A stretch of 64,000 bases of DNA from assembly GCF_021134715.1 (NCBI RefSeq), contig NC_060023.1, forward strand, positions 1,178,001-1,242,000, given 5' to 3'. The stretch is from Daphnia pulex. Taxonomy: Eukaryota; Arthropoda; Branchiopoda; Diplostraca; Daphniidae. This document shows, in pieces, positions 1 to 64,000 of this stretch. Within the stretch, counting starts at the first letter, position 1. Every line of letters begins with the position of its first letter. The position numbers and the translations under genes were made by a program. The notes beneath the pieces were generated by a model. It was not told the DNA's origin, did not search any database, and worked only from the letters and a program-made list of their open reading frames with translations.

Positions 1-3000
1 CTCCAAAAAGGTGAGAGGGTTTTTATTTGGGAAAAACCCAAAGCGAATTTAAAAAATAAACAAAACAAAACAAAAAGAAATGAATCTTCTTCGTATTATT
101 TCGTCGATATCTGGTTTAATTGACATAGAACTTGAAATATACAGCAGTCGTTCATTCTCTTTCGGAGTCGAGCATTCACGTCCAGTTCAATAATATCTCT
201 CGGCACTCGTCTCAACTTGGTTTCCCTGTGTCAACTAAATAATTTGACAGTTCCGATCGTTTCGTAATTGCATTGATAATAACGTCATCACGATTTTGCC
301 CATCATTTCTACCGAGTTGAAATTTTGCCAAAATGAGGGAATCCAAAGTTTCCGTCTGACCATTACAACTGGCCAAATACTCAAGATAATCACATCAACT
401 TTGATGGCGATATGAAAAAGCGAGTTGAAATCTCAAAGAAAAGAAAGCGTCATTTAGCAGAATTCGAGTCCGATTCCAGTTCCAGTGAATTTTGCCGACT
501 TGCCCATAGTTTTTCCCGACGAGTGATAGATGACTTTACAAGGTATTATGTGGGATGTGGGGAGAGAGAGAGAGGGAGAGAGCAGTCATACTGCTGGCAT
601 TATTGTACATTTGTTTTTTGTTGTTTCATTCATTCAAGTTCCCAGTTTTGAATATAATTCACAGTATGCGAATTAATGGCTTAGCCTTATATTCTCGACC
701 TTTTAAGGACCCACGTTAATAATTACAACAACAACAAAAAACCGTGTTCATTTCAAAGAACACGACGCTTTGTCTTAATTTCGGGGTTGGAAAAATTTGA
801 TTAAAAGGAGGAGGAGGAGGGTTACTATATTATAACATACTTTCTAAAACCCCCCCTCTTGCCATTTGAACGCAAGAGTCTGCTGGGGCTGGTGAATAAA
901 TTACACACCGATTCTTTTCTCGTGTGTGAACCTGTGATAAGAGATCAAATCTAATCTTAGATCTACGCAGTTTTTTTTTTGCTATCCCCCAACACCAGTC
1001 CCCGTCAAGGTCCCGTGATTTTCTTTGCAATACGTCTTGTATTATGCTGCTTTCATAATTTGGAATGGTTGATTTTCGGTTGGATGAACGCACGGCCAGG
1101 TAGGTGGTGGCGGTGTCCTGACCCAGGTGAGATTGCAGAAAAAAAAAAGGCTGTGCTGATAATAATGTGATTTTCTTTTATCCGGGCCAAGGTGATATTC
1201 AGCAGCGCTATTCTCTCGTTTTCAATCTCCCGCCCGCCCGGGAGTCATTTGTTTATTTCGTGTAGACTATTAAAAACATTTGATTTTGGCAACAGCCTAA
1301 ATCAAATAATCATATCTAGCTGCTAGATCGTTCTAACATGCTACGACTCTTTGATTGTGACTTTCTTTCAGTCGGCAACTTTGAACGAGTTCGGAGCCAA
1401 CCAACTCCGCTTCGTGAAATTTCAAATCAAGTAAGAAATAATTGACAACTTTTTGACAATTTAATGACACGGAAACGGATCCAGTTGACATCGTACCCCC
1501 AATTGTCCGCTGTATATCCGCATACCTGCAGCCAAAGCAGTTTGCAAATAAGTTCACTTGATTTGGTGTCTCAAAACAATTTGGCGGAGGGGGGCCATTG
1601 CTCCCTCTCTCTAAAAAAAAAGTCTCAAAACGAGTTTTCTCTTTTTGTAAGTCACCTGACACTTGAGCAAGCTCCAGCGCACTGGCAAGAGTCGACTTGT
1701 TTGACACGAGTCTATTTATCACGCCGAAAAAAAATGCCGCTTTCGTTTAGACTTTTTAGACGGGTTATTTTCGGTTTTGTTTCTTTACAAGCGCGTATAT
1801 ATGTTAAATCGTCTATTCAAAACATGTCACCAAAAGTTCCAGTTTCGGGAATCAACCCTCAAGTCCTTTTTCTCCGTCTTCCAATTCCCCCAAAATTAGC
1901 CTCAATTCCGTTAAGTTGAAATTTTAAAAAATCGTGGGACAAGTTCATCGACATTACCGTCCTTGAGTGACTTCGGGGGAAAACCTTTAATAGAAAATTA
2001 CATAACTATTAGGGCGGTCGAAATGAGATTTGGTCAGAGTGAAATTAGTAAAAGAATTGGACGGTATTTTTTGGAGAAAGCTAATAAGAACCGTGTCAGT
2101 GACACAAGACGCAGAATGACTATGCCTGGTTATCTTTTTATTCTCGTAATTTGATTCAATCAGCGTTGCAGTGACCAAATGTGCGTTCTCTGTGAATGGG
2201 AAAGCTTGTTTTTGACGTCGATCCGATTGCCAGCCAATTGGGTTTTCCCTAACACGTCTAAATCAATCGCAGGTCAACTGCGATTTTGAAAAGCCCGCTC
2301 TTTCTTGTTAGCGCGCCAGTCAAGGTTATTTCAAACGTACACAATTCGAGACTGGCATATGTAATCTCGTGTGTGTGTGTTGCTAAGGCAAGACACTGAA
2401 AACGGGTTCAGCAATCCCTCGGACTTGAATGAGACTTGAATGAGAATTTCTGAATTCGACCAAGTTGTTTTTCAAGGCAATCGTCTCCGTCCGTAGAATC
2501 TCGGCCGCTCACAATTTCCCAAGTCGGCGATTTCTCAACCGGTACACAGTCGTGGCCTGACACGGGATTTATGGGTGTTGACGGTGGGTATTTCCAATCC
2601 CAAAATGACGGGGGTAAACCAGACCGACATATACACAGGAAACTGGGTTTATGTATCTTTTTGGGCAGATTACCGTACCAGTCTGAGACACACAACAAAA
2701 CAGAATTGGAAAAAAAGTCAAAAGTTAACTAGTCAAAACCAAATTAAACTGGGGCGAAACTCTACGGATATGTGTGTCTTTTAAATTGCCTACTCACGAA
2801 CAACGGGATTGACGGGATCAAAGAGAGAGAGACAAGCAAATAGAATGTCTACTTTCCATAAAGAAAGAAAGTGGCAGTCGACTCAAGTTGCGGCGACAAG
2901 TTGTCGTATCCCCCCTTTAATTTTCTTTCTTTTTTTTAATAAAATAAAAAAATAAAACTATTACAGCAGTTTTTTTTTTTTACCTTTCAGAAAAAAATTT

Positions 3001-5215
3001 TGTTGAAAAATTCTTTCGGTGGCTATTGGTAACTGCCAACTTTTGCGGGCTGTGTTTGAGTTAGTGATAAAAAGGCTTGTGCACCATACAGTTTTCTCTG
3101 ACTAAATTCTAACTGTTCTACTGTTTTAGAAATGTTCAAGTACGAAAAGTGGAAAAATGAGCAAAGCTTTTCACGGATGGAATTTTGAACAAAAATAAAA
3201 TGTGTTCAGGATAAAAGTAATGGATGAGAGTAAGTAAAGTACGACAGTCCATTCTTGTCATAAAGTATGCTAAACAGTTATTTCTTTTCCGACAGCGCCA
3301 TTTGAATGCCAACAGCGCATAAGGGAGGAAAGCGTTCGTGATCAACTGCCAAACGTGTACACGTAATAGTTATGAGATAATAGGATTTCCCAATTGGGCA
3401 TTTCCGATCGTTGAAACGTCACGATGTCATTGACATAACTGTCGTGATATTGCTCCACTTACTTTCCTTTGACAAGGAGTGGAGGCGATATACCAGAGCT
3501 TCCGGATTAACCCCACAACAGGATCGTTCGAGTAGATTGTGCCAACAGTACGTCTCATTGGGTAAATTTGTTAGCATTGAGAATAAAGATTTAAATTCAA
3601 ATCGTCAATTCATTGATTTAAAAGAAAAATTAATATTTAAGTTCAAAAGTTAAATCGACTGTAATTAAATTTTTAAAAATTCAGATGCTGGAAATGATTT
3701 AGTGCGGAGGTATCCAGCGGAGTCGACAGAATTTCCTTCCTGCAATTCTCGCAAGTGATGGATAATCGCTTCTAATCTGTCCCATTCACGTTAACTTTCA
3801 CGGAAGTAATAACATAACACCCCAATAAAAAAGTAATTCAGTTCTTCAATTGTGATGTGAAACTATTGTTGGTCTTTTGGTCGACTGATTTTATAATTTA
3901 CTGAAGTGTTTTATTACTAAAACCAAAATTACAAGTTTACGACCCTGATAAAGACAATGTCATTCCCTCAACATGTTACCTAAGAAGTGTACAAGACTGG
4001 CAGGTAAAAATCTTCAAGTTTAAAAGAAAGAATGAATCTTTGACATTGAAATTTTAATTTCCAGGTCATAAAATTCCTTTGATTACGCAGTCAAATTACC
4101 TTGTCAAGTAAAGCTCATTCACCACCACAAAATGAATTAACATGGTCAATTCAATTCAGTTTCGTGTACCTGAACTCAGTCGTTGAATTGTTTAAAAATA
4201 CTCTCCCATTTTGGAACTTGAATGACAAATAATTAAAAATCCCGTGGACAAATCACTAATAGGTAATTTAGTAAAAATTGAGAAGAGAAGAAGTGAAATA
4301 AAATGGGAATGAAATAAAAATGGTTATCGTTAACCCCCCACACTTTCTCCTCTGAGTGTGACAGACCAAACATATTCCCCCCACCCCAACAAGTTCTTTT
4401 CAATCACAAAAATTGTTTCGACAGTCAAAATCAATTAAACAATGTCCATCATCCAAAGTTTACAAGTCTAAACAAATCGTTTCCACTTTCTACAAGAGAG
4501 AGAAAGTGACTCGGGCGCTATGGGTGGGGTGTGGCATTGGATCTAATAATGTGACGACACGTTTTTCATCGTATATAGTTGATTGGCGTGGACATGTATA
4601 AACTTATCAGGAGTTAGTAGGTAGCGAATAGATTTGAACTTACAAAACAGCTCTCTCTTTACGTCAAATTCCGTTTCTGGATTGTTCCACACACGATTGG
4701 GCTAGTCGGGCCAACCGAACATTTGATAGTCGGCCGACATTTTGATTGTTTGACGTCACTGCACCGAATCAGGGACAAAAAACAGCAGAGCCTGTTCCGT
4801 AGATGAAAGTGCCAATGCCGATCAAGGCCGAAAGTCTATAATAAAACAAACAAACAAAACAACTCAAGATCATTCGGGATAATAAAATCGTAAAACTTGT
4901 TTGGCAAACCACGTTGTCGCCTTGGGAAATTTTACGAACACACCTTTAGCGACTGCTGCTGATAGTTGGTCATTCTTCCGCTAGATGGCACCCGATTAAC
5001 CGATTCATTTATTCAAATTGATTGCCTGGCCTGTTTTTGTATTTAAACCTTATTAATGAGATATAGCCAATTATACAAATTACACCTACATAAAGTGCTG
5101 GCGGATAAAAATGAACAAACCAACCAAACATCAAAAAGAACAAGAAAACAAGTTAATCATGGGCTTAATAATTAATGAATTCAAACGGGACGAAAACACA
5201 GAAATTGATGATTTT
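1..5215. other. Gene-poor 5' flank
   Basis: No open frame here has a convincing splice context, domain or composition. The short ORFs are lysine/serine-rich products of AT-rich DNA. A purine (GA)n microsatellite lies near 560-585 and a short (GT)n run near 2370. Distal regulatory DNA or non-coding exons of a gene outside the window could be present, but I cannot support any. Confidence 0.5.
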
Positions 5216-6354
5216 TTAAACGGGACATTGTTGATTTTGTCCTCGGAAGCTTCCCAGTGGACACTTGGTGCGCAGCTGGACTAGCGGTTTCGGTCTGGGC
5301 GGGAGGACGCAGTCCAGGGCTCCCGGAAAGTTGCGTCCCAACACTTGCCCTTCGGCGCAGGGTCCTCGGACTCCCAGTTGGAAGCACTGGGGTTTGGCAA
5401 CCAGAGGATCTTGACTCCAGTAGACGTGCTGGCCGTCGGCCGGGCAGTCGACGGGCACCTGCTCGCAAACGATTTTGCCTTCGGCGGACATGAACAACCA
5501 GGAGCCGTTTTGGCAGGGTCCCTGCTGGTTCAGCGGGTGGCACAGGCCGTCCACTTCGGTGAAGACCAACTGGCGTTCGTCGTCCATGCAGTCGCAGACG
5601 GCCCGGTTGTCCATCCCGTCGTAGAGGAGCATGTCTTTCTTGGAGGCGCAGGGATTGAGTTCAACCTCGGTCGATTCGACGATGACGCAACGTTTGGTTG
5701 GCGCGAAATACGATTCATCCGATGATGGACATTTGCGAGTTCTGAATCAAATTGAATTTTCATTTGGGAACGACTTGAATGAATTAAAATTGATGAAATA
5801 ATTACCCGGTCTTGAATCGCATCCGGGAGACGTCGCGTTTAAGTCCAGTGCGGATCCAGTGCTCTCGTTCCAGGGCTTCCGTGTCGTTGGCCAGGAGAAT
5901 TTGGTAATAGATTTTATCGCTGACGGCCACCAATTTCGGCCAGACTTTGTTGTTCAACTTGAAAAGGGACGACTGGACGTCGAGGAAATCGTTTTCGAAA
6001 ATATCCTCTTCAATGTCACGCTCCAGCTCGCCCAGGTCTCTCATCAATTTGGTTCGAATCTGCTCCAGGGTCAGCGGCACCTGGACCTCTTCGGACGAAT
6101 CGACGTCAAAAACTTCGAGGCTAATCGGATCGAAATCTTCGACCGAAAAAAGATCGGCCATCAACGGTCTGTTAATCAACACTGGGCCGTCGACCGGTGC
6201 CTGAGGCTGGAACCTGTATATTTAAATCATTAATTAAATAACTCAATGACAATTAAAATTAAATGTTATGTCAATATTCTTACGGTAATTGAGGTGCTCC
6301 GGAGCAGAGCGAAAATGAAATGGCGATGGCCGACAAGAGTAGAAAGAATGTCAT
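5216..6354 (-). CDS. Secreted Cys-rich protein, DUF4789-like (paralogue A)
   Basis: Three exons: 6284-6354, 5806-6213 and 5216-5741. They join in frame through GT-AG introns, both in phase 2, to give 334 residues. The start is the ATG opening a clear signal peptide (MTFFLLLSAIAISFSLCSG). Residues about 24-160 are acidic and alpha-helical-looking, with a VWPKL motif. Residues 160-334 are Cys-rich, with two GPC motifs (QQGPCQNGSWL and VRGPCAEGQVL), a DCPADGQHVYW segment and a CPLGSF...C end. The GPC/Cys layout resembles the arthropod DUF4789 family; this is from memory and was not searched. The function is unknown and extracellular location is inferred from the signal peptide. A paralogue with the same layout lies at 13571-14780. 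It has an extra intron before the first GPC motif, which this gene lacks. Confidence 0.85.
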
Positions 6355-6410
6355 CTTGACTTGGAGACTGTCGATTGCAGTTTGAGTTGAGTTTGGACTT
6401 TGCGCGGGTC

Positions 6411-6418
6411 TTTTAAAG
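6411..6418 (-). promoter_or_regulatory. TATA-type box for the 5.2-6.35 kb gene
   Basis: CTTTAAAA on the minus strand lies 57 bp upstream of the ATG. This is a reasonable distance for a short 5' UTR. It resembles the CTTTAAAAAGG boxes of the neighbouring secreted-protein genes. Confidence 0.5.
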
Positions 6419-8170
6419 CTCCAGCTAAGGCGACCGCAAATGCGGAGCGCGTAGAATATACAGGAAGTGCGCTGGGCGCCGAGCGGTGCAATGAACTTGC
6501 GCAATTCATCGGGAAAAACAATACAAAAACAGCTGATAAAAGCTTGAACAGAGAAGAGTTGACACGGATGAAGGAAAATCCCAAAGCCTCCAGCTGTTTG
6601 ATGAGTATATATGGGCATTTGGCTGGAAGGAGTCGATGACTATGTATATATCTAAATAATACTATACTATATCCATCTATACTATCATCGTGATGTTATT
6701 GGGCTGGAATGAATAACAATTGGTCATTCATCCGGGTTACTGCAGGTTGTTGCACGCCGATCCAGTTCTGTTCCAACCGGTTCATCTTATTCTCTTTTTC
6801 TGCGTATATTCAATCAAGTGACACACACGGACGGACCCCAATTGTACACAACTGACTCATCGCCATTTTGTTATTTTAAGCAACTTTGATTTAAATAAAA
6901 TTTGTTTTTAAAAATTGCTTTGTAGGACCTTCAGACAAAACGCATTTACCGCGCGTATAGCTACGGACTCCGGAACGATTGTGTCTAATTGAATCGCTCT
7001 TAATTGTTTCTCGACCGCAAATCTATTAAAAAAATCAAAAGACGTAACGAAAAGAAAAGTTTGGCGGTTGTATAAGTATACACAGCAGCAGAGTTAAGCA
7101 ATTAAAATTCATTCCGGGCTATGATATAAAATGCGATCAAGGATGTGGCCCATATATCCATATAGGAATCAACGCTAAGATAGCTTCCGGGCAATTTTGC
7201 GGTCTCCATAATAGTTCCCCCGCTAAATTTGACGCGACTAAATATTACAAGAAATTTAGAACAATGTCGATAAATACAATCGAAATCGTGGAAATGGCCT
7301 CGTCTGGCTTATAAATGTTGTAAAAAAAAAATGAATCAATTGAAAATATACCCGCCAAAAAACAAAAGGTAGTTTTTCGAACTTTTCGCATCAGCTGTTT
7401 TGCGGTGAGTCTGCAAATGACCGCAGCAATGCCATACCGATACATCCGCGTCCAATTCCAATACAATTCTGTATGCCCGTGTTGAAATTGTTTTTTTGCG
7501 TCATTTCCATTCAGGGATGACGAACGAACTTGAAAAGGAAAAATAAAAACGGAAACCAACTGGCGAATAACAGAACAATAAAGGCGTGTTGATGACTTGA
7601 TGGCGAACGACGAACCATGTTTCCCGTTTGATTGTCCGCCATCACGTTATTCATCGGTGCAATAGGGAAATTCGATTTCTCCACAGTTGATGAAATTATT
7701 ATATGAACTCTAAAAGGAATTAAATTAAATGTGCTGCGCTTTTACCACCAATACTAGTTTATAAGAGAGTTGGACGAGTAAAAGTTTTGGGTAAAAGTTG
7801 AAACCTCTCAGCCAGGTGCTTTCTCTTATATTATTCGTGTTATCGTAATTTGCATATTATCTTAGCACCCCATTTGTTTTCATCATTGGGTGAGTTAAAT
7901 TTAGATTTTCAAATGATTACCGCGGGATGCAGTTCAGCTTAATTAGGAAATTGAAATCGTCCGTGTTACACTGGAAATTAATTTTTATTGACATCAAGTC
8001 CAACTGAAATTTTAAAATTGTAACAATAATTTTTGCGATAGAATCATTTCAGTTCCTAATATAACCACTGAGATTAATACGTATATTATGATTAGGTGTA
8101 CCAAAATCAATTTGAATAATTGTGTCACATACTGTTTAGCCTTTTTCTCATTTTGAATTGGAATTGTTTT
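6419..8170. other. Intergenic, no gene seen
   Basis: This is AT-rich DNA with no frame showing domain-like composition or paired splice sites. The 3' end of the 8.2 kb gene bounds it on the right. Confidence 0.5.
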
Positions 8171-8629
8171 TCAGACTTCGGCTGAAAGTCCTTCCGCCTC
8201 TTCCGCTTCCTCCGCTTCCTCCACTTTAGCCGCTTTTTTTGGCTTGGCTTCCTCCTGTTTCACGGGAGCTGCTTCTTCGACTTTCTTCTCTTTGGGAGCT
8301 TCTTCTGCAGCCGTTTCAACCGGAAGCGTTCCAAAATCGATAGCCGCTTCGGTTTTCTCCTCTTTCTTGGCCTCTTCCGGAGCCGCTTCCGCTTTTTCTT
8401 CCTTTTTGCCCTCAGGAGCGGCTTCAACTATTTCTTCCGCCGGTGCTTCCGTTCGATTGCGTAATCGACGAGCTCTAAACCTAATTTTAAATACAATTAT
8501 AATATACAATTATAAAAATTTTTAAAATGATAGATGATAGAAAAACCTGGGCCAACTGGGTGCGGAATCGGTGACCGAAATGCAGACGACGGCAGCCACC
8601 AGGAGCAAAGTCAGGAGCGACAATTTCAT
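8171..8629 (-). CDS. Small secreted Lys/Glu/Ala-rich protein
   Basis: Two exons (8547-8629 and 8171-8480) join in phase 2 to give 130 residues. Exon 1 encodes a signal peptide (MKLSLLTLLLVAAVVC) followed by DSAPSWPR. Exon 2 opens with a basic stretch containing RARRLR, a plausible furin-type site. It then runs as low-complexity sequence rich in Glu, Ala, Lys and Pro, with EEAKKEEK-like repeats, and no cysteine follows the signal. It is very close in design to exons 1-2 of the 9.7-11.9 kb gene: APSWPR against APTFPR, the same phase, then basic followed by acidic sequence. No enzymatic domain is visible. A secreted structural or matrix role is plausible but is only inference. Confidence 0.8.
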
Positions 8630-8700
8630 CTTGCTGTGTGCTGTCTGCTGTCCGCAATCGGTTGGACTTGAATGTGACGATCGACACAAAGATGACGGCC

Positions 8701-8711
8701 TTTTTATATAA
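8701..8711 (-). promoter_or_regulatory. TATA box for the 8.2-8.6 kb gene
   Basis: TTATATAAAAA on the minus strand lies about 72 bp upstream of the ATG at 8629. Confidence 0.6.
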
Positions 8712-9679
8712 TGCCAATGATGCCAAAGTTTCTTTTGGGAATCGACAGGTACTACTAGTACGTGACGTCGATTATTTCAGCTCCTGTCAACAAGTTGGAC
8801 AATCATTATCCGCCAACGGAATACAACCAGCAGCAAACCTTATATTCTTGTTGCACTTTAGAAAATGTTGAAGCCATTCCGGTCCTCGGAGCAGCTTTCG
8901 TTAGCCGAGTTTCCATTTCGAACCATTTGGGCAAATTAGGGAAATTATATTTAAACTTAAAAAAAAAGAATTGCTTATTTACCGGATTCGTTCGTGATGG
9001 AATTCAAACTTTCAACGTCAGTGATAGTGCAATACCATGACGCAAGGGGAGAGTCTAAATCATTTCCAAAAGTACATTATATAAAGGTTATGCTGTATTC
9101 TATTTAGAAAGGGTATTTGAGATAGTTGCTTTCACGTTTAGCTGCTGCTGTTGTTGGAACGGGTTATTTTACTTTTGGAAATTTTCGATTGGAATTGGTG
9201 AAAGTGAAAAATCTCGGAAATGTTTGACGTGCCTATCCGTCGCTTGTCATTTTGATTCCACGATTTCTCTTGTGCAATCCAACTAAATAGGCGTGGTCAA
9301 TAATCTGACGAAATGAAAAAGAGTCAAAGTTTAGATGCAGACGCTGCCGTGTATTTGACACTTGGATTTTTGAGAGACAATCAACAAAGTGCATGTAGGA
9401 CTTGAGCAGGTCGACACATTCATGTAATTGTCTAATTTGATATAGAAGATTTGTTGCGTGATTGATATAATATGTCTATATATTAGCATCCGGAAAGGGA
9501 GAGGAAAAAGCGGATGAAGATGATTGGGGGGGGGGGGGGGTCCGTTCCGGATGCTACAATTTCTTGATAGAGATTTCGTATTTAAACGCTATTGTTATGT
9601 CATATAGTTTGAGCTATATAAAAGAGGAATTAGAAAGAATGGATATCAAAAGCGGATGTTGAGATTGACAGCCGTTGTT
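8712..9679. other. Intergenic with poly-G tract
   Basis: No gene is seen. A run of 15 G occupies 9526-9540. Confidence 0.5.
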
Positions 9680-11883
9680 TTACTCTTCTTCTTCGGCGCT
9701 TCCGGATCCAGCACCGTCTCCTCCTCCGCTCTTGCCGCCTTCTTTACCTTCCTTTTCACCTTTACCTTCTTTACCTTCCTTTTCTCCTTTGCCTCCTTTT
9801 CCTTCTTTCTCTCCTTTAGCTCCTTTTCCTTCTTTTTCACCTTTTCCTTCCTTTTCTCCTTTGCCTTTTCCGTATTTGCCTTTGGCGCCTTTTTCTTCTT
9901 TGTCTCCTTTACCGGCTCCTTTGCCGTATCCTTTGTCTCCTTTGGCTCCTTTGCCGGCTCCTTCGGCGCTGACTCCTCCAGCATTGCCTCCTTCGTTCTC
10001 TTCCGCTTCGTATCCGCCCTCGGCTTCGACTTCCTGCCCTTCAAGTTCGGCTTCTTCGGCTTCGTATCCTTCAGTTCCGGTTTCTTCGGCTTCCACTTCC
10101 GTTTCGGTGCCGTAGGACTCGGTGGCGTAAGCCTCGGCTTCCGATTCGGATGCTCCGTAAGACTCTGAGACTTCCGCGTAGGCGGATGTGGTGGGTTCAG
10201 GAGCTACGACGTAAGCGGAAGTTGAGGATTCGATGACGACGACAGGAGCCCCGGTTGGTTTGGCGATGGGGATAATTTCAGGAGCGTAAGTGACGGGGAG
10301 CGGCTGGATTTCGGGTTGGGGCAATACTGGGGCGCCAGTGGGTCTGGGGATGGGGATGATGACTTCCAGAAGAACTGGAGCGACGTAAGGAGCCTCAGTG
10401 GTCGGGTAGAAAATGGTAGGAGCAACTGGAGCCACTGGGACGACTGGAACTGGAACGATTGGGTCAACTGGGACGAATGGAACGATGGCAGTTGGAAAGA
10501 CGGGGGCAATCACAGCCGGACTGGTTGAGGCGGAAGAAGCTCCGGCGGATGCGGAAACGCCAGATCCATCGGTGCTGGAAGCGCTAGCGCCGGCAGCAGC
10601 TCCGCCAGCGATGGGGAAAATTTCCACCGGAATGACATCCTTGGGCAGGGTCTCGTGGGTGTGTCCGGAGATGTCGACCACCTCGAAAACGGCCAAATCT
10701 TCCGGAATATCATCAGGGGAAACTCCGTCCAAGTCGTGAACTTCAAAGACTTCGACTCCGTGATGGTCGTCTTGGTGACCGGAATTGCTGGTGGTGGCTA
10801 CTCCAGCCGAGGCGGAAACGGGAGCTCCGGTGCCGCTGGCGACGGAAGCAGTAGCTCCGACGATCGGAGTAATTTCCACCGGAATGACGTCAGCCGGAAG
10901 GGTTTCGTGGGTGTGTCCGGAGATGTCGACCACCTCGAAGGGAGCAACGTCCTTGGGGACGCTGTCGTGAGCCACTCCGGTCAAGTCGTGAACCTCGAAG
11001 ACCTGACTGACTACGGCCGGAGTGATTTCCACCGGAATAACGTCAGCCGGAAGGGTCTCGTGAGTGTGTCCGGAAATGTCGACCACCTCGAAGGGAACAA
11101 TGTCCTGGGGGACGCTGTCGTGAGCCACTCCGGTCAAATCGTGAACCTCAAAGACTTGACCGACAACCGGAGCGACTACGGCCGGAGTGGCAGCAGACGA
11201 CGTCAGGGTCGGCGAACGTTTTCGGGCGTCGCTGATGTCGGCGTGAGCTTCAGCCGTGGCCACAGGGTGGACACCGTCGATGCTGACGGCCTGTTGCTTG
11301 AAGAAGGTCAAAGACTTCCATGATTGGTGCCTGGGAATTCATTAATTAATTAATTATTTAAAAATTTAAAATGAATGAATTGATTGATTTGAAATTTTTA
11401 AATACTTGGGGAAATCGTTGCGCTTTCTGCGCTCGGCACCTTCACCTTCTTCAGCTTCGGCTTCTTCGGCTTCGGCTTCTTCTTGTTTACCCTTACCCTT
11501 GCCACCCTCTTCGGCCTTTTTGCCACCCCCACCCTCGGCCTTCTTCTCCTCCTTCTTGGGGGCCGCTTCGGCCTCCTTTTTGGGCTCCTCCTTCTTGACT
11601 TCTTCCGTCTTGGGAGCGGCTTCAGCCACCTGAGCCCTACCACCGCGGTTCCTCCTTTAGTTTGAATGGTTTTAATTATTAATTGAATTAACTTTGACCA
11701 AATTTTTAATCCAATTAAATTGAAATGAATCGGGGAAAATGTTTTAATTGAATTAACTTTGACCAAATGTATAATCCAATTAAATGAATGGGAAAAATGA
11801 GGTTCAAACCTGGGGAACGTTGGCGCCGAGTGGACGCAGACGACGGCGACGATGAGGAACAATGCGAGCAAAGAGAATTTCAT
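9680..11883 (-). CDS. Secreted repeat protein with EVHDL/EVVDISGH repeats and Lys/Gly/Glu-rich tail
   Basis: Three exons (11810-11883, 11406-11654 and 9680-11330), with both introns in phase 2, sum to 1974 bp and 657 residues. Exon 1 is a signal peptide (MKFSLLALFLIVAVVCVHSA) ending APTFPR. Exon 2 is Lys/Glu/Ala/Gly-rich and ends with an ERRKR furin-type site. Exon 3 carries three 46-residue repeats with VFEVHDL and FEVVDISGHTHETLP motifs, then a Pro/Val/Ile-rich stretch, then an acidic Tyr/Ser/Glu region. The tail is GKGAKGDKGYGKG-like, with GEKEGK repeats ending in EEEE. If intron 2 is retained, reading on in exon 2 stops at 11366-11368, so a short isoform ending after RRKR is possible. The signal exon resembles that of the 8.2 kb gene. 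No known domain is recognised. Confidence 0.78.
10611..11155 (-). repeat. Three 46-residue tandem protein repeats
   Basis: This is the coding repeat inside the 9.7-11.9 kb gene. Each unit runs VFEVHDL(T/D)GV, then a D-x2-P spacer, then FEVVDISGHTHETLP(A/K)DVIPVEI. Units 1 and 2 are nearly identical and close together. Unit 3 is more diverged and is separated by a Ser/Ala/Gly-rich linker with a DDHHG motif. The invariant His and Asp residues could bind metal, but this is only inference. Confidence 0.85.
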
Positions 11884-12009
11884 CTTGCGATTGAATAAAT
11901 TAAAACTGTATTTTAAATAATATTGTTGTTCTTGTTGTTGTAGTTGATGTACGTCTGTCTTGCTCTGAGTTGGCCGACTGAATGTGACTCTCGACCCAAC
12001 ACGCCGCCC

Positions 12010-12017
12010 TTTTTAAA
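12010..12017 (-). promoter_or_regulatory. TATA-type box for the 9.7-11.9 kb gene
   Basis: TTTAAAAA on the minus strand, in the context CCTTTAAAAAGGGCGG, lies 127 bp upstream of the ATG. The same core with flanking GGCGG is used by the three tandem proprotein genes to the right. Confidence 0.55.
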
Positions 12018-13570
12018 GGGGGTAAAAGTTACACCGGTATTACTATGTGCTGGTATAGTAGTACATGCTGTCAACGAGTTCCGCAGCAGTTTTTCCTGCT
12101 GCTGCCGGGCCAACGCCCCGTGTGTGCACGCATTCCGGCCCCCCCTCTTTTTTGTGTTACTCCCGAGAGTTGGCAGCATAGAGAGAATTGAGCTGCTGTG
12201 GGGCGTCAGAAAGTTTCTAGACGTCGAGTTTTTGTTTTGTTTTATTTTCGTAGATCAAAATTTGCCTCAACCTATAGTAATCGGTTCTGTATATTCTATT
12301 GCGTGTTTCACAGGTGTGTGGGTTGCGCAACTTGTCAAGCCAAAGTCGACGACAACAAGTCTAAAAAAACGAGTTGGGCTATGTATAATGTCGACCTATG
12401 TCTATACCCAGAATAATCAATTGGGAATTTCAGTAATAACCTGTTAACTGCCTGTTGCTGGTATATTATAACCTTGAATGGGAATGTCGTCGCTGTGTTA
12501 TAACTAAAAGACGGTTGAACTGGACGTCTTGGTCAAGTTAGAAAGCACTTTCAATGAATTGATTGACTAACTAGAATTGCACGGTACATTTTTTTTCGGT
12601 CGAGATTTATCTTAAAAACCGGTTTCAGATTGATTAATATTTGGGAATTATATCAAGTTAAATTTAATTGCAATTAATTGTAGCAGAGCCTCGCCAATAT
12701 TTATCGCCAATTTCATCTTATTTTTTGACACGATTTTTAAGTTATTCCAATCTATTTGAAACCCGCGAAATTCAACTTGAATGTCCAGTTTATGTATTAT
12801 GGGTTATAACATTGATGTCAATTCGGAACCCCCCTCTCGCGTGTTAACTCGTTTTTATTTTTGAAAAGATTTTTATAAAGCTGCTGCTGCTGCTGCATGT
12901 GTTACTTTCTCAATCTCAGCTTCAATCAAATTCCGAGCTGGAAATCTGGGACTTTTTTTTTCTTTTCTTTTCCCCCAAAAGTTTTTTTTTTTTTACTGAT
13001 GGCGTGATAAGATAATATATAATCCAGGGTATTTTTTTGTTTTATTCCCCAACATCTTATAATAAAGTGAAAACGGACACGACACATTATATATATAGGT
13101 AGACGGCAGCGGGTGCATGCTGGCACGGAGTGAAATCAAGTTGCGACCGACCTCGCCCGACCAGACTTGTGTTGCAGAAATGGCCACCACCAGCGGCTCC
13201 CGTTTTCTCCTTAATCCGCGTTCAAATAATAAAAGGTGCTGCTGCTGGTACGGTATTATACTACTTACGCAACACTCTGCTCCTATCTGTATACTTCACA
13301 CAGTCATCACGCCAGCACAAGTTCCAATTTTTAAAAGGCAATTTTTTTGTGGTTGTTTTAAGTCGTTAATCATTCAGCAAAATTTGGGTTATACTATAGA
13401 AACGGTCGAATGTCTATTTGTTTTTTTGTTGTTGTTGCCATTGTTTGATAGGTGAAGTAATTATATTATTATCATTGCATGAAATCGCTCCCAATTTGAA
13501 TATTTTTTTAGTTGGGGGAGGTATGTTCAACAGACCGTCAAGGACACGCGGGAAAATTGAAATCATTCTT
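12018..13570. other. Intergenic, simple repeats only
   Basis: No gene is seen. A short CTG/GCT repeat lies near 12881-12897, and T-rich runs lie near 12950-12995. Confidence 0.5.
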
Positions 13571-14780
13571 TTAAAAGTATCCAGCGCATTTGGAACGGCG
13601 ATCTCGGTAGCTGCCCAGTGGACACCAGGTCATGGGCCGGCTCAGTGGAGGAGCTGGGCGGACACGCCTAGGCGCCACAGCGACGCTGGCCAAAGTCGAA
13701 GGAGCAACAGCCGACGATCGGCAGTGGATGGAATTGTCGGAGCTGTCCAGTTCCAAAAGTTGGCCGTCCCGGCACGGCCCTCGACTCTTCAATCTCCAAC
13801 ATTTGTTGCTGGAATTAGTGGCGGCTGATTTGAATAATCGTTTGCGAGCAGCAGCTTCTCTCTTGTTGTTCGCACTCCCGTAGACGTGCCGGCCGTCTGC
13901 CGGGCAACCTTTCGGCACGATTTGACACGCCGGAATGCGGTCGTTGACGATCCACCAGTGACCTATTTTGCACGGACCCTATATAGTCAAGCGCAGCAGG
14001 TAATTTTCATCCGAAAAATTTGAATATTAGAAAAGGCGGGAATAACTGAATTTTTGAAAAAAAAACAAACCTGCGTGTAGAGTTGGTGGCATTGTTTGGT
14101 CCTGTCCGAATAGAGAAATGCGCTGCCGTTGTTATTATTCATTTGGCAATCGCAAATTCCGAGATTGTCCGGCCCGTCGTACAGTTGCTGATGGATCGGA
14201 CAGGGATTGCTGGCGCTTGACCGATGACGTCCTTGATAAGTGACGCAACGTTTCCAGGGTGGATAGAACGTATCGTCGGGTGCTTTACAACGTCTAGCTC
14301 TGCTGTGCGATATTATTTTGATTTGAATTAAATCAAATTAGAAAATTCAATCAAGTGACAACTTGCTTGGCTCGGAAGCGAATGGCGGCCACATCTTTGC
14401 GCAATTCCTCCTGGTATTTGAATTCCTTATCGAGCTCATCGTCGCCGATGAGATTGTCGTAAATGGTCGAACTTAAATGAATTATTTTTGGCCAGACGAC
14501 CCTGTCGAGCTGGTCGAGAAAGAGTTCAGTTTCTCTTTGATTTTTGGCCAGTCGCGAACGTTCCAGCCCGTCGCTGATGAAGTTCATGTCACTCACCAAA
14601 CGTCCCCGCTGGGCCACCATTTTCTGCAAACTGTTGAAACATGAAATAATTCAATTTCTTGATAATTTTTTAATTCCTTATTAACCTGCCCATTGACGAG
14701 GCTGCCGAGCAATGGCCAGCCCAACTCAGGACGATGGCCAGCAGAGCCCCAACAAAGTAGGTAACCAATGTCAACTTCAT
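13571..14780 (-). CDS. Secreted Cys-rich protein, DUF4789-like (paralogue B)
   Basis: Four exons (14686-14780, 14367-14630, 14071-14299 and 13571-13978) give 331 residues in frame. The signal peptide lies within MKLTLVTYFVGALLAIVLSW. The protein matches the 5.2-6.35 kb gene along its length. Shared features are a VWPK(I/L) helix region, a C-x(n)-KRCV segment, paired GPC motifs (GPCKIGHWWIV and SRGPCRDGQLLEL), a GCPADGRHVYG segment and a CPLGSY...C end. Intron 2 has no phase-compatible GT donor. The only join that keeps frame and homology uses GC (GCCAA|GCAAGT), so it is predicted as a GC-AG intron in the same phase as its counterpart in paralogue A. Which of two nearby AGs begins exon 3 (14299 or 14302) is uncertain. 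Function is unknown. Confidence 0.8.
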
Positions 14781-16195
14781 AATTGCTGCTGCTGCTAGGC
14801 CACACCCAACACAGCAGTTCTGGTTTCGACAAGAGTTCAGCGCAGAGAAAACTTTCCGGTTCAAGACAACAAAACTCTCCAAAATCGATGGATGACTCGA
14901 TACTCACTATATCCAGCCAACTGAACTCGAAAGTCTTTCGGAAATAATTGGAAAAAACACTTTCGAAATATCGATTCGAATTTGATTATATTAGCCAACA
15001 CCTCACCAAACTGCGTATATGCAAATTCGGGGTCCTGTCGTCTGCTGCGACGCTCCTAATGACGACAACCAACCAAACGTTACACACTGCTGGGCAATAG
15101 GCGTGGAACCGCCAAAATGGCAATCACCCGAAATAGCCAGTGGGTTATTTTAAGTGTTACATTTATTTATAGATCTGTTAGTCGGTCAAACACTCACGTT
15201 GGATGGCGTCCAAAAATGTACCCAAAATGGACATACAATCTCATCCGGAAATAACCAAAATTTTTAATGTCAAAAGCCGGGGTGAAAGGATAATATTGTA
15301 TTCCCCTACATACAAGATTAATCTGAACGACATTTTCCCCTTTCACCTCCTTCGGGATAATAAGCTTTCAAAATGGCCGTTCAAAATCACGATTCGTTGA
15401 TGATGGTGAAATATTTTTTGGATATTAGCTAATACCCTCTCACACAGCTGTGCCCATATAGATACATTGGGAAATTTGGTGAGTTAACTAGGTTAAGATC
15501 GACGTAGAAATAAATAGATAATGATACCATCGTGACAATGGTGCTGTGTCGAAATGGCCGAGTGATTTGGCGTTTCCAGACGATAGGTGACGGTCAGCAG
15601 GGTAGATTTTGGTGACCTAAATAAAATTGTGTTGGGTTTGGGTATATAACCATGCTGCGTAGAGTGACATAAACAACTTTTCTTTCGAGCTCAATAACCC
15701 AAAAGTCATCGCGAGTTTTCCAATTGAAAATCAGGAATATATACGATAGACCTGTTGTGCTGGACGGCTTCTATACATTAGAGCTGTTTGTGTCACTTTC
15801 ACTATCCTTCCACAAATAATATATAAAGTCTAGTCGACTGTTACAGGCGAAATAACCAATGTTATGTTATTATGATTTGGCGATTTTCTTATAAAAAATA
15901 ATGATTGATTGAATTGATATCGATTGTTATTAGCGAATTTTGTGATTAAACAAAACTGTATTTTTTTGTTCTGTTTTTTCGTGATTGAAGAAAATGGGCA
16001 ATAACAGATGAGAAAGAGAAACTAAAATATACAATCAAAATGTGCACATTCCCCAGTGGAAACTGATTCACCTTCGTTCGAAAAACAAAAAAATTGAAAA
16101 ATAAAAGTTCCTTCAATTAACATTTTGCCTGGCGACTAATTATGTGCCATAAGTCTAAACAGATTGGGGAAATATCAAACTCGGGTCAACACTTA
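14781..16195. other. Intergenic, 3' flank of proprotein gene 1
   Basis: No protein gene is supported. The last 170 bp or so resemble the 3' flanks of the two paralogous proprotein genes. They share a TGTACAATNAAAA-like tract, a GTGAAAACTGA-like tract and a GCGACTAATTATGTGCCATA-like tract. Confidence 0.5.
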
Positions 16196-17257
16196 TTAGA
16201 ACATCATGGGGCTACGCTTCCGTCTAGCGGCACCACCGGCTTCTGCGGCCTCAACTTCGGCGGCTTCAGCGGCTTCAGCTTCAGCAGCTTCGGCTGCCTC
16301 TGCCGGTTCGGCGGCTTCCACTTCGGCCTGTTCTGCTGCCTCGGCTGGTTCGACTTCTTCAATGGGTTCCTGTTCCACGGGTTCGACTTCCTCCCCGGCC
16401 ACAACGGCTGGAGCAGCGGCAGGAGCGGCAACTGGAGCAGCGGCCGGAGCAACTGCGGCCAATTGAGCTGCTTTGGCTTGAGCGTGAGCGGCGAAATGAG
16501 CGGCTTTAGCCTGAGTCACTTCCAGGGTGTCCTTGGGTGGCTCAAAGGTATTCACTGCGGCAACTGGAGTAGCAGCAACTGGGGTAGCAGCGACGGCAGG
16601 GGTGGCGACAGCAGCGGTGGCATCAGCAGCGGCACTGGTTCCTGCGGTGGCGGATGTTCCGGCGGATGCTTCAGCGGTGACGGTTTGACGCTTTCTCCTT
16701 GCAGCTCCGGCCTCTGCTTCAGCAGGCTCAGCCGCTTCAGCCTCAGCCGCTTCAGCTTCAGCTGCGGGTTCAGCCTCAGCCTCAGCTGCTGGCTCGGCTT
16801 CAGCTGGTTCGGCTTCAACTGGTTCGGCTTCAACTGGCTCGGCCTCGACGGGCTCCTCTTCCACCACTGGTTTGGCCTCGGTTTTGGCAGGAGCAACAGC
16901 AGGAGCGGCTTTCACTGGAGCAGGAGCAGCGGCAGCTGGCGCACCTTCCACCGGTTCAACTTCTTCGACCTCAACGGGCTCGGCTTCTTCAACCGGTTCG
17001 GCTTCACCAACAACTTTGGCAGGAGCGGCGGCGGCAGGAGCGGCGGCGGCAGGAGCGGCGGCGGCAGGAGCGGCGGCAGGAGCGGCAGCAGCGACAGCCT
17101 GTCGCTTACTATTAAAAATCAATTGGTATTAAATTAAATTCTTAAATTCATTTCATCTTGATTTCTGGAATGAAATTTACCTGAGAGAATGAGGCGCCGC
17201 CTGGATTGCTGTGAAGCAAACCAAGGCAGCAATGAGCAGAGAAAGATTAGACTTCAT
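16196..17257 (-). CDS. Furin-processed Ala/Glu/Pro-rich secreted proprotein 1
   Basis: Two exons (17181-17257 and 16196-17108) join in phase 2 to give 329 residues. Exon 1 encodes the signal peptide MKSNLSLLIAALVCFTAIQA followed by APHSL. The mature part starts SKRQA, then Ala/Pro-rich sequence, then acidic EPVEA and EAE repeats. An ARRKRQ site lies near residue 163. A Thr/Ala segment follows, then FEPPKDTLEVTQAKAAHFAA with HAQAKAAQLAAV, another acidic Glu/Ala/Pro run and a terminal ARRKRSPMMF. There are no cysteines after the signal. The RRKR sites fit the furin consensus, so the precursor is probably cut into two main pieces. The DTxEVxxAKAxHFAAHA segment is reminiscent of short motifs in arthropod cuticular proteins; this is from memory and was not verified. 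It is the smallest of three paralogues. Confidence 0.85.
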
Positions 17258-17720
17258 GTCAGGAGTTGGTTGGAAATGGAACTGATGCCGTTCAAACTCA
17301 ATCCACCGCCTTTTTAAAGGTAAACCTACGACTGCGCTGGGTTCACATTATGGCCATAGTCGCCAATTTAACCTTGGTAAATGCCGAACCAGCCACCCTT
17401 GAAAACGTGATGATGAAACTCCTTATTCAAAATCTGAATATATAAAGCCCCTAAAGGACTCGACTCTATGTCGAAGAATGCAGACACCGAAAAAAAGAAT
17501 CAGGAAATGGAGCAGTAGCTCTTAAAGGCCAGTCAATTTTATTATTTTTTGCTGGTACAAATTCATCACGATAAAACAAACAACTACGGTGTTGTAAAAC
17601 TAGGCGTTCCCGCGTGTGTAATACAATCCAAACAGCTTTGATTTCACGCTGAATAATCCCTTTGAAATCATAATAATGGCCTTTGGATTTTCCCACAGTC
17701 TGAGAAAAGTTTTGTTGTTC
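17258..17720 (-). repeat. Duplicated upstream flank, copy 1
   Basis: The 5' flank shares blocks with 25273-25930 and 28152-28830. These are the TATA region, a CCTAAAGG(A/T)CT block at about 17450 and an AGGAAAT..AG block with a GGCC(A/T) tract. There is also a GGCGTTCC block near 17605. A 92-codon minus-strand ORF (17600-17878) overlaps the end but has no recognised product. Confidence 0.6.
17311..17318 (-). promoter_or_regulatory. TATA-type box of proprotein gene 1
   Basis: TTTAAAAA (context CCTTTAAAAAGGCGG) lies 54 bp upstream of the ATG. The spacing and flanks are the same in all three paralogues. Confidence 0.65.
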
Positions 17721-20700
17721 TCCAGAGATGACCTGTTGAACAATAACAAAATCAATTCGACCTTGATGGTGTGGATCATTTCCTCATCTTGACTAAAGTA
17801 TTGAGCAATATAATCATAATTAGGATATAAGCCTATACAACGACGCAATATAATTTTTAGTTTCACTTCTGCTGCCAAGGCTGAACTGATTTCATTTTAT
17901 TTTGCCCTTCGATGTGACGACGTTATATAGGATTCAAGTTTATTTTGAAATCAGTGAAAACGGAAGTTGTAGGGCAACACGTGTGCAATACTGCGAAGGT
18001 AGCGACCGGCCAACATATACTTTCATTTCCACATAATGCTCCGAAATTAAGGATCGAAGTATAACCCATTTACCCAATTAGGAAATTTTAAAAAAGGTAT
18101 CCAATAACTGTTATATATGTGTCCGCTTTTAATAATAATAAATTAACACACCTCCCAATCGGGAAAGAGCACGATAGGCCACCACCAGGATTATATATCG
18201 TATATTGATTTGAGATTGTTTTCTATTATATCTCGCTGACCAAACCAAGAGCAAACGAGGCGAACCGGTATCGGCCATGAAATTTGCATTTCAGTCGCAC
18301 AGCACACGCCAACAACACGTCGACTAATAAACAGAATACAACAACACCATATTTTTTCCAATGTTTCAATTTCATTTGATTCCGGGAAATTTCGACCAAA
18401 TTCTCTATACGTTTTTAAAAAATCGATTGAGATTATAATAAAAAAAAAAAAGGAGCTCAAACCAAATTATTAGACGTAGCAAATAAGTCTGTCGTGAACC
18501 GCCCAAACAGGTTTGTCTTATTGTGGAAAGTCAGAGAATAAACCAGTTTTTATTAATATCGTTACTCATTTTCCAGCAAGTATATATACCAAATACAGAA
18601 ATGTTTTTCTAATTTCCAAGGTTTCCATTTCATTTTTTGTTTTGTTTTCATTCAGTGAACAGTTTAGTGATTAATGTCCATGTTTAGTAATATAGCCCGC
18701 TAAAAATTCCCGAATCAAAAATAAATGTGTTATAATAAAGCCAAAATAGCTAATGTCACAATCACGAAAGTGGGTCCGGTCGATTACAACTCACGTCCCG
18801 ATTCCGTGAAATCAATTGAAATGTTTTAGTTAAGTTAATATTAGAGCAGCAAGTGCGTCCGCGGTCTAAATCAGAACGCAAATGGTGCGGTCGGATTAGA
18901 ACGCCGATCTATAAATAAACTAAAGAGCCTGTCATAACAATGGACGAAAAATATCAAGGTCTTTTTGCTCAGTTTCTATTTATTAAGTTCTACTTGTTTT
19001 TTGTTATCGTCCATTCTTTTGTTTCTGCTCGAGTTCCGGCCGTGAGATTATAAACCGTCGCATGTGCTGGAGATGCTGGAAATGAAAAATCAAACAAGGC
19101 CATCACAAAAATGTTGCAGAGCTTTCGTGATTTCTATGAAAACAATTGTTTCACATTTTACTTGAACTCGACCGGTTTAATTGTTGTACAGCCGCGTATA
19201 AAAATGGACACTTGCAAGGTTGCATTCCCTTCCAGGAAATTGACGTCACATTTTTACGTGTCGTGATATTTCTGCCGTTTTGGGGGGCTGTCCATAATCG
19301 CCGTGACACGTTTAGCGGACGGAGAGGGGGGTTAGAAAATAAAAAAACAAAACTTTTAAATTTTAACCTAAAAGAGGAGGGGTCTGAATAATGGTATGGT
19401 TTTAAGGAGGGGTGAGGATATTTTTCATGATGGCCGTCACGAAAGAGGTGGGGTAAACTTCCTTACCTTTAGAAAAAAATTTAAATTTGTAGAGGGAAGG
19501 GTTTGAAAAATAGGGGGGGGGGATACCTTTCGTGACGGCCATCACGAAAAAAGGTGGGAGAGGTAGGGTTCAAATATCCTTTTCTCTTCCTAGGAAATAA
19601 TTACGATTTTCAATTGCTAAATTTACATGAAATTAAATAACTTTTAATGATAAATATTACGTAAGAAAGGTAGTGTTGAATTACAATTAAAGTTAAATGA
19701 AGTAACAATGACTAGCATTAAAAAAAAGGCTGGCCAATCACGGCGGCGGCAAGGTCGGCAAACTGAAATTTCAGGTTTTTCAATCGTCGTGTGTGTTTTA
19801 AAAAGTTTGCATCGCAGTTTATATGCGATTGTGCCGTAGTTTCACTTTCGTCGTTCACGATTATAGACAATACATAAACTTTCAAAAAACAGCTCACTTC
19901 AGGAAATGGTATCTCTATTTTTTGTTGTTGTTTTTAATTCGTGTTTTGTTTGTTAGTTGTTGTTGTTTGGAAAAAAAAATTCTCCGCTGCTGGGCGTTCT
20001 CTTTGGTTTTACCCACGTCAGTTTATGTGATATGTGAAAGCGAACATCAGCCATTTTTTGGTTGAGATTCCTTTAACTTAATTGGCTCATTTGCATAACT
20101 AGTGTAATACGGTAAAACATGTGAGTTATTTATGTTTTCAAAATGGGTGGGGATTTGTCTTATTTGTTAAAGATTCACTGTATACTTATTTATGCATGAA
20201 TAATTTTGAAATAATCTCACATGAATACGATTGCATTAGCCCACATTTTTGCGCATGCAAATCGAGTTATTTTACAGTTACTTTTCTTTTGTAATAATTC
20301 GAAATCCGAAAATATTGATCACGACTAGACTCGTAACTTTCTTTCTGCGTCTGCAAACGTGCCGAGTTTATTCTGCTGTTTCATTTTGTATTTGCTCACT
20401 CTCCTCTATTTTCGGCCATCGATTTTTTCGTCATGAGTAGTGGATTATTGATCGAGCTAGCTTGCCTCACCCAGTTAAATATTGAAGTGATAAAATGCTG
20501 AATAATTTGTCATTTTCTAAAGCTCCGAAAAGCTCCGAGTCACACACACACGTTTTGATTGTTCACCTTTCATTTCACGGACTGGACCTCCAACTTGTTT
20601 TTACGTGACTGACAGCATGGAGCACACGAGCTGCACAGGTTTTTATTTTTCTTATCTTTTACATTTGCTTTTATGTACTTTTTTTTTTTTTTCTCTCGAT

Positions 20701-20948
20701 AGGTTTTTATCGCCAGTGCAGTTTTTTTTTTCCGTCGTCCAACTCAAGGCTATTCGGCATAGGGTTGGGCTTTGGTTGCGTATGAGTAATTATGCGTACT
20801 AGTCTAGCCCCAGTTCTCGTCAATCTTCGTGATTTCTAGTTTGCGAAAGAATTCAGTAATTTTTAAAAATAATGACGTTACTCACAATCTAGTATTACGT
20901 AACTAGGCAAATATTCAAGTACTTTTGTAGACCGCCACTGAATGCTAC
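17721..20948. other. Intergenic
   Basis: No gene is supported. Two near-identical 18-bp near-palindromes (TCGTGACGGCCATCACGA type) lie at 19425-19442 and 19530-19547 in G-rich sequence. Confidence 0.5.
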
Positions 20949-21031
20949 ACCAGGTTGGCCGAGTGGTTAAGGCGCCAGACTTAAGATCTGGTCTCTGTAT
21001 AGAGACGTGGGTTCGAACCCCACACCTGGTA
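20949..21031 (+). tRNA. tRNA-Leu (anticodon TAA), copy 1
   Basis: A full type II cloverleaf is visible. The acceptor stem is ACCAGGT/ACCTGGT. The anticodon stem CCAGA/TCTGG closes the 7-nt loop CTTAAGA, giving anticodon TAA. A long variable arm (TCTCT/AGAGA) and the T arm GTGGG-TTCGAAC-CCCAC follow. The discriminator is A, as expected for Leu. No intron is present. Confidence 0.97.
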
Positions 21032-23844
21032 GAACTTCTTTTTTCAAGATTTTGTTTTATTTCGACGTTTTTGTGATTCTTTAAGAGAAAGTGTTAAGAA
21101 ATAGTTACTTTCCTATAGTTCTGCGACTTAAATTCGTCCGTATTTGAATTTTGGGGTATTAAAATGGAGAAATTCAAGGGTATTTGATTATTTGCTATAA
21201 ATATTCTCGTAAGTATGAAATATTCTACATATTCTAGAAACTTTTTCTGTTTATTTTTATTAATTTCAATTGGCCACTTGCATAACCGTGAAAGTTTTAA
21301 TTAAAGAAATGAGTTGATTTATCAACGATTAATTGTTTTAATCGCAATAAACCTTATTAGTCGTCACGTCGCTCTCTAACAAGTCCAGCAGCAAGGCAGC
21401 AACCAGCATTACCATAACGTAAATCCGCACATGGTGATTTAAACTTTCAAATCTGTGCGATCAATCAATAATACCGGTAGTAGTAAATATGTTATTTCCT
21501 TAATTGAATTTCCTCCATTAAATACAAGAAAATGTTGTTAGACGTCTTTGTGGTTTTATTTTGCGGACGTTTAGAAAACTGACAAACCCTTTTCCCGCAA
21601 TCACAACATATTTCATATTTGAGCGGTCCCTTTGACTGTTATGTCACGTTAACTGACAAGATGCAAATGAAGCTTTCGTTCACGTCCAATATGTCCTCAA
21701 CCTTCACCGACCGTGTCTAGTCATATCGATTTATGGATGGCCGATTGGCCGCATTGTCCTCCGTGACGACATATGATCATAGTCAATGTCAAACAACAAT
21801 CTCCCATAGTTTTTTGCATGGCAGAACATTTCCGATAACAACTGAATATATTCAATAAGCTGGATTTTGGTATGTGCGTGAATTTAGCGCTGGCGGCAAC
21901 TGTCGTAGGTTAGTGATGACGTCATCAATACCACTTGTCCCTCACCTTGACTTGACTTGCTGCTGTACAGATCGCGGGATGTAACGTCCGCAGTCGTTGT
22001 TATCGACTGCATGAGCCTGATTATCGTAATCATTTCCTCGGAGTCTAATTTCATCCGGGTTCACATTGCGTGATATTACGCAATCCATACATAATTAAGC
22101 AGACTTGTTATTGTTATTGCGATAGCTATGTAACACGATTTGTCTTTTCCGGATTTTTCCGACTTTCAAAGCATTTAAATTGATTTCCAGTCTATTAAAT
22201 TTATTTTTTACAATCAAATCAATGCCAAATAAGTCCGACGTTCTATTTTTTTACCGGCATCTGGGCATCTGAAATTGGATATTTGGAATTTTTATTGTTC
22301 GCCATCTGGCGATAAACATCATGATGACGTCAAGCATTCCGACAGCACGTAATTTGAAACCTTAAATTGTTTAGATTAATTTTTGACATTTGATGCCATT
22401 AGCCCAGTCATGGTTTTAAAAATTATGAAGCAAAATTCAGTCGTTGTTGCCTAATGTCAGATTTAGTTATTACAATTTTTAAAGGATTTAATAAGGCGTC
22501 AGAGATAAGATGCTTGTTTCCTTCCTAGAGAGTCTGGCAAATTGTTACTTTTCTTTGGTCTGTGCCTCTGTGGTAGGGGACTGAGTGTAACTTCATGAAG
22601 ATGAAATAAATCCCGATCCGTTCAGCTGATGTCGAACGCGGGAGGTCGATTTAATTTCTATCGATATTTAAGATTGGCTAATTTGAATATTAGTGTCGTC
22701 TGCTTTCTTTTTGTTTTCAACTTTCGAAAAAGAGACGAAAAAATTGAAAACAAATTACGAAATTTACAAAGAAAACGGAACGATCGAACGTGGCTGCACG
22801 AAAAATTGCACAACAAATCAAACTAGAAAAATGTGATCGTCGTGTTAACTCTGGTGTCGCGGCTCTCCATGCTTTCCACTTCATGCTGTTTGGCAGGTGA
22901 AGGTAAAGAATACAAATGGAATGATTATGAAAGCTTATTAAATAGAAGAGATAAACCTGTTCCAAACTTGTGAAATGTTAGTTTCTGACTAGCATTTATT
23001 GTGTTAGCCACCTGTTAATGCATGGTAGTTTGTTGGCACTTGCTGGACTGCTGGTATTAAACTGTCGTTAACATATCTCAGCATTATCGCTAGTGATTTG
23101 TGTTACTTTTATTCCTGCAACCTGCTAGAAATGTTAATGATGCATGACTTGCACAAATGCAGTGTATTACGCAAAAAATTCCCCTGTTTATTTAAAAATT
23201 GGGGTTTAACCCACTGTTTCGTTTTCAACTTTTCCTTATACTTGTTGTTTCTGCAAATATTTTTCATAACCCATTTTTATTTTTTATCTAGATAACCAAC
23301 ATCCCGTTTTCGCCTATGTCACCGATGTCACTCGAGTGGGACGGATCTCTTTCCTTAAATCCCCTCCTGTCCTCGTGTACACCCATGTGTGTGTGATGGG
23401 TGTATTCACGACGCCCTTTTTCCTATCCTACCTGGTATAATTCAACTATTCGTTAACCTCAACTTCGATATCTTCTTTTTTACCTCACAACTTTGTCTGT
23501 GGGTAAACAATCAAATTTGGAAACATTTTAACTTCATTAAACACTTCAGGCAAAGTGCAAGGCATCTACTCGTAATAATTATTTGAATGCAAATTAAGTG
23601 TATAGTGATAAGATAAAGGAACTAGTGATAATTTTTTAGATTTCAAAAATTGTATTTTGCACTCTTGCTTTTTTTGTTCTATTACAATTTACAACTAAGA
23701 AAAGAGACTAAATGTACAATAAAAATTTACACGTTTCAGCACCGTGAAAACTGAAAGGTGCATCAATGACTTTTTGTTTGCATCTGAATGTGGCTGCAAC
23801 TTCTTGCTTTAGCCAGATAGGAGTCGTTTTGGATCTCAAAAGAA
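21032..23844. other. Intergenic, 3' flank of proprotein gene 2
   Basis: No gene is supported. The last 150 bp or so match the 3' flank of proprotein gene 3, sharing a CTAAATGTACAAT tract, a TCAATGACTTTTT tract and a CATCTGAA.GTGGCT tract. Confidence 0.5.
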
Positions 23845-25272
23845 TTAAGCCCCGCGTCTTCTTCTTGCAGCACCTCCAGCTTCAGCAGCTTCGGCTGCCT
23901 CTGCTGCCTCTGCTGGTTCGGCGGCTTCCACTTCGGCCTGTTCCGCTGCCTCCGCTGGTTCGACTTCTTCGATGGGTTCCTGTTCTACGGGTTCGACTTC
24001 CTCCCCGGCCACAACGGCTGGAACGGCGGCAGGAGCGGCAACTGGAGCAGCAGCCGGAGCAACTGCGGCCAATTGAGCGGCTTTGGCTTGAGCGTGAGCG
24101 GCGAAATGAGCGGCTTTAGCCTGAGTCACTTCCAAGGTGTCCTTGGGTGGCTCAAATGGATTCACAGCGGCTACAACCGGAGCGACAGCAGCAACTGGAG
24201 TAGCAGCAACTGCTGGGGTAGCAACGACGGGAGCGGCGACAGCTGCGGTGGCGGCTTGACGCTTTCTCCTTGCGGCCTTTGCCTTGGCTTCAGCTTCTCC
24301 TGCGGGTTCGGCTTCAGCTGCTTCCGCTTCCACCGGCTCTGCTTCCACTGGCTCAGCTTCCACTGGTTCAGCTTCCACTGGCTCAGCTTCCACTGGCTCG
24401 GCCTCGACCGGCTCGACTTCTTCAACTGGTTCGACTTCAGTTACTTCCACTGGTTCGGCCTCAGGATCAACGGGAGTAGAGACAGCGGCTGGGACTGCAA
24501 CAGGAACTGCAGCAGCGGGAGCAACAGCAGCAGCAACTGGGGTAGCAGCAACTGGGGCAGCAGCAACTGGGGCAGTAACGGCGGGGGCAGCGGCTTGACG
24601 CTTTCTCCTTGCGGCTCCTGTTGCAGGTTCCACCTCGGCGACTTCGTTTTCAGCAACCTCCACTGGCTCGGCTTCAACTGGCTCAGCTTCGACTGGCTCG
24701 GCTTCGACTGGTTCAGCTTCGACTGGCTCGGCTTCCACTGGCTCGGCTTCTTCAACTGGTTCGACTTCAGCCACCTCCACTGGTTCAGCCTCAGGATCAA
24801 CGGGAGTAGAGACTACGGCAGGAGCAGCGGATGGGACAGCTGCAGCGACGACAGCGACTGGAGTCGCTGCTGGAGCAACAACTGGGACAGCTGGAACGGG
24901 AGTCACCTGGATGACGGCAGGAAGGACAACAGCGGGAACAACGGTTGGCGCAGCGGTGATGGCTAGCGAAGGTGTAGCGACAACAGCCTTGTCTTCAATT
25001 TTCGTAGAAGGAGCCACCACAGCCGGAGTTGCAATTTTGGCCGGCGCAGAAGCAACAATCACTTCAGATTTGACAGGAGTTGTTGTCTGACGCTTATTCA
25101 GGTTTCTATCAATCAAAACATTTAATTCAAATTAATTCCAGTTCAAACAATTTGTCTTATGTTTCAGCAGTGATTATTCAATCAAACTAACTCACCTGAT
25201 GGAGTGTGGCGCCGCCTGGATTGCTGTGAAGCAAACCAAGGCAGCAATGAGCAGAGAAAGATTAGACTTCAT
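23845..25272 (-). CDS. Furin-processed Ala/Glu/Pro-rich secreted proprotein 2
   Basis: Two exons (25196-25272 and 23845-25105), joined in phase 2, give 445 residues. The signal exon is essentially identical to that of proprotein 1 (MKSNLSLLIAALVCFTAIQA). The mature part begins near NLNKRQTTTP. A Val/Pro/Ala/Thr-rich stretch and acidic EPVEA repeats end in AARRKRQ. A second Ala/Pro/EPVEA module also ends in AARRKRQ. A third module holds NPFEPPKDTLEVTQAKAAHF and ends in AARRRRGA at the C-terminus. There are therefore three furin-type sites plus an N-terminal KR. Two of the downstream pieces would start with Gln, which can cyclise. Module order and sequence match proproteins 1 and 3. Role unknown; secretion is well supported. 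Confidence 0.86.
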
Positions 25273-25930
25273 GTCTGGAGTTGGTTGGAAATGGAACTGA
25301 TGCCGTTCAAACTCAAATCACCGCCTTTTTAAAGGTAAACTTACGACTGCTGGATGACTATGACATTCCCTTTGCCACCGTCTCGCCTTCAACCTTGGTA
25401 TAATTTTCTACCGACAAGGTAACCATGAACATGGCTGGTGCAATAATATGAATGTAGTTTGTAAGCCCCTAAAGGTCTATTATTTTTGTCCAACAATGAA
25501 TGCACAAAACTCGACCAGGAAATCCAGTAGACGGTTAAGGGCATCAGGCTCAATATTTAGTCTGACGCAATCTCAACAAAAATAAATATTTGCTGGTAGT
25601 TAGGGTTAAGTTAATTGGGAGATTAAACGTTATGACAGACTACCCGAACATTAATGCTAATAAACTTTTCGCTTGCGTTTCGAGTCGATGATCATGACCT
25701 GATCAATAATTTTTCTCGCTAACCTTAATGGGTTTTTCCCCCTTTACTTTTTCTTCTACATCATTAGATTGCGTGTAATGGTTTCCGCGTACAGGATAAT
25801 ATTGATAGAAATGATAGAATGGCTTTTTTAAAATTGTATTTTCAAGACTCATGCCAAGGCTTTTGAGAACTTTCTTTATTATTTTGGGGGACATTTTATC
25901 AGGGTTGAATTTTTTTGTTTAGCGCAATCA
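25273..25930 (-). repeat. Duplicated upstream flank, copy 2
   Basis: Shared with copy 3 (28152-28830): AGCCCCTAAAGGTCT, GGAAATCCA, GGTTAAGGGCATC, CTAACCTTNNTGNNTTTCCC, TTTCCGCGT, CCAAGGCTTTT and TTATCAGGG blocks, in the same order. Some blocks are also in copy 1. Short, frame-broken minus ORFs at 25703-25894 and 25879-26064 may be remnants of an unrecognised gene. Confidence 0.65.
25326..25333 (-). promoter_or_regulatory. TATA-type box of proprotein gene 2
   Basis: TTTAAAAA in the context CCTTTAAAAAGGCGG lies 54 bp upstream of the ATG. Confidence 0.65.
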
Positions 25931-26656
25931 AAATACCCGACCATACATTTTTGCCCTAATAAAATTAATAACTGCGTTGATGCTTGTACATTTGGCCATG
26001 AAGTTACGTTAGCCGAATGGGAAAGTATTATTGTAGAAATAAAAGTTTTGGGTTTAAGTGCCAATAAGTTCTGTCGAATTTATTCCCTTCATTCCAACTT
26101 GTTTAAAAAAATAAGCGCAGATGTATATCATGAATTGTTCTGTCTAATTTCGATCGATTTGCGGATGGGAATGGAATCGAGTGGCAAACGATTCAGATGT
26201 CGACGAATACCAGTAATATTAGACGAACATTTAGTATCTTGTTATGTAATTGGATATTGGTAATAATTATTAATGATCTAATGAAGACCCTCATAATAGT
26301 CCAACTTTTGATATTGAATAGAAAGTTAGTTTTACCGGACTAGAAAAGTATAAATGGACTAAATAAGTTGTAACCGAGAATCAATTTGACAGACAATTTA
26401 GGAAACACCAAAATTGAAAACAAGGGTACAAACGAATAAGTTTTTGAATGTTGTATTTCGCAACGCTAAACTGGGTTTGAATAGTGTCAAAACTAAATGT
26501 ACAATTAAAAAAGAATTAGAAATTCTGCATGAAGAAAACTGAAATATGCGTCAATGACTTTTTTACATCTGAAAGTGGCTATAATATTGCTGGACGACTA
26601 ACTGCATGCCATAGCCTGAAGAAATAATTCTTTTTTTTTTTTTTATCTCAAAGGAA
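25931..26656. other. Intergenic between proprotein genes 2 and 3
   Basis: No gene is supported. The last 170 bp or so are the duplicated 3' flank described for the upstream paralogue. Confidence 0.5.
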
Positions 26657-28151
26657 TTAAGCCCCGCGTCTTCTTCTTGCAGCACCTGCGGCTTCAGCTT
26701 CAGCTGCCTCTGCTGCCTCTGCCGGTTCGGCGGCTTCCACTTCGGCTGCCTCCGCTGCCTCTGCTGGTTCGACTTCTTCAATAGGTTCCTGTTCCACGGG
26801 TTCGACTTCCTCCCCGGCCACAACGGCTGGAGCAGCCGCAGGTGCGACAGGTGCGGCAACGGGAGTGACGGCCGGTAAAACTGCGGCCAATTGAGCGGCT
26901 TTGGCTTGAGCGTGAGCGGCGAAATGAGCGGCTTTAGCCTGAGTCACTTCCAGGGTGTCCTTGGGTGGCTCGAATGGATTCACAGCGGCTACAAGCGGAG
27001 CGACAGCAGCAACTGGAGTAGCAGCAACTGCTGGGGCATCAGCAACTACTGGGGTAGCAGCGACGGCAGGGGTGGCGACAGCAGCGGTGGTGGTGGCTTG
27101 ACGCTTTCTCCTTGCAGCTTGTGTCTTAGCTTCAGCTTCTGCTGCGGGTTCGGCTTCAGCGGCTTCAGCCAGTTCAGCGGCTTCGGCCTGTTCTGCTGCC
27201 TCGACTGGTTCGACTTCTTCAATGGGTTCCTGTTCTACGGGCTCGACTTCCTCCCCGGCCACAACGGCTGGAACGGCGACAGGAGCGGCAACTGGAGCAG
27301 CGGCTGGTGCAACTGCGGCCAATTGAGCGGCTTTGGCTTGAGCGTGAGCGGCAAAATGAGCGGCTTTAGCCTGAGTCACTTCCAGGGTGTCCTTGGGTGA
27401 CTCGAATGGATTCACAGCGGCAACAACCGGAGCGGCAGCAGCAACTGGAGTAGCGGCAGCTGGGGTAGCAGCGACGGCAGGGGTGGCGGCTTGACGCTTT
27501 CTCCTTGCGGCATTTGCCTTGGCTTCAGCTTCTCCTGCGGGTTCGGCTTCAGCTGCTTCCGCTTCAACCGGCTCTGCTTCCACTGGTTCAGCCTCAACCG
27601 GCTCGGCTTCTACCGGCTCGGCTTCTACCGGCTCGGCTTCTTCAACTGGTTCGACTTCAGCTACTTCCACTGGTTCGGCCTCAGGATCAACGGGAGTAGA
27701 GACTACGGCAGGAGCAGCGGATGGGGCAGCTGCAGCAACAACAGCGACTGGAGTCGCTGCTGGAGCAACAACCGGGGCAGCAACAGCAGGAGTCACAACT
27801 GCGACGGCTGGGGCTGCCACTGGAACGACAGCGGCGGGAGCAACAACTGGGGCTGCTGGAACGGGATTCACCTGGATGACGGCAGGAAGAACAACAGCGG
27901 GAACAACGGCCTTTTCCGCAGTTTTCGGAGCGGGGACTTCGACTTTGGCAGGTGCAGTTGGTTCAGATTTTACAGGAGTCGTTGCTTGACGCTTATTCAG
28001 AATTCTATTCAGAAATCAATTGGCATTAATTAAATTCTTAATTTACTTCTTTTAATGTTTTGAATGAAATTTACCTTAGAGAATGAGGCGCCGCCTGGAT
28101 TGCCGTGAAGCAAACCAAGGCAGCTAGGAGCAGAGAAAGATTAGACTTCAT
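26657..28151 (-). CDS. Furin-processed Ala/Glu/Pro-rich secreted proprotein 3
   Basis: Two exons (28075-28151 and 26657-28004), joined in phase 2, give 474 residues. Translation of exon 2 stays open from the acceptor: RILNKRQATTPVKSE leads into the Val/Pro/Ala-rich stretch. The protein has the shared signal peptide, EPVEA repeats and an AARRKRQ site. Next comes a module with NPFESPKDTLEVTQAKAAHF and acidic Glu/Ala repeats ending in AARRKRQ. A second copy of the same module (NPFEPPKDTLEVTQ...) ends in the terminal AARRRRGA. It therefore carries two copies of the FEPPKDTLEV module, against one in proproteins 1 and 2, a direct sign of module duplication. There are no cysteines outside the signal. 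Function unknown. Confidence 0.86.
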
Positions 28152-28830
28152 GTCAGGAGTTGGTTGGAAATGGAACTGATGCCGTTCAAACCCAATCCAC
28201 CGCCTTTTTAAAGGTAAAACTCCGACTGCGCTGGATGACTAGGCGTCCAGTGTCTCGCCATCGGCCGACCTTGCCAGTCCAGCGTCGAACATGAATGATG
28301 AAACTCCTGGAATGATTAAGAGGCCCTAAAGGTCTAAAACTTGGTGCTGGGTTAAGTATGAAACCGGAAATCCAAACTGGAGTTGGTTAAGGCCATCCGC
28401 TTCTCTATTTCCAGTCAAATTGACGTAGATTCGTAGAAAGGCGTTCCAACAAGCTCAGACTGTGCATCGCCTTTTCCCTTAAATTATGTACAGGTGGTCC
28501 TTGAATGGACTTTGGGTTTTTTTCCGTTATAGAAAGGTGATAAGTGTCCAAAAGTTTCGTTCGTACAGAATTTTCTTTATCGTGGAAAACTGATGGTTGA
28601 CCTGGACAAGTCTAAACTAACCTTGGTGTTTCCCTTTTGTGTTTCTCCTACGTCATCATCTCATTATTTTTTTTTTCTTCAGGTAATTTCCGCGTTTGCA
28701 GGTGGACATAAATCTCATGTTGAGTTGAACTCATTCTTCCAAATATCAAATAACTCTTTTGATTCCAAGGCTTTTATAATTTGAAAGGGAAATATTATCA
28801 GGGCCATACTTTCACGATATGGCCCGAGTA
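28152..28830 (-). repeat. Duplicated upstream flank, copy 3
   Basis: This is the counterpart of 25273-25930, with the same ordered blocks: CCCTAAAGGTCT near 28323, GGAAATCCA near 28365, CTAACCTTGGTG near 28617, TTTCCGCGTTTG near 28688 and CCAAGGCTTTTAT near 28766. Confidence 0.65.
28205..28212 (-). promoter_or_regulatory. TATA-type box of proprotein gene 3
   Basis: TTTAAAAA in the context CCTTTAAAAAGGCGG lies 54 bp upstream of the ATG, exactly as in the other two paralogues. Confidence 0.65.
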
Positions 28831-29490
28831 TTTCACGTTCGACCGAGGGTTTTTAATTAGCAAATTTAATTCTAGAGTAAATTATTCTTTCCCGAAATAT
28901 CGGCAATGTTGAATCGCAACGGGGAAAAATGCAATCGACGTTTTTAGCAATCCAACAGACGGGTTTTCTGGACCGCGTTCAACAAAAATCTATAGAATGG
29001 AAAGTTGTCCCGGTTTCACCGTAACAGGAACATTTTCTTGAATTTATTGTAGTCTATATACCCAATTCTCCGTAAAAAGAAGCAAGTCACCGTAATAAAG
29101 CAAAGCTCATTCGGCACATTTGTTTAGACATTTTAATTTAGTTTTAACACGCGCCATTAAACCTTGGTATCTGGCAATCGAAGGCTACGACGCAGTTGAT
29201 TAGGCTGTGGACTGTATGTGCGCACTTTTCGTTTTATCCATCCACATTTATGTGTTTATTTTGTTAATCAATTTATTTTCAACTTACTACTGTCGCATTC
29301 GTCACTAAGATAATCCTGATAATTGCTATATTCGACGCTACGTCTATACACTGGAGTTGTTTAGTTAACTCTGTTCAAGGTTCATCTTTTAGGCGGATTG
29401 GAATTGTGACATTACGAATACGCTCAAGTTGCGCAAATTAACAACTGTCAGTTTGTTATCTGTTTAATTATTAAAAATTGGTGTGGTAAA
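28831..29490. other. Intergenic
   Basis: Nothing supportable is seen. Confidence 0.5.
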
Positions 29491-29573
29491 ACCAGGTTGG
29501 CCGAGTGGTTAAGGCGCCAGACTTAAGATCTGGTCTCTGTATAGAGACGTGGGTTCGAACCCCACACCTGGTA
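29491..29573 (+). tRNA. tRNA-Leu (anticodon TAA), copy 2
   Basis: It is identical to copy 1 across the whole 83-nt gene, with the same anticodon, long variable arm and A discriminator. The immediate flanks are unrelated to those of copy 1. Confidence 0.97.
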
Positions 29574-30296
29574 TTTTAAGCATTAAAGCTAAAGTTATAT
29601 CTTTAGGTAACATGTCTTGCTTTGGAAGCAAAATATGTACAGTTGTTTATTTGATTTGAAGAGAAGTAAACTTCCGTTCATCGGACTTGCGTAATGTATG
29701 GTACTGCCGACTTCGGGGAATCGCAAGGCGTAATTTGAATATTTGATTAAAGTAGAATTCCAAGAGATGAAATACGATGAGCCTTAATCATTCGACCCGG
29801 TTTCATTCATTCCTGGAATCGTAGATGGGAAATGCGTCATTAAAAATTTCCAGAGATGACCAAATAATTCTGGAAATCTATCTCATTTAATTTAAAAGCA
29901 TCGAAAATAACAGGAACATTAAAAATGTCGAGTTTAGTTTCAAAGGCGCGGCATTCATCATCCACCGACTGACCGACAGATGCATAAAATTAGTACCCGA
30001 CCCGTGGCGTTTTGGGGGCTTATCTATTCCGAGTAACGTAATCGCAGTGTCACACACGACACACACTGTCATGGATATTGCCCAATCCGGCACGAAAGGA
30101 AATCAAAAGCTCCTCTATTTCAAATTATCCATAAGTCAACAGCACATCCCGCCCGCTGCTGCAAACCGCGATAGTAATCGATATTAAAGAAGCTAGGCAC
30201 TCCCGCTCTCCAGCTTCATTTGCATAGTCGACTGGCATCTCTCATCGAATCATCTTGGACATTTTTTGAGTCTCAACTTTAAGGAAAACATCGGAA
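29574..30296. other. Intergenic, upstream of the insulin-like gene
   Basis: No gene is supported. Presumably this holds the promoter of the downstream prohormone gene. No clear TATA box is seen. Confidence 0.45.
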
Positions 30297-30954
30297 ATGA
30301 TGGCGCATTTGACAGTTAGAAGGTAATTCATTGTTTAACTCAATTTTTAATTTATCCGATTTTAATCACAACTACGATTTTCAGATGTTGGATGGCTTGT
30401 ATTATTTTACTGGCATTGGCCACTTTCACGCTTGCCCGTCCACCTCAGGAAAATCAGCCAATGACAATCCGCTTCTGCGGACGTGATTTGATCAGAGCCA
30501 TAGACGAGGTCTGCGTCGCAATCAAAAGCCCAGCAGCTTTTATCGATCCGGTGGCCCTCAATCAGTCGTCGTCCTTGGCTGACTCTGAATCAGGTTTGTT
30601 GATTTTCTCCTGAAGCGAAAAGCGGCATTCAAATACTATTGATAACTTTTAATTTTTGTTTACAGCCGACACTCGGTTGAGAAAGTGGACGGAATTGGAA
30701 GACGAGAAAAGCGATTCGCTTCTGCGTCAGTGTTGCGTGATTGGCTGCACGGACAACGACTTGACTACTTTCTGCCAGATCGACAGGAATCAAATGTAAG
30801 TGTTTTTTGGGATAAAAGTAACTGTTGCAAATAGTTTACAATGAATTTACTTGATAGAATGGGAGCGGCGATGCATCTGAGGAGTCAAGAATGGGATATG
30901 GATTGGCTCTACGAATTTCTACCGCGACATGGAGACGTTCCGACTAACGCCTAA
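30297..30954 (+). CDS. Insulin/relaxin-like prohormone
   Basis: Four exons (30297-30322, 30385-30593, 30666-30795 and 30858-30954) give 153 residues. The signal peptide spans about residues 1-26 (hydrophobic core IILLALATFTLA). The B-chain motif is FCGRDLIRAIDEVC: Cys40 and Cys52 have the invariant C-x11-C spacing and a relaxin-like CGR start. The A-chain motif is QCCVIGCTDNDLTTFC (Cys101, 102, 106, 115), the canonical CC-x3-C-x8-C. The C-peptide between them holds an RLRK basic site. Six mature cysteines match the three insulin disulfides. A 38-residue Trp/Met/His-containing extension follows the last Cys, whereas typical A chains stop there. It is probably a secreted ligand for an insulin-type or relaxin-type receptor. 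The relaxin cassette RxxxRxxI/V is only partly met (RDLIRAID), so assignment to a subfamily is open. Confidence 0.9.
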
Positions 30955-31020
30955 TTTTTTTCCCCCATATTATTTCGTTAAATATTTCGCCTCTATGATA
31001 ATTGTAGACGTACTTCTTGT

Positions 31021-31026
31021 AATAAA
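31021..31026 (+). terminator. Polyadenylation signal AATAAA
   Basis: AATAAA lies 67 bp after the stop codon of the insulin-like gene. Confidence 0.6.
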
Positions 31027-31069
31027 AATCGATGTCTAAGTTTTTTTAGTGATTATTTTAATTTATTCA

Positions 31070-31153
31070 ACCAGGTTGGCCGAGTGGTTTAAGGCGCCAG
31101 ACTTAAGATCTGGTCTCCGAATGGAGGCGTGGGTTCGAACCCCACACATGGTA
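31070..31153 (+). tRNA. tRNA-Leu (anticodon TAA), divergent copy 3
   Basis: It has the same anticodon loop and T arm as the other copies. An extra T lies in the D loop and the acceptor stem has a G-A mismatch (ACCAGGT against ACATGGT). The variable arm has changed at both sides (TCTCC/GGAGG instead of TCTCT/AGAGA) but still pairs. It may be a functional variant or an early pseudogene. Confidence 0.8.
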
Positions 31154-31990
31154 TGAAGTGAAAAATATTAATTCCAAGCAAAATGAATTCAATTTTTGAT
31201 TTACTGAACGAATCTCCCGCCAGACTCCACTCTGTTACATCGCCGAACAATATCGTCTGCTAGAGTGCTAGACATTGGAACTTGGAAGGGCGCCAAGAGG
31301 ATGGTCGATAGGTTTTACTTGCCCTCGTTTGACAAAAAATAGATAAATATGAAATATATTGTTTAGTTATTCTCAACTGTGAAGTAGTTATTGCAGAGTT
31401 TCTTGTGCAGCAATGGATTTTATTGTAGAGCAAGTTTTCTCTCAAATGGGGATGTAGCAGATTTATGGAAATGGAACTGTGGATTGGTGTGTAATAACAC
31501 GTGGCGTTTAAACATCGGTAAAGGGGAAAAATTGATCTCTGAGGTAATAACCAAATCATGCCTTTAAGCCCTAATTAAATGAAGAAGATAAAATAAGGTC
31601 AAATTGTGTGATGGTGGGGTCCAGGGGTCCTGCATGTAACCTGCATGTAACACATCTCAAGCTTCTCGTTCTCTGAAGTGTGTGGCACACTGGTGGTTGC
31701 ATTGGAAGGTAATGAACTAATTTTGAATATTATACTCGTTTCTTCTAGATTTCATATTATGTACACCATTTTGATTTCTGAATCACAGCCTGCATAGGAG
31801 CAATACCTAATCACACTTGCAGTACATCTCACACATCAATCGTTACCAGCCTCCTCAAAACAAAGGATTCACTGTTGAAATCTGGTAAGAAAAACCCAGT
31901 CTTTAAGGTCTTTAAGGAAAGTAATTTTGTTTGGCAACCTTCCAGTCTAGATGATAAAGTGTTCCTTGAATCCTGTCAAAAGTAATTAGA
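31070..31990 (+). repeat. Segmental duplication, copy 1 (tRNA plus downstream)
   Basis: It aligns in order with 39971-40935. Shared blocks are GTGCAGCAATGGATTTTAT, TCTCAAATGGG, CAGATTTATG, TTACC(A/T)GCCTCCTCAAAA, a TGGTAAG donor-like site and GATAAAGTG(T/C)TCCTTGAAT. No coding frame is conserved. Confidence 0.7.
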
Positions 31991-32400
31991 AGACAGCTTA
32001 ATTAATCCTGTTGATGCTTAGTTTGCCGAAATTCGTGGCATTTGCAACATTTTTCGTTAAGGGTGAAAAGTTAACCTATGGCCGCTGTCACATTCTAGGA
32101 AAATGACCCAAATCGAAACATGCTGTCGGCAAAAGTTCAGTTTCCCGACAATTTTATCACAAAATGTACTGAGAGAGGGCATTAATAATTCTAAGTAATC
32201 CCTGGTGTAGATTTTCAATCTTGGATTATTCTTGCCACTGACATCAACCACGAATGTACAAACTTTTAGGGAGGAAAATTTTATCTTTACTCTCGTCAGA
32301 ATTGCCCCATCATCTATAATGAGTAATGCTTATAAATTTAAAATCCTAACCTTTTCAGTGATAGCTGTGTGGGCGGAGACGTATTCGATGCCTTTTTAGG
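31991..32400. other. Intergenic upstream of the protease homologues
   Basis: Nothing supportable is seen. Confidence 0.4.
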
Positions 32401-32528
32401 ATGTCGCATCCCAACCATCCAACAGGTGAAATAGCGCTCATTGTTGTTTAGACAGCTGTGAAAAATGTCGCATCCCAACCACCCAACAGGTGAAATAGCG
32501 CTCATTGTTGTTTAGATAGCTGTGAAAT
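32401..32528 (+). repeat. 64-bp tandem duplication
   Basis: Two adjacent 64-bp copies (32401-32464 and 32465-32528) differ at only a few positions. Each contains CAACAGGTGAAATAGCGCTC and GTTGTTTAGA. They end about 85 bp before the TATA box of the next gene, so they could act as a promoter-proximal element. Confidence 0.9.
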
Positions 32529-32613
32529 TTTTTTAACAAGTACGATTGAACAGATTCTATCGATCTATACATGTTCGCCCACACACTACGTCATTGCAGA
32601 TGATTGAAATGGG

Positions 32614-32621
32614 TATAAATA
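32614..32621 (+). promoter_or_regulatory. TATA box for protease homologue 1
   Basis: TATAAATA lies 55 bp upstream of the ATG at 32669. Confidence 0.7.
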
Positions 32622-32668
32622 GCGTTGTCTAATGTTACCTGAATTATCGACGAGACCTCCATATCATC

Positions 32669-33995
32669 ATGCGCCAAATTCTTCTCCTCACGGTAAATGA
32701 AATTTCTCATTTCAAGTTTATTTTGTTGTTGTTGTATTCTTGTGTTTGCAAAATTTCCTAGTTGGTTTTGTGTGGTCTGTTCCTGGGTGGAATATGTGGC
32801 AAAGACGAGGAAGCTGGCGATGAACAAGTCGACCAAATTGTCAGCCAATGGGTCGTCCCCAACAATCGCGTTTACCCGTTCATGGTAATATTATTCTTCA
32901 ATAAGACAAGTTCACTATTTTCATCTGAAACTGAAGTAATGTTTTGAACACATCCTAATTGATCCATGCAAATCTCGTTACAGGTATATTTTACAAAGTT
33001 CAATCGCATGCTTCGCAAACACGTGTTCTCCTGCGCTGGAACTTTGATAACGTCGCAAAAAGTCTTGACATCAGCTTCTTGCTTTGAAGGGTATCAATTT
33101 TCTCTCTTTTAACTCCTTTATGTCACCAAGCCACTTATTAATGATTTAAATGCCACATCTCATGGTATTTCTCTAATTTCCCTATACAGGATTCAATCTG
33201 GTGTTGGATTTGCACCGACACAGTATACACCAATTGCATGGCTTGCCTCGGCAGAGGTGGGAGGGCCCTCTGCAATTTCTCGCTCTGTCATCACTGTCTA
33301 CAAACACCCCCAATACGATCCAGCATCCAACGGTGTACGAATTTCTATCATTAAAAAAATTATTATTATGGTTTGTCGTATCATTTTTGCATTAGTTAAT
33401 TTTTCCAAGTTTGGCGTTTTCTTTTCAACAGAATCACGACAATATTGCCGTAGTTTTACTGCAAACGGAAGTCCTCCCCACATCTGCCACACCGGCTAAG
33501 TTGGGATACACTTTGCAACCGAAGGTGGGTGTGCCCAACCAACTACTAGCAGTCGGCTGGGGTTATGCAGGTAATTAATCAACTGAAATTATGCCTTGTC
33601 GTGTTGTAATATAATAGTCAAACATTTTTTTTTTTCGAATACTTTAGGAGGAATGGTTTCGACAAAACTTCTTCATAGTTACATGAACTTGATTCCAGAT
33701 TATGATTGCCAAAAGGTTTTCGGTACCGTCGACAATATCAATACTATCTGTCTAGCGTACCCAGACGCTGGTGCCTGTACCGTAAGATCTACTATTGTCT
33801 GATCATTTTCATCTACTCATTGGGAATCTTTTGTGCTTGACCATTCAGTATGACTTGGGGAGTCCGATCCTATCTAATGACCAAAAGCAAGTAATTGGTG
33901 TCATCGGCAAAAACATGCGCTGCGGGGGAGGTGAACCGATTGTCGCCGTTGACATCCGTCGCTACCGTAATTGGTCCCCGATGCCTTATCAGTAG
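32669..33995 (+). CDS. Serine protease homologue 1 (inactive S1 fold)
   Basis: Seven exons (32669-32692, 32762-32884, 32984-33090, 33190-33334, 33432-33570, 33648-33781 and 33849-33995) give 272 residues in frame. The signal peptide is MRQILLLTLVLCGLFLGGIC. The chymotrypsin fold is recognisable from CAGTLITSQKVLTSASCF, HDNIAVVLL, VGWGYAGG and CGGGEPIVAVDI. The catalytic His is replaced (LTSASC where LTAAHC is expected). The catalytic Ser is also replaced (YDLGSPI where GDSGGPL is expected). The Asp position is kept as HDN. The IVGG activation sequence is lost (WVVPNN). The protein is therefore secreted and non-proteolytic. Serine protease homologues of this kind act in immunity or binding in other arthropods, but the role here is inference. 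It is paralogous to the next gene, with identical intron phases. Confidence 0.88.
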
Positions 33996-34729
33996 AATGA
34001 AATGTCTTTACTTACTAACCGATGCGGTGCGTATAATCGAAAAAGTAAAAGACTTGTTTTCATTCCATGCATGCTGATTGAATTCGTCCGACGTTAATTT
34101 CAATTATTCTATGCATGAAGTAGACCTTTCAATAGATAAAATACAGCAACCTAATCAAAACACCAATATGGTTCGCAATGACGTATTACGGGAGCTTGTG
34201 AGCGTTAAGTTTCCAGCGTTTCGGTGCTAAATTTTACATTGTCACTTTGACAATGTTGTAACATGCTAAAACACACGATTAATTAATTCGAATTAATTCA
34301 TTAACTTATCAGTCCAGGTGATTCATAACTGTAAAGAGTTGTTTCTGCTTCGGGGAGATGGCGCTATATATGGAAATCCGAACATACATTGAAATAGACC
34401 GACATTAACTAATATTTGAAAAATGTGCTGATTCAGGTGTGCCAAAAGTGTGTATTGACTTACCCCAGAAATCGATTAGTCCAATTACAACCAGACATTG
34501 CAGCTGGAACCTGAATTCAATTATTATTTTGCCCAGCCATGTCCCTCTATTTGGGTTGTTGCGGGCAACTTGCGTACTGAAACACGATCTACGTCCCAGC
34601 AGTCAACTGAATCAATATTAACATGCCGACCACCTGCGTGACACATCGTCCAGCTTTTGAGTGTATATTAACGAGTCCGAGTCTGGATACAGGAAACAAT
34701 CAGCGCGGACGAGCTCAACTATTCTCAAC
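33996..34729. other. Intergenic between the two protease homologues
   Basis: Nothing coding is supported. The promoter of the second homologue lies at its right end. Confidence 0.5.
34664..34670 (+). promoter_or_regulatory. Possible TATA box for protease homologue 2
   Basis: TATATTA lies 66 bp upstream of the ATG at 34730. It is weaker than the box of homologue 1. Confidence 0.4.
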
Positions 34730-35896
34730 ATGCGGTACATCCTTCTCCTTTCGGTAAAGTGTAAAAGTTCATTTATGATTATATTTAGTTGATAACATTT
34801 CTTGTCGAAATTTGTAAATTCCAGTTGGTTCTTTGTGGCCTGTTTGCTGATGGATTGTGCGAAGATTCCGGTGAGGTCGACTCCATTATCGGCGGAGCAG
34901 TTGCCGCCAAGGGCCAATTTCCTTACATGGTAAGAATTAAGAACTAATAAATTTTTGTCTTTGCAAGGATGTTAACGAAACTGTCACATTTAGGTCTACT
35001 TTAGAAACCAGGTAACAGGAAAACTGTTTTGCTCCGGAACTCTAATCACGCCCTACAAAGTCCTAACGACCGCTTGGTGTTTCCCAAGGTATTCAAACTT
35101 CAATTCGATTTTGTAATAGAATCTTAAGCATTTTTTTGCTCTTAATTAGTTTCCTACCAAGTGTACCGATAACAGCATGGATGAACACAGTGTCACTGAT
35201 TCCGGATGTTGACAGAGTGGTGCGAGCTGTCGTCAGAGTCGTCCGAGCTCCAGATTACAACCCAGCAACTGGCGTAAGCACAGACAGCAACAAAAATTTT
35301 CTTCGATTGTTTGTCACCAGCTAAATATCTATACTTAACATTCAGATGCACGACATTGCCGTCGTTACGTTGGACGCACCTGTCACTTTTGTGCCACCAG
35401 TGCGGCTCGGTTTCGGGTTATACGTCAATAGCGGACTCTCAGCTGGTGTCGTCGGTTGGGGATACTCGGGTCTGTTCCATTAAGCCATACAAACCTAAAC
35501 GACTCTTTTGTATAGCTTTCATATGTTGTTTTCTGTTCACAGGTGCGACTCAACTCACTACATACCTGCGCAGCAGTTACATCACTATTCAGCCCAAATC
35601 ACTCTGCATGGCGGCCTTTGGCAACACTAATTTCGGAAGCCAATTTTTCATCTGCGCCGCATCTCCTGGTGTTGGTAGTTGTTCGGTAGGTTAAAAGTAT
35701 TCTATTAATGTTTTATGCGAGCTGTGTTTACCAGACTATGTATGTTGTAAAATTATCACAGCTTGATGCTGGCAGTCCGATCCTGCTGAACGGATATCAA
35801 ATTGGTATCAGCAGCCAAGCCCGTTGCGGCGGAGGAGAGCCTGTAGTGGGTGTCGATGTCCGATCCTATGAAGCTTGGATCAAAAGCAACCTATAA
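34730..35896 (+). CDS. Serine protease homologue 2 (inactive S1 fold)
   Basis: Seven exons (34730-34753, 34825-34929, 34994-35088, 35150-35273, 35346-35469, 35543-35685 and 35762-35896) give 249 residues. Intron positions and phases (0,0,2,0,1,0) are the same as in homologue 1. The signal peptide is MRYILLLSLVLCGLFADGLC. The activation-like IIGG is kept (SIIGGAVAAKGQFPYM). The catalytic His is replaced by Trp (LTTAWCF) and the Asp is kept (HDIAVVTL). The catalytic Ser is replaced by Ala (LDAGSPIL). CGGGEPVVGVDV ends the fold. Compared with homologue 1 it keeps IIGG but has different substitutions at His and Ser, so inactivity has been tolerated in both lines. It is predicted to be secreted and non-catalytic. 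Confidence 0.88.
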
Positions 35897-36409
35897 TCTA
35901 TTTGAAAAATCTTGATTATCTATATTATAAGCTCGATTGAGGGACAGAATGAGTTCATTTTCAGTTGATTCTGCTCGAGTCCTATACTATTATATATGGT
36001 TCTTCCTATACTTATTATTATTATTATCCCACGGTGGAATACATTATTCGTGACAGCCATCTGAATGCTGACATTTGAACTAAGTCTTGTTTTTGGTACT
36101 TCGTGTACAGTGTACACGTCAAACTATCGTGGAAGAATGAAACAAACATTGATTTAAACCTTAACGATTTTTTACTCACATTCTTCTGGACAAACAAATA
36201 GATTACGGTCACGTGATGTGCCCATTTAAAATTAACAAGTGAAAGATCCGCACCAAATTTGTCTGCCAGGAGAACATATTAAATCGACATGTCGTAGGCA
36301 AGTGAATCACCCTTAAACTATTATATAAGCAAAAAACTGTGTTATGTAATAGTAGCGTACAGAAAATTTAGAAAATGAAAACTAATTAATTTTTAATCAT
36401 TGGAGCCAC
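35897..36409. other. Intergenic
   Basis: Nothing supportable is seen. Confidence 0.45.
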
Positions 36410-36945
36410 TAACGGGACTGGATATTGGGATATACAGCCAACAAAGCAGGATCGCCCTTCTTGCGAAGAGACACATGCGAAGCCAACAGCCTGGCCACTG
36501 TATACGCAACTCAGCCGTGTCAGAACGGGCAGTGCGATCCGCACGGATGCAGATTCAACACCTACAAACGAGGAGACAAGACCTTTTACGATCGTGGTGA
36601 CAATTATCAGCTGGACACCACGCAGAAGATGACGGTCGTCACCCCGACAGGACGGATGTGGGAGACATCAAGGAGATCCAGCGCTTTTATGTCCTTACGA
36701 TCCAGCAGCCGTCGGTTTGTCACCTGTCATTTATTTAGACATTTTTCAATTTACTAATTATTTCATCATCTATATAACTTTATGGGCATAATTCAGCGGT
36801 TACAATTCTATTTCGGACTATTGCAATAGCTTTGGGCTATCAACAGGCAAATTGGCGTCTCGGCCGGAATGTCACAAGGACTGGAAAGGGAATGGTGTTA
36901 TCCTTAACAAACATGCTGAATTCGACTGAAAGGTAACTCATTTAA
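36410..36945 (+). pseudogene. GH7 cellobiohydrolase, degraded fragment
   Basis: Several GH7 landmarks appear in order but in different frames. The first is CEANSLATVYATQPC, matching the IWEANS region, with the upstream EMDIW nucleophile context lost. Then come QCDPHGCRFNTY, GDKTFY and DTTQKMTVVT in one frame, and VGDIKEIQRFYV after a frame change. A remnant intron (GTTTGT...TTCAG) is followed by GYNSISDYCNSFG. A last segment needs another frame change to read GMVLSL...NMLNST. The N-terminal half and the region after the last motif are missing. GH7 normally cleaves cellobiose from cellulose chains and exceeds 400 residues. This copy cannot make an active enzyme. Intact GH7 genes occur in Daphnia and Limnoria, which supports the host assignment. 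Confidence 0.88.
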
Positions 36946-37679
36946 TTACTATATGAGATTTTGAATCCATGAATATTTGAATATGTAGTTTGTTACTATG
37001 GTCATCGGTTTTATAGCGAATCCGAATGATGGAACACGTTTCCGAATGTTGGAATCGTTTCCCATAGCTCACCAAAATCCATAAGTGCAAACATAGTTAA
37101 ACTTTTATGAAACGTGTGCAGGATAGTTAGTATATTTGCTACCGATAGCACCAATGATATTTTAGCAAATATTGGACCAACTGGGGTTACACACTACACA
37201 GGCTAGTTGTCCGCAGAAAATGATGAAATTCCCTCAACCAAGAAATTATTAATTTAATTGTTCAATTATGATTGGTGAGTCGGCAGGATTTTCAAGCAAT
37301 CCAATCCATATTGTTGCTTGGTTTCAAGTTCAAAGAGTGCCACGTTGTTGAGGTTTATGCGGTCTTGTACAGAACGAACTTGGCATTAGTTTAACTTTGA
37401 CCTACCTAAATAACAAAAACATGCTCTTCGGTGGAAGTAAGCATTTTTGGAAAACATTTAGTGATATCGTAGTATGTGGATATAGACTTTGTTTTCCAAG
37501 CGGGAAAACTATGAAAATTTTAGTTTGTTGATGTTGAAACGGAAAATACCGAGTCCGGAGTCGTCAGTAACAAACAGTTTTGATTGGACACTGGACAGCA
37601 CCGATACATAATCAATACAAACGCACTCTTCGATTGGTATCGAGACAATATGAGACGAGTAATATGATTGCAACGTCAG
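36946..37679. other. Intergenic
   Basis: No further GH7 motif or other gene is seen. Confidence 0.45.
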
Positions 37680-37687
37680 TATAAATA
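37680..37687 (+). promoter_or_regulatory. TATA box for the ionotropic receptor gene
   Basis: TATAAATA lies 62 bp upstream of the ATG at 37742. Confidence 0.65.
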
Positions 37688-37741
37688 AAGGAACCTTTGC
37701 GGAGAAAGCAATTCACTCGAGAGACTTCGCCGTTTAGCAGA

Positions 37742-39666
37742 ATGTCACGTCTTTTCACGCTCTTCATATTGATAATTTGCTACCAAATTCAGAACCTTCC
37801 GCTGGTGTCGTCGTCGAGTTCAAACACACTTAATGGCCAACACCTCAAAGTTATTTGGGTAATTATATGTTTAAAAGTTCAACGCAATCAAAATTTATTT
37901 ATTGACTTTTTAGCCTCGCTGGAAGGGAAATCCCCCAGGACTGACGGGTCCGCTCATGGGTGGCACCATCGTCGATACCTTGGCAGAACGTTTCAATTTC
38001 ACGTAAGCGATAAGCACGTCATCGATTTGTTGTGTTGTAATTTTCCCAATCAATTTTCTATTAGGTACGAGATGGTCCGAGTCACAGAGAACAGATTGGA
38101 GCCACAAGGAAAGGAACGCGGACTTTTCAACTATATGTGGGAAAAAGTTGAGTCTAGTCAATGTTCATGTGATTAAATTGAAAATTGATTGATATGTTTT
38201 TCGCAGAAATGTGACTTGCTAATCATAGGCGTGGGACTGACGTACGGACGTTTTTTAGTTGTGGACGTGACGATTCCTTTGGTTTTTGAACCCTATCGGT
38301 TCCTCATACCTGTCCAAGGTGACACGGCCAATATCAACGCCGTCATCAAACCATTCCAATGGCCGGTAAATAGAATTGATTATTACGTCATCTTAGCCAC
38401 TATTTAATCTATCGCAATTATAATGTTTTATACGGACGTTCAGGTTTGGCTGGGACTTGTCATTTCGATCGTCTTCGTCATTATTGTTTTGCAATTATTT
38501 GAAAATGCGTTTGGACCTTCCAACGTACCCAACCATGGCAACACAACAAATCAATGGAATTGGCTTTATTGTGTGAGACAAATTGGAAAACATTACGTCT
38601 ACGTTTTTGGCAATTTATTGTCACAAGGTTAATCTTGTAAAATTTAAAGTTTTCTTATGAAATTTTCATAATTATCCATAATAAATAGGCGGACCTTGCC
38701 CATCAAAACGTTTATCATTTCGGCTGGTCGCTGGCGTTTGGTGTCTGGCCGCTTTCATCTTCGTCCAGGCCTACACGTCGATATTATTCACTTACATCGT
38801 GACCCCAGTTAATCATCCGCTAATCAATTCCGTCTACGATATTGTTGAACATAGCGATATTCAGTTGCTTGTTCGAAAAGCATCGACTTTGAATCGCTAC
38901 ATTTCGGTAAGTTACACAAGATTTTTCTTTCTTAAATTTGTGACATTCATTAAACTCGTTTGGTGACAAATAAGGATCCTAACGCGACTGGAATACTTCC
39001 GAAATTGAGGAAGAAACTGGATTCCTTCCCCAATTCCGAATGCCATATGATATCAGAGTGCATTAATATGATTAAGCCCGGCTCAAGAAAAACTTTTGCA
39101 GATGTAATTATAAAAACGTTAGAAAAATACCGTTGTCGCGTTAACTTTGCGTTACTGTATCAACAAATAGGTGATTTCTGCACAGCTGGAAGCCATCAAA
39201 GGGCACTTTGATCAAACTAAAAAATGCGACATTCAGTTGGCAAAGGAATCCTTCTTGACCGTCTTTGCGTCACTTGCTCTACAGAAACACAGTCGCTACA
39301 CTGACACCATCAATAGAGGGTAAAACTATTCATCTCTTTTGCACCGTCACACCCTTCTGACATTTTTCTGTTATTTATTTAACGCCAAGGGTGATGGAGT
39401 TCCAACAAGGTGGACTAATCGACCATTGGGAATCGGGGTTCAACCCGATGCCACCACAGTGTTTGGCCAACACAAAAAGCGGAAACCAGAAGCAAGAAAC
39501 CAAACCTTCGGTTATTAAACTGAGCAATTTGACAGGTGCTTTCGTCGTCCTTTTGATTGGATTCAGCGCCTCCTTCTTAATTTTTCTTATTGAACTTAAT
39601 AATAATCTCCATACCTCAACGTCAAAACAATCCGATATGGCATCTAACAAGAAACACGGAACATAA
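37742..39666 (+). CDS. Ionotropic receptor (IR), divergent chemoreceptor
   Basis: Nine exons (37742-37858, 37914-38002, 38065-38146, 38207-38365, 38444-38627, 38689-38906, 38975-39103, 39186-39319 and 39390-39666) give 462 residues. After the signal peptide (MSRLFTLFILIICYQI...) comes a short S1 lobe with PPGLTGPLMGGTIVDTLAE and GRFLVVDVTIPLVFEPYRF, glutamate-receptor-like. TM1 is VWLGLVISIVFVIIVLQLF (about 150-168), followed by a pore segment. TM2 is in the LVAGVWCLAAFIFVQAYTS region, with AYTSILFTYIVTP matching the conserved SYTANL area. An S2 lobe and TM3 (about 415-440) follow. The large N-terminal ligand-binding domain of ionotropic glutamate receptors is absent, as in divergent arthropod IRs. 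It is probably a ligand-gated cation channel subunit in sensory neurons. The ligand cannot be predicted. Confidence 0.88.
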
Positions 39667-39900
39667 ATTACCCAGAAGACTTCATACATTGAATGTTACA
39701 TTTTGACAAGTAGTCGACCGCTCAGAGCTCTAACAGTATAAATTAACACGTTTTATTTTTTAGCGGGAATGTTTTGGCCATCGCTGAGTTTTTTTTAAAT
39801 TTTGTTTCTGTGTTGGTTCATCACTATCATTTCTCATATCAATGAGTTTTGGTAGAATTTTCAGCGAGAGCAAACAACTTCACGCTTCATTCATATATGT

Positions 39901-39906
39901 AATAAA
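39901..39906 (+). terminator. Polyadenylation signal AATAAA
   Basis: AATAAA lies 235 bp after the stop codon of the ionotropic receptor gene and before the next tRNA. Confidence 0.5.
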
Positions 39907-39970
39907 CAGATTTTTTTTCTTCTCTTGAAATCCGCACGATTATTTCAATGAACCTTATTGATGAAATATA

Positions 39971-40053
39971 ACCAGGTTGGCCGAGTGGTTAAGGCGCCAG
40001 ACTTAAGATCTGGTCTCTGTATAGAGACGTGGGTTCGAACCCCACACCTGGTA
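39971..40053 (+). tRNA. tRNA-Leu (anticodon TAA), copy 4
   Basis: It is identical to copies 1 and 2 over all 83 nt. It sits at the left edge of segmental duplication copy 2. Confidence 0.97.
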
Positions 40054-40935
40054 ATGGCTTAATTTAAATTCGTTTTCTTTAAATGGTACGTTTTCCCTCC
40101 GATACGACTAAATGGCATGACGCTCGGTCTGCTAGCCGGAGCCGCCAGTCTTCTCTATGAAGGTTCGTCTTTCGTCTGTCAGACACATGTCTTGCTTGGC
40201 AAACAAGAAGTCTAAATCATGTTCAAAGATTTATCATTCGATCTTGTTTATTTGTTATTGATTTCCCATTTCGGAGCAGTGTAATTGCGGAGCTTCCAGT
40301 GCAGCAATGGATTTTATCACGAGCAGGTTTTTCTCAAATGGGATGTAACAGATTTATGTAACTGCGGATTGTTCTGCAAGACGTGGCATTCGATCATCAT
40401 GAAAGGAAGTAGAAAAAGAAACTTAATCCTCTAGATAATAACGAGAAATCAAGCCTCTAAGAACTTTTGTAATTAAGAAAATAAGGTGATGTGAATTTGT
40501 TTGTTAATCATTTTATAAGTCCTCTTGACGTCTCATATTCTGGATCCTCATATTCTCATCCCATGTCTTGCCGTCTCTCTCTAAGTAAATGGCATTTTGG
40601 TGTGTGTCATTGGATGATAATGTACTAAACAGGCAACATTTTGTGATTTGATGGTATGTTCATTTCTTTTAGTTTTCAAATGATGTTCAGAAGTTTAATT
40701 TATTGAATTTTAGGTTGCAAAGGAGCAATTTCTAATCCCCTTGTTCTGTGTCACACTGTCACATCCCCATCGTTACCTGCCTCCTCAAAATAATGGATCC
40801 ACCATTAAAATTTGGTAAGGACAGCCAATTCTTTATGGCCCATGAAAAGCGATTTTTGTCACAAATGATAAAGTGCTCCTTGAATTCTGTGAAAAGTACT
40901 TATTGTGCTCAAAATAGTCAAGAAACTTAACTAAT
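39971..40935 (+). repeat. Segmental duplication, copy 2 (tRNA plus downstream)
   Basis: This is the counterpart of 31070-31990. Both begin with tRNA-Leu(TAA). Both then carry GTGCAGCAATGGATTTTAT, TCAAATGGGATGTA, CATCGTTACCTGCCTCCTCA-like and GATAAAGTGCTCCTTGAAT blocks in order, separated by diverged sequence. Confidence 0.7.
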
Positions 40936-43900
40936 CCTGCTAACAGATTGGTTGAGAGTAACAGTGATTTTCTCGTTTCAGATTTATTAAGTGGGATCTA
41001 AAAGTTGTTTAAAAATCGACATTCCAAGTAACTTTCATGTACCTTAACCTTGCTAATGGGCAATCATAGCAAACCCTTGGATAATAATAAGACATTGGGC
41101 ATCAGGTAGATTGGATTTTATCAAAATCAATTTCTGTTTATTGAGGTTAACGAAGTAATAGCTTTTCTATTCCAAACTTTCACCGACTCCGCACTTGTTA
41201 ATACTGAGTTCTCTTCACGTCAAACCCCTTTCCGAGATTTATGTCTAATCTTTTAGTTCATAACAATGCACATCATGTTCAGATTGTTGTTCTGAGACAA
41301 AAAAATTGTTCAGCCAGAAAACCACACGAATATCTGAAGTTTAACGCCTAAAATAAATTTCGGCTATAATTTTCACTGATGCACGTCAAATCAAATTGTA
41401 ATGTTTTATTGAATTGAGTGCTGAATTTATTTATTTATTTTTCTAATAGATTTTACCGCTCTTCTTTCTTTCTCGTGAGATCGAAGCAGCTACGAGGGTC
41501 AACCGCTAAACCACCACCGCTATTGAACTTGGATGGACGGTGAGAGCCTCATCCAAAGACCAAAGGTAAGGCAACCTCCATTTTAGTTTCTCCTACGTCC
41601 TTTGCAAGTAGAAGTAGAATTCTCTTTGATGGAAACCTGGGGACCGTTTATTTTTTGGCTTCATCTGTAGTGTGAACTTGTCCGACTGAACTGTCACTGA
41701 AAAGCGGAAGCGAACAGCCGTTGTACGAATCAGCAAGTAGCTAGGAAAGGTATTAAGCGCCGGATCCGTGTACCGTACCTAAGAGTACCCCGTACCCCAA
41801 GCGTTTGCACGAATCCCAACACAACAATCCCCTAAACTGTCACATTTGTTCGTAAGGCAGCGGTTAGGTGGAGCTTAGTCGACTCCAAATTTCGATAAAC
41901 AATCGCCGGGATAGGTTACTAACATAGTGTTCTTATCTTGTTTTTGTTAACATTCAGGGAGGGAATTGAGCAAAATTATAGCAAGCAAAAAAGGGTAAAA
42001 TGGTTTTAAGTGTCAAGATGACGTCACCCAAAACCCTTTGTGGATGCAAGAAGTCTTGGAAGTGGTAGGATAGTACGAGGATTTCTTAAGCTGCTAATGC
42101 TGCAAAAGAAGACCCGCAAAGGCAATGATAATTGAAAACACGAACCACACCTATTTGCCGGTATCTTTGTTTTTTACTCGATTGCTGTGAGTTTATTTAA
42201 TTGAATGTGGTCTACAACGAGTTGGTTAAATTATTTTGAAGAGATTCATTAGTTGAAGGGACCGGGCTTAAACAGATTAAATTACAGATTTCCCCACCCT
42301 TTCTTGGCCCTCTGTTGGGTTCTTGGATAGTTACACTGTCGCGTTTCGGGGGCGCTGTTTAGCTACACTCCTTTGGGATTCGGTATTTGCATATTTTCTC
42401 ATTATCTGCCTGTGATTCAGTCGCGTGTTCAATGGCGTCAGTGATTTGGGGCCGTTTACTGATTGAGTTTACTGATTGAGTGCTTGGATTAATTCGGTTT
42501 CAGACTTAACTTATATTTATACTTATATAACTTTATACTTATATAACTTATTGGTGTCTGGATCAGGTGATCTTGTGTTTTTGTTAGTTAGTTTAAACCC
42601 TTTAAACCACAAGAGAAGAAAGAAAAAAACTGCTGCTAGTTTGGCCACCTCATCTTTCTCGGCTCCAGGGTGGGCACACTAGAGATTTTTGTGGGTAAAC
42701 ATCAGGAGTAAAAATTTCATTTTTATGATTATGGCTGGGCCGCTGGGGGAAGAAGACATCTGGCTTGCCTGATTTGCATTCAGTTGTTGGGTGTAAGCTA
42801 GTCCTTCAGCCCCTACTTTCTTCTTGGTTCTATTTTCAATGTTAGTTGAAGCGTGGGTTTTGGGAAAGAGAGAAGCCATTTTCCCTTGTTGTGTTTTTTA
42901 TGTTTGCTTGATTGCTTTGGGGATGTATTTCTATTAATAGTGATGGGTTGGCGATGGTGAGTGCAATTAATTTGTTTGCACGTCTAGTAACCATGAAGGT
43001 GTTCAATGCCATTTTTTTATTTGTAGAAGAAACTTGAAAGCTTCAAAGATTTGGAAACCATACTGTCCACCATGTCCACAAGCTGAGAAACAGTTCACAT
43101 GTAAAATGTTCTAAATGGTAAAATCCTTGTTTAAACTGATTTAAGATTTTGAACATGACATTTGTGATGTTTTATTGCAGACACTTTTCAAAATATGGAA
43201 CTTCCCTTCAGCCATCAGTCTAGCACTTACGTCCAATTTTGCAGGCCTTTGCTGTGAACATCAATAACATTCACTAATTGAAGGTTAGTAAAGTGACTTT
43301 CTAATTTAGTTTAATCAAAAATGAAATGTGTTGAGTTGGTAGTAAAACTAAAGGAGTTTTTAGGAAAAAATCTTGGCTTCCATTGATTGGTTTTAACATT
43401 TTTGAATTTTGTTGAGTCATTAACCTTGAACAAAGTTCAATTGTGAAATTGTATTTAAATCTTTAATGAGAACATGTAAATTTTTGATTAAACAAAAGAT
43501 AAATAATGTTGCAATAGAAAATTTGGGTTAACCATGTGAAACTGCATAGCATTGTTTTCATGCAGTATTTTCATTGATGCTAAAATTAATTTTATTTCGT
43601 TTGTGTTGTAGGTTCATGTTTCCATTGTTGCTGCCAATGATGCGTGTTGTCCCAGCCTATGCCGGTGAAAGATATTTTTCTTCAAGTTAAACTTTGGCTG
43701 TTCTTTGGTGCTGGCGTCGTGTTACGGAATTTGCATCCTGCATTTTGTTCAATTTTATGTGTGTCTATATCTTTTATTTGTTGAGAAGGAAGAAAAACAG
43801 AAATATGGGGAGTTTTAACGTTAAAAAATAAATATTGGGAAAGCAACGAGGAAGAAGATGACGGGGGGTGGGGAGATTTAAAGTAATGTTAATGAATAGT

Positions 43901-44192
43901 GACGTGAAAATTAATGATGAAACCTTTATTAACGTATAACCCAACATATTAACATTATATCCTAATACCCACATCTCTAATACCCACACTTATATCCATT
44001 CCACCCCTATAATTCTCACACCCCTAATACCCATACCTCTAAAATATATCTCTAATTATACCTAGTATGTATTATAACATTGTATTAAACTAACATATTA
44101 TACTAACCATGTACACTTTCTAATCAGTGGCGAACATAAATAAAATAAATAAATCAATAAACAGAGCGTCCGGTTCAAAATGATTTTTATTT
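40936..44192. other. Gene-poor stretch, possible non-coding spliced transcript
   Basis: No protein gene is supported. Splice-like signals on the plus strand include AAAG|GTAAGG near 41564, TTGCAG near 43178, GAAG|GTTAGT near 43283 and TTGTAG near 43611. AATAAA follows near 43826. They bound short segments with no shared frame, so a spliced non-coding RNA is possible but unproven. CTAATACCCA-type short repeats lie at 43960-44060. Confidence 0.3.
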
Positions 44193-44589
44193 TGTGCGAT
44201 CTTATAACAAACAGTCCGCCAGCCAATGAGACAAAAAAAGCGACGGTTTATTTTCAAGGAAAATCTGCATAAGGCAGTTAAACATTTAAACAATTTAACA
44301 ATCTTGTGTAGAGTTTTGGACCTTGTCTACTGGTGCAAATCGCGATTATACATGTTTGGTAGTGGAGAAAGATGGTTGTTGAAATAAAAGCAATGGTGAG
44401 TCGGCCAAGCAAAGCATCGAAAACCAAACATATATAGACGCGATTAGCACCTGTATACAAGTTGCAAAACTCTACACGAGATTGTTAAGTTGGTTAAATT
44501 TTTAACTGCCTTATGCAGATTTTGCTTGAAAATAAACCGTCACTTTTTTTGTCTCATTGGCTGGCGGACTGTTTGTTATAACTCGCACA
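44193..44589. repeat. Long foldback (inverted repeat) element
   Basis: Two arms, 44193-44360 and 44423-44589, are nearly perfect reverse complements over about 165 bp. An example is AACAAACAGTCCGCCAGCCA at the left, matched by its complement at the right. The loop is about 62 nt. Differences are scattered single bases. Transcription would yield a long hairpin RNA; alternatively it is a foldback or MITE-type element. No coding frame. Confidence 0.92.
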
Positions 44590-44591
44590 TG

Positions 44592-44655
44592 CAGTCAATC
44601 AAGACAGGGGGAGACTCCGCCTTGATTGACTGTGTCCAGGGAGATTACCTGGACA
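44592..44655. repeat. Two consecutive short hairpins
   Basis: CAGTCAATCAAG (44592-44603) pairs perfectly with CTTGATTGACTG (44621-44632) across a 17-nt loop. It is followed at once by TGTCCAGG (44633-44640) pairing with CCTGGACA (44648-44655) across a 7-nt loop. They directly follow the long foldback. Confidence 0.85.
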
Positions 44656-45985
44656 AGGAAGAAGAGAGAAGTACGAGGTCAAGCTTTCCGGGGAGATATA
44701 GTCATAGTAGGCTTCCGGCTTAGACTCATGACCCTCCAAAAGTTTTCATCAGATCATGCGCCTTGCAAGTCCCCGTTCGACCAGAGCCCTCCCCTCCTCC
44801 TGGTTTCACAGCGGGTGAGTGACCACCGGCGGGCGTTGGTTAGTGGTTAGTTAGGGAAACGGGGCCACAGAAAAGAAGGGAGCCCAGATTATTCACTTGT
44901 CATTTAGCTAACTACAAAATATAAATTTATCAGTCTTGAATGACAGCATGCTCTCGTCGGTTTTCAGCAATGGATGAAGTCCACGATAAGTAGCGAAGGA
45001 TTACCCTATAAGCAGAACGAACATTTATTTTGGATGATAATAATTTTCAATAAGATTGTAGCTACAGTAAACAATACCTCAAATGAAGAGAGCCCGTTTA
45101 AGGAAGTAAAAGGGGAGATTCAAGGGTAGCAGCCAACGGGTTAGCAAACAAGAAACAAGGAATCTTGTCGACTGTATAGTCCTTTTCTTTTTCTTGAAAA
45201 GATGTTTCGGTTGTTGTTCGTGTTATCAATGTGCTTGACATATATTATCTAAAAGAATAATTTAACAGTTATCAGTATATACACTCAAAATTGTCTCTTA
45301 ATCATTAGATAGATGTAAGTGCAGATCAGTACTTTAAATACATATGAGACTGCAACAAAGAAAGTTCAGTGACATGACAAGTGAACTTACACATGAAACC
45401 ACCAATCAGTTATCCAAGGTTCTCTAGAAGATGGAATGAGAGATTGGTCCATGCTGGGGTTGGTGATCTAGCAAGTCCAATACAAACAGCAGATAATTAT
45501 GACGAATCTAATAAAAGACGAGAAGAATATAGTTTTCAGCAATACTGTAATAAAGCTATTGTTGGTTGTTACTTATATCATTTCGATGGCACATTCAGTA
45601 GAACACAATGATTTTGAACAAAATAGTTGCTGGTTTAGGCTGCAAAAGACCCTTTTTGTTTCATCCTGTAAGTTGATGAGAAACATTTAGATTTAGGTTA
45701 TCCAACATATACACGGAATAGAACACATCATCGACACGTTACAGACGAAATATCACTCGAATTTACCTATGAATTCATTGAATAATTGGTGATTTTTTAA
45801 GAAAAGATAGCTTAACTTTTGACAGTAAACCGCATAAGCCTATAACTGACACCATAAACACGCCATCTATTAGACACATCTCAAAACTCATTATTTTAAG
45901 GACTGGTCTTAAGATGCTCACAAAACTTGAAAAGCGCATTTTTGTTAACTAAAACCTAGTAATTAATCATGAGAACTGTGCAGAG
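44656..45985. other. Intergenic
   Basis: Nothing supportable is seen. Confidence 0.45.
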
Positions 45986-46374
45986 AACAAAGCTCACTTG
46001 TTAGTCTTATGCAAATTTTCCGGAAGTATACCGGAAGTAAGCGATAGAGCCTTAACCATTGAGCTGCCGACAAAATAAACCAAATATTCGTGATCTCCAT
46101 CAAATTTGGGGTCGATTAGGTGTGATTTAAACGAAATCCAAAATTTGGCCAAAATCGAAAATTTTCCTGAACTATAGTTCAGGAAAATTCTTGAAACCGG
46201 AAGTACGCGTACGTCAAAAACAAAACATGAACTTTACCACAAATTTGACGAGGATCACGAATATGTTGTTCTTTTGTTCCTCGAATGAATATTAACTGAA
46301 CTACTGACTGAAATGTGAAAACCGGAAGTAGAAAAAAAACTCATTATTTAAAAATCTAACAAGTGAGCTTTGTT
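45986..46374. mobile_element. Candidate small inverted-repeat element (MITE-like)
   Basis: It is bounded by perfect 19-bp inverted repeats: AACAAAGCTCACTTGTTAG at 45986-46004 and its complement at 46356-46374. The 389-bp interior holds a perfect 30-bp palindrome (46160-46189) and four CGGAAGTA motifs near 46020, 46031, 46197 and 46323. There is no coding capacity. A clear target-site duplication is not obvious, so mobility is an inference. Confidence 0.55.
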
Positions 46375-47138
46375 GCTGAAACAGAAACTGACAGCAAACA
46401 CCAAAAATTTTCTTGTAGAAGCAGCGAGAAAGTCCTTCAGAGATGTGCAAAGTAAACGTAATTAACTGAGTGGAAAATGATCAAAGGCTATGGGACCGTC
46501 TAGCGTCCGAAAAAAGAAACGTTAATCACTAACATGAAAACAATGTCCTCTCTAGCTCGTTGACATTTGACACTCATTGAAAGAACTAGCAAAATAAAGG
46601 CAAATAACTTTACTCACGTGAAATTTTCCCCCTTCAGTCTTCAGATGTATATCTTTTTTTTTCATCAAAAAGCCACCACCGCAGCATCACACATCACAAC
46701 AGACGAAATCCCCAAGGTAATGCTTCTTTCTCGTAGTAGCTTCGTGTTAAATAAAGTCCATTCAATGGTCAATTTCTGAAGACTCACTACATCGGTAATC
46801 CGTGAACAAATGACGTATCAATTTTGGCTGAAATCTATTGGCCTCCTAGTGGTAGAACGACGTCCAACGGGCAAAAATTGCCCGTTTAAGGGCCAGATGG
46901 CAGTACGTCGCTAGCTAGCCACTTGTTTCTAAATTGTAGATCTCTAAGATCACATCATTTTTACAAAAAATGGGGAATGTTGTCAAGCTTAATCATATTT
47001 GTTAACTAGTTATCAGTGAAAGTCTGGTTCACGGTTTTTCGATGAAGATTACACGAAGACATTTGAATGCTATAAAACCGTTAGAAGATTTGATTTATTA
47101 AATAATAATCTCACAATGAAGATTGCGATTTATGGGAA
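46375..47138. other. Intergenic with a palindrome
   Basis: No gene is seen. The inverted repeat AACGGGCAA-AA-TTGCCCGTT lies at 46866-46885. Confidence 0.45.
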
Positions 47139-48284
47139 TTAATATTTAGGGTAGGCAGCAGGAGCTTGGTAGGCTGGAGCTTGGTAGGCTGGAGCAGTGT
47201 AGGCTGGAGCAGTGTAGGCCGGTTTTTTGTATTCAGGAGCCTTGTAGGCAGGGGCAGCGTAGGAAGCAGCAGCTTTGTATTGGGACTCAACGTACTCGGG
47301 GTACTTGGCTTCGCCTTCGTATTTCACGTCAGCGGTGTATCCGTTGGCGTCAGCCTTGTAGGTGACGATCTGGACGCGGCTGTCGGGGAGAACCACACGG
47401 TAAGATCCGGTGACAACATTGTAGTCAGATTTTTCGTTGTGCTCGAAGTCAGTGTAAGATTCTTTATCCTGGACATCGTATCCGAAGCTGTAGGGTTGAG
47501 CGGCCTAAAAAAGTGGCAATTCAACGACGAAGATGAATTATTTTCATTACTTACGTAATTTTAATCATGGAAGTTGTTTAATTGAACTTAAACTTACGTA
47601 TGTGACTTCTTCGTATTTAGGAGCCTCGTACTTGGGGGTCTCGTACTTAGGGGCTACGTATTTAGGAGACTCGTACTTAGGGGCTTCGTACTTAGGGGTC
47701 TCGTACTTGGGGGTCTCGTACTTGGGGGTCTCGTATTTAGGAGCCTCGTATTTAGGAGCCTCGTACTTAGGGGTCTCGTACTTAGGGGCTACGTATTTAG
47801 GAGCCTCGTACTTGGGAGTCTCGTATTTAGGAGCTTCGTACTTTGGTGCCTCGTACTTAGGAGCTACGTACTTTGGTGCTTCATATTTAGGAGCCTCGTA
47901 CTTGGGGGTCTCGTACTTTGGTGCTTCATATTTAGGAGCCTCGTACTTCGGGGTCTCGTACTTTGGTGCTTCATATTTAGGAGCCTCGTACTTTGGTGCT
48001 TCATATTTAGGAGCCTCGTACTTTGGTGCCTCGTACTTTGGGGCCTCGTAGGAATTCGCAGCAGCGACGGCGAAAAGAGCAACGAGTATGAAGAACTGTA
48101 ATTTAATACAAAATTTATAATTACCCAAGTTATAAAATATTATTGATATCATAGAAATGTTTTGAATCTCGAAACAAGCGAATAGAAAAAAAAAACAGTG
48201 TGGTTTTCTCAAATTTGGTTGTCTTTACAGGCACTTTCTCCTAATCGTTCAACTCGAAAATTCTACAGTTGTGGTTACCTTCAT
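47139..48284 (-). CDS. Chitin-binding RR cuticular protein with YxxPK repeat
   Basis: Three exons (48279-48284, 47598-48095 and 47139-47504) give 289 residues, with both introns in phase 0. Exon 1 encodes only Met-Lys, a typical layout for cuticle genes. Exon 2 completes the signal peptide (FFILVALFAVAAANS). It then encodes about 29 pentapeptides of the form Y-(E/V)-(A/T/S)-P-K, ending in EEVTY. Exon 3 holds the Rebers-Riddiford chitin-binding domain: AAQPYSFGYDVQDKES, GSYRVVLPDSRVQIVTYKAD and ANGYTADVKYEGEAKYP. It ends in APAY(Q/K/T) repeats. The domain binds chitin in the cuticle and the Tyr-rich repeats may be crosslinked. An expected Gly in LPDGR is Ser here (LPDSR). Confidence 0.93.
47611..48047 (-). 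repeat. 15-bp coding repeat (YEAPK pentapeptides)
   Basis: About 29 tandem 15-bp units encode Y-E-A-P-K variants. Alternation of Ala, Thr and Val at position 3 or 2 forms higher-order 30-45 bp patterns. It is not a CRISPR array: there are no unique spacers and the frame is coding. Confidence 0.95.
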
Positions 48285-48352
48285 GTTGGAGCAGTAGTTG
48301 ACTTGCTTGAAACAGCTAGATAACTGATACTTTCAAACTGATCGCTCCGTGA

Positions 48353-48359
48353 TTTTATA
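48353..48359 (-). promoter_or_regulatory. TATA box for the cuticular gene
   Basis: TATAAAA on the minus strand lies 69 bp upstream of the ATG at 48284. Confidence 0.65.
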
Positions 48360-51257
48360 GGAAACAAGAGTGATAGCTTATGGCAATAAGGGAGGGGACG
48401 TTTTGGGGCTAAATCGGTATCGAGCGAAAGTAATTGTGTAACGGATGGATATCGCCAAAAGAAAACCGTAATCTAAAACACCGGTTAATATTAGATGAAA
48501 TAGAAAAATAAATCAATGGATAGAGAACTCGCCTATCTATTTTGATATTATGATTTGATTCTAATTTGATTATCTGTTTCCGTGGAATTGACCAAAATTC
48601 TTTAGAAATATTATAATTCATAGGGGCATTCATCAAGGCATAGAACGATTTCTTACCTTATTTAATTTAAAAAAGGCGGTCGTATTGTCTTATTTCGTGA
48701 TATCCTTCTCTTTATTTATTCTCGCGTTGTTTGTCTTCTAAATGATCTCAAGGATCTCTATGATAAAATAAAAATGAAATAAATGTAAATAGTTGAGGTG
48801 TATCCGGCTACCCGCATACCTTTTTTGTAATCGGCTGTGAATTCTGTAGGGAGTACTGAATAGTCCGGCCAGTAAGAATGCCACAAAATTTAATCCTAAG
48901 AAAATGGTAAAAAAATTATTATGAAAATGGTTTTAATTCAACTCCTTTATCCCCCGTAACAGTAATACTCGTTTTCGAGTGCTATTGTTATTTTGGCACA
49001 CCCAAGATTCAAGGTGCATGTGCAAATGACATACATCCTTGTACTAGCTTCATTATGTTGCTAACAGCAAAAGCCCATAGCTCGCCATGATATTCAAATC
49101 CCGGTCAGTGTCGCAAATCGTCCAATTCTTTCTCATCAAACCTGTTGAAACGACGCCTAAAGCAGTACTATCCCATCTATTTGAATGAATCAGCACCAAT
49201 CCAGCAACTTTTATTGGATCACCTTGCTACTTCACTTTTACTAGAAAGTGTATCAAGTAGGTCAACTTACAAATCGTATAATTTTTCAAAAGATTTTTAA
49301 CCACTATGGTAAATTTCAAAATAAAATCTTATTATGTTATTTTGACCAATTCAAATGTCAGCTTATTTAATAAATTAAATTACCTATCTATGCAATAGCG
49401 TGCGTGTCTGAAACAGTGTCATAACTCCCGGCCATGGGTCGTAGGTAGAATCTATACGAATGACTTTGGAATGAATGTGCATTATTATACAGCCGGGTTT
49501 GTGATTCTGTTTCCAAGAGTGTAATCACAACTGAGAATGTTAGAAAAAATCAATTTAAGAGTAAATACGTACGTATACGTGTAAAAATATTCTTGGAATA
49601 AAGAGAAAAACTTTCTCTCTCATTTGTTTCTCTTTTTCTGTTTCCGATAATTTCTCGAAAAAGGAACTCTGATGGCTATCGCTATTTTTAAGAATAGAAA
49701 GTGACAGCCCATTAGTATCTGAACGTCTCAATTTTCTTGCCAACATTCCGACTCTCTTCATCTTTCACTACTTCCTTAAAAAGCTTCTTGCTAATCGGCT
49801 ACCCTTCATCCAGTTCATAACGTCAATTCAAATTATTCCCTTTTTACGAAAAAATGCTAACGAAAGAAACTAATACGAATCCTTAAAAAAAAATGTTGAA
49901 GAATTTTCCCAACCACCTTTCTTATTTATCTGATTACTTAAGAATAAACGACATCGTTACCATTGCAAGTAGGGTGTGGTCCAGGGCGAACGTTTGTTGC
50001 AGGCGAAGTTTCACATATCCGGACAGCAACGAATAGCATTTTAACAAAGCATTCTCGTGCTAAGAAACCTGAATACAAATTTCGGCTCCTTCAAGAGAGA
50101 AGATATTATTTTATATACGTTGATCATAAGTTGGGTAATACAAATTTCTCAGAATACATATTTCAATGGATGTTTTTTGTCACCTTTTTTGGGCATTATT
50201 TGATAAAGTAAGCCATTCAAAAGAATTTGAATAAATTAATAAAATATAGTTTAAGAGGGCAAACCACCTTGCCTAAAGTGTCAAGGCATCCATGAGATGC
50301 AAGTTTCAAAATGGATAACAGTTTGAAACATTTGAACTGGGTTGGGATTGAATAATGACATTGCTTCATTCATTGTTGGTTTGGTTGGGATTGAATAATG
50401 ACATTGCTTCATTCAATGTTGGTTTTTAAACAGAACAGGGGACAATATTAAAGGGGAATAATTCAACTTGAAAAAAAAAAAAAAAATCTTAAGCCCTATG
50501 AAGAGGAAAAGGGGTCAATATGCTATACAATAAGTTAAGGTTCAATGTAAGTTTAAGAAAGTTCTTTACTCAATTTCATTTTTAAATCTCTAGCTATCGG
50601 AGTGGTGGAATGACCGACCACAGAATTACTGAAAGTCAAGAGGAAAAAGGGCCACAGAAAAAAGTGAGCTGAGATACCTACTTGTAATTCGTACAATATT
50701 TACAAACTCCCTTGTTGTTATTTACCTTAGAAACTGGGTCTGGAAACCCATGGGTTTACCCAAACGCCAAAATCATTTTAAAATGTTGATTTGTGTAGCG
50801 TGGATGTAGCACACATTCTTGAAAAAAGATCTGATGTAAACAAGTTTGTAAAGAAATAATCTACTAAATTGTTACTATGGTTAAAATACTCATTTTCAAG
50901 ACAACAACATTATTGTCACTTTTTGAAGGCACACGATCGGTTCGGGTGAAAGGGAGTCGTCTAGATACTTGGGTATCGATAGGTACCTGCTTGAACAAGG
51001 AAACCTGCATACAGAATATGTGTTCGTTTTAACGATGAGAATCAAGTACTTCAAGCAAAGTTGTTTGTTGATTTAAAATCGCCGGCCCTATTAGAGGATT
51101 AAATAGTTAAAGAACTTTCCTTGCACAAGACGATTTTAATTTCACAAAAGCCACACCAACACACAAATTTCCGTTCAGGGATTGCTTGTTTAAATATGAA
51201 ATAGAAAGAGTTAGTCAACTTACAGAACACGGAGGTTTACATTAGAAACTCAACACT
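48360..51257. other. Intergenic
   Basis: No gene is supported. Short AT-rich ORFs at 48409-48636, 49555-49761 and 49963-50211 lack domains and splice context. Confidence 0.45.
50341..50426 (+). repeat. 43-bp tandem duplication
   Basis: Two adjacent copies (50341-50383 and 50384-50426) of a unit starting GTTGGGATTGAATAATGACA are almost identical. Confidence 0.9.
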
Positions 51258-52354
51258 TCACTCATATTCTTCCAAAATTTCTTTGAGATGCTCGTTATCC
51301 CTGGGTTTCTTGAAAGTCCGTTTCTTGGGAGCTGCCTTCCGTTTCAGTTTGGACGGGAGAACTTTCTGGCTAGTGTCCTGCATCGAACGAATTCCTTGAT
51401 GCGTCAAATACTCCTCAATTTTGATGTCGTCTATTCCGTCCACTGGGACTGAACGCCAAAGTTTTTGAAATTCATCGTCGATGGGCATCAATGCAGTTTT
51501 GTCGTTATAGAACAAAATTTTCTTCTTATCCACGGGGCGGGTGATGTAAACGATTTCTTTATCCAGTAACTGTGTACGAGAGGTACAATAAAAATAAGCT
51601 ATCAATATAAAACAAAATTTTAATATTCAAATGTAATTTACTTTCAAAACCTTTTCGTGGTTAGGCAGCGATTCCTGAATGTCCTCTAGCAAAATACCAC
51701 CATAGCCTTTCAGATCAGTTTGCCTCAGCAACTTCAGAAGACCTTTGCGATCCCTCACTTTGTAAGGAGGTTTAAACTGATACCTTCCATCCTGGGTTGT
51801 TTCTATTTTGGGATTGCTTCCCAAAGCTTCAGTCTTAAGCCACTGTTGTAATAAAAAATTATGATGAAGAAATATGAAAACTTTTCTATCACGAATAATT
51901 TGAAATACATGTCGTATTTTCATCCCCATATCTAGCTGGTTTGTTTGATCAAGAATGTCTTCTAAAGATAAGGAATAATCAGCCCCATCTTGATGCAAAG
52001 TCTTCAAATGTTTGACGATTTTGGCCAAAACACTAAACTTATACTGTGAGCTTCCTGTCATGTGTTTATAGCTAATTTAACAAAGTAAGCATCAATAATA
52101 CTTTGACATGACAAGACATTTCATACTTTGAAGCATCGATTTTAGAGGTGGCAGCAGATGCTTTTGGAGGTGGTCTCGGTTTCTTCTTGACTTCATCCAC
52201 AACAACTTCTTTCTTTTTCCTATTCTCAACTCTAAAAACCAATAGATAGTTACAAATACGGTATTTGATTTATTAGATATTAATAAACCTACACCGGCGT
52301 GGCAATAGCTCTCTTCTTGAACGCCTCGCGTTCACGCAGCAATGCGGGATCCAT
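51258..52354 (-). CDS. TfIIEbeta (GTF2E2): Transcription initiation factor IIE subunit beta
   Basis: Five exons (52293-52354, 52127-52231, 51909-52071, 51642-51842 and 51258-51569) give 280 residues, close to the 291 of the human protein. The start matches the family (MDPALLREREAFKKRA...TPVVE). Next come a basic linker, the first winged-helix region (QYKFSVLAKIVKHLK, LDMGMKIRHWLKTEAL), GGILLEDIQESLPN and RPVDKKKILFYND. EFQKLWRSVPVD and a Lys/Arg-rich C-terminus follow. It pairs with TFIIE alpha in the RNA polymerase II preinitiation complex and helps recruit TFIIH; it acts in the nucleus. Intron 3 (66 nt) keeps the frame open and its removal restores exact family length at IRH|WLK. Confidence 0.96.
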
Positions 52355-53196
52355 TTTCGACGTGTGGTGCTAATGAACATATCAAATAAGTACTGGGAAA
52401 AAATTCGTATCACTGAGATAATAACTCACCGAGTCACCGATACAAAAGATGACTCAAATCGACAAAAAAAATCACTGGTACAAATGTTTGTAATCGTTTT
52501 AGAGAATAAATAAAACGTGAAATCAGTACGAACTCAGTTGGTAATCGACTGAACACAAGACAAAGACAATCAAATATGGCGTTTAAAGGAACGTTGCTAC
52601 TTGCTAACTTGTAATTACGGGCGTTGCCAAATTAATCCAATTATACAAATACTCTGAAATACTTTTCAAATGGTCATAATTCTTTTTACTATGCGTTGTT
52701 TTTTGTTAAGTAAAATAAGTGAATAATTACGAACAACCGAGAAATTAAAATAAGGCAAAACGTTGCAAGGACAGTCTCTGAAATCGGTGTTACAGAAATC
52801 GGATTATCTCTTCTTGTTGCACACTTGCACGCAGCTTGCACAGCCCTGGTGTTTGACCGAATGCATAGGTAGCTTAAAGGAAAACGACTAAACGAGGACA
52901 GTTGGCTAAAATCTTTATAGAGTAATCCTTAGTAAGGGATTAAGGGTAAAATAAAAAATCTATAGGGAGAGAGGCCGGAGGGGCTATTTGATTAACGATA
53001 AGTACTACATCCATACTTTGCAATCTAATTTAAGGCAAATTCAACTTTCAATTTAAAGGCGCTTAAAGGAGAAAAGACAACTAATACATGTATTTTCGAA
53101 AAACTGCCACTACACGAAAATTTTAATTCTTAACATCAAAGACTTCTTACAACAAACCAACTTGTTTAGTTTTGACAGAGTTAGCAGACAGATCTT
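52355..53196. other. Intergenic
   Basis: No gene is seen. This is the 5' flank of TFIIE beta and the 3' flank of the RING gene. Confidence 0.45.
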
Positions 53197-54769
53197 TTAT
53201 TGATGGTAATTATTCCTGGAATGCAACATGGGCATACCAACAAATCCGTTACCTTGGAACGTAGGGGGTAGTCCATAGCGGCCAACATATAGTGGGGGTG
53301 GATGTTTCATCATATGCGGAGGAGGGATCGTGCATAGAGGACGCATTATTGTTGGCGGTGGCAACATGTGCGGAGGTGGCATCAGATAAGGCGGCATCAT
53401 GGTTGTCGGATTCAAGGATGTCATTCCAACATGGTTTTTAGACGGAAGTTCAATGTTAGGTCCGGGCTCCATTCTCGAACAAGATGCTACCTCGACGAAG
53501 CAATTGAATATTTAATTTAAAGAACACGTCACTGTAAAATTAAATACATGTACCTTGTTTTATGTAGTCTTGTGATTTCACAACTTCATCCTCTACCATA
53601 TTATTCTCATCCTTGCTCAGGCCGAATTTCGTCTTGGGATAGTCCAACTCCTCACATTTGTCCACACCATTGTTGTTGGTATTTGATCCCAAACCCAATC
53701 CTTCGGGGAGACATTGTTCAGTTTCCAGCAATGAAATAAGGAAAGTGGAGCTGTTAGAGCCGTACGTTTTGAGAAGTTCACATGCTTCTAATTCAGCGGC
53801 TTTGGCCAAATCAGATCTTTCAGTGATTCTGCAATAGCAAAAATAACTTAATTAGCAATATGATTGAATATCTAGATTACAGGCAGATACTCACTGAACT
53901 ATAAGCTGATTCATTTGATTAACAGTGTTGACCATGTCTTCTTCTTCAGGGACTTCCTTAAAATTATCTTTTGCTTTAAGAGATTCCAAATGAGAAATTG
54001 AAGCTTTGCTAGATTCAACCCTCACAATAATTTGAGATTCAAGCCATCTGACTTTAGCAAACATCTCTAGGTGAGTGGAATAGATCTTCTGGTGATGCTC
54101 AAGGGCTCGATCACAGACTGCATTTGTTTCACTGATGACAGATTTCAGAAGCGAAGAATGGGAATTGTAGATATCAAAGTAACTCAGAATTGCATGTTCC
54201 TTTTTGTGGCATTCGTTGGTTGCAGACATGTTGCATTCAGAGCACCACAGTTGCTGATCCCTAAAAATGAAAGAGAAATTGCATTTAACTTTGTTTAACT
54301 ATTCATACAAACACAAATAAAGTTTTACATTATTTCTTTTTCGACCGTTTCATGTTCTTGGCGTTCACGGGCTCGATCTTCTGATATCGCGACTAAACGT
54401 AATGCGATGTTATTCGTAGTTAATCGTTCAATCTTGCGTGCTGTCAAGTCTGTAGATGTTCGGCAAGTAGGGCAAGTTGCACATTTTGGTTTTGAGAAGC
54501 TCTTTACATTAAAAGAAACATTATCATCATTGTAAAATTACATTTTCAAAATGAAGTCATTGTACCTTGATGCAACTGAGACAGAAGTAATGATGACCTG
54601 TAAATTAAAATTCATAAATCAGCATGTAAAACGAGAAAATTTTTCCAACCAGACACCTACAGTCAAGAAATTTTGGCTTCCTATTCTCTGTATTGAATCT
54701 CAGCAAACAAATGTGACACGAGATCATGTCTTCATCTGAATCCGACACGTTTTCATCACTTGACGCCAT
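53197..54769 (-). CDS. RING-finger protein with B-box-like zinc motif and coiled coil
   Basis: Six exons (54661-54769, 54566-54597, 54329-54501, 53895-54260, 53554-53828 and 53197-53486) give 414 residues. The RING finger spans residues 18-60: CHIC, then DCHHYFCLSC, then CATCPTC, fitting Cys/His ligands C18, C21, C37, H39, C42, C45, C57 and C60. It is split over three exons, one of 32 bp. Residues 110-127 (WCSECNMSATNECHKKEH) look like a degenerate B-box or zinc ribbon. A helical, probably coiled-coil region follows. The C-terminus is rich in Pro, Met and His, with PPP motifs. The layout is TRIM-like, so E3 ubiquitin ligase activity is likely. No precise orthologue is recognised. Confidence 0.87.
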
Positions 54770-55362
54770 GACTGAAATTTAGAAGTACAGACACCATTAA
54801 AAACACAACAATTATTTAAAATATTGATGCAAATTGTACCCCAATCCCAGTTGTTACTATCTTTTGATAGATAAATCGTGTTGACGAAGCGAAAGGCGAT
54901 GTCGAAATTAATCAACCAACGAACTACAATTTTCTACCCAAGGCAACAACAAGCAGACGATACAAATCAAAGACATTGCCAAAATCGGAGTTTTTAAAAT
55001 CAATTTAATCGATTTAATAAAATTTACCGATTTCAAAAAAAGTGTGGCCTATCTTTCTGTCGTGGCACAACGCTCGATCTCTTACGATAATATTATGAAT
55101 AATCCCGATATTTATAACGAATATTTGGATGAAAACAGTTGAACAATATTCGACCTAAATTTTAGCTTACGATTAAATAGAATTAAATCATGATACGATA
55201 ATTTGAATGAAATAAAATTAAAAATAATTCCCAAAACGGCCGTTGCCAACTGCCCAGTCCGAAGCCTAGTCTACATAAAGAGTACTTACCAATAGTTGCA
55301 TATGTAACAGTTTTTCCTCTGAGTGTCCCTATTCAAAGAAACCTTACAAATAAATCTGAAAA
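54770..55362. other. Divergent intergenic region
   Basis: This short region separates the start of the RING gene (minus) from that of the orphan gene (plus), so it probably carries both promoters. No TATA box is obvious. Confidence 0.5.
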
Positions 55363-55854
55363 ATGGCTTTTATTTTAAAATCAGTTATTTCGTACTTGTC
55401 ATCCAAAACAATTCCCACAATAATTGACGAAGAGATGGGAATGCAGCCAGGCCAGCCACCATTGCAAAAGCAGAACCGCACCAATCGACGTCGTACCGAT
55501 ACGCCAGCACGTCAGAACTCTTCCAAGGATCACATTTGGTGGATCAATGAGGTACATCAGCAGCATTACGAACACAACCAAACTGAACCGATTCAACTCG
55601 TGCCGTCAAATTATCGTCAGAGCCAACCGATTCGCAGTATTCCATCAGCAAATAATCCATCCACCCCGGATCCTGAAAATGAGCTCCCTATTGCCGGAAA
55701 GTACAATCCTTTCCGGATGATGGCCAATCAAAGCATGGTGCGGGTCACACTCCCCTTTTGCTCATCTTCCGATATTCCAGAAGAGATTAAGAATGACCCT
55801 CGCTCTTGGGACGACAGCAACTTCGCGCAAAGCAACAATCGGCCGCCAAAATAA
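55363..55854 (+). CDS. Uncharacterised single-exon protein, 163 aa
   Basis: This intact 163-codon frame starts with MAFILKSVISYLSSKTIP. It is rich in Asn, Gln, Pro and Arg, with no internal repeats. A basic patch (NRTNRRRTDTPARQ) is followed by WWINEVHQQHYEHNQTEP, GKYNPFRMMANQSMVRVTLP and IPEEIKNDPRSWDD. There is no cleavable-looking signal peptide and no transmembrane segment. The composition differs from neighbouring noise ORFs and an AATAAA signal follows at 56012, so I judge it a real gene. It is probably largely disordered. I do not recognise it. Confidence 0.6.
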   Translation: MAFILKSVISYLSSKTIPTIIDEEMGMQPGQPPLQKQNRTNRRRTDTPARQNSSKDHIWWINEVHQQHYEHNQTEPIQLVPSNYRQSQPIRSIPSANNPSTPDPENELPIAGKYNPFRMMANQSMVRVTLPFCSSSDIPEEIKNDPRSWDDSNFAQSNNRPPK

Positions 55855-56011
55855 TGCCAAGGCCACCAAAACCCCCCGATCTAAACATTAAGATATCACC
55901 TACTGTTTTAAAAGCAATCAAAACGTAGAATAATACACGCCGTTCCAATATATTGCAAGTCGAAAAAATTAATTACATACAACAATTTAAAAATTCGTTT
56001 TCTGTAATTAG

Positions 56012-56017
56012 AAATAA
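56012..56017 (+). terminator. Polyadenylation signal AATAAA
   Basis: AATAAA lies 158 bp after the stop of the 163-codon gene and before the convergent gene ends at 56138. Confidence 0.5.
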
Positions 56018-56137
56018 AGGGTTAAGAGTGAAGTACTCCTTTTCTTTTTAAATTTCGAGGGGAAACAACGAGCATAGAGAACATATGGAAATCAAATAAC
56101 AGGGAGTAAGATGTAACTGAGAAATTACATCAACAAA

Positions 56138-57954
56138 TCACTCGTGAATTACGTCAGAATCAGAAACGACTCTGAGCTGCCAATTTTTATCAATGGCTTT
56201 CTGTTTCAAAATATCGATATCATTCGAAGACACTGAGCAACCCTTCAAGTTCAGGTGAAGAATGGGATTGCTGTCTTGCATAAAATATTCAACTCCAAGT
56301 CCAGACACCTTAATGCACTTCGTTAGTACCAAATACTTTAAATGCACAAAATCATGACATTCGGTAACGTTTTCCAGGAGATCATCTGTAACCGTGGAAC
56401 AATCAGAAATGTGAACAACCTCGAGTGAAGGTGAAGACAGTAGAAAACGCAGATATTCAGAAGGAACGGGTCCTGACAAATGCAATTTTTCCAATTCCCG
56501 AAATATGATTCGATTTTGCATTTGCAGTCGTTTGCGTGCTCCGTGTGTTTCTTCTGGCGCGTTGGAATGGGCCCTTCGTTTGCGCTCCCATCGAAGGTTC
56601 AAGGAGCGTAAACTGTCGCAGTGCTTGGCAATGAGTTCAACATTTACGCCACTGATTCCACAAAGAACGAGAGTGTGGATCGACTTGCCAATTACTTTCA
56701 GAACGGGTTCCACGCCACCGCCAAATGAGATTGGTGCCGTTCCGAGACGGTGGGTTTGAGCGGCGATGATGAGGATGGACAGATTTTTGAGAGCGGTTAA
56801 GCTCAGCAATTCCACGTCAGTAAATCCAGCAGTTGAATCGTACAGTTGTCGCAAGTTTGGATCAATTGCCACCTTCACGAAGATTTCCACCTTGGTAATG
56901 AATGGACAGATGGACAAGGCTTCTGCGAGGTTTCCACTTTTGTAGAGCGTAGAGTCGGGGGTGACAGATAATGCGATCAGGGCGTACGTTTTGTCCGGCG
57001 CATCCGTTTGACGAATTTCAGATATAAGTTGGGCTGTGGCGCCACTGCAAATCTTGAGAGCCGGTAACTTCTTCAGAGCCATTTGAATTCCTTGCTTGGT
57101 AACACCGCTTTTGTGAAAGAATAATTTTTGAAGGAACTCACAAGGTGGGCGAGCTCTTTCTCTTCCCTCGTCGTCATAGCTGACACACAAGCTTTCAATT
57201 CCGACATCGGTTACTGAAATGCACCCCGAAACATCCAATGCCCTAAAGATCATTTTCAGATACATTTTAATGATGAACCTTCTAAGTTTATCGAACAAGT
57301 AAAACAATTAATTTACCTCAAATTGGGACAGCAAGTTCCTACAGCTTTTAAGAATGGGTCTCCAACTTGAGATTGGCAAAAGTTCAAAGTAGTTAGTTTC
57401 TCAAATTTGGGAAGTAAATGAAGATAGTCTTCAAAGTTGTCAGAATTTGAATGAAAGCAAATGCATTGTAGTTCCTAAATAATGGTAAAACACAAAATTA
57501 AGAACATCTCAATTTTAATTTGAGAAAACAAAATTAAATATTTCATACAGAGCATCTGATCGAAGCAAGATGTATAAGATGAGCCATTTCAGTTTTGTTC
57601 AAGCCCCAACAACTAGGATGCAACTCTTTTAATTGTTGAGTTACTAACATTTCAAAATGATGATGCACACTCCTTTCCTTTCTGTTGATTACAGTACACA
57701 TGAGTGCATGCAAAATCCCCGCAGCTATACACCAGCCAAAAGAAAAGATGTAGTTAATTTCCATATAGCACAGACACATTTAGTATAATTTCATCGATTC
57801 TTTGCTTACACAGTTGATTGAAGAGCCCACCAGACAGATCAGAATTGATGTTTGTATCATTAGGAGTGTTGACCAGGCTCCATTTATCCATGTTAACAGA
57901 GATATAGTTGATGCACAAGTGGAACAGAGAAGCTACCCTCTTTCCTTGAGGCAT
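56138..57954 (-). CDS. Leucine-rich-repeat protein (RNI/AMN1-like)
   Basis: Four exons (57810-57954, 57549-57724, 57317-57474 and 56138-57242) give 527 residues. The N-terminus (SLFHLCINYISVNMDKWSLV) is helical and resembles the start of adaptor-type LRR proteins. Cys-containing LRRs of the ribonuclease-inhibitor type follow, for example NLRALDVSGCISVTDVGIES, SLEVVHISDCSTVTDDLLEN and LKYLVLTKCIKVSGLGVEYF. Such repeats form a curved solenoid for protein binding, often in cullin-ubiquitin-ligase adaptors. No F-box is clearly visible, so the adaptor role is only a suggestion. It is convergent with the orphan gene to its left. Confidence 0.82.
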
Positions 57955-59291
57955 TCTTCAGTTTTAGATTGAATTTATACAAATTTATATCAAAAATGTG
58001 ATTTCTCATCAACAACAGAGCAATAATAATAATCTGAGTTGTTTTCCACTAAGTGCAAGCAGTTTGAGCTGACTACAGCAGGAAGAATTCAAAATTAGTC
58101 TGAGTGACTAGACTACACCTGCTGCTACTACCCTATCCTATCCTCGACCTCGACTGAGCCAGGGAGAGGGAGGCCGGTAGCCGGAGGAGGAGAAAATTGA
58201 AGGTTGTGATAAACAGTAACCAAAATACTGGAAAAAGAAATTCAAATCGATAAAACTGATGAAATTGAATTAAGAAATGTTCTTTGCATTTTATTTCTTA
58301 TTAGATATTTGCAACAAATTGTAAAAAAAAAATTTTCACAATTCCGATGTATCAAAATTCAATGTAGGAACAGCAGGACAGAGTGTGACCGGAACTATTT
58401 TATTTTTCATGAAATTCTTATATAATCGGAAAATGTTATACTCATTAAATTATACGCATAAAGAATATGTGTAGTAGCCTCCAACCTGGTTTTGTAGCCA
58501 ATTTCTATCCATTGAAGAACTGGCTTTACACACACAAAGAAAGATGACGTCACGATGTTTACCGCCATTTTAACGGTCGTTTAAACGACACCCAACAGAC
58601 TGGACACCTGCTGCTAGGACCACGTTCCAACACTTTTATTCATTAGCAAATATTATAAAACTTTGTTCCCCGCGAAACTATAAAACTGACATTTAACGAC
58701 ACGTAACTCTGCAGTTTAACACTTACACAGTGTCTTTCAGTCAATGCTACCGGGATTAAACCGGAACTAAATTTTACAAAAAAAATTTCAAAACATTTCT
58801 AATAACGTCTACACAGTAAATATATTCTCATACAAACTTCAGGGCCAGGAGGAATATGATGAAAACCAAAATAAAACAACAACATTTTTAAAATTGCAAT
58901 GACGTCAAATAAATGCAAAAACAAACGTTAAAAAAGGTTCTCATCTGGCACGTTATGAATGGCTCCTCCCTCTTGACGAGGAAAATGTGTCACGACAAAA
59001 CTGGTTCAAAACAATCAGCACAATTTGACAAACACAGCAATCAAAGGTACAATCAAATAAAGAATAATCCTTAATCTTGAATGGATGATCCACGTGAACG
59101 GACACGTTAAATATCTGGGCGAATAATCACGCGGATGATTCTACATGAGGGAAATGTGGTCGTTTGGCGAGCTGTCAACGGAGTGAATAAATAAAGCGGA
59201 TGAAAAACAAAACAACAGGAAGCAAAACAAAAACAATTCTTTGATGTGTACATGTATGTATAGTATAATATGTCAAAAATTAGATTTTTCT
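57955..59291. other. Intergenic
   Basis: No gene is seen. It contains the 5' flank of the LRR gene and the 3' flank of the CBM14 gene. Confidence 0.45.
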
Positions 59292-61691
59292 TTAGTTGCT
59301 GGTCGGTGCTGCTGTGGTGGTGGTGGTCGTGACGAAATCGTCAGCTATGACCGTGACCAACATTGCGGATGCTTCCGCCATCATGTAGTCCTCCTCGTCA
59401 TCTTCGTTGTCGTCCGTTGGTAATCGGCACTCGACTTCGTGTTTGGGCAGACAGCGGCTGTGCTGGCCGCTGAATCGTTCGCTGCGTGTGCAGCGTCCAG
59501 CTGGACCGTAGGGACGGCCCGATCGGCAGTAAAGATAGCCCCGGCATCCAGGGTAATTGTGGTCGAGGTACAGGCCGTTTGTTCTTCCAGCGCATGGACT
59601 CTGGACCGAATGGGTTCGACCTTCGGTTGCAACCGGATCGCTGCAAGTCACTCGGCGGCTATCGGCGCATCTGCGACCGTCAAACAGCTGGCCAGCCGGG
59701 CAACTCAAATCGGTTTGGACTTGGCCCAAACAGAGGTAGTAATTCCGGCATCCCGATTGCCTATCCGGGTAGACTCCGTCCGATTTGCCTTGGCAATCCG
59801 ATTTGTGGCTGGATTCCGGACAAGTGTACTGGGCTGGATCGACGCAGACCTGGCCGTTGAATACCGTGTCGCCCGAACACTGAAGATCAGACCTCGATCC
59901 GCCTATGCAGATGTAATAATTCCGGCATCCGGTTCCCTGGACAACGAAGAATCCGTAATTCTTTTCGCAGTAATCTTTGGCGGAAGAATTCGCCGGACGG
60001 CCGGTTGTTGTTGTTGTTACGCTGTTCCGGCTGCTGACGAAATAAGTTTGCGGATGGGAAGCTGAGCCGGAAGGCTTCCGGGCGGATCCAGCTGAAGGGT
60101 AAGAGTAATACGAATCCAAATAGACGGATCCAGCGGTGACTTTGGGCCGTTCGGTCGTCGTCATCAAGTCGGACGATGGGCATCGGTACTGATCCGGATC
60201 GACGCATTTCTTGCCGTCAAACAACCGTCCGTCTGAGCAAGTCAACGTGATGAGTTTGTGGCCGTCCCCGCTGCAAAAGTAATAATTCCGGCAGCCGGAA
60301 TTCAAGTCGGCCTGGTAGCCATTGCTGACGGTAGCTCCTCCTCCCAGTTGGCAGTCGGGAGAACTGTACGGGCAAGTGTAGACGTCCGGTTCGACGCATC
60401 GCTGCCCGTCAAACAGCGACTTGCCTGGGCAGACGTAAACGGCCTTCATTCCGCCGGCGCAGTAAAAGTAACTCCGGCATCCGGATTCACCATCCTGATA
60501 ATAACCGTCCGCCCTTCCATCGCAATTTTTCGGTCCATTATTCGCCGCCTATCGAAAATCAATGGCGCGAAAATTCAAATTTTTAAATTTTGGCGCTCAA
60601 ACAATTTCAAAAATTTGAAATTTTATACCTCATTTTTAGTTTCGACTGGACTGGCCAGTGGTGACGGTGCGGGCAAAGAAGATGGCACAGCCGATTCAAT
60701 GATGGTTGTCGAGTTGTTGTTGTTGGGATGACACTGATACTCGCCGGGATGGACGCACCGCTGGCCATTGAAAACCAGTTTACCCGGACACAGGTAAATG
60801 GACTTTCCGCCATTGGGTCCGCATCGAAAGTAACGGCGGCACTTGGAGCCCGGCTCGACGGCCGCGTAATTGTCGCTCTGTCCCCGGCAGTAATCTGGCG
60901 GGCTGACCGTCGTGAATCGTGCGACAGCATCTCGCGTTGTTGTCGCTGTCGCTGCGGTCGTCGTGATGGATGGGCCGCCGACCCGATGGGCGGATGTGAC
61001 AGTAGCAGCCGAACTGCTCGTCTCCGTCGTCGTCGTGGGGTTATTGGTGCCGTCTAAACCCGGATGGTGGACGCTGGCATGTCGATGGAACGGTGCCAAG
61101 GTGCACGAGACCCTCAGCAAGGACGACGTCAAGAAAACTACACACGAGAAACCAAAAGAAAATGACGTCAATACAACAACAACAACAACAACAACCAATT
61201 TGCGCCAAGGGAAAAAAAAAGGAAAAAGTGTCGGACATTTTTGATTGACAGTCACGCCGAGGGAAACTCCCTTTCTGCCCATCATCACAACAAAAGAAAA
61301 CTACCGGATCTGATTGTTGGTAGGCGCTTAAACTAATCTACATATTTCTGCTTTTGGGTGTCCTAGGATCCGGTTGAAGGTAAAAAAATAAAATACCTCG
61401 GGATAATATTATATTATTATCGCCTATAGTCTACGGAATTAGTTGGCGGCCGATTGTTCATTCAGTGGCACACTGACCCGCTTCTTCTTCTTCTTTCGTT
61501 ATAAGTTTATACCATTGGGAGGAAGGGCAAAAAGGATCAATGTGTATCAGCCAACACCTGGCGGGGCTTTGGAAATTCAAAAATCTCGGCCGTCTGTCAG
61601 CCTTGGACTGTATCGAAACAAATGAAATCATTTTTTGAACATAAATTAAAATCGGCTTACCATTAATTAAGGCAATCAGCAGACGATTCAT
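59292..61691 (-). CDS. Secreted protein with six CBM14 (peritrophin-A) chitin-binding domains
   Basis: Three exons (61661-61691, 60629-61137 and 59292-60548) give 598 residues. Splicing exon 1 into exon 2 creates a proper signal peptide (MNRLLIALIN + VFLTSSLLRVSCTLA). A Thr/Ser-rich linker leads to six CBM14 domains with the six-Cys pattern C-x(n)-C-x5-C-x(n)-C-x(12)-C-x(n)-C. Each has a GCR(N/S)Y(Y/F)xC or CRRYFRC core and an LFDG(Q/K/R)(R/K)C core. Domain 1 ends exon 2; domains 2-6 fill exon 3. Thr-rich linkers (TTTTTGRPA) separate domains 3 and 4. The tail is acidic (DDNEDDEED) and Thr-rich. CBM14 binds chitin, so it is probably a cuticle or peritrophic-matrix component. No transmembrane anchor is seen. 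Starting at an ATG inside exon 2's upstream extension is possible but gives no good signal peptide. Confidence 0.92.
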
Positions 61692-61884
61692 TTTTTCGAG
61701 ATGTAATCCAAAGTTGCTGGAAGGAGCGGGACAAAATCACTGGTCACACTTTTTTAGAAATAAACAAACCAAACTTTGAATGTGGGGTTTAAATAAACGG
61801 AGAGAATGAAAGTCAGAGAGAGAGAGAGTGCGGAGTGAGAGAGATATAAGACACTACTGAAGTCTAGTGGCCACTGGCGTCCCG

Positions 61885-61892
61885 CTTTTATA
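61885..61892 (-). promoter_or_regulatory. Possible TATA box for the CBM14 gene
   Basis: TATAAAAG on the minus strand lies 194 bp upstream of the ATG. This would imply a 5' UTR of about 160 nt. Confidence 0.5.
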
Positions 61893-64000
61893 TGTACGGA
61901 CTAGAACCCCGGCCCGGCTTGCGGTCTCTCTCTCTACATTAACCCACACACAGAGAGAGAGAAACGGGCAGACAAGAAAGTTGTGTGTGTGTTTGATGCC
62001 GGTCGTGTCAAGGTGTTTATAAAACTTAATAGTCTGCTGATATGACAGGAACTTACTGAGCCGGAATTCACGCGCGGGAAATTTGAAAATAACTTTTTAG
62101 TTTGGGTTAACTGCTGATCCGGGTTTTGTTCTAATCAAAATAATTGCATCGTCTGCGGTTGTAGAAAAAAAAACAAAAAAAAAGATAAAATAAACTAATT
62201 AGTTTTTTTTTAATAACTGTCGATATTACCTTTGGAGCTAGGGCCCCAGCTGTGGTGCCGTGCTCCGATGACGGATGTTTCTCCAATCAAGACTAGAAAA
62301 AAGCGGCTAGCGTACAGTATATAGCCTCCCCCCCTCGCGTGCGTCATCACATTCACACAACGGCACACGCGTGATTTGTGTGTAATAACCCGGCGGTCTT
62401 ACGATCCATCTTTTCATATCCAGCAGAGTCCTTAAACAAAATAAAATAAATAAGAAACAAAAAGAAAAAAAAATGGTCGGCATTACTATTTGCCGGTTAG
62501 CCTATACGTTGTGGATCCTATAAAATAAAAAATTGTGTGTACGGATAGATATAGGAGTCGAATAATTATAATAATAATCTGTTACCGTGTAGAAGAAAAA
62601 AAGCAGACCCGGATATTATTATCGTTATTTCGGCCACATAATATCAAGTTTGGTGGAGGAGGGTTACGTGTTGTTTGGGTTTGTGCTGTACTACTACTAC
62701 ACTTTGGCCAGTGCATCGTCAATTCTCTATCTCGTTTGTTTTCTGAGGGTTTTTCTCATGCAACTATACACTCACCAAGGGAGATGGGGTGGTGCGTGAA
62801 TATTTTTTTTTCTTCTAAACAATTATGTAAACCAGTAGTTAAAAAATAGTTAAACAAACGAGATCCGGGTAGAACAAAATTTCCGGACTTGGTTTTTTTT
62901 TTGTTTTAAAAAAAAAAAAAGACGTTTTGTTCGTTACTTACTGTGTGTGTACAGTTTCGAGAAATGTACAACATAAAATGGTCAATAATCTTTCCGCTCC
63001 TAATTGTAGGTTGGGGCAAACCCCCAGACAGAAACAAAAACATTTTTTTTTCACGGTATGTTTTTTTGCTTTTTGTTTGTTAATTTACGAAGCGTGAAGA
63101 AGAAAAAAAAAATATTTCAATCAAGTTTTTTGTTTTGAATTTTTTTTTTTCGTCACGTCATTCAAAAATTGACAAAAAAAAATTTGGAGGGAAATTTGAA
63201 ATTTCCGGGGAAAACCTAAAAACGGTGACGGCAAATTATTTCACGTCGCCATAAATAAAAGAATCGGGGACGACTCGGGAAAAATATCAAAAAGGAAATC
63301 ACCAATCGAAGATGTATCGAACCATAATAAAACATCGATCGGATGACCGTTTGTTTCGATCTAAAATTATTTATTCAAATGACGACGGCGGCGGCGGCGG
63401 CTTTTTTTCTTTGTTGATTGCTCTCGGACAATAAATCATGGACACGTTTAAATAAAAATTTAACAACAACAAAAAATAAAGGATCTCCGAGAAAATAAGC
63501 CAACCGGATGCGCGCGCGCCGCAACACTTTGGCCAAAGAGAAAGAAAACAACACAAAAATGAGGTGAAGAAAAAGAGATAAGATAAATGGCAACCAATTA
63601 TTAATGTGCCAAATGGTCAAATTCTATTTTTTCTTTTCCTTCTTCTTTTTTCGCTGTGTAACACACAAAAATAAATAAAAAAGGGACATCAGGTGTCTTC
63701 TTCTTCTTCTTTTGTGGGAGATTGTCGCGCATCCGGGTTTATAAACGACACGGAGGAAAGCGGGAAAAAAAAAGCGGGACGAGCATGACAGAACTTTTTT
63801 TTTTTTCGTTTTGTTTGTTTTTCGTGTGGAAAAATTTTTTTTTTTTTTTCTAATCTGGTACAAGGTCTGCGGGTACACATACAAAACTCTGTGGGTGATT
63901 TTTTTGAACCTCTCGATTATCAAATAGCTTCAACACAATTTTTTCCCGAAAAATCCCGCAAGGTCGCGCACGATTTTCTTCCCGACACGCTGAACTCGGT
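61893..64000. other. Right flank, no gene seen
   Basis: AT-rich DNA with many poly-A/T runs (62880-63130, 63790-63850), GA/GT microsatellites (61920-61990) and a GGC repeat near 63386-63400. ORFs here are low-complexity artefacts. It is probably the distal 5' region of the CBM14 gene. Confidence 0.5.

Follow-up and report, generated by a model that had tools for sequence, protein, structure and literature searches.

Three tandem Daphnia pulex genes with the 18-residue cuticular motif encode candidate convertase-cut precursors of acidic matrix blocks

Bombyx CPH30 and CPH31 carry an 18-residue motif and are classed, in the retrieved passages of PMC2542385, as 'hypothetical cuticular' and not as R&R proteins. 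The motif, (P/V)xDTPEVAAA(K/R)AA(H/F)xAA(H/Y), is printed as cuticular in passages of that paper and of PMC7497268 and PMC13073896, and PMC7497268 defines the AAP(A/V) cuticular proteins by their AAPA/V tetrapeptides. In other matrices, the retrieved texts describe furin-type sites: C. elegans cuticle collagens need a BLI-4 furin-type cut for proper secretion (PMC10538796, PMC13225626), and mollusc Pif-177, whose precursor belongs to the shell matrix, has a furin-type site as well (PMC3091754). Do cuticular proteins of arthropods pass through a similar step? Among the matches listed from the open-access literature we found no account of their furin-type processing; furin appears in the retrieved part of PMC3886914 only as a prediction step. 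The matches listed for the 18-residue motif, cuticle protein 18.7 or furin in Daphnia and crustaceans describe no such proteins.

Here we analyse a window, the whole stretch of 64,000 nucleotides at positions 1,178,001 to 1,242,000 of D. pulex contig NC_060023.1, in which three minus-strand genes lie at 28151-16196. In each, a short intron separates the signal-peptide exon from a single large exon. The interval of the original prediction proved exact: gene 3 starts at 28151 with the A of its ATG, and the stop codon of gene 1 ends at 16196.

28075..28151, minus strand: gene 3 exon 1, leader and start of the propeptide; GT..AG intron of 70 bp, frame kept
26657..28004, minus strand: gene 3 exon 2 with stop; whole protein 474 aa
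25196..25272, minus strand: gene 2 exon 1; intron of 90 bp, frame kept
23845..25105, minus strand: gene 2 exon 2 with stop; whole protein 445 aa
17181..17257, minus strand: gene 1 exon 1; intron of 72 bp, frame kept
16196..17108, minus strand: gene 1 exon 2 with stop; whole protein 329 aa
17181..17330, minus strand: near-identical core promoter, leader and exon 1 (TTTAAAAAGG, then CATCAGTT), common to genes 1-3

The leader MKSNLSLL(I/L)AALVCFTAIQA is common to all three genes; judged by eye, its hydrophobic stretch MKSNLSLLIAALVCFTAIQA is a putative signal peptide. A genome search with 17181..17330 returned three matches at E<=0.01, one per gene, with 95-100% identity. Genes 1-3 are close tandem duplicates. 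A fourth gene of the window, at 11883-9680 and thus outside 16196..28151, has a leader, ERRKRN and ARKRS sites and a different module.

As predicted, a module of 37 codons is present once in gene 1, once in gene 2 and twice in gene 3, where one copy reads FESPKDTLEVTQ.

16451..16561, minus strand: gene 1 module, holding the 18-residue cuticular motif
24061..24171, minus strand: gene 2, the same cuticular-motif module
27311..27421, minus strand: gene 3, cuticular-motif module, first copy
26879..26989, minus strand: gene 3, cuticular-motif module, second copy

The module is the published 18-residue cuticular motif, whose consensus is matched at 13 of 16 specified positions in all four copies. 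A motif profile, built from 54 copies in 14 relatives (including 8 named insects; none named as Daphnia or set aside as Daphnia-like), scores 44.4, 43.8 and 43.7 bits on the proteins of genes 1-3. The maxima after shuffling were 17.0, 12.6 and 14.8 bits, and the real score was reached in 0 of 5000 shuffles for each protein. The original prediction had proposed a profile search and knew of no described family; this match to a known motif goes against the second point. Neither the module nor the Ala/Pro-rich composition is without a described family, although the claim may hold for the exact combination of several cut sites and EPVEA runs with the lack of an R&R domain, for which there is no describing paper among the matches listed. 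The gene 3 module region finds a beetle 'cuticle protein 18.7-like' as its best match (E = 3.4e-12), and of its 17 matches at E<=1, 11 either bear a cuticle protein name or contain Chitin_bind_4. Compared over 111 bp only, the module copies differ by a dN of 0-0.024 and a dS of 0.04-0.21, which fits gene conversion or purifying selection.

Searches beyond the module returned little. None of the three proteins matches a Pfam family at E<=1, the single NCBIfam match (E = 0.084) is far below cut-off, and a sequence search of the PDB gave nothing at E<=1. The whole gene 3 protein had one match, covering 4% of the query, and the gene 1 region none at E<=0.1, both among the best ~8000 candidates, which were probably filled by Ala/Pro words. 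The whole-gene-3 search also missed the cuticle protein 18.7-like that the module region had found; an absent match therefore says little. Since full-length BLASTP of gene 3 against P0010, the product of D. pulex LOC124199457, is not significant, the case for homology depends on a motif some 24 residues long. A poor fold model of gene 3, resting on 3 sequences, places helices on both modules and on two acidic tails and leaves the rest as coil (mean pLDDT 46, pTM 0.21); it is too poor for a fold search. Membership of the CPR (R&R) cuticular proteins was rejected, as the Chitin_bind_4 / R&R domain is absent and no Pfam family appears at E<=1. Pif precursors carry recognisable extracellular domains; the Daphnia proteins resemble Pif-177 in the furin-type site, and membership was rejected on domain content alone, Pfam giving no domain at E<=1 in the three proteins.

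Composition across the three proteins is 29-38% Ala, 13-17% Glu, 11-13.5% Pro and 10-17.5% Val. The anticipated near-absence of cysteine is real: each protein has one Cys, in the leader, and the mature parts have 0. ARRKRQ sites that fit the furin consensus are present too, five of them internal across the three proteins. Together with the C-terminal sites, which read RRKRSPMMF in gene 1 and RRRRGA in genes 2 and 3, the RX(K/R)R count is 2 + 3 + 3 = 8 for genes 1, 2 and 3 (five internal, three C-terminal). This is above chance, as only 1, 0 and 0 of 20000 shuffles, respectively, matched the observed counts. Each protein has one N-terminal KR↓Q in addition (arrows mark predicted cuts).

16688..16699, minus strand: gene 1 internal RRKR↓Q
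16214..16225, minus strand: gene 1 C-terminal RRKR↓S
24598..24609, minus strand: gene 2 internal RRKR↓Q, site 1
24259..24270, minus strand: gene 2 internal RRKR↓Q, site 2
23854..23865, minus strand: gene 2 C-terminal RRRR↓GA
27494..27505, minus strand: gene 3 internal RRKR↓Q, site 1
27101..27112, minus strand: gene 3 internal RRKR↓Q, site 2
26666..26677, minus strand: gene 3 C-terminal RRRR↓GA

The predicted blocks are 109-161 aa long and of low complexity, with a computed pI <=4.1 and 20-32 Asp+Glu each, the acidity being that of Glu. Gln begins 8 of 8 blocks, in agreement with the original prediction, AA precedes RR(K/R)R at the end of 8 of 8, and the module is present in 4 of 8, counts that are not independent because the genes are close duplicates.

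Is the pairing of motif and cut site peculiar to these three genes? Strict RX(K/R)R occurs in 5 of the 14 other motif-bearing relatives, which have 3-6 motif copies against 1-2 in the window proteins. Within D. pulex, 15 of 18 motif frames contain RX(K/R)R against 3 of 48 motif-free frames, in a biased and non-independent sample: the query that yielded the motif frames was a protein having both motif and site, tandem paralogues are included, and multi-exon genes are represented by the matched exon only. Gln follows 16 of the 20 RX(K/R)R sites in the frames counted, and one locus (L065) has three RX(K/R)R↓Q sites. The exceptions run both ways, with the motif lacking the site at L051, L061 and L063 and the site lacking the motif at L062, L067 and L081. 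A genome search with a guessed 17-base codon pattern for RRKRQ gave no match. Convertase P-domain stretches have 8 matches in the genome, 2 of them with in-frame stops.

The closest known counterparts in the genome are LOC124199457 (a 99% match between P0010 and locus L046) and L047-L050, which share with the window proteins the 18-aa motif, an Ala/Val/Pro-rich linker and an R(K/N)KR site. L046 holds two motif copies, SRKKRQ and the R&R domain in one exon; at L047-L050 a pattern search found no R&R signature, which the window proteins also lack. Unlike the window proteins, L046-L050 have one cut site each, no EPVEA runs and a Tyr/Phe-rich part after the site. The described 18-residue-motif proteins (Bombyx CPH30/CPH31, the '18aa family', cuticle protein 18.7) are alike in having a leader, in the motif, whose consensus the window modules match at 13/16 positions, and in not requiring R&R, whereas block-dividing RRKR↓Q sites and long EPVEA runs set the window proteins apart. 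Insect apidermins and AAP(A/V) proteins share high Ala and AAPA/V tetrapeptides, a likeness of composition only among low-complexity proteins; their definition includes neither EPVEA runs nor repeated RRKR, both of which the window proteins have. C. elegans collagens differ in being collagen with an N-terminal cut and an unrelated sequence.

We consider it likely that genes 1-3 encode 18-aa-motif cuticular matrix proteins that lack the R&R domain and are synthesised as precursors, from which a convertase would cut acidic, probably disordered blocks. One option of the original prediction, a matrix protein cut into blocks, is the best fit, given a known cuticular motif and the presence of RX(K/R)R↓Q in further motif-bearing cuticle-type proteins of the genome. 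The other option, a polyprotein releasing similar acidic peptides, survives only in the sense of large blocks, as low-complexity pieces of this length are unlike hormone or neuropeptide products. Neuropeptide precursors yield short peptides between basic sites, often amidated, with Gly before the basic run as the amidation signal. The leader, the repeated basic sites and the similar blocks starting with Gln could suggest that each RRKR-bounded block is a hormone or neuropeptide-like product; yet the blocks are long, all eight end in AA and not in Gly before the basic run, and the module is a cuticular protein motif. We rejected a neuropeptide precursor on block length and motif, and regard precursors of secreted signalling peptides as very improbable.

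Could the EPVEA runs instead be the working part? The proteins would then be calcium-binding, mineral-stabilising matrix precursors whose blocks, released by cutting as in mollusc Pif, stabilise amorphous calcium carbonate in the carapace. The low pI and the acidic residues of the blocks agree with this, and according to the retrieved passages of PMC7772340 the carapace of Daphnia magna consists of alpha-chitin and protein in which amorphous calcium carbonate is embedded. However, the proteins contain very little Asp and match no Pfam family at E<=1, and this explanation, which we hold to be possible though doubtful, is compatible with a cuticular matrix and not exclusive of it. A less probable alternative leaves the RRKR runs uncut: being positively charged, they would act as stickers for the Glu runs, and through this pairing an intact matrix protein would coacervate or become cross-linked. 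In all three proteins acidic stretches do alternate regularly with basic clusters. Yet the sites conform to the furin consensus, RX(K/R)R↓Q is also seen in cuticle-type proteins of the genome that have no long acidic runs, and every C terminus has one site at a distance of 2-5 residues, where trimming is more sensible than cross-linking. Rather more unlikely still is a matrix protein of eggshell, ephippium or gut lining and not of body cuticle, as might be argued from a structural low-complexity secreted protein with chitin-binding CBM_14 frames at 59-61 kb of the window. The motif and the surrounding R&R genes point to cuticle: one R&R exon lies in the window at 47313-47498, and at least ten more lie on the same contig at 0.4 to 1.76 Mb (among the best 150 of 331 candidates). 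The ephippium itself is a modified carapace.

For the cuticular matrix precursors that we favour, the following route can be proposed. Epidermal cells would secrete the three proteins, which a furin-type convertase would cleave at KR↓Q and RR(K/R)R in the course of secretion. Trimming by a carboxypeptidase and the formation of pyroglutamate would follow, so that each protein yields 2 or 3 blocks. In every block an Ala/Pro/Val segment, probably disordered, would precede a Glu-rich tail, and half of the blocks would have the helical 18-aa module as well. The blocks would become part of the chitin matrix. There the module probably serves in assembly with further cuticle proteins of the 18-aa-motif type, and calcium binding in the mineralised carapace is a possible role of the acidic tails.

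The three proteins are most likely shell components made as precursors for cutting, an unusual version of a known protein kind: the motif and the Ala/Pro-rich composition are familiar, the division by convertase sites is not. More tentatively, and with somewhat less than even confidence, we propose that in Daphnia an entire class of cuticular proteins with the 18-aa motif is produced in the form of precursors that a convertase cuts at RX(K/R)R↓Q. Genes 1-3 would be the extreme, true cuticle polyproteins giving several pyroglutamate-capped acidic blocks, and the convertase would control when components of the shell matrix can assemble. If motif and cut site are truly linked, the assembly of arthropod cuticle would have in processing a control step that can be tested, and in an animal that, from the retrieved passages of PMC7772340, is already studied for its carapace defence and mineralisation.

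We searched the Daphnia pulex genome (133.19 Mb in 13 contigs), in which the window corresponds to G000:C7:1178001-1242000. The three-gene observation at the core of the original prediction is real: gene structures, the restriction of cysteine to the leader (a single residue per protein) and the layout of sites and modules were all confirmed. About 150 bp, comprising core promoter, leader and exon 1, is nearly identical among genes 1-3, and this stretch occurs at three genomic places only, the genes themselves (genome search, E≤0.01). Since the three are close duplicates, features common to them are not independent evidence. The features of the window are listed below.

28151 (ATG) to 26657 (exon 2 end), minus strand: gene 3, 77-base exon 1, 70 bp intron, 474 aa
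25272 (ATG) to 23845 (exon 2 end), minus strand: gene 2, 77-base exon 1, 90 bp intron, 445 aa
17257 (ATG) to 16196 (exon 2 end), minus strand: gene 1, 77-base exon 1, 72 bp intron, 329 aa
11883-9680, minus strand: fourth gene, three-exon model, 651 aa
47313-47498, minus strand: cuticle exon with the chitin-binding R&R domain, adjoining the APKYE/TPKYE repeat frame
47565-48224, minus strand: repeat frame, tandem array of a 15-base unit in about 29 copies, translated as APKYE/TPKYE
59292-61300, minus strand: two CBM_14 chitin-binding frames, five stretches in one and one in the other
5216-5746, minus strand: DUF4789 frame (E = 5.7e-23)

CTD and Extensin matches of the APKYE/TPKYE frame in Pfam lie below their cut-offs. 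The window also holds two-copy tandem repeats at 32401-32527 (64 bases) and 50340-50425 (43 bases), with 96-97% matches.

Each of the three proteins starts with a leader and a short propeptide ending KR|Q, followed by two blocks in gene 1 and three each in genes 2 and 3. Blocks are separated by AARRKRQ, and the chain is closed by AARRKRSPMMF or AARRRRGA. The predicted N-terminal glutamine of the internal pieces was borne out: all eight blocks begin with Gln and end with AA before RR(K/R)R. Gln directly follows 5/8 RX(K/R)R sites and 3/3 N-terminal KR sites. Without the basic tail the blocks measure 109-161 aa, and half of them (4/8) contain the module. Computed pI is 4.05 in seven blocks and 4.08 in one; 4.05 is the lowest value that the program returns, so the true pI may be lower. 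The RX(K/R)R counts of genes 1, 2 and 3 were matched by 1, 0 and 0 of 20000 shuffles, and exceed chance for proteins of this composition.

Does this layout represent an undescribed family? For the module, that claim fails on profile score and database matches. For the full combination of several cut sites and EPVEA runs without an R&R domain it may hold, no description having turned up among the open-access papers listed. The module, PKDTLEVTQAKAAHFAAH, is one version of the 18-residue motif of cuticular proteins, (P/V)xDTPEVAAA(K/R)AA(H/F)xAA(H/Y). This motif is reported for Bombyx CPH30 and CPH31 (PMC2542385), is described as frequent in RR-3 proteins (PMC7497268, citing Andersen 2000) and has served to find '18aa family' genes (PMC13073896). 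Each of the four window modules matches 13 of the 16 specified positions, which alone is not overwhelming, because Ala-rich shuffles reach 11-12 (best of 4000: 12 for gene 1 and 11 for each of the other two). More telling is a profile built from 54 motif copies in 14 of 17 relatives (eight named insects, six other), leaving out the Daphnia or Daphnia-like proteins P0001, P0009 and P0010. Scores are 44.4, 43.8 and 43.7 bits for genes 1, 2 and 3; the best shuffles reach 17.0, 12.6 and 14.8 bits, and 0/5000 per gene attain the real score. A protein database search, a weak method for low-complexity queries such as these, returned 17 proteins at E≤1 for the gene 3 module region, the top one being cuticle protein 18.7-like from Nicrophorus vespilloides (3.4e-12). 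Five are named cuticle proteins, and 11 are so named or carry Chitin_bind_4. In the proteins of genes 1-3 themselves Pfam found no R&R domain at E≤1, which places them outside the R&R proteins.

Of the 14 non-Daphnia relatives, several of which look like mutual orthologues, 11 carry one or more dibasic or furin-like sites and 5 carry strict RX(K/R)R. Within D. pulex we compared 20 loci, out of 68 matches to P0010 ('uncharacterized protein LOC124199457 isoform X3 [Daphnia pulex]', 357/363 identities to the C8 frame L007), with 30 best-match R&R loci and 20 further R&R loci picked mainly for long frames. Removal of four duplicates (L016, L021, L034, L064) from 70 frames left 66 distinct ones, which in multi-exon genes cover the matched exon. 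RX(K/R)R occurs in 15/18 frames with the motif versus 3/48 without it (Fisher p = 2e-9), and among frames of at least 180 aa in 15/18 versus 3/22 (p = 1.6e-5). These p-values overstate the significance, because the query P0010 has both features, tandem paralogues are recounted and the frames represent single exons. Three motif frames (L051, L061, L063) lack a site and three frames with a site (L062, L067, L081) lack the motif, which speaks against the link. Gln directly follows 16/20 sites in the sample. Putative RX(K/R)R-type sites are not unique to the window genes. In the R&R-type frame L065 (match G000:C8:8557435-8557773), repeated VAKTTLKT...VVTPLA blocks lie among three RX(K/R)R|Q sites, a second multi-block design. 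Loci L047-L050 combine motif and site, and a search of each locus with a pattern derived from the P0010 locus L046 showed no R&R signature; they may represent an intermediate stage linking CPR proteins to the window family.

The predicted product of the fourth gene is secreted and acidic. It has a leader, an acidic stretch that finishes in AERRKRN, another site (DARKRS), FEVHDL...HETLP modules in three copies and a tail rich in E, G and K. C7:1009627-1010328 holds a relative. The 18-residue motif is absent from it above 20 bits (scan of window frames of at least 80 aa, the first part separately), and its last exon matches no Pfam family at E≤0.1.

Beyond the genes, the motif homology, the sites and the co-occurrence of motif and site in cuticle-type proteins, all directly established, we propose that epidermal cells would secrete the gene 1-3 precursors and that a furin-type convertase would cut them; convertase P-domain stretches give eight matches in the genome. 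The resulting blocks, capped by pyroGlu at the N terminus and trimmed at the C terminus, would then enter the chitin matrix, where the module may be an interaction element and the Glu runs hydrating or calcium-binding spacers. Amorphous calcium carbonate is described in the Daphnia magna carapace (PMC7772340). A low-confidence fold model of gene 3 (mean pLDDT 46) places helices over both modules (211-234 and 352-378), over two acidic tails (289-309 and 432-449) and over residues 2-10; all else is coil. Cutting has a reported precedent in cuticle in the collagens of C. elegans, where secretion of cut-site mutants is described as failing or poor (PMC13225626, PMC10538796; review PMC11304992), and in shell matrix in mollusc Pif (PMC3091754). 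Genes 1-3 are best read as a probable, apparently undescribed form of a known kind, the cuticular proteins with the 18-residue motif, and the wider link between this motif and RX(K/R)R|Q in the genome raises their interest.
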